Shown here piece after piece: positions 1 to 64,000 of a DNA stretch of 64,000 nt. Position numbers and translations under genes: made by a program. Numbering within the stretch: the stretch's first letter is position 1; every line of letters begins with the position of its first letter. The notes below the pieces were generated by a model. It had not been told where the DNA came from. It was given only the letters and a program-made list of their open reading frames with translations, and did not search any database. This stretch comes from Gautieria morchelliformis (taxonomy: Eukaryota > Basidiomycota > Agaricomycetes > Gomphales > Gomphaceae), in contig WHVA01000366.1 of NCBI GenBank assembly GCA_015179125.1, positions 54,051 to 118,050 of the forward strand, in the 5' to 3' direction.

Positions 1-762
1 CATACTTTGGATTTCCCCTTGTCAGTTGTGTGGTAGTGTGATCTCCACAACTAGCCAGGGTTGCCCTTACACAGACTCCTTGGAGCCAACCGTCCGCTAA
101 TTGGCGCAGCCATTCAGCTAAAGAAACCACCAGAATGCGATGAAAGGACTGGAAGAACGCACGGGAAAGTGATAGGGAGCTTCATTGAAACTACTGCCAT
201 ACTCTCTCAACGGGTCTGTTTCGCTGTCCATGTCTGTTCAACAGATGGGGTGCAGTTTTATCGGTCGTATTATTTCCTAGAGTCTGCCAGAGACCGTAGT
301 GACTGTAACATAAATTTGTCGGGGGCGTTAGTGTCCAAGGCACATGAGACACAAAGAGTCAGGATTCTTTTAGCTCTTAGTGAATCATGGAATTAACGGA
401 AACGAGATAGCACAGCGACATGAGCGTGATGGAATCAGATGTAGTGATGCTGGGCGGATCGAAATTTGCACCTGCCACTGACATGTTCCATTATAACACA
501 AGCCGATCGTGAGGCCGGAGTCAGGTTGAACGATTTCCTAGGCCCCGCGCACGTGGAAACAAGCGCGGACTGGGAGCCAATATCATCTAATTCACGGTGC
601 CAAATCTACACGGTCAATGAGATCTCTGGTGTGAGTACACGATGTGAAGGAACTTCGAACTCAGACACCATATTAGGGATGATCGATGATCATGTGATGT
701 CTCCCATCGGCGACAGCAACACTCCCTGATGCAGAGTGCGCCGGTGACATTCTACTCACTCG
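1..762. other. No supported gene
   Basis: Short open frames exist, the longest about 110 codons, but none shows a recognisable family, splice structure or conserved motif. I see no repeat or RNA gene here. Confidence 0.5.
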
Positions 763-906
763 TGGGGCAGCCTTCGTCAGTAGGTCTGCCTGCATGCTGT
801 TCGCAGGTGTCTGGACAATTTTCTGGACGACCTTCTCTCCCAGCCAGACGTATCTGCGACCTAGATGCTTCATCCGCCAGCGATGCTCCGGGTTTTTGGC
901 GACCGA
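763..906 (-). pseudogene. Ty1/copia RNase H C-terminal remnant
   Basis: The minus strand reads a short stretch typical of the end of copia polyproteins: SVAKNPEHRWRMKHL, then a spacer, then TPANSMQADLLTKAAP. In intact elements this is the 'N-P-x-x-H-x-R-x-K-H-(I/L)' block followed by '(T/S)-x-x-Q/P-x-A-D-(I/V/L)-(F/L)-T-K' near the RNase H terminus. No RNase H catalytic core, reverse transcriptase or LTR can be read on either side, so this is a decayed fragment. The call rests on motif resemblance only. Confidence 0.6.
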
Positions 907-1883
907 GTGGAGGTGAGATAATTTCTCGAGCCTTGAGCCGAGTTCACCAAAAATATTCCGTAGCCATACGATCTGTGGACAGGGCGGTGCGGAGTTCGCA
1001 GTCTAACGTCAATGTTGATGACATGCCTGGCTGTCCAGATCCGGTGACGAGATTTCTCCGACGCTTCTGAGGCCGGAGGTCATGGTGGTTGGACTTTTTT
1101 GGTGTAGCTGGGGAATGCGAAAGAAGTATCTACTCGGTGAGTCGAGGAGATGGTGGTAGCGGAGAGAGTCCCGAACTCAGCCTAGCGCTTCAGCGTCCAG
1201 ATTGTCAGAGGTAGCCATCTACAGTAAACAACCATTGCAACACCGTTGGATATGATCAGACTGTCCTTCAATTGGATCCTGCCGAAAATGATGCGCTGAA
1301 ACGACCCTAGCAACGACGAAGCGAGTCCGAGCCACCAAAAACTTGGCTTGGTCGGTTTTGCAGCTCGGCGTGTGCCTTAGCCGAATCGCATCCACCTTGA
1401 TGTCGGACTCAGAACGAGTTCCTGGGCTCTGGAATTTGAGAGCCCAGGATTTAGGGATCACCGGCACCGATCACCGAGCGTTCCTGGTATCAGCGCTAGT
1501 TGTTATCTAGCCGACTGGTCACTGACAACCCTCCCTGCCCTATGTTGTCAACCTCGTTACATAGTCTCACTCGTCTATTGTGCCTCATATTGCCCTTTTG
1601 GTTGGCTCGAACCTGCCTGCTTGGTTTGTGCACCTGCCCAGCACTCCTTCCCGAGCGCGAGCAGCTGGAGCGGCGGCCCCGCTAATTGTTTACCAGGATC
1701 ATATTCGACCCTTGGTTAATATGTAACAGGATCGTAGGAATGTCGACATTTACCCAAATATCACACTTGCGCTAACCATTTGAAGAAGATGTTGAGGATA
1801 TCCCGTAGATATAGTACGTAGAATATCGTCTGAATTCATACGTCAGGTATAAAGTAAAGTGCGGTGGAAGAGTCAACCTGACC
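907..1883. other. No supported gene
   Basis: Short frames on both strands, including 82 codons on the minus strand around 1219-1467, have no recognisable domain. The stretch next to the copia remnant may be more decayed element, but I cannot read it. Confidence 0.4.
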
Positions 1884-3129
1884 ATGCCCTTCCTTCATCG
1901 TCAACCATGCAAGTTTCTCTACCTCCTCTACTTCGCTACCAAAGTGATATTCGTGAAGCTTCCGTATTGGTCGCTGATCTCGATATCGCCTTCTTGGCGC
2001 CCATTTCCAAGCTGGGGGTTCAGGAAGTGTCTTGGGATCTACTTCTTGCGCCATGTGATCGACTCATTGACCAAACGGCAACTACACTCGAAACGAGACC
2101 TGACCTTGGAGGTACCAGATAGTAAACTGCGGAACGCAAAATTCGCTTGGATAGACGGCGTGGACGAAGAGAGTCTACAAGGGAAAGTTCGGGAGTATGC
2201 AAAGACCGCTGACGTTAAACCCACACGGGTCCCTGGCTACTGGCAATTCCGGGAAAGCTCGCCCGTGGATCGCTCGCCTCAGGCGAAGGATGGTGAAAAA
2301 ATTATATACCATATACATGGCGGGGCCTTCTTCGTAAGCATTGACATATTGACTGTTCCATCGACGTGCAAACCGTTGTCAGTTAGGCTCGGCACATCCT
2401 TCAGACCAAACGGCTCGGATTCCTCGTGACATACTGAAGCATTCTACCACGATTTCGCGCAGCTTCGCCGTTGACTACAGACTATGTGCACCGCCCTCTT
2501 TCCCAGCAGAGAATGCTTTCCCCTCTGCATTACTGGACTGTATTGCAGGGTATCAATATCTCATTAGCCTTGGATTTCTACCGGAAAATATTGTTGTAGT
2601 GGGAGATTCCGCCGGGGGTAATATTGCACTCGCGTTGACGCGGTACTTGATCGAAAATGCTGTCCCCAACTTAGGTCCCCCTGGCCGACTCTTACTTCTC
2701 TCATTATGGGGTGATCTTTCCGGCTCCCGCGTATCACCGACGTCATCTCACGTTGTGAACTTCGCCTCGGACATCTTCCCCAGAACACCACCGACAGCGT
2801 ACGGGGCAACGGCTTACTTCGGATCAGCTTTTGAGTGGGAGGAAATCAAATTAAACGAGTATATCTCACCCGCCTCCCCGCACTTGACACAAACGGAGGG
2901 CATGTTCAAGGCATTTCCGAGAACTTATATTTTGGCGGGAAGTTTAGAGAGACTTTTGGATGACTCAACGGTCATAGCAGAGAGGATGAAGATGGATAAT
3001 ATTTCGGATGGATGGGTTACACTGGACGTGGTAAAGGATGCGGTCCACGATTTCATTATTTTCTCGTGGGCTGAGCCAGAGAGGCGCGAGGCGCTGGTCA
3101 GAATTAGTAGGTGGCTCGATCAAGACTAG
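1884..3129 (+). CDS. Alpha/beta hydrolase (HSL/fold-3 type)
   Basis: Two exons, 1884-2333 and 2383-3129, joined across a 49-nt phase-0 GT-AG intron, give about 398 residues. The product fits the hormone-sensitive-lipase-like esterase branch of the alpha/beta hydrolase fold. The oxyanion-hole motif HGGAFF ends exon 1, VDYRL and the following (F)PAE block open exon 2, GDSAGGN holds the nucleophile serine, LAGSLERLLDD carries the likely acid, and VHDF carries the catalytic histidine. The N-terminus (residues 1-60) is hydrophobic and aromatic, as in many basidiomycete members. The ATG at 1884 is the first that keeps this N-terminus. The likely role is ester hydrolysis; the substrate cannot be told. 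No damage is visible. Reading straight through the intron hits a stop at 2427, which supports splicing. Confidence 0.85.
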
Positions 3130-3944
3130 ACGGACGTGGAGTAAATTCCTGGCGTCGAAGATAAGACGCTAGGAAGTATCTTACTAACTCACAACACGCA
3201 TATATGTCATGTTTCAGTCAAAAGGGGTCTGGTGCCCCTCCAGGCAAGCGCCGAAATACTCGACGCTCGCATTCTCACAATCACCGATTTCGATACAAGG
3301 CCGTGCGATATTGACTCTGCTACGTATTTCGAACTCTGAGCCTCGAACCATCACCGCCACCGTTGATCATTCAGAGGTTTTCACGATTGCTATGAAGTGC
3401 AGTGAGGGGAAGGAATGGCCATTCTTCAACCCGCACTGATTGCCAATGGAATTCAACGTCAACTAAAACCAAAGAGTGAGGACGAGCGCAGACCACCGGA
3501 GACACTCGTAGGGAAGAAGACTCAAGAATCATTTGGTCGACTCGCAGCTAAAAGCCGACTGCACAGCTGTACAGGCTGGTCGCTCTTAAATGATGTGCCA
3601 TACTTTGACTTGTGAACCTGGATCCCGCGCGAGCGCGCGACTCTGGCGAAGGGGAAGCAGCGCATAATAATACAGATGTCTAGTTGATGGATTTAATACT
3701 CGATACGTTCACATAGTGCATGCAACCTGTTCACAGATATGTGAACTTACGATCCAGTATCCACGAGTTTCACGAGCACAGCATGAACAGCGGGTTGAAT
3801 TAATTGGGTGGGAGCAAGGTTGTCAATTTATGCTCTATCCTTGAAAAAAATAAAATTGAAAAAAGCAAGGTTCAGGGTTGTTCAGAGTGTATTAACTATA
3901 CGTCGATGGACAGAATAAAGCAAATGTAAAAGACGAAAAACTCT
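3130..3944. other. Intergenic, no supported gene
   Basis: Two overlapping short frames (about 76 and 66 codons at 3209-3615) have no recognisable content. From about 3700 the sequence becomes AT-rich and leads into the tRNA 3' flank. Confidence 0.5.
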
Positions 3945-4029
3945 AGCCTCACGCGGGGGTCGAACCCGCAACCTTGAGATGCACTTGCTTTGTAAGAGTC
4001 TCACGCTCTACCGATTGAGCTAGCAAGGC
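3945..4029 (-). tRNA. tRNA-Lys (anticodon CTT) with 12-nt intron
   Basis: On the minus strand the acceptor strands GCCTTGC and GTGAGGC pair with two G-T wobbles. The D arm contains TAGCTCAATCGGTAGAGC, the anticodon stem is TGAGA/TCTCA with loop CTCTTA...A, and the T arm is GCGGG-TTCGACC-CCCGC. A 12-nt intron sits one base 3' of the anticodon, the normal nuclear tRNA position. The mature length is 73 nt with a U discriminator. The CTT anticodon and the U73 both match fungal tRNA-Lys(CUU). Confidence 0.95.
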
Positions 4030-5555
4030 ATGACGGCATTCTCTCGGAGTAGGCTGATGAATCTGTGTAACGTTGTGTTTCCGGAAAATTATGCCAAACC
4101 ACAGGATCATTGACAACGCAGAATATCATTAGCCGCCTGATTTGTTCCCTTGATCCTAGTGTTGTTAGCGCTACTACGTTACTCGGTAGATCGGAATGTA
4201 GAGCCCGTGGCAATTATTATTTGAATAATATTCCGTGGGCAATCTTCCCAGTGCTACTGTTTGGGGCCTTGCATAGTCTGCATTGGTGATTATCTTGATT
4301 CGGATGCCGATGATTACATGAGTGATTCAAGTGATGGCGAAGGGTTCCGGACCCCTTCCTAATTTGACAGCGAAGAACCCTTTTCGGGATTTGAGCTCCC
4401 GCTTACTACGCTCATTCTCCCCGATGTTGGCTGACACCTTGCAATGGTCTTCCACATCCATGATGGTTGCACAGACTGCATTGTGCAAAATTAAAACAAT
4501 GTCACCCAAAACACATGCAAAGTAGCACAGTTGCTATAAGAGAGGTTAGGTAATGTTGCATCCAGCATTCTAACCATTGTACATGTTTTTTCTGTGTTGT
4601 TGCTGATTAATTCTATGGCATACACGCAGGAAGTATCTCCCAGAGGATGTGGAAGGTCGCGTGGGGTTCAGACGTGCAGCGCTGCGGCGAACGTGCCGTT
4701 AATTCACCTCAAAACACCAGCTCGCCAATATGACATTGTAGGAGCTGTTCTTCCTCCTCTTCCAGGTCTGTGGGATAGAAGGGGGCGGAAGGGGCGGCAT
4801 GGTGAGCACTGTAACGGTCGAGGAATTATCCTCGGAGGATATGGACGGTGTGGCTAATGAGGTGGGGGAGGAGGAACAGGGTAGTGAGGCCGAGCCGGGA
4901 GCTCTGCTAACTACCGGCCTCTCGTCGGTGCACTGACATGGCCATACTATGGCTCCGTGGCTCGAGCTTGATCCCAGGGTATGGCCTTGTCGTCAAATGC
5001 TTCTTCCGCTCGACAATGTGTGTTTCGACCCTGGGCAGCGTTGCTTCGTTGCGCCTCGCGATACCACGAAGCTAGGACCACCCGCTTCAGGGCGACAAGG
5101 GTTTGGGAGAGCTGGAACATTTTTGTAAATGGTTAAAGGTTTGTGAACGCGGAAGATATAGTATACGAGAAAGAAGTACTTTGGAAAGCGCTTGGGCCGG
5201 GGGTCCTAGCTAGATAGAGGAAATCTTTATACCATTCTTTCCAACAGCGCTAACGAGGCTGTCTCGCAACACGTAGATTTTCCGAGACAGGCTCAGACAC
5301 GCTACAGTAGCTGTTTCGCGATTGTCGCAGTGCGAGTCGGGTGTGGTTGCCAGCCACAACGCAGTGCCAGCGCTCAGCCTCGTCCTCGCCAGGAGCTTCG
5401 GCCTGCAAGTACCATTGACAGGCTTTCAGACCGCGAGTACTGTATACACTTCGTTTGTGCGGTAAGTCAGACGACAAGCCCAAGCTCGCGTTAATCCAGC
5501 ACAGCGGGGATTCGTGAGTAGTATTTTACAACCATCACCTTTATAGCACTGCGCT
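4030..5555. other. Intergenic, no supported gene
   Basis: Several frames under 90 codons lie on both strands with no motif, no convincing splice signals and no repeat. I could not assign anything in this stretch. Confidence 0.45.
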
Positions 5556-5861
5556 ATGGGATCCAAGTCGCTAAATATTGCAACGTCAGACTCGGCACCA
5601 TTTCAATATATAGAAGATGCCAAACCTCGTGGGACCAGTTCCAGCAGCAAAATGGACAAGAAGGGATGCGCCATCACCCATAAGAAACCTCTTCCAGACC
5701 CTGCCGTGAATTATTCCAAGTGGCAGAAATCCATACGCCCACGCTGGAAGGAAAGGCGCGAGGTTCGACTGTGTGGCTCGACTACTCAGGTAGTCCCTTC
5801 CATGTTCCGAGGCGTCAAAGTGCGAGCTTTTCATTCTTGGGACATCGTACAATTCTCATGA
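5556..5861 (+). CDS. Hypothetical short ORF
   Basis: A 101-codon ATG-initiated frame, polar and basic, with a KKPLPDP stretch and an RPRWKERR stretch. No domain is recognised. Just downstream (about 5908-6005) another frame reads ITTLEDLFLHKESHF and breaks within about 30 codons, so this may be part of a decayed multi-exon gene upstream of the Hym1 fragment. It could also be a chance frame. Confidence 0.2.
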   Translation: MGSKSLNIATSDSAPFQYIEDAKPRGTSSSSKMDKKGCAITHKKPLPDPAVNYSKWQKSIRPRWKERREVRLCGSTTQVVPSMFRGVKVRAFHSWDIVQFS

Positions 5862-6090
5862 ACAGATCGACCGCACCCTCCCGCGGGGTCACCCATGCCT
5901 CAATCTGCATAAAATCACCACGTTGGAGGACCTGTTTCTTCACAAAGAATCACATTTTCTAAATATGGTGAACAACCCAATGTAGACGGGGTATATGAGC
6001 TCAAAGTAAGTCTCCTGGTTGTTGCTGAATGAATGCTTACCCGTGAACAACACAGGTCCCACTAGTCGTGCGAGCGTTGCTGAACCTCGA

Positions 6091-6982
6091 AACAGCATGT
6101 TCATGATTCTCAAAGAGATGCTGCGGCATGAATCGTTATGGAAGCTCTTGCTTTGTTCCGACCAGTACGTTCGGAGGCGGTGTGCATTCAATCGCTTACT
6201 TGGTGTTTAAATTTTACTCTTTCCCGCATTATATCGAGGAACGGACATTCGGGATCTCCTGCGATGCATTTGCCAACTATAAGGTTCTCACACGTTCTTT
6301 TTCTTGTGATTGTGAATAAGGTCGTATTCAGGAAACGCTGACTAGACATAAACCCATGGTAGCCGAATATCTGGAGAAAAACTATGATCGGGTAAAGTGT
6401 GGTGGCCACGTTTCACAGAATGTCGGCTTATGTTACCTTTGCAGTTTTCAATTCATACACTGCCCTCCTGTTATCTACGAACTACGTCACGAAACGGCAG
6501 TCGCTGAAGTTGCTCGGCGAAATTCTTCTAGATCGGGCTAACTTCAATGTCATGACGCGATACATCTCCAATGAAGGTACGTATCCGGAGGTTTGCGCTT
6601 GGGTTTCCTGAGGGCTGAAGCTGAACGTATGAAAGCGAATCTGAAGATGATGAATCTTCTTCGGGATAAGTCACGCAACATTCAGTCCGAGGTGTTTCAC
6701 GTTTTCAAGGTTTTTGTCGCCAACCCGAAGAAGCCACCACAAATCGAGTCGATCTTAAACAAAGACAAGCTATTGGCATGTCTGAAGGACTTTCATAATG
6801 ACAAGGAGGGTACGTCTGGTAGCTCTCGCTGTCCTTGATGCCTGGTGATAATGAGCAATGTTGAGCAGACGAGCAATTCAGCGTATGCATCATTTTTGTG
6901 TTTGTTCCTGCCCAAGCTGACGGAGCCATGTCGCATCCAGGATGAGAAGCAATTTCTGATTGTGCAGATACAAGGGTTGTAG
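6091..6982 (+). pseudogene. HYM1: Hym1/Mo25-like (CAB39) fragment, decayed
   Basis: Exons encode the C-terminal two thirds of an Mo25/Hym1 scaffold, the armadillo-like partner of Ste20/NDR-class kinases in cell polarity pathways. Diagnostic pieces are [94 protein letters not shown] and the exact family C-terminus DEKQFLIVQIQGL with its stop at 6980-6982. Introns with good GT-AG ends separate most exons. Damage: the intron opening at 6165 should end before 6211, but its acceptor reads AA (6209-6210) instead of AG. Single codons are missing in LK(L)MMN and in the ESIL(RR)NKDK block, and the N-terminal third is absent upstream. It is best read as a degenerating second copy; a functional HYM1 is expected elsewhere. 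Confidence 0.8.
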
Positions 6983-7201
6983 CCCAGCGGCAAACATACC
7001 CTCATTCTAGGGACTTGACTTGCATATGCTCACATGCACACCAGTGACACGCGCTGCTGCTTCGATGGCGTATCTCACAGTCGCATATACTCTTGCACGT
7101 CCTCTTGGTCACATTTGCTCTTTTCTGGACACCACCTGTTTCTTTCCTCCCGGCATGGTGGAATCTATTTCAGGATCCGTTATGACTGTCACCTGTTCAC
7201 G
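6983..7201. other. Spacer before MITE
   Basis: Nothing recognisable lies between the Hym1 stop and the left TA of the MITE. Confidence 0.5.
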
Positions 7202-7616
7202 TATGGTGCCGCTCACTTAGACACCGCTACTTTTGTGCAACCGCCAAATTGGCCCAACGAAAAATTTTCTGATAGTGAACCCCCTTTTGACTGAAATAGG
7301 GTGTATTTTTGATAGTATTTTGTTGCAAAAGCTGTAGAAATGCCTGTTATGCCATTTTAACATCTCGTCCTCTCGTTTGTTGCTTGCTTTGTCGGCGCTA
7401 TATATGGTAATTACATCCATATATGGAAGTGCCACCAAATTGACATGACAAAAAAAAATAACTCCCTCAGTTTTACAAATTAGATCAATCGCTCTGTATA
7501 ATCGATAGATCTAACCTAAATAAGCACTTTGTATAGAGGAATAAGAAAAATTGGATTTTTTTCACCTGGAATTGTGATTGCACAAAAGTAGCGGTGTCTA
7601 AGTGAGCGGCACCATA
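7202..7616. mobile_element. MITE with 37-bp perfect TIRs and TA duplication
   Basis: The terminal inverted repeats at 7204-7240 and 7578-7614 are perfect over 37 bp; the left begins TGGTGCCGCTCACTTAGACA. Both ends are bordered by TA (7202-7203 and 7615-7616), the duplication made by Tc1/mariner-type transposases. The 337-bp interior is AT-rich with no coding capacity. Perfect TIR identity suggests a recent insertion. It is non-autonomous; no matching transposase lies in the window. Confidence 0.93.
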
Positions 7617-7910
7617 GCAGCTGAGCGCAGCTGATCAGCTCACATGGGTGCTGAGCGCTGATCGATCGATCGATCCGTCGTTGGTCCAAGTTCGTTCTTA
7701 CAGAACATGGGCCTCTCTAGACCTTAGACCTCCACATCTATACATAGCGCAATAGATAAATTTTCTTGTCCATATGGTGCAGTATATATTCTTTTGAATG
7801 CTCGGCGGCCGACGGGGGCGCGAGCAAAATGTGTCACGCGCGATTGGCTCATCTGCAGATTGGGCTGGTCCGTGCACGTTGAGCGCTACTGGCCTGTTAA
7901 GCGATCTGCG

Positions 7911-7917
7911 TATAAAG
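7911..7917 (+). promoter_or_regulatory. Possible TATA box (TATAAAG)
   Basis: TATAAAG lies 77 bp upstream of the ATG at 7994, a plausible core-promoter spacing for the zinc-knuckle gene that follows. Position and sequence are the only evidence. Confidence 0.4.
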
Positions 7918-7993
7918 GGCGCGGGCGCGCTGAGCGCCGCCACAACTCGTCTGTCCCAACCACCATCTTCTCAGAAGTAGTACAACACAGACT

Positions 7994-10483
7994 ATGTTGC
8001 TTTTACCTTTCGCCATGATTGGCGTCTACGCTATCGCGTTCATCGAATTTCTCCGCTCGCTCCCCATCGCCTCAGTGTTCAACCCTGAACACCCTGGCGC
8101 CGCGTATTACATCCACCCGGCTGCAGGCATCGCCCGCATCAACGGCAAATTCGTGCAGCTATCTACTTCCCAGGCCCCGGCGCATCTGTTTGAGCTCGGT
8201 CGCCCCATCATAACTAGCTTGGCCAACTCCGCTACCTTCAACACCACACCTGTCCTACCCCGACCCGGCACTGGAGCACCCGCCGCGGTTCAGATGGGCA
8301 TCATTCTATCGCTGTGCGCGGTGCTTGCCCTGAGGCTGGTCTCTAAGCGCGTTCTTACGAAGGGAACACTCGCGCTAGCCTCCAGCACATCTCACGTGGG
8401 CTTCTTTGGGGTATGTCGCCACGCTAATGCGAAAGGCAACTGATCTGAAGTCTCTCATAGAAGCCGCAAGGCGGCATGCCCTCATTGACGCCTGTCTCCT
8501 TTGCAGAATCATTCTACGCTGCGTGTGGCATGCCGACGAACGTCCATGTCATCGATCCGGAAAACACGCAGCCCGTCACGCCCAATGTCGAATGTGAGTA
8601 GGCATGTTAGAAGTCGAGGTTGAGCACGCACTGACGATGTGCAGTCGGCGGCGGCGGCCAAAGTCCGATCAGTGTGGTGCACCCCGCTGCGGCGGCCTGG
8701 GTGCACCAAGAATCATCGGCACAGTCATATGCCGCGCATGGCGTATCGATGGACGTCGTGGTCATCGATCGAAATTCCATGCAGCGCCGCGTGCTCAATG
8801 CTGAAGCAGCAGCAGTTGTGCAGGTGGGAAGCAGACTGGTGTTTGCGCAGGTTGAACGTGAGTAGGCCTATGGTCGAGTTTGGGCACGCACTGACGATGT
8901 GCAGTGTACGGCGGCGAGTTAACCGTCAAGGTGTTCATCGTGAAGAGGAGCAATCCTGCCCCTGGATCCTTCGCTGTGCAGTGCCCTGCATGCCAGCTTG
9001 CATCCGACAGGCAATATCACCCGGTCACTGTTCCATCGCAAGGATCTCTGGATCCTGCATCTTTGACACTTGGTCAAGCACTTCAGCGCCGCATCCTTCC
9101 TTCGTCCTCAAATTCAGGGCGACAACTTCCTCGGACTCAAGTTCTGTGTGTCCAGATTGGAAACCTGCGATTACTCGCGTTAAAGGTAACGGTCCACAAG
9201 TCTACCTGCGCAGATCTTGTGGATCTCACCCTCCTGAATGATCAGACGGTGGACTTCCTGTTTGATGGGCCACGTCCTCCGGCCGTACTCGCGTCCGAGA
9301 TCTGCCTAGGCCCGATTCGCCCCCAGCATATCGCCGTCACCATGGCCTCACGAGACGCCCGACCATATCCCCCAGTATCTGATAGGCCCTCCGATCCAAT
9401 TTCGGACGAGTCTTTAGGTGTATGTCCTCGTGAATTTGGTATTGAGGACCAGGTGTGTTGGCATTCCATTGTTTACTCGCGTATTGATGACGGTCCTTGA
9501 AGAGTATCCTGGGTCCGGAGCCTGCCACCACAGACGATTCGGCTCCGTCCAACTCGACGGTCTTGCAATCGGCTTCGGACCTGCCTGTCACCCCACCCCT
9601 TGGGAGGTAAGAATTAGGTGATTTTGTTGTATGCGGAGGGCTAATGGTTTATTAGCGAGTTGCCGACTGAGCAGCGTGACTTACTGGTCCCTACAGATTC
9701 AGGGGAGAATGTCGGGCAAAGGTAAGAATCTCTGCAATGGCGAACTATCACAGTTCACCGAATGTATCGTAGGCCTCAGGAGCCTTCCGACCCAGCCGTT
9801 GCCGCTCACTCGCCGTGTGAGCAATCGGTTTCGGACACCCCACCAGTTATGCCCGGCAGGTAAGACTTTGGTGATTTCATTGATGTCGATAGCTAATCGT
9901 TTATTAGCGACTCGCCGCCTGAGGAGGGTGACTCACCGGTCGTTCCACATGCAGGACAGGGAGAAACGTAAGAATCTCTGCAATGGGCAAATATGGCAGC
10001 TAATTATATCGTAGGCTTGGGGAGATTCCATCCGTTGACACTAGCTCAAGCAGCGCCATGGCCCCCGATACGACGGCCTTGGTGAACTCGCACACGTCCG
10101 TCGATGCTCCTGGGACCGACACCGGCATCGCATCTGGGGACCCTGCAGGCCTTCGCGCCGAGCCTAGTTCGGGGGCAGGGACTTCGGCCTCCACCTCTAC
10201 GGAGTCTGGGTTACCATCCAAGGAAGAGGCTGACCAGCTAGTCGAGGCGTGGGAGACAATCTTCGGGCAGAGGCTCGGTGGAAGAGGCAGACAACCTGGC
10301 GGTTCTAACACCGGGAATACAGCCAGACAACCTGGCGGCTCTAACACCGGGAATACAGGCAGACAACCTAGCGGCTCTAACACCGGGAATACAGGCAGAG
10401 TTTGCTGGCGATGCAGTCGAAGTGGCCATACGCAAGCAGCTTGCAGGAACAACCACAACCCCAGGTCCCGACGCGGCGCCTGA
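7994..10483 (+). CDS. Unrecognised nine-exon gene with duplicated exons and CCHC zinc knuckle
   Basis: The exons read 7994-8410, 8461-8593, 8645-8857, 8905-9419, 9503-9606, 9656-9721, 9773-9859, 9908-9967 and 10015-10483. All phases agree and give about 687 residues. The N-terminus is hydrophobic (MLLLPFAMIGVYAIAF, then a second segment near residue 100), so membrane insertion or a signal anchor is possible. The centre repeats a unit opening with V-x-V-I-D and ending VE(F/L). The C-terminal half is acidic and Pro/Ser-rich, then carries three 12-residue repeats (RQPGGSNTGNT-A/G, 36 bp each, 10289-10396) and ends with a CX2CX4HX4C zinc knuckle (CWRCSRSGHTQAAC). Introns at 8594-8644 and 8858-8904 are near-copies, as are 9607-9655 with 9860-9907 and 9722-9772 with 9968-10014, so exon-intron units were duplicated in tandem. 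I recognise no family. The zinc knuckle suggests nucleic-acid binding, or descent from a retroelement Gag. Confidence 0.7.
10289..10396 (+). repeat. 36-bp tandem repeat, 3 copies, coding
   Basis: Three in-frame copies start at 10289, 10325 and 10361 and encode RQPGGSNTGNT plus Ala or Gly. They sit just before the zinc knuckle of the host gene. Confidence 0.9.
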
Positions 10484-10640
10484 ACGAAAGGTCTCCCGAC
10501 AAAGACCACCATCATTTCCATTTGCGCCGCCCACTCCCAACCTGCCCCGCTGCAAGCCGTGGCTCCAAGAGTGTGTTGTGTATGTCTGCAGGTGGTTTAG
10601 CCCACCTCTTCCGTGAACCACCCCCACGGACGCGGAAGAG

Positions 10641-10946
10641 GGGCTGGGGGAGAAAGAAAAGAAGTAACGAAGGAGGGGGGGTTGCGGCTGTTGATGGAGG
10701 GAAGTTGCGACGGGCTGGGGGAGAAAGAAAAGAAGTAACGAAGGAGGGGGGTTGCGGCTGTTGATGGAGGGAAGTTGCGACGGGCTGGGGGAGAAAGAAA
10801 AGAAATAACGAAGGAGGGGGGTTGCGGCTGTTGATGGAGGGAAGTTGCGACGGGCTGGGGGAGAAAGAAAAGAAATAACGAAGGAGGGGGTTGCGGCTGT
10901 TGATGGAGGGAAGTTGCGGCTGTTGATGGAGGGGCGTTGCGGCTGT
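10641..10946. repeat. Minisatellite, about 70-bp unit, four-plus copies
   Basis: The unit begins GGCTGGGGGAGAAAGAAAAG and recurs at 10642, 10713, 10783 and 10853 (spacing 71, 70, 70), with partial copies to 10946. It is strongly purine-rich on the plus strand and starts about 160 bp past the stop of the zinc-knuckle gene. Confidence 0.93.
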
Positions 10947-11139
10947 TGATTTTAACCTTTTTTTTTTATTTTTCTTTATTTACCCCCCGTTCCCTTCTTA
11001 TGTTTGCCTCCCTTCGCCTCTCCTCCCCTTGCCGGATCGCCCTGGCCGATCGGACACGGGCAACATCACCGTCTAGGCGCTCTTTCACCGCGCCCGGACC
11101 CCGTTTTACAGGAGCCGTGCCCTCTCCCCTTTCGAACGT

Positions 11140-11840
11140 TCAGACGAGGCTTGGGGTATCAGGCTGTTGATGCAGTCACCGGTTTGTGTCGCGCCCACCA
11201 CCATCACCGCTTGGGATGAGGTGAGTCCACATTTTGATTTACCCTGTAGTCATTTCTAATTTATTCTTGTAGCGGTTGATGCGGTTACCGGTTGTATCAG
11301 GCCCATCACCACGCCCACCACCAATCGACCACTAACCCCCACCAGCACACGCTTGTCCCATTGGCAATTATTGTGGTAAGCTTCCACATTTTTGATTGGT
11401 TGCCATTTACTGACATGGGGCCTTTCCACTCCGGGCGGCCATTGTGGCTCGGGGGACACCCCCGAGCCACAGTGGGCGCATAGGATCACCCGAGCCACAG
11501 TAGCGACATAGGACCCCCGGACGACCTAGGAATGGATACGCGGGTGATCGGCCTTGGACCACCGGATGACCTGGGAACGGGCACACACGTAGTCGGCGTG
11601 GCCTCGTAAGTTCTTCTCAGTGTTTTCATACACTACTGACCCTTTACGCTGTAGTGTGGGCTGCAGCTCCCGCTCGATATCCTGGGCTTCTATGAGCTTC
11701 GAACTGGGAATGGGGTACGGCCGCGATCGCCGGGCTCTATCTGGGTAAGTTCCTCGGTCATTTCCTACATATACGACTATTACTGACCCCTTACGCAGTA
11801 GCCCCGGGGACCCGGAGAGGCCCTCCCTTTAGGAGGAGGC
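11140..11840 (+). other. Block of duplicated exon-like and intron-like segments
   Basis: GTTGATGC(A/G)GTCACCGGTT-like segments at 11163 and 11275 are each followed by CCCACCACC-rich sequence and a GT-initiated, TAG-terminated intron-like stretch. Two further intron-like pieces are near-copies of each other: 11606-11654 and 11755-11803, both with CTACTGACC(C)...TTACGC(T/A)GTAG ends. I could not thread one long frame through it. It may be a decayed or incompletely read relative, or a 3' extension, of the zinc-knuckle gene. Confidence 0.4.
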
Positions 11841-13911
11841 ACATTATGCTTCATGAGCGCTGCGCTCTTTGTTTGTTTTTTGTGTTGCGTTTTTTCCCAC
11901 TTTGCCCCCCGCCATGCTCCCACACCACAGCATTTTACATTTAATTGATTGTAAAATCATTTTATTAGAGAATATAATCGAATCATTAGAAAAGAATCGG
12001 GTCGGGGATCAGCCTGAGAAGATGATCCCCAGGTAGCATCGACTTGTCGCAGGTGGTACGAAATCGGAGGACATCGCGTCCGCTGCGCGAGACAGTCTGA
12101 GAGACTGGGGGAGACCCGTGCCTGAACACACAATATCCCTTGATCGGACGGTCAGAAATTTTTAAAAAGGGACACCTAACGCCGCCGGGCGAAGACGGCC
12201 AGCCTGCAGCAAATGGTACCCCTGTAAAAGACGATCGTGAAATGGGAGATATCGAGCGGTTATGATAGTAACTTGGTGGCACTTACACGTCATCATATAT
12301 AGCAAGGTTGCGGTACTTAGCCCGAGGGCTTGATGCTCACTACACAGGCAGGACTTAGACTGCTTAAAAACTTGATTTTGGCCGGCCAACCTATACGTGA
12401 GCGCAGACACGCTTAATCCACAAAATCGCGTACCTTGTATAGCCATGAACTCTTGATGCGTCGATATACAGCCTCCGCTCTCAAAAAAATCCAGAGCTTA
12501 GCGCGATTTCGGCGTACCTCGGTCATACGCAGCAACGATAAATATTTTAGTACTCCCTTTCCTTGCTGCTAAAAAATATGGTAAAACCTTTTTCCCATCC
12601 CAATTCCTGACTAAAAAACCATCTACAAGTTATCCTGCAAACGCAGACTACAGACTGCCGAGTACTACCGGTCCAATTATCCTCCCTAATAGTCCTACAG
12701 CTAGCTTGGAGAAGTAGCAACACAGAGCAGGTTGCCTGAGCCAGACAGAGCCGCTGTGCCAGACAGGCAGAAGCGTCGAGCAAGACCAGCTTCAGAGCGG
12801 GACCAGCAGAGCGAGACCAGCATAGCAAGACCAGCGTCAAACTGAGACCAGTGTCAGATAGTGCAGCCAGGACCAGCTTGAAAGCCGCAGGTTTCATACA
12901 GAGAGGCCCGCATTGGCGGATGGATGGGCCATGGGTGAAGGGGAAGGACAAGAGACGACGCGAGTTCTGCGTCGGACTCGGGCATTGAAATGTTCTTTGT
13001 CAGCTAAGTATGCTTGGATTGTTTGGCAAGGTTGACTAAGCAGAGTTTGCGGGCAGTTTGCGAGCGTGGTTGTGTTTTATTGAAAAGCAGCGGGCGATAT
13101 ATTGCAGACCGAAGGCTTGCCCATAGGTTGCAAGCAGAGGGTGCATTTAACACAAGCAGAAAAACTTCAAATTTATGGAGAGATTATTGCGGCCTAAGCG
13201 CAGTCTAGTCACTACCTGAAGGGCAAGCCGCAGGAGGGTGCCAAACAGGCAAACAAACCTCTGGCTGTGTAGACTCACCGATAGGACCTTGTGCGACCCA
13301 GTTTTATGTCGACTGACTTGGACCATCCAATGTATATACTCAGTGCACGCGCCTAGATCAACGATTTCTTACTCACGTGGGATGACGGATCAACGTGTTA
13401 CGTAACACTATCTCTTGTGTTCGTACATTCACCTTGTCCTGGCAGCCTTTTGCTGACTGAAATTGACCACAGCTCGGGCATGTACTGTCGCCAGTGAGGT
13501 TTTACTGAGGCACAGTCTTTTGCTAGTTGCAAATTACACATCCGAACCCGTCTCTTTCTTTCGAGATTGAGCAATTTTTGGAACACTACTATTCATGCTT
13601 GGGCATGTCGGATAAAGGAGAATAGAGCATCGATAGAAAGGTTTTACCACTTTAGCTATTGACGTGGAATTTGACGAATGTGTTGTTCTCGAGAAGGGAA
13701 CCGGTGACTGATTTCATTGTCCGCACAAAGGAAGGCGACAAATGTGACCGTCCGATTAAAATCCTACATAAAGACCTGTGTCTCTCTTGTACTCTCAAAC
13801 CGCCATCCTTGCCATTACTGCTACACCATGGAAAATCAGCTCCCCTTTTTGCACAGCCTTGGCTTACTCCACCGGGAGCCCATGACTTTGGAGGAGGATC
13901 GTCGGTTGTTT
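11841..13911. other. Sparse region, no supported gene
   Basis: Frames of 60-134 codons on both strands have no recognisable content. An imperfect GACCAG/AGCAAGACCAGC repeat runs from about 12780 to 12885. Nothing else stands out. Confidence 0.45.
12780..12885. repeat. Degenerate GACCAGC tandem repeat
   Basis: About eight loose copies of AGACCAGC(G/A) occur at irregular 9-19 bp spacing, for example GCAAGACCAGCTTCAGAGCG and GCGAGACCAGCATAGCAAGA. The frame is open on the minus strand but shows no known domain. Confidence 0.55.
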
Positions 13912-13976
13912 AGCTCCGGGTGCAGAAGTGGCGCGGGTTTCCTGGCACCACCCGCACCACTTCTGCACCCGGAGCT
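13912..13976. repeat. Strong hairpin, 27-bp arms
   Basis: The arms 13912-13938 and 13950-13976 are inverted copies with one mismatch, starting AGCTCCGGGTGCAGAAGTGG, around an 11-nt loop. The hairpin lies inside a Pro-rich open frame (13717-14277) of doubtful coding value. Confidence 0.9.
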
Positions 13977-14312
13977 CCTGCCGCAGCCCTACCCCGAGTT
14001 GCCCCCACACCCTCTCCCTGCATTCCAACCGCTGGCGCGCCCGCTCCCCATCCCCGCGCTCTCATCGCCAGCAGACAACCCAGCATCGCCTCCACCATTC
14101 GCTTCTCGAGGCGACCGCGACCGTCGCCGAAAGGCCAAGACAATGGCAAGGCTCAAAAGCGAAGAGGCCAGTCGCGGGGGCAGCCGCGGGCCCTCGCAAG
14201 AGCAAACAACCGTATATCTCCGCCGCCGTCCTTTGCAAGGGACCGCCGCTGGCCGAGAGGAGCGGAGAGAAGAGTAGAGAGACGGTTACATACAGAGACT
14301 CTCTGTAAGTCT

Positions 14313-14358
14313 CTTGTCCCACGTCAGCGCCCATTTCTAGGCGCTGCCGTGGGACAAG
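14313..14358. repeat. Hairpin, 19-bp arms
   Basis: The arms CTTGTCCCACGTCAGCGCC (14313-14331) and GGCGCTGCCGTGGGACAAG (14340-14358) pair with one mismatch over an 8-nt loop. Confidence 0.88.
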
Positions 14359-15108
14359 ACTGCTGTTTCTTGTCGAGTACACCTTCGAGGAGCCCAAACG
14401 ACACCGTAGTGGATCTCGAGGCAGTGGTAACGTATTTATACGTGCCACCCCTGAGTCGGAAGATAGCGCGATCCTGCAAAATCCAAGCTCGCAGGGATTT
14501 TGCAGGTTCGCGTTCTTGATGTAGAAGACACTTGCGATTGGACTTTGGGGTAGAAATGCTGGAAGGGAGGCTTGTTTGGAATGTCATGTATATCTGTATC
14601 AGCATTTGTATCAATTCACGCTGTAGATCTCATTTTTCGTGCCGCGAGCAATTACCGGCTTGTGTCCCTTGTGATTTCGATAGGGTCCGCGAAAGGCTTG
14701 CGAGTCTGAGCTGTACCAGGGTCCGAGTAGACATTCAGCCCGAAAACATGTTCGGTCTTGCTTTCCTAAGTTGAGCTGTATCGCTGAGATTAGAGAAACG
14801 ATGACTAAGAAAATTACTCAAACTTTGCGCTGAATCTTAAAAGTGCATTTTGACCGTCATACGCCATGCATAATATGCGCAATATTCGAGTGGCTACAGG
14901 TTGTTTTCACAAGAGTCAACTCGTATCCACAGCCGTGTATTCAGGCCTGCCTCTCTGCTTCAGTGCACCGTTTTCATGGATCTTGAAGAGTACGAAAGCC
15001 TGGCAGAGGTGATAGGTTATCAGCATAGGCTGGATCACTCGGGGTAATTGTCCTGACTGGCTGTTCACGGTTTAGGGTCATCAACGTGTCATCCTTTGGT
15101 TGATACGA
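14359..15108. other. Intergenic, no supported gene
   Basis: No frame with recognisable content and no repeat seen. Confidence 0.45.
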
Positions 15109-15352
15109 CTAGCAAGACTCATCCGTCAACAAGAACGTAAACCTCCATTTGTCCTTCGCAGCATCAACTTCCTCGTCACCCCATCTAAAGCTCCACATCT
15201 GACCCAATTTCCAGGCTTTTCTTTCTGTCAAGGCCCAAATATATGAGTAAGGAGGTGCGTTCTGCTTAACATACCAGCGATTAGCATATATCCATTCCCG
15301 AGGAACGCAGATTTCGAAGGCAAGGGTTGTTCGCTGTCCATAACAAGCACGC
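15109..15352 (-). CDS. 3' part of an unrecognised gene
   Basis: The minus strand holds an uninterrupted coding-like frame of about 80 codons ending at a TAG (15109-15111). It includes TLAFEICVPREWIYANRWYV and PPYSYIWALTERKAWKLGQM, then ends FTFLLTDESC. Composition (W, Y, charged residues; no low complexity) looks like real protein. A TTAG acceptor-like signal lies just 5' of it near 15360, so the frame is probably a last exon. Upstream exons could not be joined. I do not recognise the family. Confidence 0.4.
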
Positions 15353-16030
15353 CCGCCACAAATTCCTAACTTTTGTGGTCTTCCACAGCCTTCTTGGCAA
15401 AAGCAAGTATCTTACCGATATTTGATGCTGAGAGAGATAAAAGCGTGCCAAAGCTTCGACGGACACATTTTGCTTGCTTAATTCGCCGCGAATATGTCGG
15501 AAGCAGGAGCTAGCTTGGTGTGTTGCATAGAATGGATGGGGGCAAACTGACGCACTTTTTCGTGGATAACGTCACTTGAGAAACCCTGGCTTGAGTTCTC
15601 TGGGTGGGTGGAATAAATAAGAGGCTAGTTTCGTTCAAGGAAAGCAGTGGCGGCATGATGGTGGAGTGTACAGTGAATTAAATACGGTGGGTCGATCTTT
15701 GAACTGACTGTCAGGCGGATGTAGAAACTCAAAGTCAACGATGTAGAAGTCAGTGACGTACTCTGATGATATCAAATATGTTCCAGAACAGCTTTAATAT
15801 GGCTACATAGTGCTAGAAATGGCCGTCTGCATGCGTGAAATACTCCACAGTACCACATCCCGACCAAGACAATTGGAATCTAGTGTCGTTGCAAACAGAC
15901 AGTAGACGTAAAAAAAAGGCGGGGTTAGAGCGCGAATGCTAATTAAACGATCTCAGGAACCGTCAGATATTGGAAAGGCGAGGAGAGAAGTTATCGGAAG
16001 CATGGATGTCAGGTGAGCAAGCAGTGTACA
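15353..16030. other. Possible upstream exons of the preceding gene; otherwise empty
   Basis: A 61-codon minus frame (15281-15466) overlaps the last exon in another phase and may reflect an unspliced intron. The rest has no supported feature. Confidence 0.35.
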
Positions 16031-18055
16031 TCAGATCACCACCTCATCCACCTTGGACTTATGGATGCAAAAGCCCTTTCAGTCGGTGATTATGTCAGTC
16101 AATGACAAGGAGGTGGCAAGCCTATACTGACTGGAACTACCCATTCCTTGCAGCTGCACCCGACACCTGCCCAATCATAGTTGCCAAGCTTGGCCCCGCA
16201 CTTCTTGTTTGGGCATGTAATTTTCCCAGCAAGACTTCCGGCTTCAAGGAATGGCTCCATCCATTTCATCTGAAATCGTTGTTTGCATTAGCAGGAACAG
16301 GGGGACATCGGGAAAATTATACACTGACAGGCTCAACAAAGTATCCTGAACAGTTCGCATTAGGCATCAGTAGCGGCGGACTAGCGCTGTTGATGCTCAT
16401 GGCACGCTGTTTCCCTACTGTTCCATCTTTCAGCGGTGTCATACCTAACGAACCGCTCGAGCTCAAGGCAGATATGAGAGGACTAGTGCGCAGGGCGGCA
16501 AGATTAGGATGAATCCGCGCAGCGAGTTCTTGAGGTGAAGATAGTCCCGCGGATGTCTCAGTCGTTGAAGATCCCGCCATTATATCATTGGCCATAGCAC
16601 CATGGCCATGACTTTCGCCGCCATCCTCTTCATCTGATTCAATGGCGGACATGGATAAAGCATCCGTTGCCTTGACATGCTGATCCACGTCTCCATCTCG
16701 AATACCTAATAAGGATTTTCGTCTCGACTCTATGCGAATGCTCCTCCTGGGTGGTTGAACTTCTGATGTACCGCTTAACGTAGCGGTCATGGGTGTCATG
16801 CACAGTCCATCAAACACGCTCGAGCTAGCGGATGAACGTCTTGGTAAGGCGGTTTCGGACGCGGAAGGACGTCGCTCGCATTCCGAAACTGTTTCTGCTG
16901 CTGGTGCAGGTGTTATTTCAGCGGCGATAATGGGGGTCATGCCCGCCAGCCCTTTGCCAAAGGATGATCTACGTGAAGCTGCAGATTGTGGCATCCTTCG
17001 TGTACCAGATGCATGATCTGACGAGGAAGAATTTCGACGCGACAGTAAGCTATGCTCTCCAGCAGAAGGGCGACGCGAGACCGCTGGTGATAATCCATGA
17101 CTTGCCGCTGGAGTGGCCGGGCCAACTTGGCCATGATCAACCATATGCTCACGAGTGGCAAGCTCTTGACGGCACATTTTACAACGTAACCTACGGCGAG
17201 GTTGTGGATAGGGTGTGTTGGGTGTTGATTCTGAAGGTGTTCTGGGATATTTTGCGAACATGTCCATCTCGAGGGCTGAGCCGTCACCATCTGTCTCGCT
17301 CGTTAGTTGTAGAGAGACGTCCACAAATAGAATTATCGTACTAAGGACTTCTTTGACTGCCCTATCTACGTAAAATGCCCGTGTCTCTTTATTCCGTCGA
17401 GTACGTTTGTAATTGGCGCTATGGAATATAGCCAGCTGCGCCATAAAGTTATCATTTGGGCTGACAAATTTGTTAAAATAGTCCGATGGGACCACTGGCG
17501 TACTATCTCACTGGACTGATGGCCGTGCCTTGCAGATCAAATCTAAGGCAGCCTGTACATCAAGGTTGCGGGTGTACATGAGATACGCGGCGACTATAGT
17601 GGCGCTTCGACCTGGATATGGTTAGGCAAGGATGTGGCGGAGGCATGTTTATACGTACTAATTCCTGCCTGCAAGAAAGTCAGCCAAAGCGATCATGGTC
17701 TACATATGTAATCCACACACCTGACAATGGACCAAAACACCTCTCCCCTTCTTTAATTCCGAGTCAATCCACTCAATACAGACCGGAAAATGGACGATGG
17801 CGTCGGATACAGTTGTATCATCCAGGAGAACTTGATGTCTTGTGAATGACTTCAGGCATGCAGCATACTATGAGTTCCTATGACAGCGTCCCACAGCTAT
17901 TCGCGCACCTTATGAATAGCAAACCTGCCACGCATGACTGAGAGAATGCTCGTGATACCATTGTTGTGGAGAAGATCGGGGTCTCGAGCAGCAGCAAGGG
18001 AGCCGATCCACAAGTTGTCAATAACTTTGTCCATGAGTTCCACTGTTTCTGGCAT
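16031..18055 (-). CDS. YVH1: Dual-specificity phosphatase Yvh1/DUSP12
   Basis: Minus-strand exons 17909-18055, 17721-17849, 17659-17668, 17512-17611, 16329-17460, 16132-16269 and 16031-16075 are all in phase and give about 566 residues. The N-terminal phosphatase domain has IDNLWIGSLAAARDPDLLHN, RHQVLLDDT and the cysteine signature HCQAGISRSATIVAAYLM. The C-terminal zinc-binding region has RCKMCRQELATREHMVDHGQ and CSGYFVEP, then CPNKKCGAKLGNYDWAG, CSCKEWVVPGFCIHKSKVDE. In yeast, Yvh1 releases Mrt4 from pre-60S ribosomes through this zinc domain; the phosphatase activity is separable. The Ser/Arg-rich middle (about 200 residues) is species-variable linker. The signature motif is split by two introns flanking a 10-nt exon. 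Exon 5 keeps an open 14-codon insert (STIILFVDVSLQLT) that homologs probably lack. The gene diverges from UCH37 across 220 bp. Confidence 0.92.
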
Positions 18056-18275
18056 GCTTATCGAGGATGGTGTCGGAAACAATAGCCTTATAACTACGAA
18101 GCATGAGATGGGGGTTGGCCCGTATCTGTCACAGTGCTTGTGTCTAAGATGGTCGTGTTGCAGTGCAGTGGCCCGAGCGCCTGTCAGTGGCATGCCAGGC
18201 ACCACGGCCCGGAGATCTCTACTCGGTTTGGCCACGGTATACGATTTATCACCAGAGTAAACATTCCAATATTCA
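18056..18275. promoter_or_regulatory. Shared divergent promoter, YVH1/UCH37
   Basis: Only 220 bp separate the two start codons, so both promoters must lie here or inside 5' UTR introns. I see no clear TATA box. Confidence 0.5.
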
Positions 18276-19868
18276 ATGTCAGGTCAACAAGCGGATCCCA
18301 TATTGCATCCTCACGATTTAATCGGTGGTCCGTTCGCTGTTGTCGAATCAGATCCAGGTGCGTTAGCATCGTCATCAGCCTCCAGCTAATTCACGCGTTT
18401 TTAGACGTGTTTACCGCTATCATCCGCGGCATGGGCGTGCAAGGCGTTGAGGTCGAGGAAGTGTACTCTATTGAAGCCTGGGCAATTGATCATCTTAGGT
18501 GTGCAGCGTGTCGTTTTGACGCCTTAATAGCTGACCGTCCTATTTTCAGGCCTCGTGCCAAGGGACTTATTTTCTGTTTTCCTCATGAGAAAGACTTTCA
18601 CCCAAAGTCAGACTTCTGTGACCCCACGTCCCAGAACGTCTGGTTCGCTAACCAGCTTAGCGATGATGCATGCGCGACGCAGGCTATTCTGAACGTGTTG
18701 CTCAATATTCAAGACGTGCGACTCGGCGAAAGAGTCCAGTCCTTTAAAGACGAGACCGCCGATTTTGACAGTGTCGTGAGTGAGGAATACATATGCTGCA
18801 GCGTGTGCTGAGGAGTCGTGGAGATGAAAGGGCTCGCCGTCGCGAATTCACCCGTCTTCCGTCAAGTTCATAACTCCGTTGCCCGGTAATTTCTACATTT
18901 AACTCGATTTTACCTCTTTCATTGTCATCATTTTATTACAGCCCCAGCGATATTCAAGCGTCTCTGGCCGCCGTGGCTACTGAAACCATGAAACCCAAGT
19001 CACGGCCAAGGAAGAAACAGAAAACTACCGCCAAAGCTACCGCCGAAAAACTGGACGCATATCATTTCATAGGTTATGTACCGTGGAATGGCAAGGTGTG
19101 GGAACTCGACGGGCTCAAACAGGGGCCGCTTGAGGTTGGTGAAATCGGAATTACTGGTGCCCATTGGATTGATGTAGTACGTCCTGTGCTACGCGTCAAA
19201 ATGGCCAAATATGGTGGGACTGGTGAGGATGGCGCCGGAAACATCAAGTTCAACTTGCTGGCAGTCGTTGACGACTCATATGAGATGAAAAGTGACGATC
19301 TGGAGATGCTGAAACGTCAAAAGGTGTCATTGGAGCGCCGTATGGGTGAAGGTTGGGAAGCCAAGGTTTGTATTAAGATCACGCGTTTGTTACGAGCCTA
19401 CTCTTACTTTATTATATGACAAGGTTGATCCATCTCTCAAGTCAGAGACATTAACGACGTCCATTGTGACCTCACCTATGCCCCGTCAGACCTTCTCGCC
19501 AGGGTTCGGATCGAGTGCCATGGATGCTCAAAAACGCATTCTAGACATGAACGATTTGCAGCTACCAGACGAGTGGAATTCGGTTATGCAGGCGGGAACG
19601 CACGCAAAGAGGGCGGTGGAGGAAGAGGTGGAGAAGGGATTGCGCGCACATGTGGGTCTCTTGGCCTCGCCTTAGACTTACAGCTCAAATGACGCCTCAA
19701 ATTAAGACTGATCAGATAAAGCGAACTTTCGATTATGCTCCATTCATCCGACAATATCTATTGTGTCTCAAAGATGAGGGTCTGTTGAATCCACTATTGG
19801 GCTTGGATGATGATGGAAAGAAGATACTGGCGGTTAAACAAACTAAGAGTAAAGGGAAAGGGACCTAG
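18276..19868 (+). CDS. UCH37: Ubiquitin C-terminal hydrolase, UCH37/UCHL5 type
   Basis: Exons 18276-18357, 18405-18498, 18550-18775, 18824-18885, 18942-19365 and from 19424 are in phase. The cysteine-protease core is complete: the NVWFANQLSDDACATQAILN block carries the catalytic Cys, AYHFIGYVPWNGKVWELDGL carries the His and Asp, and MKGLAVANSPVFRQVHNSVA is the usual UCH37 segment between them. The C-terminal ULD-like tail (KRTFDYAPFIRQYLLCLKDE) matches the part that docks UCH37 on proteasomal Rpn13. The role is trimming ubiquitin chains at the proteasome. Near 19654-19690 the frame must change: the upstream frame stops at 19673-19675 and the tail is in another frame. Removing 28 nt (GTCTCT...TTACAG) restores it, but that is very short for an intron, so an indel or assembly error is equally possible. 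Confidence 0.88.
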
Positions 19869-20053
19869 AGAACTAACTATTATTCCATGCTGTGTATTGC
19901 TAGTCTTGCTGCTGCTGTGTCTCATGTATTCCTTCCACGTGACAGGTGTGACACTACGCGTTTTTACCTTACTTATATCATGACGAATGCAAACCACGCG
20001 TAAGTCTCTCGTCGCTGACAACGTTAATACGGTGGCTGAACCCTTATACTAGC

Positions 20054-21661
20054 ATGCAAGTGGAAGACGACACGTCCTCACCCGAAGTAATGCGACTATT
20101 TTACCAACGATTGTACCCATTCAAATCTATCTACCAATGGCTCAACCACGAGCACGTCCCTTCGAAAATGTTCACCCATCGCGAATTTGCATTCACGCTG
20201 CCAGGAGATGTGTACCTTCGATATAACTCCTTCACTTCTGCCGACGACCTCAAAAAGCAAGTGGTGAAGCTCAACCCAAGCCGTTTCGAGATTGGCGCGG
20301 TCTACACTGCAATGGCGCGTCTTCGCGTCCGCGTTTACAATGTATAAATTTACTGACGTGCTGTACAGCCTAGGGATAAGAAGACTCTTCGTCCAGGCGT
20401 TCTACAACCCACCACGCGAGAGCTCGTATTCGATATTGACATGACCGATTACGACGCGATAAGAACGTGCTGCTCCGGCAAAGGGATCTGTCGACGCTGT
20501 TGGGGTTTCATTGCTGCTGCGGTCGATGTGCTCGATGGAGCTCTACGCGATCAGTTTGGTTTTCGACATCGTCTCTGGGTGTATTCTGGTCGACGAGGGA
20601 TACATTTGTGGATTTCGGATGCGCAAGCATTGGCACTCACGGATGAGCAGCGCAAAGCGGTGATGGGATGGTTGGAAGTGATCCGGGGCGGGAAGGAACA
20701 AGCCAAAAAAGTTAATGTGCGGCTCGGAAAGGCTGGCGCATTGCATCCAGCTTTGAGGTGAGTTCCGCGACAAGAGGGGAAGACAAAGCGTTGATAATAG
20801 CTTAAAGTACAGCGTTGGATCAATTAAAGAACTCGTTTGGCGAACTAATCCTTTCGGACCAGGATTGTTTTGCTAGTGAGGAGGGATGGAAAAGCCTTCT
20901 TGAGCTAATTCCGGACAAATGTGGGTTATTGATACGTGTTATATCTGAATGTTCTCATCTCACGCCCTGAATTAGCTATTACGTCGTCTCTTCGAGAGGA
21001 ATGGGCAACAGACCCAGATCGCTCTTCGGTCGACAAATGGAACGACCTCAAGCGCGAGATCAAACGAGAAACGAAAAACCATAGCGCCAAAAAGGTAGGC
21101 CAACGACTGTGTCTCAAAAGTTCAAAAACCAATATCTATCTTGCAGGCCCAGCTCGTCACATCAATGGAGGACATTATCCTACAGTACACATACCCTCGG
21201 CTGGATGCTGAGGTGACCAAGCACCGGAACCACTTGTTAAAGGCCCCGTTCTGCGTTCATCCTGGCACCGGTGCGTATGGCCTGTAAAGAATATTGCAAA
21301 CGCTGAGATCTGTTAAGGCCGAGTGTGTGTGCCTGTAGACCCGGCACGGGTGCATGAATTTGATCCAGAGGGCGTCCCTACAGTAGGGCAGTTGCTACGA
21401 GAGCTTGATGATGCTGGAGTGGACGGTCAGCAGCACCACTCGGGTACGATGCGATGTTCACTAGGTTGACTATGTACTCACTGAGGATGCAGATTGGGAG
21501 AAGACTTCAATGAAACCTTATGTAGACATGCTTGATCGGTATCTAGTCGACTTGATGGCCGAGAAGAGGCAAGTAAAGAAGGATCAAGGTTCGTAGTGGC
21601 TTTATGCCGGCCATCGTACTACTAACATACTGCTCCAGCAAATGGTCACCTTGGATGGTGA
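20054..21661 (+). CDS. PRI1: DNA primase small (catalytic) subunit
   Basis: Eight exons (20054-20326, 20369-20757, 20808-20920, 20976-21094, 21147-21270, 21318-21443, 21493-21588, 21639-21661) stay in phase and give about 420 residues, normal for p48/Pri1. Diagnostic pieces: LFYQRLYPFKSIYQWLN, HREFAFTLPGDVYLRYNSF, PRDKKTLRPG, the catalytic acidic motif ELVFDIDMTDYD (D-x-D), CSGKGICRRCW (zinc ligands), VYSGRRGIHLWISD, KVNVRLGKAGALHPAL and the late GRVCVPVDPARVHEFDP. The enzyme makes the RNA primer within DNA polymerase alpha-primase. Exon 1 ends a few codons later than the family consensus (AMARLR before PRDKK), so the first donor is less certain. The gene starts 185 bp past the UCH37 stop and converges on the membrane-protein gene with a 55-bp gap. 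Confidence 0.93.
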
Positions 21662-21716
21662 AGTAAATACCAAGTCTAAAATGTCCGTTACGTGTACATT
21701 TGTATGAACCCCATGT

Positions 21717-22446
21717 TCAATTGTCCCTCTTGTATGCTTGATAAGTGGTTTGAAGAAAAAGCAAAGAAATGAGAGTAATTAGCACCCAGAGCCGTCTCGC
21801 CAAACCCTCCCATATTGTCCATCCCACTGCTCCGCAACCAACGACGGAAGCTCCAGCCACTGTGAAACACATGTTTCTCACCCATGTACGTGCAACGAAC
21901 TGACCCAACGCCTCTCCTGGCACGAGGAATACGCAGACCTGGCGCCAGGCAAGGGTGAGATATGCTGCGTATAAGATATGGTATATCTTCGACCGCGCAT
22001 CGCGCATCAGGGGGACAAAGGGAACAGGCTCAAGGATAATGATAAATGTGACAATAAGTCCCGTTTGAATGGCTGAGGGAAGAAATCTCTCGTTGGAGAC
22101 AAGGGATATGCACCAGAATGGACTGACAAGCAGGAAACCCCAGAAGATGGAGAGACTCAGTAGACCGACTGAGCAGGGGTCAGCATGATGGGGCTAGGTA
22201 GTGTTAGAAACAAGACGCACGTCTTAGAAGCATAAAACAAAGAAACACGGGTGCGCCCAAACGGTCGAGCTCTGTCAACCATGCTGCGTCTAGGGCATCG
22301 GCGTGTGCACGGATGATTTCGGAGGCACCATCGCAGGAGAATGACACAGAGCGCAACCTGCGCACGAAGCTGGGTCGCGGCTGCTCTTCAAATTCTGCTG
22401 CCTGCTCTAGCTCGGCCGAAGGCAAGGTCTCATACGCCGCGACCAT
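21717..22446 (-). CDS. Small multi-pass membrane protein, unrecognised
   Basis: Exons 22221-22446 and 21717-22168 (52-nt intron, phase 1) give about 225 residues starting MVAAYETLPSAELEQ. A cytosolic-looking acidic/basic N-terminus (residues 1-60, with SFVRRLRSVSFSCDG) precedes four to five hydrophobic segments: FLCFMLLRL plus LSLSIFWGFLLV, TGLIVTFIIILEPVPFVPL, FTVAGASVVGCGAVGWTIW and VLITLISLLFL. The open frame continues upstream, and splice-like signals there (GTGAGT near 22530) could add 5' exons; the ATG at 22446 is the first good start. I do not recognise the family. Confidence 0.65.
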
Positions 22447-22850
22447 GGGGACCCTTTGCCACGCGGCACTGCACGTGGGCGCGAGTTCAGTACAGAGCGA
22501 CACAAGATATGGTGTATAGTATAGTAGACTCACAGTAATGCTAAGAGCTATGTATAATGTACCCGTGATGTGGTCACTGGCAGCGCTTGGAAGCGCGCAG
22601 CGGACCGCGGCTGCACCACTACCTACCTTAGCTGGATCCCGGGCCACGCTCGACAACTTACTGTTCAACACTTGAATTGAAGACTGACGTCGATTCTATC
22701 CTCGGTTGGTTCAAGATTCTGCCTTCCAACGATTAGTCTCATGATTGGACCTTCGGTAGCTTCATGCACATGCCCACATTTCTTCTTGTATATGATACAA
22801 TCATGGGATCTGAAGCGTCATGGTGACTAAACCCTCTGAAGAATGGAGCT

Positions 22851-22858
22851 TTATATAT
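22851..22858 (+). promoter_or_regulatory. Possible TATA box (TTATATAT)
   Basis: TTATATAT lies about 50 bp upstream of the rhamnosidase ATG at 22909, a plausible core-promoter position. No other support. Confidence 0.35.
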
Positions 22859-22908
22859 GCTAGGTCAAAGTCGCCAACGCAGCATCGTTGCTCAGAACGA
22901 GTCCATCC

Positions 22909-25305
22909 ATGAGGTTTTTTTTGGCACTCTTCGCTTTGCTCCAGCTTTCGCAAGCAGTTCCTTTCGAAGAGTACATCCTCGCGCCTGCCTCCAGAGACCT
23001 AAGGCCCCAGTCGGTCTTTAATGTGAACGGGTCTGTCTCCGGTGCCCAGGGGCTGCTACAATCCACCGGATCGTCCACAAGCATATCTGGCGTCAATTCG
23101 TCAGTAACCTACGATTTTGGTCTGAATGTTGCTGGGAGAGTGCGTTTCACTGTCTCAGGGAACGTCTCAGCTTCGGGGGAAGTGCTCCGTCTAACTTATA
23201 GTGAGAGCTCACTGTGGGTTACTTCTCTGGAAAGCGATGGCACCGGGAATGGTGGCAATGTAAGTTACCCATTCCAGGATATACGCTTGTCTACTCTTGA
23301 CACCGAGCTTTAGGACGTTCCTTTCACGTTCAACATTACTGCACCAGGGACGTACACTGTACCACCGGAGTTCCTTCGCGGCGGGTTTAAATATCTAACG
23401 CTCGGTCTACAAACAAGCGGACCCGTCGAGCTGACGGATTTGCGATTGAACTACACTGCCATGCCGCATTTCGAAGATATGCGGGCTTACACGGGCTATT
23501 TTCATTCAGATGACCAGCTCCTAAATAGGTGTGATTTATTTTTCAAAGGTAGCGTTAATTATCCTGAGGCGTGTTCAGAATATGGTACGCTGGAGCATAC
23601 ACGACCCAGCTTTGCACGATTTCGCCGTCCGAGGGGAACGCGCTCGTGCAGGATATCACCATTCCAGGCCAAAGTCCCGCCCCTCCCGGAATCACCTACC
23701 TCAATACTACAATTACGAATGGTTCCAGCGCGGTCGTCGATGGCGCAAAACGTGACAGACTCGTTTGGCCCGGTGACTACGCAAGTCTTCTCGCAATCCC
23801 CCTTTTGCTAGAGGCTCATGCTATTTTGAATCAGGCGGTTGCGTTCCCTGCTATCGCAGTTTCAACATACGATTTGATTTCGGTTTCCAACGGCCTCGAC
23901 TCGCTGTTTGCTGAGCAGACCGTCTCAGGACAGTTGCCGTATGCAGGCTTCCCATTCCCAACCCCGCCAGCTATGTTCTCGTTCACATACCACATGTACA
24001 GCCTCATTGCTGTGTCAAATCATTTCCTGTGGTCGGGGGATGTCGCTTATCTCCAAGGTAAATGGGAAGGGTGGAAGAGAGCCATGACTTGGAGTCTTGG
24101 GACGATCGACGAAACGGGGCTTATGAATGTGACAAGCTCGGCGGTATTTTAACCACATCTGGAACTATATTTCAGGCGCTGATATTTGTATAGGATTGGT
24201 TACGTTTTTTCCTCGGCGGGCACGCTATCGAGGTCAGATTTTATTTGGTGTCCTCAACTGGTGGTCAGGCTTGAGCCCGCTCTTTAGGCTAACGCAATTC
24301 TCTATGGTACCCTTGATATGGGACTCTTCTTGGCGAGATCCCTCAACGATACATCGGTCATCGAGGCGTATACGAACAATATGACAAGGATAAAGGCAGC
24401 TGCCAACGCGAGGCTATGGGATGGAAGCGTAGGAATGTACAGAGACAATGACACATCAACGCTGCATCCTCAGGACGGGAATGTTTGGGCCATCCGATCT
24501 GGCCTCGTGCAGAACAACTCGCAAGCTTTATCTATATCGCTCAACTTACAAAACCGATGGACCGCTTTTGGCTCCGTAGCTGTCGAGGTACGCATACCTC
24601 GCTCATAGGATGGTGATGCTACTGAGCTTATCTGCGAAGGCTGCCGATGCCATCTCACCCTTTATAACTAGCATGGAGCTAGATGCACATTTCTCCCTCA
24701 ACAACTCGGCCTCAGGGCTCGAGCTTTTAAGGAGACAATGGGGGTACATGATGGATGATCCACGTATGACGAATTCTACCTTTATCGAGGGTTATAGTGC
24801 AGATGGTACTCTACACTACCCTCCCTATTCGAACGATGCTCGAATAAGCTACGCCCATGGCTGGGCTACCGGACCGACTTACACTCTTACGGTTTGCCGG
24901 TTTGTTCTGACGTTGGCTCACTGACTGATCGATCATGCATAGACGTATGTTGCCGGTATCCGGCTCACGGGACCAGCTGGAAAAACATGGACTATCTGGC
25001 CGCAGCCAGGTAACCTTACGAGTGTCGAAGCAGGGCTTTCAACGTCGCTCGGCAAATTTTCAGTTGCAACCAACGTGACGAATAGCACCCTGTCTATGCA
25101 TTTCGAAGCCCCGCAAGGGACGTCGGGGAAGGTGGTGATACCAACATTCAAGGAGCAGAACAAGTCTGGAGTGACATATACGATCGAGCGACTAGACGGT
25201 GACAGGGTTGTCAATGTATCTTCCACGTGGAGAGAAGAATTCTTTGTAGGTCAAGATGGCTTGGATGGAGGTGAGTACCGGGTGGTAGCGCGATACTCAA
25301 GCTGA
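22909..25305 (+). CDS. Secreted alpha-L-rhamnosidase-like glycosidase (GH78 type)
   Basis: Seven exons (22909-23259, 23314-23528, 23579-24143, 24194-24232, 24288-24587, 24640-24891, 24943-25305) give about 694 residues. The protein opens with a signal peptide (MRFFLALFALLQLSQAVP), followed by a beta-sandwich region rich in N-glycosylation sites (NGS, NSS, NVS, NTT). The six-hairpin domain shows WYAGAYTTQLCTI, the acidic catalytic-loop motif DGAKRDRLVWPGDYA, DWLRFFLGGHAIEANAILYG, FIEGYSADGTLHYPPY and ISYAHGWATGPTYTLT, then a C-terminal beta domain. In this family the Asp/Glu around D-G-x-K-R-D-R and the later Glu act in inverting hydrolysis of terminal alpha-L-rhamnose. It fits a plant cell-wall or flavonoid glycoside degrader. 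No frame damage seen. The 39-nt exon 4 is unusually short. Confidence 0.88.
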
Positions 25306-26048
25306 AGGCCGCTTGCTGTATGCGTGCGTTGTACATACTGATCTGAACAACCGGATGTCAATGAAATCTGTTAACCTTGTATCTGGCTAGGATGGAACTG
25401 GATCCAGAGCGTGCTGGAGGCCGAGTACGCCCGTAGCTGCTACTTGGATCGCCTTGTCAGAACTACGTCCTGCCGCCAGCGCGACCCCGACGTGTTAGGT
25501 AACTATGGCAACCCCTCGACCAGTGAAGCGTCATGGGTTCAAACGTGACTTTCAGAGCTACTCTCGAGCGGGCCACCAGGAAGAATGGGACCAGTAGACT
25601 TGTTCAGCACAAAATTTGAGGTAGCAGAACAACCAGTAGTGTGATGATCGATGTCGATGATCGCTGAAGCTGGAGGTCTGAAATTAGAGAAGGGCCGATA
25701 CCGGCAGACTTGTGTGGCACGGAATAGGATGTCTCGGACAGGGAGCCGGCGCGGAAGTGCCTGGTGCCTGCGACTTTCCCAGGATGTTCTGAGCAGAAGT
25801 TGCGCGTAAAATGGTCAGAATAACAGTGTGGAAAAAATCGGCCTGGATAATGATATTTGAAAATAATATTCACGTCACAGTACTGTAATAATGTTGGTGT
25901 TTTTGGGGATATTTTTAGTCAGGACGGTCTGCTTATGTCACGCTGCTGACCTCCACGTTGGTTGCTTCCAACGCCCAAACCAACACGCTTCGACCGTCCT
26001 TTTCGCTTTTTACGACTATACCCTTTCTTACCGCCGTCAGCAACGCTG
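25306..26048. other. Intergenic between rhamnosidase and Num1-type gene
   Basis: No supported coding frame. Both gene borders lie here; no repeat seen. Confidence 0.55.
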
Positions 26049-29000
26049 ATGGCGACATTCTCTGGCGCTGCTGTTGATCCAGAGAACATGGATCCATTAG
26101 CCCTCCAGCCGTCATTGCCCAGCATGCCTGCCAATGGAGACTTGCGCATTCAACTACAAGCTCTGTTAGATGACAAGGAGAAGCAGCTCAGCCTCGTCGG
26201 CACCCTTGGCCAGCGTTTTCTTGCCCAGCAAATGGAACTCGAGGAGCGTATCAGTCAGCTGAACGACCTTGAGGCTGCAAAGACCAGCGCGACAGATGAC
26301 CAGGCTCTGGAGACTGAAATCAGGGATAAACTCGGCGAACTTAAACACACGATGAATTCATGGGAATCTGAAAACCAGGATATGTTTGGTGTCCTGGGGA
26401 ACAAGGTGCGTTGTTGTCCGATTACCCGAGTTCTAAAATGACACCGACGAAAAGGTTAATGGCGTCCCACCATCTCCCACAGCAACGTCCCTCCCTTCAT
26501 TTGATGTTGAAGATACCTCCGCAGTACATTCCCCTACCTCTGGTCCTTCCGCCGCCCAATCGTCACGTCGCGCAAAGAACGCGGCCCATCGTGCCAATGA
26601 CGTCGGTAGGTGTATAAATCATGCGACTTGTGTATTCACTGTGAATGATGCCGCTGGCAGAATTTGCTTTCGAGATTGGTAGCAGTTTGCTAACCGAAGT
26701 TCGACGACTGCAGAGTTTGCTCGCTGAGCGAGACAAGGCGATCCGGGACATGAAAGAAGAAAAGGACGATCTTAAAAAACTTGTTGAGGACCTTACTACG
26801 GGCCTGCAGACTCAAGCCGCCAGTGCAGGTCTGTGTATGTCAGTCTGACAACGAAAACGCATTGACTTTGCACATAGAAAAATACAAGGAAGAAAACTGG
26901 AATCTTGAAGTCACGCTGCAAGAACTACGTACACAACTACAGGATGCGCAGACTGCTGGTCAAAACTCCGAGGCTGAGCGCAAGCGTGCCGCGAAGCAGC
27001 TTCTAGCAGCCAGAGATTCCATTGACCAGCATAAAAACGAGGCAGAACGTCTAACCTCTAAACTTGACGAGTTTAAAGCAAAACACGAAACAGACGTCGC
27101 TCAAATGCGCAAACAGGCCGCTGGTTTGCAACGTGACAAGTCGGACCTTCAGTCCACCCTCGAGGCGCTCAAGTCTGATATTGCAAAGAAAGATCGTTCA
27201 ATCAAACGCTTCGCTAGTCCGCTCACGCCTAACGGACTCTCCCCGTACACCCCAGCGCAGGGCGATGGCGAAGAGGAAGAGGATGTATTTGGAACTACGG
27301 GTGGCGCGTCTCGCCGGAAGCTTGACGCATCCGCCATGTTCGGCCAAGACGGCCTTGGCTCTGATTATGCCGACTCGAGTCCGGATCCCAGTCCCTCTCG
27401 ACCTCACCTAGCGCCCAATCATCCCAGCAATGAGATCGAGGCGCTCAAGCAAAGTCTCGCACACGCTCACCGACAGGTCAGTATGCTCCGTGGTACCGTG
27501 CAACGGGAGAAGGAGTTGCGCATGGACTATAGACGCAAGCTTGCAGAAGCAGAGGGCAGAACCGAGGAGTTGGTAGACGAAGAAGAAGAGGAGAACATTG
27601 ATCCTACCAAGGCTCGCTCACGGACAGCACGAGGTCATGGACGAGGTGCGGTGCGCCATGGGAGAGGCACTCGATCCGCACTTTCTCAAAAACTGGCCAT
27701 GGTTCCCGGGACGCCAGATTCAGAGTTCCTCGACAGTATTGATGAGATGGAGGTGCCGGATGTCGCTTCTGAGCCCACGCTTCAACTGGAGCAATATGGC
27801 GAAGAGGACGACGAACAAGCACTTGTTGACAATGACGACGATGGTATCTCGCAAGCTCGCGATCGCAGAATCAGTGCAGACGGCATGGATCCCGCCTTTG
27901 CCAACGTCCTGCGCAGCTCGCCATCCTCCGCGGTTCCATTGCACGCTTCTAGTCCCTTACGTGAGATGACGAGCGTCGCCACTCGCGGCGGCCGTAGATC
28001 AAGAGGCGGCGTGCCCCATCTAGCCGAACAACGTCCGTCGTCACTCGTCGAGCCAGCGGGGGCCCTTGCTGCGGAACTTGGTATGACGGAGGAAGTGCTG
28101 GGTCCCGAATTTACGCTTAGCCGACATGTTGAGACTGCTGAGGTTGCATGTCAGACAGAGCCAGAGCCAGAGCCAGAGCCAGAGCCCCAAGCCGAAGCAG
28201 CTCCCGCACCTCTTCCTAATCATGACTTACCACCAGTCGAAACTTGCGAGATGGCCGTTCAGGTAGAGGAGGTACTTCCACAGGTCGCCACCTCCGAAGC
28301 TGGGTCGCAAGCGATGCCGTCGTACGTGGACGCTGCAACAGACGCTTCAACCGCAATGACAAGCGATGTGCATGTTCAAACTATGCCCGCGCCGCGTACG
28401 GTTGAGATGGACACGCAGACCAGTCCACTTATTATCCCCGCTCCGCGTACCGTCGAGATGGACACGCAGACCAGTCCACTTACTATCCTCGCTCCGCGTA
28501 CCGTCGAGATGGACACGCAAACCAGTCCACTTATTATTCCCGCTCCGCGTACCGTTGAGATGGACACGCAAACCAGTCCACTTAAGTCAAAAGACCGTGA
28601 GTCGATTATCTCCCTGAACCTTGGAGGTATTACGCGCCGTGGGACAATCGTCGCTGTCGCGCCGGGAGAACGTCTGACCGCAACGGATGATGAGGGAGAA
28701 GCCACGGAAACTGACACCGGAACTGAGACGGAGGGCGAGTACACAGATGCGCGAGAATTCCCTACTGCAACCACGCCCATAACGGGCTCCATAGCCGACT
28801 TTTACTCCACGCGATCTGGCCCTCAGGACTCTACTGCCGACTTTCATTCCGTGCAGACTGGTCCACAAGAGTCTACTAGTGACTTTTACTCTGTGCGGTC
28901 TGGACGCGCCGATTCGGATGCAGACGACAGTGACCAGGAGAGTATCAAGGCTTCGAGGCTGCATCGGACTCGAACCTCGAGTCGGACGACTGGTGTTGAC

Positions 29001-31153
29001 ATTGCCTTAGGGTATGCCCATTACCAGTCGGGCGTGCATCCACCACCGTCCCCTCCTCCCCGGGTTATGTCCGAGGAAGCAGTGCAAGTCGAAGTGAAGA
29101 TGCCTGAGCTCAAAGAGACGTCAATTCAGACCGACGATTGGACGCCACCACCACCTCCTCCACCGGTTCCACCGGAGCCGCCTGCACCTTATTCCTTGTT
29201 CCGTGTCGGTGCTTACCCCCAGCAGTTCCAGTATATTGCGCCTCCCACGTCTACTCCTTCGACCCCTTCGGGGTCTTCCCCTCAAGCCAATTCCTCTCAT
29301 GATTCAACCTCGACGGTCACTACTAGTCCACGCCGAGCTGGCACGACATCTCTTGTCACACGGGAGCATCTTCAGAGGGCTTCAGTTGAAACTGCACTTG
29401 CTGGAGATGACGCTGTGCGTACACGAACACTGAGTTCACAGACTATGTTGGCGCCTTTGGACAAAACCCGTCCGCCCACGATGATGCTACCCCCTCCTCC
29501 ACGTATGCCTCCGCCACCCACAATACCCGATAAGAAAACATCATCCGGAAGCATGGCCCCCCCGCGCGATATACCTCCTCCTCGTCCCACCTCTCCACCC
29601 CCACCAGAGCTTATCCAACGAGCCACTACGCCCACGTTTGGGGGCTCCGGTCTACTCGTTCCCTTTCGAGGCCAAGTTCGACAACATGGCGCAAGCATGC
29701 CTCCCTCTCAGCAAGGTCTTGGCCGGCGGCCATCTACCAATAGTTTCCGCTCAGCAGCCAACGCGGCGGTGTATGCAAGTGTTTCGGGAGCTACTGGAAT
29801 ATCCCCCATCGAGGCCGCCCGGCGACAGCAATCGACGGCTTCTCTCGTCTCTAGCCGACAGTCCAGCTTGGCCTCCCGGCGGTCATCTGTGTCTTCTGAG
29901 CATCACCAGGTCCGTCCACCCCAGAATCCTGCTGTACCAGCTCCGCCTACACCGGGGCGCACCTTGCAAGGCCCCGACGGAGGGACAACAGATCCCGCTA
30001 TCATCCATGCTATCACGCAGACTATGATTGGCGAATTCCTTTACAAGTACACAAGGCGTGTTGTGGGCAAAGGTCATGGCGAGAAGAGACACAGGCGATT
30101 TTTCTGGGTTCATCCTTACACAAAAACACTATACTGGAGTTCTGCTGATCCAGGATCTTCGGCCGTCAGTGAATCCAGCGCCAAGAGCGGTGAGACCCAG
30201 CGACGTTTATCCCTTATACTCAGTATTGATCGTCACACGTAGCCTACATCGATTCAGTGCGGTCTGTGCTAGACCCAAATCCAATGCCACCAGGGCTTCA
30301 CCAGTATAGCGTGGTTGTGTCAACCCCACAACGGGAGATGAAGATCACGGCACCTACTAAAGAGAGACACGACATATGGCTCAATGTGAGTATCGGTCCT
30401 TAATGGCTGCGACACTTGTTGATCTCTGCGTGGTAGGCTCTAAACTATCTTTTAGCTCGTCCGAGTACTGGTCTCGCACACTCACCTCAAACCATTAGAT
30501 CAAATGTCAACCAGGCAGTTAGTCCTGCTTATGGCTCTATGAGACTTCCGGCCGATGAAGGCGTCCACAGAGACGTTCTAGCAAGTCCCCGAAGTGCTAG
30601 GAGCATTGGCTCCGCTTTATCAGGTGATTCGTGGAATATAACACCCCGTGCGCAGCGCAGTCAGTCACGGCTGTCAACGAACGGTTCTATTGGCAAGCGG
30701 TCTGGTACACCTGCTGCTGAGTATCTACGATTGGGAGGTCCTGACAGCCACCACACAAGTCCTGGTAAATCCGACTACGAGTATGTTCCAGGTCGTAACG
30801 ATGACGATGATTTGGACTTCGAGATACACGATAGTATCGCAAATGGTGAAGGATATGAAGGCTTAGAGAATGTTCGAGCTTGCTGCGATGGACGGCATGA
30901 CCTGGGCACTTTGTCTCGCAAACCACACCACCATCATCACCATCGTCACCCGCCGCATCCCGCTGGCTTATCTCAAAATCAGAGCGTGGAGCCGAATGAG
31001 CCCGCATCCCGTCCAGTGTCTCCGTCGGCGTGGTCTTTCCGCTCACGAGCTGGAAGCACGACTTCCCATGGCGGAGATAGCATTTGGTCCCGATTCGGCT
31101 CGAAGCGTTCTAAAGGCGCGCCACCCGTTCCAGCTTCGCCTGGCGAACGATAG
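26049..31153 (+). CDS. NUM1: Num1/Mcp5-type cortical anchor, coiled coil plus PH domain
   Basis: Six exons (26049-26405, 26455-26605, 26661-26828, 26878-30189, 30243-30385, 30437-31153) give about 1615 residues. Residues 30-120 and 170-350 are coiled coil. The long acidic, Pro/Ser-rich middle holds four 17-residue repeats (APRTVEMDTQTSPLI). Near residues 1265-1390 lies the family's C-terminal PH domain: IGEFLYKYTRRVVGKGHGEK, HRRFFWVHPYTKTLYWSS, VLDPNPMPPGLHQYSVVVST and ERHDIWLNALNYLLARPS. In yeasts this PH domain binds PI(4,5)P2 at the plasma membrane and the N-terminus captures dynein or mitochondria. A His-rich run and a basic Ser-rich tail follow. The ATG at 26049 opens the coiled-coil frame. 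Intron 3 (26829-26877) contains an open frame but is needed for phase. Confidence 0.9.
28384..28587 (+). repeat. 51-bp tandem repeat, 4 copies, coding
   Basis: Four in-frame copies encode (P/L)APRTVEMDTQTSPL(I/T)I inside the Num1-type protein. The copies differ mainly at third positions, so they are not very recent. Confidence 0.93.
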
Positions 31154-31509
31154 TCCCTCATTACTGTGACGACATAAGACCTTACGATTCAATCCACTTC
31201 TTGATGTCAACCCTCTTGCTGCTTTGTCTCGTTTTCAATATTCCTAATACCACGTCGAGCCATTCTCTCCTTGACCGCATTTTTTGATGTCGGCGACCTT
31301 TGTATTGAATTGTGCCAGTACAATCCCTTTTTTTCCTTTTTTGACAAATGTCGAGTCAGCCAATGGTTGGGATGCGTTGTGGTCCTTGTAAGATTACTTT
31401 ATAATCCAAGATACCTACTACACCTTATGAGAACACATGGCTATGAAATATCTGGTATAACCGTTGGGACTGAAAAGGACAGCTGAAATAGACCAACACC
31501 CAACGACAC
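31154..31509. other. Convergent 3' spacer
   Basis: No gene; it holds the 3' ends of the Num1-type gene (plus) and the next gene (minus). Confidence 0.55.
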
Positions 31510-32487
31510 CTAACCGTCATCACTCATTATGATACACACCGGAAACTCGGTTTCAGGCCACTTGGTAGCCACAGTACTAGAGTCGCGAAGCTGGGCGGAT
31601 GAGGCTTGTATGTGCACTCTAATCTCCTTCGCGAGCTGGGCAATGAATCTGCAGGATAAAGGGAGCGAGAGAACATCAGTCAGATGAGAGAAATCACGTG
31701 GGAAAAAGGTGTCAATAGACGAACTTGTTTCGCTTGGTTATGCCTTTCTTCAGTCGTGATAATTCCGTCTCGCTAGCCAAGCCAAGACTTGCAAGAAATA
31801 AATCTGCCTTATTCTGGATGATGGCATGATCCAGTCGATCCTGCATAACGGCCACAGGAGTCGAAACTTCGTCGGGAGATGAGTCGACTCTAGCATCAGA
31901 TTGCAGGTTGACGTCCTCCAATCTTCTTGCAACCGCTTTCGTTCTCGCTAAGCGCCGCTGAATGAGATGGGGTGCAGCGTGTGGTGGGTCCATCATGTCC
32001 GACCTGGCCATACATGCAGCTGAAGACGCAGATATCGTCGGGAATTCCGATCCGCTTGTTATAAAATTCGCTCGATGGCCAAGGGGGCGATGGGTAGTCT
32101 CGGGATTCGTCCTGGGGGTCGGAACTGCAAGAGGATGGTGCTCTGTGACAAAAACCGGAGGCTGCTTCCATGCAGAATGTGGATGTTGCAGTATAAGGCT
32201 ATGGCCAGAAGTAAAATCGTCGCAGAAATATAGAGGCTGTCGTGCTCGCGGTGAGTCACTAGACTCGGAAAATGGTCTGACGAGCCCGATACCTCTGAAG
32301 GAGCCTCGCCCGTATTGTTCCCTGAAATTGCTTTTCTTGATCCGTGCCACACCGTTTGTTCGGGTTGCGTGGTCGGCACATGTTGAATGCGGGGATTATT
32401 GGTTGATTCTGAATGCCGCATGCGTTTGTAGGATGGAGAATACAGGGCGCATTTTCGTTTGAGCCTATTGGGAGGAGGAGATATCAT
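31510..32487 (-). CDS. Unrecognised 281-aa protein
   Basis: Three minus-strand exons (32293-32487, 31725-32236, 31510-31648) join in phase. The first intron (56 nt) switches between two overlapping open frames, which explains why both look coding. The product starts MISPPPNRLKRKCALYSPSY, is Pro/Ser/His-rich for about 150 residues, and ends with a helical, charged region (RRLARTKAVARRLEDVNLQ; RLDHAIIQNKADLFLASLG; FIAQLAKEIRVHIQASSAQL). The conserved-looking part is the C-terminal 110 residues, probably a coiled-coil or scaffold subunit. Family not recognised. It diverges from the RAD51-like gene across about 210 bp. Confidence 0.65.
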
Positions 32488-32695
32488 CAGGTCTTCGCAA
32501 AGTAAGTATGCTGGGTGAATGCCAGGTCAAACTTTTAAGTCGAACCTTGTCTCGCTAAGCCGAACTGTTAGACATTGAAACCAAGTGGCAGGCTGTTCCG
32601 CTTTACTTAGATTTATGTAATAGCCGACGCGATTGGTCACGTGGTGGCACGCTTCGTCACATTGTGACCACTGACTGACTGGATCGCGACTCGCA

Positions 32696-33608
32696 ATGTC
32701 CATGCATCCTTCTTGCCAAGATCAAACCATCGAATTCCCTTTGCTCGATCATAAAACTGGTGAAAGAAATATTTCCTCCACTGTCAGTGCTTCATCCCTC
32801 CTTGCAACCTCTAATGCTGCCAAGTCTCCCGCAAACCCATATAAAACATTATCGGCTCCTATTGATCGTATTATCGGGCCGTACATGCGACCTGGGTATG
32901 GACTGCAAATTTCTGGACCTCCAGGAACTTATCTGGAACAATTGCTGATTGGGTTGGTAAAGAGCGTCACTAGTGATGGAAAGGAGGTTATGGTTGTTGG
33001 TACGTTACATGCGTTTCCTTGCATTAGCAAGTGCGACAAGCAATATTTTATGTAGACATGCAAAATAAACTCAAGGCGTCGACCATATGTCGGTCACTCG
33101 ATGATGGTGCGCGGGGACATTCCATTCATGCGACCTTATATACTTGAATGAAGAAAGTGATCGATAGACGAAAGAGCTGACAGAGTTTACTATCACATGC
33201 ATCATAGAATTGATGAAGTGATCAAACTTTTGTCGACTTTCCCAGACTTCCTGTCCACACATCCCAATGTCTGTCTTCAAAACAATACATTGACCGATCC
33301 AATTTGACATCCGCAATCAGGTATCCCTGCTTATTCTGTCGAGTCTCTCGTTTCCATTTCAAGTGGAGTCTGACTTCTCTGCACGGAATACCCATTTGAA
33401 CCATGTTCGTGCGTTGATTATCAAGTTGTGCAAGCACCATGGCCTTGTGGTCAGCTCTTCTCAACCAATAGCTATTTTCTTTGAAAGGGTTGCTTAGAAT
33501 TTGAACAGGTAGTAATCACGTCAGCCATGTCCATGCATTTTATCAACCCCGATGGTTCGCGGGGGACATTTGACAATGATTCTACAGCAGTTATGACACC
33601 CCAAATTG
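32696..33608 (+). CDS. RAD51-paralog-like (RecA fold) protein, 3' end unresolved
   Basis: Exons 32696-32999, 33056-33106, 33168-33268, 33321-33449 and 33509-33608 join in phase. RecA-family landmarks: RIIGPYMRPGYGLQISGPPG at the Walker A strand, VMVVDMQN (strand after), RIDEVIKLLSTFPDFLSTHP, the Walker B-like strand VSLLILSSLSFPFQ, HVRALIIKLCKHHGLVVVIT, and INPDGSRGTFDN with AVMTPQIG, as in RAD51C/RAD55-type recombination mediators. The Walker A loop reads GPPGTYLEQ and lacks the usual GK(T/S). The B strand also lacks the common acidic residue (LILSS). Exons after 33608 (about 33680-33850) could not be joined, so the C-terminus is open. The likely role is assisting Rad51 filaments. Loss of key residues may mean a non-ATPase paralog or decay. 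Confidence 0.68.
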
Positions 33609-34654
33609 GTATGATGCCCCTCAAATACATTTTTCACCCACTTACTGTCTGCATTGACGTCTTCGGTGAAATTTTCAGATCTGTCCTGTAAATGCATCAG
33701 TTCACTTATCATCTCTCGCGTGAGTCGGAAATCAGGGTGAGCTGCTCAAGATTGCTGGCGAACTCAAATTTCTCACAATGACGCTGTTAGCCGAGCTCTT
33801 TTCATTCCAGCGACATGCCAATCCAAACTCCGGGTAGAGTTTGATTACGTTGTGAGTCCTCCGCAGTTGATCAGCCCTGTGCGGGCTCGCGTGACTTTTG
33901 CTTAACCCACGCCTTACTGTCAGGGTCTTGATATGAGGGACAAGGTGGCCTAAGCCAATTTCATGTTTCAGCTGATGTTGTCGTTGTTACTTCCGGAGTT
34001 GTGGGCACAGATTGGGTGGGTTTGCTATTTGTGAGCAAATGCCTCAGTAAACCTGTACGCGGAAGAGGCCGAAAAAAGGATCAACACCCCATATATGCCA
34101 TATGTTGCACCGGTTTATAATTCAACAGTGCGTTATATACCTCGAGCTATTTTCACCTTATGGCTTCATCGGTCGCGGTGCATTTATACCATATAGTTGT
34201 CGTTCTCAGTGCCACTTCGATTTACCAACTACTTTGACCATTAAATTGTGGTCGATATAAGCGTAATTTTTTTAATTTCGCAGTCAATTTCAAGGAGACA
34301 TGAATGCGTACACTTGGAGCTGCGATGCTACCCAAAGTCGGACATCTCCACGGTGTAGCTACCTTGACTAGCTGTGAGTCCTCTTCCCACAGGAAATGAC
34401 TAAAAGTTTCTCGGGATCCCATCATGTTGACGTCACGTCATTCGCAAAATAATACAGAAGTGCGTCGTCCACCTACATTATATTATTCAAATATCTTATG
34501 TATATTATTTGACAAGTACTGTAAATATCTGCGCATGATATGTCCTGAGTTAAATTTCATGGATCGACGACCCCTGATGGAAATGTCAGAGCTGCAGGCA
34601 AATCATCCATGAAATTTGGCACCCACGGACCATCCTGTAAATTTATCTGAGAAG
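33609..34654. other. Unresolved 3' exons of the RAD51-like gene, then spacer
   Basis: Coding-like scraps occur (for example LLKIAGELKFLTMTLLAELF near 33745-33830) between GT/AG signals, and could be C-terminal exons. From about 34050 to 34650 the sequence is AT-rich with nothing supported. Confidence 0.35.
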
Positions 34655-35358
34655 CTAGAATTCGCCCGATAGGGCTCCTGGGCTTTGGAATAGCACTGGC
34701 TTTCCCCTCAACGACAAGAACGAAATTTTGTCGGCGCCATTTTGGGCGACAACACTGTAGACGTAAATGTTCCAGTGAGTTGTTCTGCGCAACAGTGACT
34801 TGAGACAAAACCACAAGACTTACACGGCTCCAGTGTTCACCTCAAATTCTGTCGAGTCCTTTGATGTCCACTCAAACGAAACGTGTACTTCGTCTGGTGA
34901 ATCGTCCTTTCGTTATAGAAACTGGTATCAGGATCAGTGTGTACGTCATTTCCACTGTGACGAACCTGCGAACTGTCGACCGATTCTGGAACCCGGAACT
35001 TTACAGTATCGGGATTGTAGTGACTTTGCAATGCGAGGAGCTTCTCCTTCAGCGCATCTCGATTGACTAGCTCCCCATCGACACGACCCTTTGCGTCGGA
35101 AGTAAAGGTATTATTGAAGCGAGTGCTGAACAAGTCAATAGGTCCTGGACCCAGATTGATGCCAGCCGGTGGTTTGGGAAATGATATGTGGGGTGCACTG
35201 AGGAGTGAGGCAAGCGCTCTCTCGACCCACAAGGCAGAAGATTGAGTTTGGGCCATGGAGGAAAAATGAGGCTGTTTATTCCTGGTCCAAGCTGAAGAGG
35301 CTCTATATATGCTCCGGGAAGGCGCTCGAGCTGACCTAAAGGCTAAGGTCGTCGTCAT
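34655..35358 (-). CDS. Unrecognised 201-aa protein, possibly mitochondrial
   Basis: Exons 34966-35358, 34824-34906 and 34655-34784 join in phase (introns of 59 and 39 nt). The first 35 residues are rich in R, S and A without acids (TLAFRSARAPSRSIYRASSA), as in a mitochondrial targeting peptide. The body has WVERALASLLSAPHISFPKP, DLFSTRFNNTFTSDAKGRVD, LKEKLLALQSHYNPDTVKF, VHVSFEWTSKDSTEFEVN and HWNIYVYSVVAQNGADKISF. The alternation of a helix, an NNTF turn and beta strands could be an NTF2/SnoaL-like cone, but this is only a fold guess. No frame damage. Confidence 0.6.
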
Positions 35359-36408
35359 TGAATATGGTGTAAGCTAGAGTGCGGCAGAGCAGCATCATGT
35401 CCTGTGACTATGTCGGAACTGGGATTCAGCGGAAAGCTATGGCCTTGGTCAACTGGGCGCCCGGGTGAAATTCAAACATATCCCCTGGTGATTCAGGCCC
35501 GGAGGGGAAGGCGCGTATTTAAACGCTACGTAGCCTGCATCATCATCGGCTTTGCCAATGCTCAGGACATGTACTTACATATCATCCGAAGTCCGGGAAT
35601 TCGCGGTCATGCGAGTTCTGCGGTGCCCACGTACTATCCAACACCTCTTGCTGCAGGGAAACTACCGGCCGCAGTTCATGCTTTAGTCAGCTTGAGCTGA
35701 GGAGCCTTGGGACGAAGTTCCCGTCCTCTGACTAAAGGCGCCACCCAACCGTACACTTCCCGTGGGTCACGAGTGCCGCAGTGGCCTCGGTTCGGATGGC
35801 GATAGGCACCGTTCGCGTAGGCACCGTTCACGCGCACGGACCGTTCACTCCCACTAGTCAGAAGCAGCGACTCCAAAACAGGTCTGGAAGGGCGAGCGGT
35901 AGGGATAGCGGTAGCCCTCGAAATCGCTACACCCCCGTCTCCTCTAGCAACCCTCTTCCCTACCAGCAGAAGCCCAATCTTCGGAGACGGCTGTCTGCGG
36001 TAGGTGCAAAGGTTGTGGTCTGCCCAGCGGCGCTCTGTTGGACGCAACGACCCGCGGCTTCGCTCGCAGGTAGCATAGCTAGATCTAGGCCTCCTGTTGA
36101 GTCACTGATTGCATATTTTTTGTCTCTACACAGCTTCTTATACAATGAAGTTCGCATTGCATATCACTTACTTAGTCGTTCCTCCTTTGTCAGCAATTTC
36201 AAAATTATTTCATTTATTGCAACTCGGTGGTAGCATCTTACAGAGCATCGCTCTACCAGCGCGCCTTCAATCGCGCGTGATTCCTGCACAGGCTTGATTT
36301 ATATAACGCTTGCCCGACCCTGATACATTTTCTACCCATTTTACCACAGTGTCTTATTACTAGATCCAATAGATACAGATGTTCCACCAGTGAGCTATTT
36401 CGTTTCGA
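35359..36408. other. Intergenic, no supported gene
   Basis: Frames of 60-150 codons on both strands lack recognisable content. A GTTCGCGTAGGCACCGTTCA-type direct repeat of about 17 bp occurs near 35808-35845. A TAGAGC-like motif at 36243-36258 is not part of a tRNA fold. Confidence 0.45.
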
Positions 36409-39400
36409 TCAGATCCAAGAGTTATCGTAGATAGGAAGCACGACTTTGCTATCACTTACAGCTAGAGTGATTTGCTTATGCACGAAGCACAAATCTACAG
36501 GGGAGCATTCAATGGCTACAATGGCATAGAAGAACAGAAAGCAATACTTACAATCGACGTAAGACATAGCGTCATTATTTTGATCTTCCATGAGCATGTC
36601 GCTAAAATCGAGCTCTGTCGCATCGAGATCTTGTCGCGCAATTGAGAATTTCAACTTGCGTCCCCGCTGCCTTTCACGATGCGTTAGAATATGGTGGACT
36701 TGGGTGGAAAAGTGAGCTGGGAGTCCCGGTAGGCGAGGCTGCAGAGTGAAGCGTGAGAGGCGGCAAGCGACATCTGGACAGGAGGCCCTACATTGGAAGT
36801 ACTGAGGTCATATGGAGCCTCGACACCATACAGATCCCTCAGAAGCTGAGGGGACACAGAACCCCCAATCCATAAGATCATTTGTTCACCATTATCTGTG
36901 AAAACACCATGTTAGTACCTACGACAAGCGAAGAAGCCGTATATATAATTCACCCGCGAGATACAAGCCATCATTCTCCATCCAAACATAGCTGTTCCTC
37001 ATGAGCGCAGGTAACTGTATGCGACCTGTAGCAGGGTCTGGGACGCATATCCCGTCAGTTAAATCATGCAAGGCTAGCACCCGTGGGTAGAGGTATTGTA
37101 TTGTCGCCGCAACACCAAATGATAGGATCCTGTGAGCGTGATAATTGCGAACATCCGAAACCACATTCCGACCTGACGGGGGCATCATGTGTGGCTCGAA
37201 GACTATCGTCCCTCCCCCAACATCTGCACTCACCTTTAATTGCACGACCTTTCAATATGGTCAGGGTATACAACGGAAGCAATTTGAACGGCTCTGGAAG
37301 AATTAACTGAGGAAAAGAACGAGGTTTGTCAGCCCTGACAAGTATTAGGCATTAGGAAGCATAAACCTGCGATGGTGGTGAAGACGCTGCACAGTGTCTC
37401 CGGTATGCCAACAGGAGTGCAGCGCACTTCTCTGTAAGACTCTCGCGGATGTCGCGGAGCGTACGAGAGGTCATAGAAGTAACCGCTAGGAAGCGGCCGG
37501 GGTGTCAAAGGTCAACCAGCCAATGCGAAACATGAGGGAGTGTCAGTATACCTTTTTTCGCCCAGTAAGTCGCCACAGCCTCCTGATCTGCATGTCGAAA
37601 TACGTTGCCAGCAAGACTCGATACAGGGACGGCAATGTTTAATGTTCTCACACGACGTTCTCCAGACGCAGTCGTGTATAGAAAGGCACCTTGCAGGTAG
37701 ACGTCTGCACGTTCGTCCAGCAGGATTCCAGAATGTTCCAAAGAGACGCAAACGGCCTTATCCGCATCGCACGTGCCCAGATTAATGTCAGTTGAAGATC
37801 GTTGGTGGACATTTCCATAGTACTGAACGACCCGAAGTCCTAACAGGCATCTCGCTCAATCAAGAAGCTGCAAAAAACGAGCAAGTCTCTGGGCCAACCT
37901 TTAGAGCAGCGAACTCGCAATAAGCAGTTGTACGCAGTCTCGCGTGAGATGAATCGTCGAAGCTGGGAAAATAAAACTTCCTCGTCGAGAGCTCGATTGT
38001 ACCGGGGGTGGTAAAATATTTCTCCGCCTGTAAGCGAAGGTACAATGGCTTGACAGTAAAATAAGTCAACCAGACCATCAATACTAGACCAAAACGGTCG
38101 TATTCACCAATTGAGCCCACATCCATTGGCTGGGCTGGTGTCAAGAAGAGACTTACACCGATACCTTCTTCAGCACATTCTTCACCCAAGTCCCGCCAGA
38201 AAGAGCTTCTGGGGACAAAAAGGGTCTTCTCCTTTTCAGTTCCGTACAAGGCGGATTCTTCCTGTTCTCGAAGTCCTAGAGCACCACCACCCATTGTAGG
38301 CATCGAGGACTGAAAAGCCACAATTTGACCACCACGTCCTGCCTTTACACAACGAAGTCAGGATCAGACAAGAAACCGACACCTAGATCAACTCGCTAAG
38401 GAAGCCAATGACGCGCACAAGGCGGACCCCAAGGCATTTCCATGCGTGGCAGTCTCAGCATATCGTTGAGGTATCGAATTTAGAAGACCTTCGATGACAT
38501 GGCTGTGTAGTATTGAGAGCATGCATTGCATAAAAATGGAAATATATCTACCGTGATTCGTGGGGGAAAGCAAATAACTCTTCTCGAAGTGGCACAAAGA
38601 CCTCGTCAATATCCGCTACAATATGCATACTGGCTTGATCTATATTCTTCTGCCATGAAGTAAGGTTTCTGCATGACAGAGGCAACACCTTGCTCTACGT
38701 ACGGATAAATTATAAAAATGCAATGTCCGATCAAATGTGATTATTGCAATTTGACTTGCAACCGGGAAGCAGGGGTTACGGATCACTGGTTGGTCGATGG
38801 GCTCACTTTGACTTGTGGACCCATATAGAATGTCGACTAGACTCGCACAGGCAGACTGAACAAGTCCAGACAGCACTGATTCGGAGCTCACATCAATCGC
38901 AAATACATATCGCATGGGCTGAGGCTGACGGTTGGCAGCCGACCGAGGATGTGGTGTGTAGTACGATGGCATAAGTCGTGGATCCGGCTCAGCGGCCCAA
39001 TATTCCTCTGGAACGGTAAAGTCGACAGTCCCTCTGCAAAGTTCGGGACGCTGGAGGTGGTCTAGTCGACGGAGATCCGAATCTAGGCCACAAAAGTACC
39101 CCGAGCTGACTGGCACGCAGCATGCGCACGCCTGTCACATTTACTGCCAGCCGAACACAGGATCAAGTGCATACCTTCCGTTTCAGCCTCGCAGAAATTA
39201 CACTTCCACTTCGATCCGCCGTTCACAAATACGCACCATGGGTTGACGTATGCACGGCACCAAGGTTGAGAACACCTTGGGGGACCACTATCGCCAAAGT
39301 CGGCGAGAGGAATAGCTTCCTCCTCGGGCTGCTGTTCTGCGAAAGGCTGGATGATCGCTGCAAGAGGAACGTCACATGTACGAGCCAGATCGGAGGAATT

Positions 39401-39650
39401 TGGGATTGTGTAGGTTGTGAGCCGAAGAAAACGTGGCGTTGAAATGCCTGCCAGAGCGGGTGAATGGCTAGGCGGGAGGAGAAGAGCAGCGGCTAACCCT
39501 GATCTATTGCATGATAGTCAGAGCCTGAAAGCGGTACTGGCTGCTCTGAGGTGCATGTCATGTACGACTGGCTGGACCACAGGGCTTGGTCTTCTCCAGC
39601 GACACTAATCGGTGACGGAATCTGCTCTGGGTCGATACGAGATCGTAAAC
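36409..39650 (-). CDS. SEC24: COPII coat subunit Sec24, Lst1/Sfb3 (SEC24C/D) type; 5' end open
   Basis: Fourteen minus-strand exons stay in phase: 39498-39650, 39175-39447, 38703-39109, 38552-38649, 38397-38502, 38108-38342, 37899-38048, 37552-37839, 37367-37485, 37234-37306, 36954-37172, 36792-36895, 36552-36738 and 36409-36494, about 832 residues. Landmarks in order: [13 protein letters not shown], the zinc finger ([27 protein letters not shown]), trunk ([53 protein letters not shown]), beta-sandwich ([20 protein letters not shown]), helical domain ([20 protein letters not shown]) and gelsolin-like domain ([47 protein letters not shown]). It selects cargo at ER exit sites with Sec23. The intron at 38343-38396 appears to start with GC, and the zinc finger spacing is C-x4-C. 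The start codon lies upstream of 39650 and was not found. Confidence 0.85.
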
Positions 39651-40198
39651 CTAGGCCAACGGTAAGTACCAACATTAGCGCCAGTCAATCATATAACTTG
39701 CCCTTGAATGGTTGCCCTGCACTGTGTGGTGGCTGTCGAATATGGCGATCCATGCATCAGTGCGAGAGTCGAGAGTCAGGCGCTGGTTCCACGGCCATGG
39801 CCGGCAATACGGCGCCCAGAGTACGCCTCATCAGGAGTCTCTCAGACGACAGTAGAGACGACGTCCTTATCCATGGTGGAAGGAGGTTTGTGCCACTCAG
39901 GCCTCAGTATCTGCTATTCCAGCTGGTCAATCATATCATACAGTATGAGCGAACAGTCTTGACCCTTACAAACGGTTCACTTATTTATCACGAGCGGGAA
40001 ACAGAACAAGCCTCTCAAACTGCAGAGGAGGAAGCTGACCATAGCTCACTCTAGAAAGCAAAGATTGACATGGACTTCTTGTAATCGGAATGCTACACAT
40101 CGAAGCGGGAAGGCGCAAAAACTGCAAAGCTCTATCAATCGAATCCGAGAGTAAATGTGCCATCAGCGAGTGAAGAGGCTTCAAGTACTCCATGACGA
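39651..40198 (-). other. Probable 5' exons and promoter of SEC24
   Basis: The acceptor GGCCTAG before the first assigned SEC24 exon shows that more exons lie here. MDKDVVSTVV and ETPDEAYSGRRIAGHGRG are candidate coding pieces on the minus strand at about 39780-39880, but they could not be joined. Confidence 0.35.
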
Positions 40199-40790
40199 TC
40201 ACAAAATATCTCCACGTGCAAGCCGAGAGCTCAAATCGTAGCCAAGGGCGAAATGTGAAAGCTTCGCATCAACCACAAATCCCTGGTCCAGGCAAGCAGT
40301 GTTTTAGTTTATCACATGAGACAATCCGGGAAGACCAACCTTGTCAGCATAAGCTGGTGGGGAGAGAGTTTTATGAACGATAGTCGTGAGAACAAAATGG
40401 TGGACGGCACCTTGCAATTCTCGATGAAGTCTATCCAGTCGGATCACTCGTCGGACGATGAACTCACCACTTTCGAGATGTTGCTTGGGCAAATTCTCAA
40501 ACGCATCGGCATTGTCGACAGGCACACGGAGAGAAACGAGTTTCATGTTGGCAGAGGTCATACCTGGAGAGCTCACCTATGTCAGTTCAAATTATGTGAG
40601 GCTCTGGGCCAGCGGTGCAAACTCAGTGAATAGCTGCAGACCGGGATCGCTAACCATCAAGGGCGAGGTCTCGATGACACTGTCTACTTCAAAGCCTGTT
40701 TCTTCCTCGAGCTCTCGAAAAGCTGTCTGTTCGGGTGTTTCGCCCTCGTCGATCAGACCAGGCTGGTATATGCATAGTGATGGGCATGGC
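40199..40790 (-). pseudogene. YSA1: Ysa1-like Nudix (ADP-sugar pyrophosphatase), 5'-truncated
   Basis: The Nudix box is complete (GLIDEGE, then [17 protein letters not shown]), followed by the Ysa1-type stretch [50 protein letters not shown] and a C-terminal exon reading GFVVDAKLSHFALGYDLSSR with a stop at 40199-40201. Such enzymes hydrolyse ADP-ribose and related sugars. Upstream of the Nudix box the homologous N-terminal half (dimerisation strands) is missing. Instead the frame runs into a GGCCTGGCT-rich tract at about 40780-40905 and then into non-coding sequence. One junction between the last two exons does not keep phase in my reading. Most likely a 5'-truncated remnant. Confidence 0.7.
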
Positions 40791-40905
40791 CTGGCTTGGC
40801 CTGAAAGCCGTGGCTTTGGCCTGGCTCGCGCTGGCTTTGGCTTGCGAAATCCTGAGCCAGGCCACTTGGCCTGGCTCGGCTCGGGCCCGGGTCGTGGCCT
40901 GTTGG
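40780..40905. repeat. GGCCTGGCT-rich low-complexity tract
   Basis: Loose repeats of TGGCCTGGCTTGGCCTGA and GGCTTTGGCCTGGCTCGCG run for about 125 bp exactly where the Nudix homology ends. GC is far above the flanks. Confidence 0.85.
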
Positions 40906-41596
40906 TGGGATAGATTAGTAAGGTTAATAACTGTGATATATATACTATTACCTTGTGAAACGCTTGCATATGCCTGCGAAGTGTAGATACATCATTGGGT
41001 GACTTTCCGTAGAGCTAAATTCCTAAATTCCACGTTCTAAACGTCGCGGAACATCGAGCCGAGTACTAGCCGATGACAGGGAAGCGTTTTACAAGTCCGA
41101 AAAATTAATGTTTTAAACGAAAAAGAACGTAAGGCGACTGTAACTACACTACATATCATTGAAAAAATTTATATACACACCAAGTTGTAGGAATGAACGC
41201 GTAAGCTAGGAGCAAACCGCGTCACCCTGTGTCACCCCATTGTGACACAGCCAATGCGCAGCTCCATTGTGCATTATTTCCATTGTTCTTTGTCCCTATT
41301 GTCATTTATTCCTATTGTTCTTTAAACACTATAAAGTAGATAGCATGTCTCCACTCTACCTCAGTACATTGCCACGACGCATTTACTGAGGTAAGACGCT
41401 TATTACTAGGCTCATATTTATTTCAACTCACCTATACCATTTGTAGTGATACTTCGTATAGGTAAATAATACAGTACATTGCAACGACACATTTACTGAG
41501 TGATACTTCGTATAGTCATATAATTGTCACAGTCTTACAGGTTATTGGGCCCCGCATACACCTCACTAGCTCGTTCCCCACTGCTCCCGCTCTGCA
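40906..41596. other. Leader or 5' flank of the copia element
   Basis: A partly duplicated segment (AGTACATTGC(C/A)ACGAC(G/A)C at 41364 and 41473, each with ATTTACTGAG, plus two GTGATACTTCGTATAG copies at 41448 and 41501) suggests a decayed copia LTR or leader. A small hairpin, TGTGTCACCCCATTGTGACA, lies near 41232. No complete LTR could be delimited. Confidence 0.4.
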
Positions 41597-43984
41597 ATGT
41601 CCACTACGACCCTCACCACAACTGACCTCCTTCCTTCCTCTGTCCCAAAGCTCCTAGCCAACGGCCTGAACTGGATTGCATTTTCAATGTGTTTCCAGGA
41701 CGCTGTCGAAGCAAAAGGGTTATGGGGCCATTTCGACGGCACCACAACCCAGCCGATCGTCAGCACTCCACCTACAACCGATGAGGAGGAAGCTCTTACT
41801 AAATGGGTCAAGGACAATCGTATGGAAAAGGCTCTTCTTACTCACCGAATCCCCAACTCCACTCTCATACGCATACATGGCAAGGCATCACTAAAAGGTC
41901 GATGGGACCTCATAGTAACAGAATTCTCATCGAAGGGTGCGTTTGCGCAGGCTGACTTGTGTTCTCACTTCATGGAGTCAAAGTGTCCGGACAGAGGAAA
42001 TGTCCACAAATTCCTCGATGGTCTATGTGTCAAAAAGGAGGAATTAGCCACTTTTGGAGTCGATATTGAAGAGAAAGATTACTGCTCTACCATCATAAAA
42101 TCCCTCCCACCTCACCTTTCAGCCTTCGCATCAAACCTCCTGGCAGGCACCAAGTTATACAGTTTGACCAAGACCATCGACCCTGACGAGTTTATCACGT
42201 TAGTGTCAGAGGAGCATGAGCGACATGCCGCTCACAAGTCTCGTCGCTCTGGGCATGCCGACGGAAAAGGCAAAGAGAAGGATGAAGCCATGTTCGTAGC
42301 CGGAAACGGGAAGGGAAAGAAATTTGAGTGCAAACCAAAAGGGACTTGCTGGAACTGCGGTGACACTGGACACTACAAAAACAAGTGTCCCAAACCTGTC
42401 AAAGCAAGCGGCGACAAGAAACACGACTCACCTAGAGGTGTGGGCTCTGCCAATGTTGCTGTGGAATCTGATAATGAAGAAGATGCCACCTTCTTTGCTG
42501 ATTGCGACTCGGATGACGAGCTACCCCAACTACTGTCGAACTATGAGTCCGACTCTGATGAAGATTGTGCTAATGAGTGGTTCTCCGAAGTTGGTGATGA
42601 CCCAGAAAATGGTCACGAAGCTGAGGAATTGCCTGTAACTGATGAAAGCGATAGTTGTTCGCTTGTCAGCATTGACCAGGAGGAAGTGCATGCGGTTTGT
42701 GTGGAGGTCAAAACTGTGGCAGAAAACTCACCTCGAGCCGAAGTTTACGACTCTGGATGCACAAGGCATATAACCCCATACTGAAATGCAGTAACCAGTT
42801 TCAGCTCTATAACCCCAAAGTCATTCCGGGCTGCAAACAGGAAGAATTTCGAGGCTATCGGAATGGGTGAAATGGTAATAGACGTACCAAATGGAGTTAA
42901 AACATCTCAGCTCCATTTGACCGAAGTGTTGTACTCACCCGATGTTGGTTATACACTTGTGTCGATCGGACGGCTTGATGATGCCGGTTTCGTCATATCA
43001 TTTGCAGATGGCAAATGCGAAATACGAGATCGAAAAGGACAACTGATCGGCACGGTCCCAAAGTCTGGACACGGTCTCTATTGCATTTCACATGAGCATG
43101 AAACAGCAAATGCAGCTGAAGAGGTACTCACGCTGGACCAGTTTCACCGACGAATGGGTCACATTTCTCCTGAAACAGCTAAGAAGTTAGTTTCAAAGGG
43201 GTTTGTGACAGGAGTAAAGATCGACACGATGTCTACTGGTGCACCACTCTTCTGCGAGTCATGCATATATGCAAAGGCAACACGGAAACCAGTTCCGAAG
43301 GTCAGGGAAGGCAATAGAGCCTCTCCCTTTGGAGAAGAGGTGCACAGCAACCTATGGGGACCTGCCCCAGTCGCCACAAAGGCCGGAAAACATTATTACA
43401 TCACAATCACCGATGACATGACTCAATTGACCCACCTATATCTCTTACGCGCAAAGGACGAAGCACTTGGAGCCTACAAAGAGTACGATACATGGGTGAG
43501 CACACAACTCAACGCTCATATCAGGAAGCTCCACTCCGATCGTGGTGGTGAATACCTAGGCAAAGATTTTGCTTCATACCTGAAATTGAAAGGCAACACT
43601 CAGAAGCTTACCATGCATGACACTCCCCAGCACAATGGCGTTGCCGAAAGGCGCAATCGCACTATTGTTGAACGAATACGAGCCCTGTTGCATGCCAGTG
43701 GGCTCCTGAGGTTCCTATGGGGAGAAGCGGCCCGGCACGTCGTCTGGCTAATGAACCGTACCTCAACGAAAGCAGTCGATGGCAAAATGCCGCACAAAGC
43801 CGCATTTGGAGTCAAGCCTAACCTAAATTGCGTACATGAATGGGGAGAAAAAGTGTGGGTATGCACCGAAGGGGGCGACAAGCTTGGCGGTTGAGTATCA
43901 GAAGGCCGCTGGATAGGGGTCCATGAACGGAGCAAAGGTTTCCGTATTTACTGGCCGGAAAAGAAATCTGTCACTGTGGAACAC
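41597..43984 (+). mobile_element. Ty1/copia retrotransposon, broken and 3'-truncated
   Basis: The first frame (41597-42784, 395 codons) is Gag to protease: a UBN2-like Gag, a CCHC knuckle (CWNCGDTGHYKNKC) near residue 250 and the protease start YDSGCTRHITPY, ending at a TGA where homologs continue. A second frame (42863-43894) gives the GAG-pre-integrase zinc motif (FHRRMGHISPETAKKLVSKG ... CESCIYAKA) and the integrase core (SNLWGPAPV; ITDDMTQLTHLY; LHSDRGGEYLGKDF; HNGVAERRNRTIVER), i.e. the D,D,E triad. It stops at 43892 inside the integrase C-terminus. After a few more codons the sequence runs straight into a gypsy LTR at 43985. Reverse transcriptase and RNase H are absent. Not autonomous. 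Confidence 0.9.
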
Positions 43985-44637
43985 TGTTACTATCGAGATT
44001 TCCGCTAAGTCGTAACTGGAAAGGACAGCGGCTTCAACTTGTAGGTTGCGCCCCCAATGAACTATCGTCCTAGGTATTTCGGAAATGGGTCGGAAGTCAG
44101 AATGTACTGAATTGAAGGTTAGTCGGAACTTGAGGCGGAATTGAGGCGGAAGACGGAAGGCTGAGAGACTGAGGTCTTGCTAGACTTGCTGTGCTAAGAA
44201 CAGGAGATGGAGCGAAGGAAATCAAGTATCGAAGGTGATTATCTGATTGCAGAATAACAGACATACATGACAGGCTTTTATACAAAGAGCTGAGACAACA
44301 GGTAATGGGGTAGTACTAAGCAAATTCCGGGGGAAGCGGAAGTCGAGTAGACAATGCGTGGGAACTAACTAATTGGGAACAATGGGACTACAAGGGGGGT
44401 TCAGGGTAAGGTAAAACAATGGCAAAGAACAAGGGGTCGGGAAAACATATCTGACAATGAAACACAAGGAGGGCCGGACATATGGTCTTGATGAACGATG
44501 AAGCGGGTCCGGTGGGTCCGAGTAATCGAGTCGAAAGAACAAGGGAATAGAACAATGGGCGGAATGTCGGAAATATCGGAGGGGCGGAAAGTGTTGCGGA
44601 ACTGAAGGTCGGAAATCGGAAATGAACAGTCGTAACA
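43985..44637 (-). repeat. 3' LTR of the minus-strand gypsy element
   Basis: Ends are TGTTAC...GTAACA. It matches the solo LTR at 48346-49009 over its whole length. On the minus strand a purine tract (AGAAGGGAGATAC) directly precedes the TG, which fixes it as the 3' LTR. No 5-bp duplication is found around it, as expected for one end of a longer element. Confidence 0.88.
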
Positions 44638-44757
44638 GTATCTCCCTTCTAAGGTTGAGCCCCGCGAGACCACAGGTCGGATCATGTGACCTGTGAACAA
44701 ACGCGTCGGAGTTTGAAAGATAGGCGGGAAGCAGAACACGTCTTGTTTCAAGCTACC

Positions 44758-46021
44758 ATGAACTCCTCATTCGATTTCTCCAAAATGTCTAGGGCTGAGA
44801 TGAAGAAGCATTTCGACGATATGCTTGTGCAAAAGGAACTGGCGGAAAAACAAGCGGCTGAGGAAGCTGCGCGGAAAGAGAAGGAATGGTTGGAAGAGGA
44901 GCGCAGGGAGAAGGAGCGGAAAGAACAGGAGCGTCGGGACCAGGAGTGGAAGGAGAAGGCGGAACGGGACCGTAAACGCCGCGAGGAGGAGTCGCGCCTC
45001 CGCGAGGAACAGTGGAAACGGGACGCGGCCACAAAAGCTGCGGAGGACAAGGCCGCGGTGGAAAAGGCAGGGAAATCCCGGGTGAGTCGGAAATGTTGTG
45101 TGAGGTGTTTCCGGAGCTCACGGAAAGAACTGCCAGAGGGTCGTAGAATCCGAGGGTGAGTCGGAAGCGGAAAGCACTGTCGAAAGCACGCCGCCTCCGG
45201 AGAGCAAGGGGAAGCAAAAGGGAGTTGCTCCCCTGCTGAACGTCGTTGCGGAGCGGAAATGGAGGGTGGACGAGTTCCAGCAGGCTCGGAAGGAGAAGAT
45301 GGCCCGGATACTGGAATTGCAGGAGTTGGGGCCGGAGAATCCCGTGATGAAGAAGCGGAAAATGAGGGACGATGACAAGGAAGAGAAAGCCCCATGCGAC
45401 CCATGCGAAACGAAGGGACTGGACTGCATGTGGTCTAAAAATCCGCGGGAGACCTCCTGCGAACAGTGCCGAGACAAGAAGAGGCGCTGCATCGTGGACG
45501 GTTGCACCGCGAGGGTGGAAAGAAAAAGGCGCAGGGTTGAGACCGAGGGGCCTGAAACCCCCAAGTCGAAACCAGGGCCCAGTGGGAAAAAAGCCTCGGA
45601 AGGATTTCCGGTGACCGGGAACTTGAAGACAGCGGTACTCAACCGCTTCTCCATGGTGTCGCCGTTATTCGACATCGCTGATTCGTTGAGGGGTATCCGG
45701 AAAACCCAACACGGGATCTGGAACCTCCTGGCGGAGATGGCAGTGGTTCAGGAACAGCAGTTGCTGTTGTTCCAAAACCAAATGACCGTCATGTCGATGG
45801 TTTTGGAGCAATTTAAATGGGAGTTCCGGTGGCGGAACGACATGCTCCGGGATCGCATGGAGGTGCGCATGCAGGAGCATGAGAGCGAGGCGGAAGCGGG
45901 TATGAGCCAAAGGGCGGAAGCGAGGGTGGGGACTGAGTTGGTGAACGTGATGATAGGGCATGCGGAAGAAGGTCCAGAAGCGGAGAACGAGGGTGAGGGG
46001 GAAACGATGAGGGAGGGGTAG
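44758..46021 (+). CDS. Antisense ORF in gypsy element: coiled coil plus Zn2Cys6-type module
   Basis: The plus strand, antisense to the element, starts MNSSFDFSKMSRAEMKKHFD and continues with a long charged coiled coil rich in E, K and R. After a probable intron or frame break near 45080-45146, a second part runs to the TAG at 46019-46021. It reads ESTVESTPPPESKGKQKGVA, WRVDEFQQARKEKMARILEL and then a cysteine array C-x2-C-x6-C-x10-C-x2-C-x6-C (CDPCETKGLDC ... CEQCRDKKRRC), the spacing of fungal Zn(II)2Cys6 clusters, followed by a basic stretch and a helical region. It could be a captured host gene or an accessory element gene. Conventional Zn2Cys6 factors have the cluster near the N-terminus, so a transcription-factor role is uncertain. 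I could not settle the internal splice. Confidence 0.6.
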
Positions 46022-46151
46022 GTGTTGAAGGGTCTTGTAATTAATTTCTTGAAGTGTCGGAAATTAGCGTAGCGGAATATTAATCGGATTTGACCAATGA
46101 CTTGAGAACTGTAAGAAAACAATCGGGTATCGGAAATGAGGTCGGAAATGA

Positions 46152-46730
46152 CTAGGGCGCGGAAATGGGGCCAGGCTTATCAGGATATGACTTGTGGAAA
46201 TCAGAGACGAGGTCAGAGGCGTGGTCTAGTTCCGTGGCGGAAATCCATGAGGTCTCTTCGTCAGTGTTTTCGTAGCCTGCCCACTTGACTAGGTACTGGA
46301 GTTGGCAGCGGTATCGTCTGTCGAGCTTGGAGTTGAGAATTTCCGAGATCTCATATTCTGGTTCTCCGTCGATGATGATTGGCGGAGGTGGAGGTTGTGC
46401 TCGATTCGGAATTGTATTTGGAACTGCGGGCTCAAGCATGGAGACATGGAATACCGGGTGTACTGCGCGCATATTGTCAGGAAGTCTGAGGGTGAAAGAA
46501 CGACTGCTGGCCTGAGCGATGATCTCGTAAGGTCCAAGGTATTTCTCAGAGAGCTTCTTCGAGGGGTGAGTGGTGCGGAAGTTTTCAGCTTTGACAAAGA
46601 CTTTGTCGCCTATCTCGAATGCCGGTTGTGGAAGTCGTTTCCGATCGGCGGAAGTCTGGTATCTCTTCTGGGCGGCGGAAATGTTTTCTCGGAGGTGTTG
46701 GTGAAGGTCGTCGAGTTCCACAACGAAATC
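46152..46730 (-). pseudogene. Gypsy integrase C-terminus and chromodomain
   Basis: The minus strand reads FVVELDDLHQHLRENISAAQ, then KRYQTSADRKRL, the GPY/F module (EKYLGPYEIIAQ), AVHPVFHVSMLEP and a chromodomain (EYEISEILNSKL ... YLVKWAGY ... ETSWISATEL). Chromodomain integrases of this type target heterochromatin. The frame is shifted by one base relative to the integrase part on the other side of the 1.4-kb insert. Confidence 0.9.
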
Positions 46731-46735
46731 TCATT

Positions 46736-48130
46736 GCTAACACTTCAATCTATCAGAACGTGTCGTTTACGAGACTCAAAGAATATTAAACAATGCTGCA
46801 GCACAACTCCGGAAATAATTTAATATTTGTACCTTGGTTACAATCCGCGTAAAAACTAGTCCAAGTTAATACGGATGGAAGGCAATACGTTTCTTAGCAG
46901 CACTGAACAATAAACTAAAAGAATGTAGGTTCAAGGACACTATCGGGGTCCAAGCGTATTCCAAAATATAAAGGAATGTACTTAGCAGGCGAGTTTATAA
47001 ATGGACTGCCCTGATAATCTACCAGCGCACAGCAATAAAACGAGGGACGAGTTTTGTGAACAAAGCGACTTGTGAAAGTCTCTAATCAGGAAAATCGACT
47101 GACTAGATCGTCTCAGGTATTGGAGTGCGAATGGCAAGACTTTCAATTGACAGACTCACTCTGTAGAATTACACCCGGAGGATTAGTCCAAGTGGCTAAG
47201 CAGTAAAGTAACTACTTAACAAGGAATTAGACACTAAAGTAAGTGAATAACCCTAGCTGGGATTAGCAGCTTAGTAAGATGCAAGTCACACGAGGTCACG
47301 TGTAGGATAGAAGATGGGTAGATTGCTTGATTGGATCAAGGAGGTCAGAATGGCCTCCTTTTATATTGTAAAATACACAGGATTACGTAAAATGGGGTTC
47401 TTCTATCTATTAGGCGAGTGATGTCATAAGTAAATATTTGCACTGCTGAAACACACCCTCGTAACTATTGCGGCGTGTTTGTGCAAAGAAATTGGAAATA
47501 GATAGCCAATCACCTTCCCTGGTTTGCACAGCCTTACACAGCCTTTCACAGCCTTGCACTGCCCTGCACAGCCCTACACAGCCGCTATGACATCAAGGGG
47601 CCTATTTGGTGTCGTAGCGTTGCGTTTGGAGGATCCTTCATCCAATAGGCTTTATCAAACCTGCACCCTAGTTTTGGCTTTGTACATCTTTGTGTGACTT
47701 TGTACGCAGCCTTGCACAGCCATGGTTGCTATGATGCAAGTCATGTGCCAGCTGGGTTTGAATTGCACAGGCTTGTGTAAGCGGTAGGGGACACATTTTG
47801 ACTCAGTGGCTGAGTTTGAGTGAGCCGAGGTACCGGAGTTGTAGGTGCTTGAGTGCCTGTAACTCCGAGTTTACGGTTCATGGGAAGCTCCGGTCGGAGT
47901 TTGAAACTGAGCGGCTGTGGCAGAGTTGTGGACGTGTGTGGGTTCATAACTCTGCCTGACAGAATAAGGAGTTTTTGAGCCAGGGAAGCCAAGTTAAATG
48001 GCGAAAAAATAAGAGGAAATTCAAGGAATATTTGAATAGAGTTCTCCCAACAATAGCCACGTGTATTAGCTACTATCAGCTGGGAAAACAGGGTTTTAAA
48101 GCGATTTTAATCCTTTTTTCGCGAGGCTTT
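46736..48130. mobile_element. 1.4-kb insertion of unknown type in gypsy integrase
   Basis: It is bordered by TCATT on both sides (46731-46735 and 48131-48135) and splits an integrase reading frame, so it is an insertion with a 5-bp duplication. Overlapping the borders are inverted heptamers TTGCTAA and TTAGCAA. The interior has no coding frame; it has CACAGCC(T)-type repeats near 47525-47585 and a TATA-like stretch near 47360. It could be a solo LTR of another family or a non-coding element; its termini are not canonical TG...CA with the 5-bp repeat. Confidence 0.65.
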
Positions 48131-48135
48131 TCATT

Positions 48136-48345
48136 AGCAACGGTTCCCACACAAGAGGCGAGGTCGCGTTCAGGGTGGATGGCGAGATTCGGGTGGTAGC
48201 CCTTGTTGGCGTAAAAGGGTGAAATTCCGGTGGTAGCGGAAGGCGCATTGTTGTAGGCAAATTCCGCGAGCGGAAGGAGGTTGGACCAATTGCTGTGTTG
48301 GTAGTTGCAATAGATGCGGAGATACTGCTCAAGGGTCTGATTAGT
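48136..48345 (-). pseudogene. Gypsy integrase segment between two insertions
   Basis: The minus strand reads [40 protein letters not shown] and [20 protein letters not shown]. This follows directly from the QTERTN that ends the segment at 49015 and leads to the part at 46730. Confidence 0.9.
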
Positions 48346-49009
48346 TGTTATGTATCGAGATTTCCGCTAAGTCGGAACTAGAAAGGACAGCGGCTTCAAC
48401 TTGTAGGTTGCGCCCCCAATGAACTATCGTCCTAAGTATTTCGGAATTGAGTTGGAAGGCGGAAAGTACTGAACCAAAGGTTTGGTCGGAACTTGAGTCG
48501 GAACTGAGGCGGAAGGCGGAGAGACTGAGATCTTGCTAGACTCGCTGTACTAAGAACAGGAGATGGAGCGAAGGAAATCAAGTATCGAAGGCGATTATCT
48601 GATTTCAGAATAACAGACATACATGACAGGCTTTTATACAAAGAGCTGAGGCAACAGGTAATGATATGGTACTAAGCAAATTCCGGGGGAAGCGGAAGTC
48701 GAGTAGACAATGCGTGGGAACTAACTATTGGGAACAATGGGACTACAAGGGGGGTTCAGGGTAATGTAGAACAATGGCAAAGAACAAGGGGTCGGGAAAA
48801 CATATCTCACAACGAACTACAAGGGTGACCGGATATGTGGTTTTGATGAACGATGAAACGGGTCCGGTGGGTCCGAGTAATAGACTCGAAAGAACAAGGG
48901 AATAGAACAATGGGCGGAATGTCGGAAATGTCGGAGGGGCGGAATGTGTTGCGGAAATATCGTAGGTGTGGAACTGAGGGTCGGAAGTCGGAAATGAACG
49001 GTCGTAACA
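48346..49009. repeat. Solo LTR of the same gypsy family, TSD TTAGT
   Basis: 664 bp, TGTTATG...CGTAACA, flanked on both sides by TTAGT (48341-48345 and 49010-49014). It is inserted between QTERTN and QTLEQYL of the integrase. Near-identical to 43985-44637. Confidence 0.93.
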
Positions 49010-49014
49010 TTAGT

Positions 49015-49833
49015 ACGTTCCGTCTGTCCGTCTCCTTCGGGGTGATAACCAGAAGTGAAGTGGAGCTTCATGTCGAGAGCCTTGCCGAGTGTGTGGAAAA
49101 AGGATGACACGAATTTGGATCCATGGTCGGAAGTGACATGGGAAGGGATTCCGTGCTTGGAAAAGACGTGGAGCACGAAGAGTTGTGCGAGTTGGGCGGA
49201 AGTGATGGTGTCGTAGGTCGGGATAAAGATGGACTGCTTTGTAAGGCGGTCAACGATCACTAGAATGGTATCATAGCCAGATGACTTAGGAAGTTTCTCA
49301 ATGAAATCCATGGATATTGAATTCCACGGTTGTTCTGGGATCGGAAGTTGCTTCAGGAGGCCGTATGGTTTGTGACGTTGAGGCTTGGCTCGCATACAGG
49401 TGGTGCATGACTTGCAGTAGTCTTGGACCATCGTGCGGAGGAGAGGCCAAGTATAGGTACGTTGGATTATGTTGAGGGTTTTGTTCTGGCCTTGGTGTCC
49501 TGAGAGCGGGTGATCGTGGCTTTGCTGGAGTACGCGAAGTCGTAGATCATTGGTATCCAGAACGTAGATCCGGGACTTGTACCGGAGAAATCCATCGGAA
49601 TCGAGGGACCATCCAGGACTGGTGGGGTCATCGAGGTGGGCTGCGGAGATGGGGTCGGAATGAAGTGCGGAATGGATGTCGGAATGGAGAGACTCGGTGT
49701 CCATAATGATTGAGGCGTGGAGTAGTGGAAACTGCAATGCTGTGGCACGCAGGGACGATGCCAGTTGCTCAGTGGAGAATACTGGGCGGAAGTTGTGCGG
49801 ATTAACGCTGGCATAGTCGCTACTTCCTGTCAA
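49015..49833 (-). pseudogene. Gypsy RNase H linker and integrase core, N-terminal part
   Basis: The minus strand reads the H2C2 zinc binding region (HDHPLSGHQGQNKTLNIIQR ... CKSCTTCMRAK), then the core ISMDFIEKLPKSSGYDTILV, VTSDHGSKFVSSFFHTLGKA, HPEGDGQTERTN, carrying the D,D,E positions. The frame is open for 270 codons. Upstream of 49833 the expected RNase H and RT are absent. Confidence 0.9.
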
Positions 49834-50465
49834 GATTGATTTTCAGGCGTTAATATCGTGTATTAGTGAACACAGCGAATGCCCGAATAACTTGTGCGAA
49901 TAAGTATGCCGTTCGGTGAATAGGTGAACCAATGAATGTTCACAAGGTAAGAGGGTTTGCCTAAACGGGGCTCACCCTATCTACAGTCGTAGCGAAATAG
50001 CCCGTGACTCTTGACGATGTAACGTGCAAGGTCTCACGGAAGGGCTGTCTAAGTCTCGACAATCCCTTCGCCAACAGCCCAGAAAATGGTTCGAAGGCTA
50101 AGGTAACGAAGATGAAGTATGAGAACTCACCAGTGATGCCTAAGTCCTTTGCTAGTCAAAGATGGGAATCTCCAAGAGAGGGCTTAAGATGATGACCACG
50201 GCGAGGTCAAAGCTGCACAAGATGAACGACGTATGATAATTGAACTGGGGAATATACATGTGAATGTAAACTACTTATATCGAATGCTCGTAAGGTATCA
50301 GCGAATAGGAAGGAGGCCGTCACAAGTCAGGGTTGGATAGGGGTGCGCAGTCGTGATACAGCATAGATGAAATAAACATACAATAGAATGTGAGAAGAGG
50401 GAGAACATGAAACGACGGAGAGTAAAGGTGGCGAAGGCACTTATGGACAAAACCATGTCTTGGGA
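49834..50465. other. Junction region between the two gypsy elements
   Basis: No supported gene. A GTGAACAC...GTTCAC inverted pair (about 49867 and 49939) and AT-rich sequence could belong to another decayed LTR, but no ends or duplication were found. Confidence 0.35.
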
Positions 50466-50678
50466 TGTAAATAACCCGTGTATCTACATGTACATTAGTT
50501 ATTACATAATCCCAGTGGGCCCCTTAGGGACCCACTGTATAGTTTATGCATGGGAACCGGCTAGTGGTACACATCGCATCTTACCCTTACACTGTCACTA
50601 TGTAGCATCAGAATACCACACATTGGTCAAGTTCTGTCATGCTCTTGTGACCTAAGGCTTAAGATAGATATCTTTACA
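50466..50678 (+). repeat. 5' LTR of plus-strand gypsy
   Basis: 213 bp, starting TGTAAATAACCCGTG and ending ATCTTTACA. It matches 59912-60092 plus 60664-60695. It carries a palindromic GGGCCCCTTAGGGACCCACT stretch. Confidence 0.93.
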
Positions 50679-50816
50679 CCTTTTTGAACTATCCTGTGGT
50701 TGATCGCCACGCGACCAACCGATAGTGGATTCGAAGCAATCTTGAAAAAGATCGCTGCATCGACGACTAACAATCGTTGAGACCCTCCAGTAGACCTTCT
50801 ACTGTCGGCTGCAAGC

Positions 50817-52303
50817 ATGATGATTCCACGCAGTCGAAGACGGACACGAGTGACGAGCTCGAGGTCCACGCCCCAGGCGCAGCCCAGCGACACGACGGCT
50901 GACGCTATCCTGGACCAAGAGACCAGGACGATAGAAGACGGAGAGATCGTAGATCTCACCGCCCTCGTCCCCTCAGTAGAGGACGAGGAAAATCCCGACC
51001 ACGTCTCGTCGAGCATGGCCGAAGAAGAGACGACGCCGGGCAACGAACCGGCGCCGCCCCCCCATCTCTCTCTGCCCAAAGACAAAGGAAAGGGCAGAGA
51101 AGTCTCGCCGTCGTCGGATGGTAGAGCGACAACGTCGAGGTGGGCACAAAGCCACGACTCAAACCGATGCTCATGAAGTAGAGTGACGACGATCCTCCCT
51201 GAAGGAGGACGACGGCAAAAGATGTGAGCCCCAGATGATGGACAGGACTTGGAATACTTGAGCTCTAGTTGCAAGAGCTCGAGGGCTTACGCCATTACCA
51301 CGAGACGGCAGAGGCCCTGAACAAACAGGTGCAGGCTGCGCTGCACCGAAGTACGCTGACGCGCCACAAGCACGATCAGCTGGCATCACAACTTGACAAC
51401 GCTGCCGCCGCCCTAATGGCAATCAGCAAGGAACTCCACCAGGCGGAGGAGGTCAGGCTGCAAGACGCAGCCACACTGGAGGACGTCCAGAAAGCACTCC
51501 GCCCACGCGGGGAACGCGACGCAACTCGTTCGAGCTCGCGACAGTCCGCAGCCAACGAACGCAGTCGCGACGTGGAAGACCTGCGCCGAAAGGAGCGGGA
51601 CAAGCAGCGAATGCCACCGCCAGCCGTCCTGTTCGAACAGGATGTAAGGTTCGGGAACGAACCTCAGGAACAACCGGCTGCCCCAACGGACAGCCGTAAA
51701 TCAATCCAACAGATCATTAGGGGTCAGGTCGCCTCAGAGCCTGACTCTGAAACGACGACCGAGAGCTTAGAACTCGAAGTCGCACACTGGCAGCGTAAAG
51801 AAGCCGCAGCCGCGCGCCGCCACACACGGGGACTCAAGCTACTAGCGAAGAACGCTGAAGAAACGGTGGCCCACAGCCACACCGCTCAGCTGCCCGACGA
51901 GCAGCTCACACAAGCTGTACAAGATGCACGGCAAGCGCGCGCAGCCTACAACAGCAGGCTACGGATCCGCAATGCAGGACTGACCGGGGACACCAGGCAC
52001 AAAACGCCCCCGGAACCGAGAGCACAAAACGCTCCCGATCCCGAGCCCGATCCGGGCCCGGGGCCCGTTAGGGCATATAACAGCCTGCCCCGCGTGGCGT
52101 CACAACCGCGCGAGCGATCCATGGCCCCAACGGAAGGACAGGGAATCCCTGACCAGGCCGATGTCGTACCAATGGAGCCGTATGACGGGATCACACGGAT
52201 GATCCGCGTGGCGTTAGCAGATGCCGCGGACACAGACCCGGAGAAGTCTGTGCTGGCGAAGGTGTTGGGTGCATTTATGCTCCTGCACCAAAATCAAGCA
52301 TAA
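50817..52303 (+). CDS. Gypsy gag-like upstream ORFs (coiled coil)
   Basis: Two frames: 50817-51176 (119 codons, starting MMIPRSRRRTR, acidic and Pro-rich) and 51269-52303 (344 codons). The second has an Ala/Gln/Glu-rich coiled coil (QVQAALHRSTLTRHKHDQLA; SKELHQAEEVRLQDAATLED) and a DPEPDPGPGP linker, and ends MIRVALADAADTDPEKSVLA, KVLGAFMLLHQNQA. In related fungal elements this type of N-terminal region leads directly into the Gag capsid domain, so these are probably the 5' part of gag. Confidence 0.6.
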
Positions 52304-52767
52304 TATGTTCAATTTATTGTGTGGTGTTTCCAATTGTTTCTCACATTGGTCTTGTACCATGCATCCATTTCTCTGCTTATTTTCGAAATTTTCCAGTCAC
52401 TCCCTATCTCTCCATTCCACTTTGTTATTTCTATTTTCACAGGCGGCTGCACCCAGCGGAGTTTGAAATGACTTCGACGCGCGAGCCCTTGGGCGCTAAA
52501 GGGCCGGGTGCACGTATATGCCTTCTGAGACAGGATTGTACTCCTCTCTCAGTGACAATAAATTCACTGAGAGAGGCGAGTAGTATTCTTCATATTTACA
52601 TAGCATGTTGACTGAAAATCATGTGGTGTATTTGATTCTAGGTACTGTATTAATATATCAGTGACAATAAATTCACTGAGAGAGTGTATTTGATTCTAGC
52701 TTTCTAAGAACTCTACCGAACCTTCCCTGCCATAGCCCCTAGTTGCTAACAGAAGGCCGGCGTAAAA
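52304..52767. repeat. Gap between gag halves with a direct repeat
   Basis: Non-coding 460 bp separating the two gag parts. TCAGTGACAATAAATTCACT followed by GAGAGAG occurs twice (about 52550 and 52660), flanked by GTGTATTTGATTCTAG repeats (about 52627 and 52684). It may be an insertion or an intron; no clear termini. Confidence 0.55.
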
Positions 52768-54447
52768 TTGGCCCACCCCGAGCCATATGCAAGGGGATCA
52801 GACCTCGAAGAGTTTGAAATCTTCATGGCAGCCATCCTACGATGGCTAAAAATGAATTGCCTCCTAGGGCCAACCAGCATTGACATGCAGGTTGGCTATG
52901 TGGGCACTTGCCTCACCGGCGAAGCCCAGGAGTGGTTCCTTCGAAACGTTGAACGCTTCGATCGCCAGGTCCGCAGCTGGACGCTGGAATCAGTGATGCA
53001 AGGCCTTCAAAAGAGGTTCCTGCACACACTGACATACCATCACGCATCGAATAAATTCGACGCGGTCATGCAAGGCATGAAAACTGTTCAGGAGATGATG
53101 AACGAGCTCACGAAATACGCAGCACGTATGATACAGCCGCCAGACGAGTACACGTTCCGGAGACGGTTCGTATCAGCGCTGCGCGAAACGCTGCGCAACG
53201 AGGTCCTCAAAAAGGGCTATAATGCCGAGAGCAGCTCAATAGAGCAACTCTTCGAGATGGCCTGGATGATCGAGGAGGCATCCCGATACAACATGGGGAT
53301 GCGCCGCGCAGAAAGCGCAGCAGCAACGGCAAGTGCTGCCCGGCTCACAGGGAGCAAGCCGTTGACACAAACGGGCCTGACCAGGCCCAGCCTGTTCGCA
53401 AGAAGCGGAACAGGGCTACGGCTACCGCCCTCATGCCCAGCACAAGCTGGATGCCCGCCTGAAGCTAAACAGCCTCAAGCATCAGGGTCGTCCCCACGAC
53501 CTGCCCCACCGACGAAAACGTTGGGCCGGCCCAACGACAGGCCCAGCGGCAGCCAAAGCAACACCACATGCTTTGAATGTGGCCAACCTGGCCACAAGAA
53601 GGCAGAGTGCCCCCGGCTTAGGTCCGGTATGAGGACAGCAGCTGTGAGGCACGACAATGAAGCCGAGGATCCGGAAACGGATCTCGGCCAAAACTCTCTT
53701 CAACAAATTGACGAAGAGGGGGAGGGTGATCCCCAACCCAACGACACTCTGGACAACGGAGAGGCGCCCACTGAAGAATGGGACCCGGAGCCGTCCCAAT
53801 ACTATGAATGGGACAAGGAGGTGGAAAATACCACCTACAGGTCCAGCGCGATCAGATTCGCGCTGGAAGACGAAACCGCCACGAAGGTCATGGCGGCACG
53901 CATGTCGGTCATGCCAGACAAGGCGGCCGAGCCGGTGTATCACCACCGAAGCAAACACAGGACGCGGCCAACGCGTCCGCGCAGTGAGAACCGTACCCTA
54001 TCGGGGTACTGGGAAATAAACGGCGTAAAAGCCCACTGCCTGCTAGATAGCGGCAGCGAAGGGGTACTGCTGTCCCCCGAATTCACGCGAGCTACCGGGA
54101 TGAAGACATTCTCCCTGGAGCAACCAATTGCGCTGCAACTAGCCTGCATAGGCAGCCGTTCCACGATCAACTATGGAACGAACATGACCATCAAGTTTGG
54201 TCATGGGACATACGACGAATATTTCGACGTAGCAAACGTCGAATATTACGACGCGATCTTAGGGACACCGTTCCTAAGGAGATTCGGCATAACCTTGGAC
54301 TTCTCGAGCCCAGGGACAATTCGCAAGGGAAACGAGGTGATCCCCACGGGCAAGGTCTCATTAGACGATGACGAATCGAAGAACAAGGACAAAGGGCCAC
54401 GGGTGAGCATGATCACCCAGGCGCCGATGCCAAACCTGGCTCATTGA
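52768..54447 (+). CDS. Gypsy Gag capsid, zinc knuckle and protease
   Basis: 559 codons. It opens AHPEPYARGSDLEEFEIFMA, then the retrotrans_gag region (ILRWLKMNCLLGP; YVGTCLTGEAQEWFLRNVER; FVSALRETLRNEVLKKGYNA), a CCHC knuckle CFECGQPGHKKAEC near residue 270, an acidic linker, and the aspartic protease (INGVKAHCLLDSGSEGVLLS with D-S-G, later YYDAILGTPFLRRFGITLDF). No stop inside. The start is a TTG in the frame because the true beginning joins the upstream gag part. Confidence 0.88.
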   Translation: MAHPEPYARGSDLEEFEIFMAAILRWLKMNCLLGPTSIDMQVGYVGTCLTGEAQEWFLRNVERFDRQVRSWTLESVMQGLQKRFLHTLTYHHASNKFDAVMQGMKTVQEMMNELTKYAARMIQPPDEYTFRRRFVSALRETLRNEVLKKGYNAESSSIEQLFEMAWMIEEASRYNMGMRRAESAAATASAARLTGSKPLTQTGLTRPSLFARSGTGLRLPPSCPAQAGCPPEAKQPQASGSSPRPAPPTKTLGRPNDRPSGSQSNTTCFECGQPGHKKAECPRLRSGMRTAAVRHDNEAEDPETDLGQNSLQQIDEEGEGDPQPNDTLDNGEAPTEEWDPEPSQYYEWDKEVENTTYRSSAIRFALEDETATKVMAARMSVMPDKAAEPVYHHRSKHRTRPTRPRSENRTLSGYWEINGVKAHCLLDSGSEGVLLSPEFTRATGMKTFSLEQPIALQLACIGSRSTINYGTNMTIKFGHGTYDEYFDVANVEYYDAILGTPFLRRFGITLDFSSPGTIRKGNEVIPTGKVSLDDDESKNKDKGPRVSMITQAPMPNLAH

Positions 54448-54525
54448 AGCCAGGAGGACGAGTCGCGGAACGACTCGTCCTCGAACTCACCCTACAGTCG
54501 TAGGGAGAGATGCTCTCACCTAACG

Positions 54526-57379
54526 GTGAAAACGATGGGAAAGAGGAAAGCGGGCCCGCGCGCCGTGGGACCTAATAGACGCCAACAGCGCCTAATGGCA
54601 TCTAAGCCAACCACTACCATCATCCTCACGGATGATGACCTTCCTCGCCTCCGCGAGGAATGGATGGAAAGAATCACTGACCTAGTCAGTGGGATTCCAT
54701 TAGAACTCCCGCCACTGCGGGAGATCAACCATGAGATCAACCTCATCGATCCCAACAAGCACATGCAGTATCGACTATCGAAATGCCCCGAACACTTCCG
54801 GGAGGAACTGTCGGCAAACATAGAACGATACACCACTGCAAAGTGGTGGATTCCGGCAGTAGCGCAGCAGGCAGTGCCCATGCTGTGTGTGCCGAAGAAG
54901 AACGGTACGTTGAGAACCGTCTTCGATCTGTGCCAGCAGAACGAGAACACGGTGAAGGACGTCACGCCCTTCCCGGATCAGGATATCATGCAGCGACATG
55001 GCTCACTGCCAATATCGAACAAAACTCGATATGTCAGAGGCATACGAGCAGATCCGGATTCATCCGGATCACGTAGCAAAGACTGCCTTTGCCACGATCC
55101 TCGGCACCTTCAAGAGGCAGGTGATACAGATGGGGGACTGTAACGCCCCATCAACATTCCAACGGCTGATGACAGCCATTTTCCGCGACTGCATAGGTCG
55201 CTTAGTCCATGTATACATGGACGACATCTTCATATTCTCGCTCTCAATACAAGAGCATGAAGAGCACCTCTACATCGTCTTTGACAGAGTGAGGAAGAAC
55301 CACCTCTTTCTGAGCAAGAAAAAGGTGGACCTCTACTCCATCCGAATGGAGTGCCTCGGCCATATGATTGATGGCCGAGGGGTACACACCGACGAGGATA
55401 ATATGCAACGCATCCGCGAGTGGCGCAGGCCACGGACGTTCAACGACGTCCAGCGTTTCCTCGGGCTGGTACAGTATCTGGCACACTACATGCCGGATGT
55501 TAGCACATATACCACCCCGCTATCGGGCTGTGCGTGTAATAACCATCCATTTGAATGGACACCACTGCTCGACAAATGCTGGCAAAGCATTAAGGTGTTG
55601 GCCTGTAAGGCCCCGATCCTGCGTCCAGTAGACGCAAGGTGCTCAGAGCCGATCTGGGTGATCACCGATGGATCAAAAGCCGGCATCGGTGCGGTCTACG
55701 GCCAAGGTCCTGACTGGAAAACTTGTCGACCAGCCGGCTTCTTGTCAAAGAAGTTCAGCATTGCTCAGCAACACTACCGGACTCACGAGCACGAAACGAT
55801 CGCGGTGCTCGAGGCTCTCATGAAATGGGAGGACAAACTGCTGGGGCGAAGGTTCACCCTTGTCACAGACCACAAGGGGCTCAAATACTTCGAGACCCAA
55901 AAGAGCCTATCTGACCGACAGGTCAGATGGTGGGAGTTTCTCTCCCGGTTCAATTTCAAAACCGTTCATGTTGACAGTATAGAGAACAAGGTAGTGGACT
56001 GCCTGTCGCGCTACTACAAGAGCGACACGAGTGATGAAAATCACCCGGACCACGTCTTCGTAAACGCGGATGCGCGTTTAGACCCGGACAGTGAGTTATT
56101 GCCCACCGACTGGTATGTCGAGTTGCGAACAGCGGCGACAAGACACTCTAAACGCCTCGCTGAGAAGACAGAGGCGAGAGTAACGGAAGCCGCCGCATTA
56201 AACGAGGGCTCACCAGAGCCCACGAACGTCGCCGCGTCCCGCGACGACGACAATGATGTCAGAGCCATCGCCGCAGGAAATGATGGCGCACCCCTGCACC
56301 GGGTCGTCGAGCAAGGCGTAGACCTGTCCAAGGTCTTACGAGATGCGTACCACAGGGACACCATGTTCACAAAGATCATGGTGCACCCGGACGCGCACCC
56401 GAGGTTCGGGATCCGGGACAGGCTGATCTGGACTAAGAATCAGCTCAAGAGAGACGTCATTGCCGTCCCCCGCTCTGTTCTTCAAGGGGGAAGGAAGCTG
56501 ATCGAAATTATCATCGATCGGGCACATCAGATAGTTGGCCACTACGGCCATCTGAAGACTTCGAACTACGTTCTAAGAGCATATTGGTGGCCGGGCATGA
56601 ACCCAGACATAGAAGCATTCTGCACATTGTGCGCGAGGTGCCAGATGACGAAAACTGGGCCACAACGGCCCAAAGGCCTACTATACAGCCTACCCATTCC
56701 GGATAGGCCGTGGCAGTCGATTGGCATCGACTTCATGGGGCCCCTGCCCAAATCCAACGACTGCGACTACCTGATGGTAGTCATCGACCGACTAACGTCG
56801 CTCGTACACCTCGTACCAACCGCGACGAGCGTGTCAGCCAAGGGAGTAGCCTGGCTGTTTCTGAAGGAGGTCATCCGACTACACGGAGTTCCCGACTCCA
56901 TCGTCTCGGACAGGGACTCAAAGTTCACGTCGATCTTCTGGCGTGAACTCCAGCGACTCATGGGGACTAAGCTCCTCATGTCAACTGCCTTCCATCCACA
57001 AACGGATGGAGCAACCGAGCGGGCAAACCGCTCGATCGGCCAGATATTGCGCGCGGTCGTCAGAGACGATCAGAAGGATTGGGCAGTGAAATTCCCAATG
57101 GTTGAGGTCGCCCTCAACAGCAACGTCAGTGCGACCACAGGGTTCGCACCTTTCGAGCTGATCCACAGCTATATGCCGCGGATAGACCTCCCCATAGCCG
57201 CGGACACCCCGTTCAAGGGGGTGGCCCGGTTCACACATCAGGCAAAATGGAACCTGATGGCGGCACACGATGCAATCATAGAGCATCGAGTGACGCAAAT
57301 GTTTCACGCAAATAAGAAACGTATGGCGAGCGACAGGTACGCGGCCAGCGACTGCGTCTACCTTTCGACACAAACCTAA
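54526..57379 (+). pseudogene. Gypsy Pol: RT, RNase H, integrase; frameshifted
   Basis: The first frame (54526 to about 55000) covers the RT fingers (LPPLREINHEINLIDPNKHM; WWIPAVAQQAVPMLCVPKKN; LRTVFDLCQQNENTVKDVTP). Near 54990-55005 the frame shifts, and 54998-57379 continues with KLDMSEAYEQI, QMGDCNAPSTFQRLMTAIFR, the catalytic VYMDD, RNase H (ITDGSKAGIGAVYG; THEHETIAVLEAL; VTDHKGLKY), integrase zinc motif (HQIVGHYGHLKTS ... CTLCARC) and core (GIDFMGPLPKS; IVSDRDSKFTSIFWRELQRL; HPQTDGATERANR). Apart from the shift the second frame is open for 793 codons, so decay is recent. Confidence 0.92.
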
Positions 57380-57852
57380 CTCTCCGAAAGGAAGAGCCAG
57401 AAAACTAGTCCCGCGGTACATCGACCATACCGCATCATCGAGGCTCACAACGACGCCTCAATGGTGACCCTCGATCTTCCCGACGAACTGAAAAGCCGTC
57501 GCATTTCACCGTCTTCCATTCCAGCCTCGTACGGCGATACGAGGCTAACAACGACGAATTGTTCCCTCGTCGTGAGGCCAAGTCATTTTATGACTTCGGA
57601 GCAAATGATGACGAGGAGTGGCTCGTCGACGAGATTATCGCACATCGATGGATAAACTCGACGGACCTGGAATTCCAGGTCCGTTGGACCCTAGGCGATG
57701 TGACATGGGAACCCATGTCGTCCTGCAAGGACCTTGAAGCCCTAGATAGCTATCTAGAGCTTCGGGGGTGGGCAAGCCATGGACCTCCCCAGACGCCGCT
57801 AGACGCGTCTGTCATGTGCAGACCACGTGACGCGCCGCCACGGCGTGGTTAA
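57380..57852 (+). pseudogene. Gypsy integrase tail and chromodomain, several frameshifts
   Basis: Scattered over three frames: NSPKGRARKLVPRYI, PYRIIEAHNDASMVTLDLPD, VFHSSLVRRYEANNDELFPR and then an open chromodomain frame (57559-57852) with DDEEWLVDEIIAHRW, LEFQVRWTLGDVTWEPMSSC and KDLEALDSYLELRG. At least three indels lie between 57370 and 57560. Confidence 0.85.
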
Positions 57853-57969
57853 ATTTTCGCCTCGGATCTTTCCAGGGCGCATCGCTTCTTGGAAGCAACC
57901 ACCACCATCATCTACCCATGAAGATGATGCCCCCAAAGATGGGATGGACGTTGACCCGTCAACGTCCAC

Positions 57970-59680
57970 AACGTGAACAACGGCCCGAGACAAGGGGCCG
58001 CAGATATTCTCCGTGCTCCGATAGACCAGGAGCACTGGATGATCATGGGATGGGAGGATGCCCTCGCCATCGTCCACCCGGACGATTGCGCAACATGCGT
58101 GGACTACGCCGCGCACCTTAGGGCCACGACCGGCACCCGCAAGGTCAATTGTGGGATGAAGACATCGGCGACGCCGTCGATGCAGCTTGGGGATGGCTCC
58201 CAAGGGCATCGCACGTGACGCACGAGAAGAGCCCCTCCGGGACGTCCACGACCTTAAAAAGAGGTCAAGGAGCTGGAACGTGCGGTCGAGGACCGCGACG
58301 ACGGCTCGTAACCGAGCGCGCCAAGATCAAGGAACTGGAGCAGCAGCTGAGTGCAGCCCAGCTCCAGGTTACCCTGGTCCACGCTGCCTCAAAAAGGCCG
58401 CGACATGACCCGGCCACGGACCCAGTGGCCGGGCCATCTTCACCTCGCGCGACGGTGCCGTTGCCGGCGCGCGCAACATCGGGGCTAGCGTCCCGATTGT
58501 CGGCGCCGACTCCGACACGACAACGGAAGGGCAGAGCGCACCTTCCGACTCTGCGTACGGCGTCCCAGATGGATGGGAGTCCGACTCGTCCGTCTGGAAG
58601 ACGTACGACCCCGAACGGGCACAGCGGCTGGCAGAGCAGCCAAAGAAAAAGCGCAAGAAATTGCGCGGCTCCCCCACACCGTCAATGGGCTAGCCATTGC
58701 GAAGGAAAGCGCAATCAGCGCTTACCTAGCGGCGTCATCGTCGCACACCATCAACGACCCCGCCCTTCAGCGGCGGGTAGCACAGGTCGAGGCCAGTACA
58801 TCGGGCCTGGCGTGGCCCTGCCTCCGCCGGCGGGGATAGTTCACCCTCCTACCCGGGGAGGGACTGATCATCCCACTCGGAGATCCACCGATCTCCGAGA
58901 CGGCCTCCTACCACGACCAGTAGGAAAGGCCCAACAGCGTTGTACCCAATGGTATGATGTCTGCCCGCTCGACGACCCACGCTTCGTCGAACTCATTGCG
59001 CGGGCAAAGAAACGCCGCAGCTCGCGCGTATGCGCGAGATGATCGGCGTATTCAAACGCATCGAGCCAAACAACGTGCTTGCAATCCCAAAAGGGATTGT
59101 CTCGTGATAGCGGGCGGTACCCCACACGACATCGCGGCCATTCTAAAGGGTTGGATACACAACCCTGAAGGAATCCCCTCCGCCATCCGTGACAACGCGG
59201 ATGGCACCTTCAACCTAGACGACATGGACGTCTGGATGTGGTTGAAGGCCCTTGCGCCCCGGGTCAAAGGGGTCGCATCACCACTCAGGGCGAGGCTACT
59301 CGACCTCTTCGGCTCGACGGACCAATGGTCGAGCCTCGTCGACGCCAGGGAGGTGCTGACGCCTCAGAGCACCACCCTGCGGCTCTCAATCATGGGCCCA
59401 TTCCCTGTGGAGGGCCAGCCGGCCCCGATCCCACTCGCGGAGATCGCGAGATGGCTGGCCTGCTATGCGGAGTCACTCGTGAGCGAGTGGCGCGCATTGA
59501 ACATTATGTTCAACGCAGCATCACCGGCGCGGCATTCAGTGCCACCGCCCGCGAGGGCCAACAAAAGGTCATCGAGACCAGCCACGTGAGGGCCCGGTGC
59601 CGCGACCCCTCACTCACGCCCAGCTCGACCAGAGCTGGCGCGCTTCCGGCCCCCTCCTCAATGAGGACCCGGCGTTGAGG
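57970..59680 (+). CDS. Extra 3' ORF region of gypsy element, unknown function
   Basis: Between the chromodomain stop and the polypurine tract lie about 1.7 kb of sense-oriented coding-like sequence in shifting frames. It begins EHWMIMGWEDALAIVHPDDC with a DCATC pair, passes WDEDIGDAVDAAWGWLPRAS, a short coiled coil (AKIKELEQQLSAAQLQVTLV) and Pro/Arg-rich stretches. It ends in a helical, hydrophobic domain (VIAGGTPHDIAAILKGWIHN; LDDMDVWMWLKALAPRVKGV; IPLAEIARWLACYAESLVSE). The longest single frame is 211 codons (58954-59589). No family recognised. It may be one ORF broken by indels. Such an additional ORF is not part of the standard gypsy gene set. Confidence 0.5.
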
Positions 59681-59911
59681 CCATGCTCTGCGAGGACACG
59701 GGCCCCAGCACCAAGCGGAGACCGCCGCTAGTGGTGAGACCGACCAGCCTCACCCATTCACCACGATGACGCGGAGGTGCCCCGGAGGAGTCACATGCTC
59801 CACCGGCTCCATACGACGACGAGTCATCGTATCGGCCACTCTAGAGGACTCCCTCATGGACGACCTCTTGAGTAGTAGTTAACCCCTATAGTTGTCTATA
59901 GAGGGGGAGGG
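59681..59911 (+). other. 3' untranslated end and polypurine tract
   Basis: Ends with AGAGGGGGAGGG immediately upstream of the 3' LTR, the usual plus-strand primer site. Confidence 0.7.
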
Positions 59912-60695
59912 TGTAAATAACCCGTGTATTACATGTACATTAGTTATTACATAATCCCAGTGGGCCCCTTAGGGACCCACTGTATAGTTTATGCGTGGGA
60001 ACCGGCTAGCGGTCACATCGCATCTTACCCTTACACTGTCACTACGTAGCATTCAGAATACCACTCATTGGTCAAGTTCTGCAGTGCCCTTGGGGGATGT
60101 TTATAACTGTCATATATATGTATATATAGCTTAGCTCATCTATATTTCATAAAATATATCACAATTGAGGCAGTTGCCAGCACCTGTAAGGCATGCTTAA
60201 TCCTAGCCCTAAAGTTCTTTCTCACAGTCTGCTGCCCCCAGGAAAGGTTGTATACCCTATTGTCTAAACATCAATAGTTGCATATCTTTGTACAATACAT
60301 GCATATTATTTTAAACATACCTTCTAATCAGATCTATCAACCATATATAATAATATAGTACAGGTATGTCCATACTTGCCTCTACATTCTATCATCATAC
60401 ATCTAAAAATTTGGCTATATATGTTTAACATATAGTCATCCACATCCTCTCTGAAATTGCTCTGTTATCTGAATACACACCATGCTTTAGCACATACAAC
60501 CATATTTTTAAAATATCAGAACATTCAAAAAATTTAGGATATCCACAATATACAAGTTGCTCAAAATGATGGACTATGAATTTGGTTAGGGTTGATATTT
60601 TAAAAGATATCTAATATATCCTAGAAGAATGTACATTGTTGTCAATGTGAACATCCTCCCTTGTGATACAAGGTCCTAAGATCAATATCTTTACA
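59912..60695 (+). repeat. 3' LTR of plus-strand gypsy, interrupted
   Basis: 59912-60092 and 60664-60695 together match the 5' LTR, and a 566-bp insertion separates them. The ending ATCTTTACA matches the 5' copy. Confidence 0.9.
60093..60658. mobile_element. AT-rich MITE-like insertion in the 3' LTR
   Basis: It begins GGGGATGTTTATAACTG and ends AACATCCTC, about 9-bp imperfect inverted termini. CCTTG flanks both sides (60088-60092 and 60659-60663), and the uninterrupted 5' LTR shows the empty site. The interior is strongly AT-rich and has no frame. Confidence 0.8.
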
Positions 60696-61283
60696 GTGTC
60701 CTTGCTCCAGTGCAAATTATATATAGATTGTAGCAGTGCTGCTAGTGATCAGGGTTAGGCGGCCTGGTGAGGGTGGCTGGTGGTGAGGCACACTCTAACC
60801 GATGTGATCAATCTGTATTCGGCTAGATCCAAATTGCCCAGTAATATGGATCCGCCTGTGGTCCGATCCCACTGATCGGCGCTCAAAGGCGCCAGTCACC
60901 TGGGCTCACTCAGAATCAGAACATCTCAATTGGGGCATCGTTAGTCATCGGCACCTACCGGTTTTAATTCAGCCACCGAATGCGGTGGCCAAGAACCGCC
61001 TGTTCTGGCTAGTTACTGTAAGTAGTGGTCAATTACAACAGCCCAGTGAATTATGCACGTTCAGAGGCTGGGCTCCGAGCCATTTCTCATGGTTTCCTTG
61101 CGCACGGGTCGCCAGAGCCCAGATGACAAGCTTCATGTTCAAGTCGGGCGGGGTGTCGAACAAGCAGGCCCCCATTTGGGCACTGGCAGAACTGTCACTA
61201 ATGTCACCTTTTGTTTTAGAAAACGCAAATAGGTTGGAATTAATGAGGGTCCCCACCCCCTTCCTACACTTTTGGTTTGAACA

Positions 61284-61380
61284 TTAGGGCATTTCACGAA
61301 GGTGAATTCGACATGAAATCGGTACTGAAATCGGTCCTGCACTCCGCCGTGAACTCGCAGAGTTCGTGAATTCCACAACT
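61284..61380. repeat. Half copy of fold-back repeat
   Basis: TTAGGGCATTTCACGAAGGT and GAATTCGACATGAAATCGG match the end of the fold-back element at 61941-62077. Confidence 0.6.
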
Positions 61381-61940
61381 TTGCAAAAGCAGCTTCGACC
61401 CTCCTTTCGCAGCAAACTCGCTCGCGCACTCGTCCGTGAACTCGCTCCCCAACTCGGTCCCAAGCATGCGGCACATACAGCTGACGTCCAATATGGAAAT
61501 TGATTAGTACTAGACCATTTTCTTTGCTTTCCTTTTCTTTATATCCTTTTCTTTTGCGCGGTACACCGCAGTGCTGTGTGCAGCCTTTGCAAGTAAGTAC
61601 CTTGTCTCTTCCTCTTGATCAAGATCATATGAGGTGACAGGGAAGTTGAGTACAAGAGAGGAGAGATGAGATGCTGGAGATGCTGGAGATGGTATGGTAG
61701 AGATAGATAACATATATATCCTCCTCTCTGAGCCATCTGCCACCCTCTGAGCCATCCGGTTCACACAAATGTCCCAACCACCTCATCTTAATTCATCAGG
61801 CTGACGACGGATGTCCCAAAACATCGGTGGGAGCATTGGGCATGTAATTACTAAATGTAACATTACAGCTACAACATGCCATTCTGCCGTTGGTATGCCG
61901 CGCAAGCCGGCCTTGCTGGTAAATTTCACAGATATGGAGA

Positions 61941-62077
61941 GGGTTTCACGAAGGACACAAATTTGAAGTGAATTCGGTCATGAAATCGTGTCCGAACTCC
62001 CGAGTTCACATTCGAATTCACACCGATTTCGTGACCGAATTCACGTCGAATTCGCCTTCGTGATTCGTGAAACGCCC
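61941..62077. repeat. Fold-back element, about 137 bp
   Basis: The left arm (GGGTTTCACGAAGGACACAA, then GAATTCGGTCATGAAATCG) and the right arm (CGATTTCGTGACCGAATTCA, then CGTGAAACGCCC) are imperfect inverted copies covering most of the element. The motif CGAATTC recurs. A short palindromic MITE is likely. Confidence 0.75.
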
Positions 62078-62526
62078 TATTCTGCCACAGCGGACTTACA
62101 AAATGCTTCCATTCATCGGCTAGCACTCAGCTCGATGTTCCGCAACATTTAGGACATGGAATCTAGGAATTAAAGTCTCCACCCCCTTCCTAGACATTTG
62201 GTTTAGAACATTTTGCCACAGCGAACTTACAAAACGCTTCCCTGTCTTCTGCTAGCACTCCGCTCGCAGATCTCAGCCTCCGAATTCTGCTTATATTTCG
62301 TGCCGACTCACCTGATCTTTCTGGGTCACCGCGCACCCACAAGCTGGCTTACGTGCGCGAGGTCATTGCGCCACGCATAGCCACATGGCCTCGGCACAAT
62401 AACAGCGCTCCAATTTCGGGCCACCCGAACAGTCCTTAAAATGCAACGCAACGAAAGCTTCGATGGGGAAGCCCAAGGCTGCCCTCTTCCAACCTTTACC
62501 CCCACCCGACTCCTCAGTCATCAAAC

Positions 62527-64000
62527 ATGGCGCGGTACTTGTCTATTCTTGGTTTATCTGGAGCCCTTGTTGCGCTGCTGGTGTCGTCTCAAGCCGTGCA
62601 TGCTTCAACAGCAGCCACAAATGCCGTTCCGCCTCAAACAGTGGTACGTGCACCTATCAGATTTGATTCATAAATTTTCCTTGCAGTAAATGAACCGCTG
62701 TGTTGCCAGTTGATCGATGTCCCAGGGCTTGCTGTTCTTGGAGCTAATGGAAATTTTCGGGATGACACTCCATGGAACCCCACAAATACTACTCCGCCGG
62801 TTTTCCAAGTCTGGGATTCCAGTTTCCTGGATATTCTGGGGTCAAATCCCTCGGTGCGCCTTATTTCAGGGCGTGATGATTTCGCCTTTGCACACGAGGT
62901 ATGCCTACGTCGATTTCTGGCGTTTGGACCTATCTTCTAAACCCCGTAATGTTAGGCTCCAATCTGGATCCCTGCAACAAATGAAGTGTTCTTTGCTGGC
63001 AATGATGGAGTATGTTATTCGCTCAGTTTACATTAGGAGCAGAATTCAAATTGACATTTCGGTCGTTAGGGCCCCTTAGGAATGAGCAGTTTGACCCGCA
63101 ACAATCAAGTCTTCAAGATCAGCCTGAAAGACGTCTACGGGACCGGACCACAGAATATTACATTTACCAAGGTAACCCATCTTGGACTGTAAGCTGAGAC
63201 CCCTTGATCAATTATACTACCCACTTAGGTGCATATTACCCCGGAACTTCAGATGGTTAACGGTGGAACACCGTTCGGGGCAACCTGTTATTCATTAGTT
63301 CTGGGCGAGGGAGCTCCCCTCCCGGTATATCTCTCGTCAATCCTAATCCTCCTTATAACTCCACTACAATCCTGGACAATATACATGGTCGTCAGTTCAA
63401 TTCCCTCAATGATGCGAAGATTCACCCGAAAAGCGGTGCCATATTTTTCACTGATGTCGAGTAAGCCTGCAGCTCTGGTTTGCGTCTAAACTGACCCATG
63501 GGAGGTAGTTACGGCTTCATCAACGATTTTAGGCCGCCACCGCTTGTACGTGTATTACAAATACTGGAGCTCTGGGAGAATTTTATTTTATTTTGCAGCT
63601 TCCTAATCAAGCATACCGTTTTGACCCCAAGACGAGTCAACTACGAGTCGTCGCCGATGGTTTTGACAAGTGCAATGGGATTGCATTCTCTCCGGATGGA
63701 AGTGTGGCATATATGTGAGTATCTGACCGACTGATTTCCGTGTCCCATATTGATCTGCTGATCTGCGAGTTAGAGTAGATTCGGGGGCAAGTGTAAAAGG
63801 AGGCTACAACTCTACAGAAGCTGCCACACTGTAAGATGTTAGTATATGTTTTCTAGTTCAGGAGCTGATCTTTCACTTAGATATGCTTTTGATGTGGATG
63901 AGAAGACACAAGTGTTCACCAATCGTCGAGTGCTCGCATGGGTAGACACTGGTGTACCGGACGGGGTTCAAGGGACAGCAACGGCAACGTATATGCTTCA
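62527..64000 (+). CDS. Secreted SMP-30/lactonohydrolase-like protein, runs off the window
   Basis: Exons 62527-62643, 62710-62898, 62956-63009, 63070-63171, 63229-63460, 63509-63545, 63599-63714, 63774-63830 and from 63881 to the end are joined by short introns. It opens with a signal peptide (MARYLSILGLSGALVALLVS). Beta-propeller landmarks of fungal lactonohydrolase/gluconolactonase-type enzymes follow: FQVWDSSFLDILG, APIWIPATNEVFFAGNDG, GNLLFISSGRGSSPPGISLV, GRQFNSLNDAKIHPKSGAIF, FFTDVDYGFINDFRPPPLLP, YRFDPKTSQLRVVADGFDKC, NGIAFSPDGSVAYIVDSGAS. Family members bind a metal in the propeller centre (the N-D and D-G loops) and hydrolyse lactones. In exon 5 the frame changes at the G run 63277-63280, and again at about 63970. 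Each is repaired by one extra G, so these may be sequence errors or early decay. Confidence 0.85.

What the first reader, a model, noticed from the sequence alone, without database searches (positions are those of the whole stretch)
7994..10483. Unknown zinc-knuckle gene assembled from duplicated exon-intron units
Three pairs of introns are near-copies: 8594-8644 with 8858-8904 (both end GCACGCACTGACGATGTGCAG-like), 9607-9655 with 9860-9907 (both end TTTATTAG), and 9722-9772 with 9968-10014 (both start GTAAGAATCTCTGCAATGG). Flanking exons match in phase, so whole exon-intron units were copied and the reading frame was kept. The protein has an N-terminal hydrophobic part, three 12-residue repeats and a C-terminal CCHC knuckle. 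I know no family with this make-up; the knuckle could mark a domesticated Gag.
Basis: partly seen in the sequence, partly recalled or inferred. Interest (0 to 1): 0.75.

Follow-up and report, generated by a model that had tools for sequence, protein, structure and literature searches.

The report
Chimeric gene built from two genes
A fungal gene with copied introns turns out to be stitched together largely from pieces of a motor-protein gene (kinesin-3) and a flavin oxidase gene, and it belongs to a scattered family of such mosaics; a domesticated Gag origin is not supported.

Summary
The spliced 698-aa product hits Pfam DUF3694, the kinesin-3 tail domain (4.4e-8). Introns 4, A and B and most of exons 4-8 come from the kinesin-3 gene on contig C325. 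Introns 1, 2a and 2b and short coding pieces come from an AA7/berberine-bridge FAD oxidase; the best match for the intron-bearing pieces is a gene about 30 kb away on the same contig and strand. Against five parental introns, 8 of 8 focal introns match best as expected. Kinesin-3 pieces were found on 15 further contigs; 18 of 18 matches reaching intron B stop beside its 3' end, which suggests one founder. A second member (L020) has an intact 975-codon frame. Between the two, 17 of 21 exon gaps are multiples of 3, yet dN/dS is about 0.9. Exons diverge from kinesin more than intron cores in 11 of 11 loci, the reverse of ordinary oxidase paralogs. Best reading: a young, fast-changing chimeric gene family, like Drosophila Sdic in kind. 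Function and expression are untested.

The parts
7911..7916 (+). TATA-like box (TATAAA), 83 nt before the ATG
   Evidence: position checked; GCGTATAAAGGGCGC also stands upstream of paralogs L020 and L018; promoter function inferred
7994..8410 (+). exon 1 (139 aa): two hydrophobic segments, about aa 1-29 and 93-122; its 5' part is shared with another hydrophobic-protein family (C264, C926, C639); its last ~20 codons resemble the AA7 oxidase
8411..8460 (+). intron 1, from an AA7 oxidase
   Evidence: 0.62 identity to the AA7 intron of L032, next best 0.48
8461..8593 (+). exon 2, AA7-derived, first copy of unit I
   Evidence: homology weak at protein level, no Pfam hit
8594..8644 (+). intron 2a, copy 1 of the AA7 last intron
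   Evidence: 0.80 to AA7 intron 2
8645..8857 (+). exon 3, AA7-derived (BBE-type motif then a piece of the FAD-binding domain), second copy of unit I
   Evidence: below Pfam detection on its own
8858..8904 (+). intron 2b, copy 2 of the AA7 last intron
   Evidence: 0.81 to AA7 intron 2
8905..9452 (+). exon 4: first codons AA7-like, then from about 8987 kinesin-3 (DUF3694 part and the segment before the PH domain)
   Evidence: PF12473 aa 291-376, 4.4e-8; DNA 80% to kinesin-3 over 8987-9285
9453..9502 (+). intron 4, kinesin-3 intron
   Evidence: 0.88
9503..9606 (+). exon 5, kinesin-3 linker before PH, unit II copy 1
9607..9655 (+). intron A, copy 1 (kinesin-3)
   Evidence: 0.86
9656..9721 (+). exon 6, start of the kinesin-3 PH domain, unit II copy 1
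   Evidence: DNA homology; no Pfam PH hit in focal exons 5-8
9722..9772 (+). intron B, copy 1 (kinesin-3)
   Evidence: 0.80
9773..9859 (+). exon 7, unit II copy 2 of exon 5
   Evidence: 54 of 87 identical
9860..9907 (+). intron A, copy 2 (kinesin-3)
   Evidence: 0.84
9908..9967 (+). exon 8, unit II copy 2 of exon 6
   Evidence: 42 of 60 identical
9968..10014 (+). intron B, copy 2 (kinesin-3)
   Evidence: 0.78
10015..10483 (+). exon 9: stretch read as an AA7 BBE-motif remnant (SSSSAMAPDTTALVNSHTS), low-complexity tail, three 12-aa repeats (10285-10399), CCHC knuckle (from 10403), stop
   Evidence: zf-CCHC 16.1 bits, below cut-off; the BBE reading rests on L009 and L016 tails, which match AA7 DNA at 88-91% over 51-55 nt
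10950..12216 (+). 3' flank; parts of it match other loci of this family at 70-91%; intron-like stretches

Best explanation
The region is one member of a family of chimeric, intron-containing genes in this genome. SHOWN: it holds pieces and introns of a kinesin-3 gene (parent on contig C325) and of an AA7 FAD/berberine-bridge oxidase gene (for the intron-bearing pieces the best of the AA7 genes compared is also on C325, same strand, about 30 kb away); copies whose kinesin part stops at the same place beside intron B lie on ten other contigs. INFERRED: a founder joined AA7 pieces, a kinesin-3 3' part cut just after intron B, and an AA7 BBE-type tail, by short-homology or template-switch joining. 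Genomic DNA was copied, so the introns came along, and copying whole intron-bounded units kept the phase (two such duplications here). Members spread by segmental and ectopic duplication, not by one identifiable element. The focal gene and L020 are translated. The focal product would be anchored by two N-terminal hydrophobic segments, with a P/S/T/G/A-rich body carrying part of DUF3694 and a C-terminal CCHC. No motor, complete PH or complete FAD domain was found, so it should act neither as kinesin nor as oxidase. Selection appears to keep the frame open while residues change almost freely, as in young or conflict-driven proteins.
For: DUF3694 4.4e-8 in the focal product and 9.4e-16 in L020. 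Kinesin parent: KIF1B 1e-10, full DUF3694 7.3e-52, PH 1.1e-13 on the spliced tail. AA7 type: FAD_binding_4 2.2e-10 and BBE 8e-11 in the C1048 paralog, FAD_binding_4 2.5e-6 in the L010 chimera. The BBE/last-intron piece is closest to the C325 AA7 in 8 of 8 queries that matched it. 8 of 8 introns assigned. Fragments on 15 other contigs; 18 of 18 matches reaching intron B end at query 4482-4494, intron end 4486. Coding: L020 intact 975 codons with homologous introns; five of five exon length differences multiples of 3; 17 of 21 exon gaps multiples of 3 against 2/7, 1/3 and 3/8 in flanks; chance of no stop in a neutral frame at 10-14% change 0.024-0.001 (focal) and 0.009-0.0007 (L020), but 0.14 and 0.07 at 5%; intron ends of the focal gene changed less than cores, 1/27 against 22/123.
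Against: No transcript data. dN/dS FOC-L020 0.89 (95% 0.70-1.16; 0.76 on a protein-guided alignment that includes the tail), not different from 1; codon positions diverge about equally from kinesin. Of the other promoter- or exon-1-bearing members looked at, several are broken: stops in L018, L024 and L028, no open frame under the simple model in L011 and L012. Intron ends are not better kept than cores in L009, L016 and L028. The CCHC is inside an intact frame only in the focal gene. The FAD piece is mixed: C325 AA7 is closer in L010 and L014, the C1048 copies in the focal gene, L013, L015 and L024. The 5' part of exon 1 and the knuckle have no identified parent.
Confidence: 0.57

Rival explanations
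1. Non-functional mosaic repeats: gene-fragment debris that multiplied as DNA; the open frames of two members are survivors.
For: dN/dS about 1 in nearly all pairs; flat codon-position divergence; broken members; L014 is a tandem mosaic with no product that I could read; L020's knuckle lies behind its stop.
Against: Two intact frames (698 and 975 codons) that differ by dS about 0.35 with mostly in-frame gaps; the stop simulation at 10-14% change; splice ends changed less than intron cores in the focal gene, L020 and L018.
Confidence: 0.33
2. A gene-capturing transposon (Helitron or Pack-type) carries the fragments.
For: Intron-bearing fragments of two host genes on many contigs is what such elements do; Helitrons with captured genes are reported in Pleurotus (PMC4289320, abstract and passages seen); L010 and L014 share a left edge beginning TC.
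Against: No shared ends among the eight locus pairs whose edges were compared; no CTRR end with hairpin seen by eye at the printed edges; L011, L012 and L020 lie in long shared flanks. RepHel proteins were not searched for.
Confidence: 0.15
3. A domesticated Gag, marked by the CCHC knuckle.
For: CX2CX3-4HX4C near the 3' end of four family loci; zf-CCHC above cut-off in L028 (2e-4).
Against: Body explained by kinesin-3 and AA7 sequence and introns; the only Pfam hit of the product is DUF3694; in L020 and L028 the motif is not in the intact gene frame.
Confidence: 0.03
4. A kinesin-3 decoy: the truncated tail competes for kinesin-3 cargo or partners at membranes.
For: Part of DUF3694 kept in frame in the focal gene and L020 behind an exon with two hydrophobic segments.
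Against: DUF3694 matched only to position 87 of 149 (84 in L020), no PH domain found, residues of this part change as freely as the rest.
Confidence: 0.1

Closest known systems
Sdic of Drosophila melanogaster (AnnX-Cdic chimera; PMC3395120, passages seen)
   Same: A motor-protein-related gene and a neighbouring gene fused by duplication and deletion; both parents still intact; the chimera then multiplied.
   Different: Sdic is a four-copy tandem cluster between its parents with coding sequence from Cdic alone; here members are scattered over many contigs, carry coding pieces of both parents in varied assortments, and contain internal exon-intron tandem duplications.
Kinesin-3 (KIF1/Unc-104 type; this naming is recalled, the domains are)
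   Same: DUF3694 part, PH-start exons and three introns derive from it.
   Different: No motor match, DUF3694 only to position 87 of 149, no PH match; residues nearly unconstrained.
AA7 / berberine-bridge FAD-linked oxidase (AA7 label recalled; Pfam FAD_binding_4 and BBE)
   Same: Introns 1, 2a, 2b and short FAD-domain and BBE-motif pieces derive from it.
   Different: No FAD-binding or BBE match in the focal exons; pieces in a different order and repeated.
Helitron-captured genes of Pleurotus ostreatus (PMC4289320, abstract and passages)
   Same: Mobile gene fragments in a fungus, some expressed.
   Different: No Helitron ends found here; [quoted passage not shown]
Exon-segment exchange in viperid three-finger protein genes (PMC2474615; search listing and start of abstract only)
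   Same: Accelerated change in the coding region of a multigene family.
   Different: Single-gene family there; two-parent mosaic here; dN/dS not shown above 1 here.

Membership tests
Kinesin-3 | motor domain | tested here: not met
   No PF00225 match in the focal product; none of the 33 genome matches (36 candidates scored) lies on C411
Kinesin-3 | DUF3694 | tested here: inconclusive
   Above cut-off but only positions 1-87 of 149
Kinesin-3 | PH domain | tested here: not met
   No Pfam hit in exons 5-8; the copies stop after intron B
AA7/berberine-bridge oxidase | FAD_binding_4 and BBE domains | tested here: not met
   No match in the typed piece of focal exons 2-3 or the whole product; short similarity only
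Domesticated Gag | capsid-type domain | tested here: not met
   Only DUF3694 found by Pfam up to E 10; sequence test only, fold not predicted
Domesticated Gag | CCHC knuckle | tested here: inconclusive
   16.1 bits, cut-off 20.8; motif near the 3' end of 4 family loci, in an intact frame only in the focal gene; L028 above cut-off
Helitron | shared 5'-TC and 3'-hairpin-CTRR ends | tested here: not met
   Edges of homology differ between the eight locus pairs compared; read by eye, no structural search
Helitron | RepHel protein in an autonomous partner | not tested
   No search made
Two-parent chimeric gene family (Sdic-like) | both parent genes present in the genome | tested here: met
   Kinesin-3 on C325; AA7 genes on C325 and C1048. 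Completeness of the parents was not proven
Two-parent chimeric gene family (Sdic-like) | parental introns inherited | tested here: met
   8 of 8, against five candidate introns
Two-parent chimeric gene family (Sdic-like) | expression and function | not testable with these tools
   no RNA data

The most novel reading that the evidence does not exclude
The family is a running mosaic repertoire: new members keep being assembled from pieces of the same two genes (kinesin pieces at 70% to 95% identity would mean repeated capture), frames are kept while exon sequence is diversified faster than introns, so the genome maintains a hypervariable set of membrane-anchored proteins, perhaps for self/non-self recognition or genetic conflict.
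Probability: 0.15. Interest if true: 0.82.

Novelty: new variant of a known kind. Interest (0 to 1): 0.55.

Why it matters
It offers exon shuffling that can be traced: every intron of the new gene matches an intron of one of two parent genes still in the genome, so the joining order, the frame rules and later selection can be read directly. The reversal in which exons diverge more than introns is testable with sister strains and RNA data. It also warns that a CCHC motif in an orphan fungal gene is weak evidence for a domesticated Gag.

Tried and rejected
Gag origin: not supported. Three independent duplications: two suffice. Positive selection: only 2 of the pair/exon sets tested have a bootstrap interval above 1 (L018-kinesin 1.93, 1.04-4.96; L028-L020 exons 4-5 2.31, 1.04-10.97); the rest include or touch 1 (L009-kinesin 0.32-1.00), so not claimed. 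CpG decay as the reason for fast exons: the non-CpG exon rates are close to the overall ones in most loci (L010, L013 and L014 shift most), so not the main cause. Element ends: none found. Chance open frame: argued against by simulation only, and not at 5% change. Structure prediction was not run, because a spliced product is not read letter for letter from the DNA. Papers: eight searches; no listed title or abstract start concerns a kinesin/AA7 chimera, but four of the lists were capped (61: 15 of 79; 65: 15 of 373; 77: 10 of 13,994; 78: 10 of 19) and the library is open-access only. The organism was not identified; 'fungus' rests on Pfam families Mcp5_PH and Say1_Mug180 in the window (that these are fungal is recalled) and on the intron style.

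The AA7 parent on C325 holds for the intron-bearing pieces, not clearly for the FAD piece.

Output limits: searches were cut; searches failed (empty file; missed pattern) and were redone. In one search the L020 tail was cut early (892 aa, also used for hydropathy); the full frame of 975 codons is. In one search, 12 of 13 alignment rows show introns more conserved than exons; the exception (L018, 8433-8486) has three exon sites. Own-genome searches return best candidates only, so counts are lower bounds. One search scanned 18 sequences (focal region, 16 loci, the kinesin gene) and found eight plus-strand CCHC-type matches in seven of them; I set aside L010, L015 (two) and L024 as lying outside the gene bodies; the minus-strand control gave one, in L021.

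Full report
WHAT IS THERE. The window is C411:54051-118050 of a 122-Mb genome in 1113 contigs, fungal by gene content (inference). The finding is a nine-exon gene model, 7994-10483, with eight GT-AG introns of 47-51 nt and an open frame of 698 codons. The A and B pairs lie 253 and 246 bp apart and belong to one tandem duplication (exon 5-A-exon 6-B, then exon 7-A-exon 8-B). The other pair is a second, separate duplication.

WHERE THE PIECES COME FROM: KINESIN-3. The product's only Pfam match up to E 10 is DUF3694, aa 291-376, E 4.4e-8, over the cut-off. A genome search with this family finds six places. Two cover the whole profile: C325:63317-63763 (179.8 bits, in a 687-aa open frame) and C226:168767-169210 (104.3 bits, with two stops). 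The C325 locus carries KIF1B, DUF3694 and, after splicing, a PH domain, with motor-domain matches just upstream. Its introns downstream of DUF3694 are the focal introns 4, A and B. The focal exons 5-8 correspond to the linker and the first PH exon, copied twice.

WHERE THE PIECES COME FROM: THE OXIDASE. Relatives of exons 2-3 read as FAD-binding and BBE pieces. Pfam confirms FAD_binding_4 and BBE in the C1048 copy and FAD_binding_4 in the L010 chimera; the focal exons 2-3 themselves give no Pfam hit. Five AA7 loci were compared by DNA. For the piece with the last intron and BBE motif the C325 gene (L032, C325 about 95.1-97.0 kb) is the best match in 8 of 8 queries that matched it: focal 76 and 82%, L020 80 and 86%, L016 tail 91%. 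Around intron 1 it is also best. For the FAD piece the picture is mixed: C325 is closer in L010 and L014, the C1048 copies in the focal gene, L013, L015 and L024. Tested against five parental introns, each of the 8 focal introns best matches the expected one: intron 1, 0.62; 2a/2b, 0.80/0.81; 4, 0.88; A, 0.86/0.84; B, 0.80/0.78; off-target at most 0.52. The 5' part of exon 1 has relatives in another family with hydrophobic segments (C264, C926, C639; 40-46% aa), without Pfam match. The knuckle's source is unknown.

THE FAMILY. With kinesin-3 as DNA query there are 63 matches: the parent and fragments on 15 other contigs, 66-97% identical. Left ends and internal make-up differ: L013 carries the stretch from the end of the motor onward at 95%, L014 tandem mosaics, L010 and L015 further AA7/kinesin assortments. 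All 18 matches that reach intron B end at query 4482-4494 (intron end 4486), on C411 and ten other contigs. That they share one founder breakpoint is my inference. After it, several copies have 11 nt that also occur in the kinesin last exon, and then an AA7 BBE-type motif (read). Edges of homology differ between the eight locus pairs compared, and L011, L012 and L020 lie in long shared flanks at 93-98%. This fits segmental and ectopic copying better than one transposon.

IS IT A GENE? For: L020 splices at homologous introns to 975 codons. Exon length differences between it and the focal gene are 30, 63, 6, 180 and 6. 17 of 21 exon gaps are multiples of 3, against 2 of 7, 1 of 3 and 3 of 8 in flanks. 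In a simple simulation a neutral frame would hold at least one stop with 97.6-99.9% probability at 10-14% change, but only 86-93% at 5%. Against: dN/dS 0.89 (0.70-1.16) between the two intact members (0.76), equal change at all codon positions, broken members, no RNA. The CCHC does not help: four loci carry it near the 3' end, but only the focal gene has it in an intact frame, and in L020 it lies 193 nt behind the stop. Splice ends changed less than intron cores in the focal gene (1/27 against 22/123), L020 and L018, but not in L009, L016 and L028.

EXONS FASTER THAN INTRONS. Against kinesin, exon divergence exceeds intron-core divergence in 11 of 11 loci (focal 0.223 against 0.179; L020 0.155 against 0.111; L009 0.061 against 0.049; L014 0.128 against 0.122). 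Differences are small in several loci and no significance test was made. Between focal and L020 the introns are 87-92% identical, while exons 1-4 show dS 0.37-0.64 and dN 0.27-0.39 (on stricter columns dS 0.31-0.44, dN 0.23-0.40 over exons 1-5). The control is the ordinary AA7 genes, C325 against two C1048 copies: exons 74-75%, two introns 36-57%, the normal direction. Fast protein change, constraint on introns, or conversion among copies could each do this. I do not claim positive selection.

HOW IT MOST LIKELY WORKS. Origin (shown: parent sequences, introns, common stop beside intron B; inferred: joining by short homology or template switch, spread by segmental copying). Copying whole intron-bounded units keeps phase, which is why the frame survived two duplications. 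Product (inferred): anchored by hydrophobic segments about aa 1-29 and 93-122, then a P/S/T/G/A-rich body (54% from aa 431) with part of DUF3694 and, in the focal gene, a terminal knuckle; neither a motor nor an oxidase. Compared with what is known, it is nearest to Sdic (PMC3395120, passages) but dispersed, built from both parents' coding parts and varied in make-up.

VERDICT. Observation confirmed; the Gag reading is not supported; a new variant of a known kind (chimeric gene family). Chimeric origin from kinesin-3 and AA7 about 0.9 likely; origin plus protein-coding function about 0.57.

Noticed in passing
L018 (C173:212000-221500), 2880-5721: Several near-perfect short hairpins (the five longest of seven: arms 19-48 nt, 88-100% complementary, loops 1-13 nt) stand where paralogs have ordinary sequence. 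A scan of 18 sequences for perfect arms of 20 or more with loops up to 20 finds 4 in L018, 2 in L024, 0 in the 64-kb window. Fold-back template switching is one possible cause; assembly error another.
   Followed up: partly
L011 4196-4378 and 4389-4571: Inverted repeat, 183-nt arms, 93% complementary, inside a family member.
   Followed up: no
window 7202-7618: A 417-bp repeat with 39-nt terminal inverted repeats; about 15 other near-complete copies among the matches listed, nine of them 94-96% identical: MITE-like.
   Followed up: partly
window 12067-12155: A 90-bp dispersed repeat on many contigs.
   Followed up: no
window 5852-7157: A 1.3-kb repeat (mostly 90-95%) found near family members, several times on C173; sometimes upstream, sometimes downstream of the gene.
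   Followed up: partly
C208:81230-82006, C40, C79, C675: AA7 oxidase copies in which query 116-489 is followed directly by 592 on: 102 bases missing at the same place in several copies. Possibly a second family of altered AA7 genes.
   Followed up: no
L039, L040, L041 (C264, C926, C639): A multi-copy gene family with hydrophobic segments and inner repeats (YADILFEKIVLPYADI) that shares the start of exon 1; no Pfam match in the pieces scanned.
   Followed up: partly
window 10950-12216: The 3' flank shared with family loci holds several intron-like stretches (GTAAGT...CTGAC...TAG); the transcript may run further than the stop at 10483.
   Followed up: no
window 10641-10918: 70-bp tandem repeat, 4 copies at 98%, just after the gene.
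   Followed up: no
window 26754-30239: Open frame with a Mcp5-type PH domain (2.3e-22) and 51-bp tandem repeats at 28382-28584.
   Followed up: no
L013 (C707) 4021-4789: Kinesin-3 fragment (end of the motor onward) at 95% identity, closer to the parent than the other pieces: perhaps a recent capture.
   Followed up: partly
L020 (oriented) 6064-6572: Behind the stop of the 975-codon frame a second open stretch carries the CCHC motif; a missed intron or a second tail copy.
   Followed up: partly
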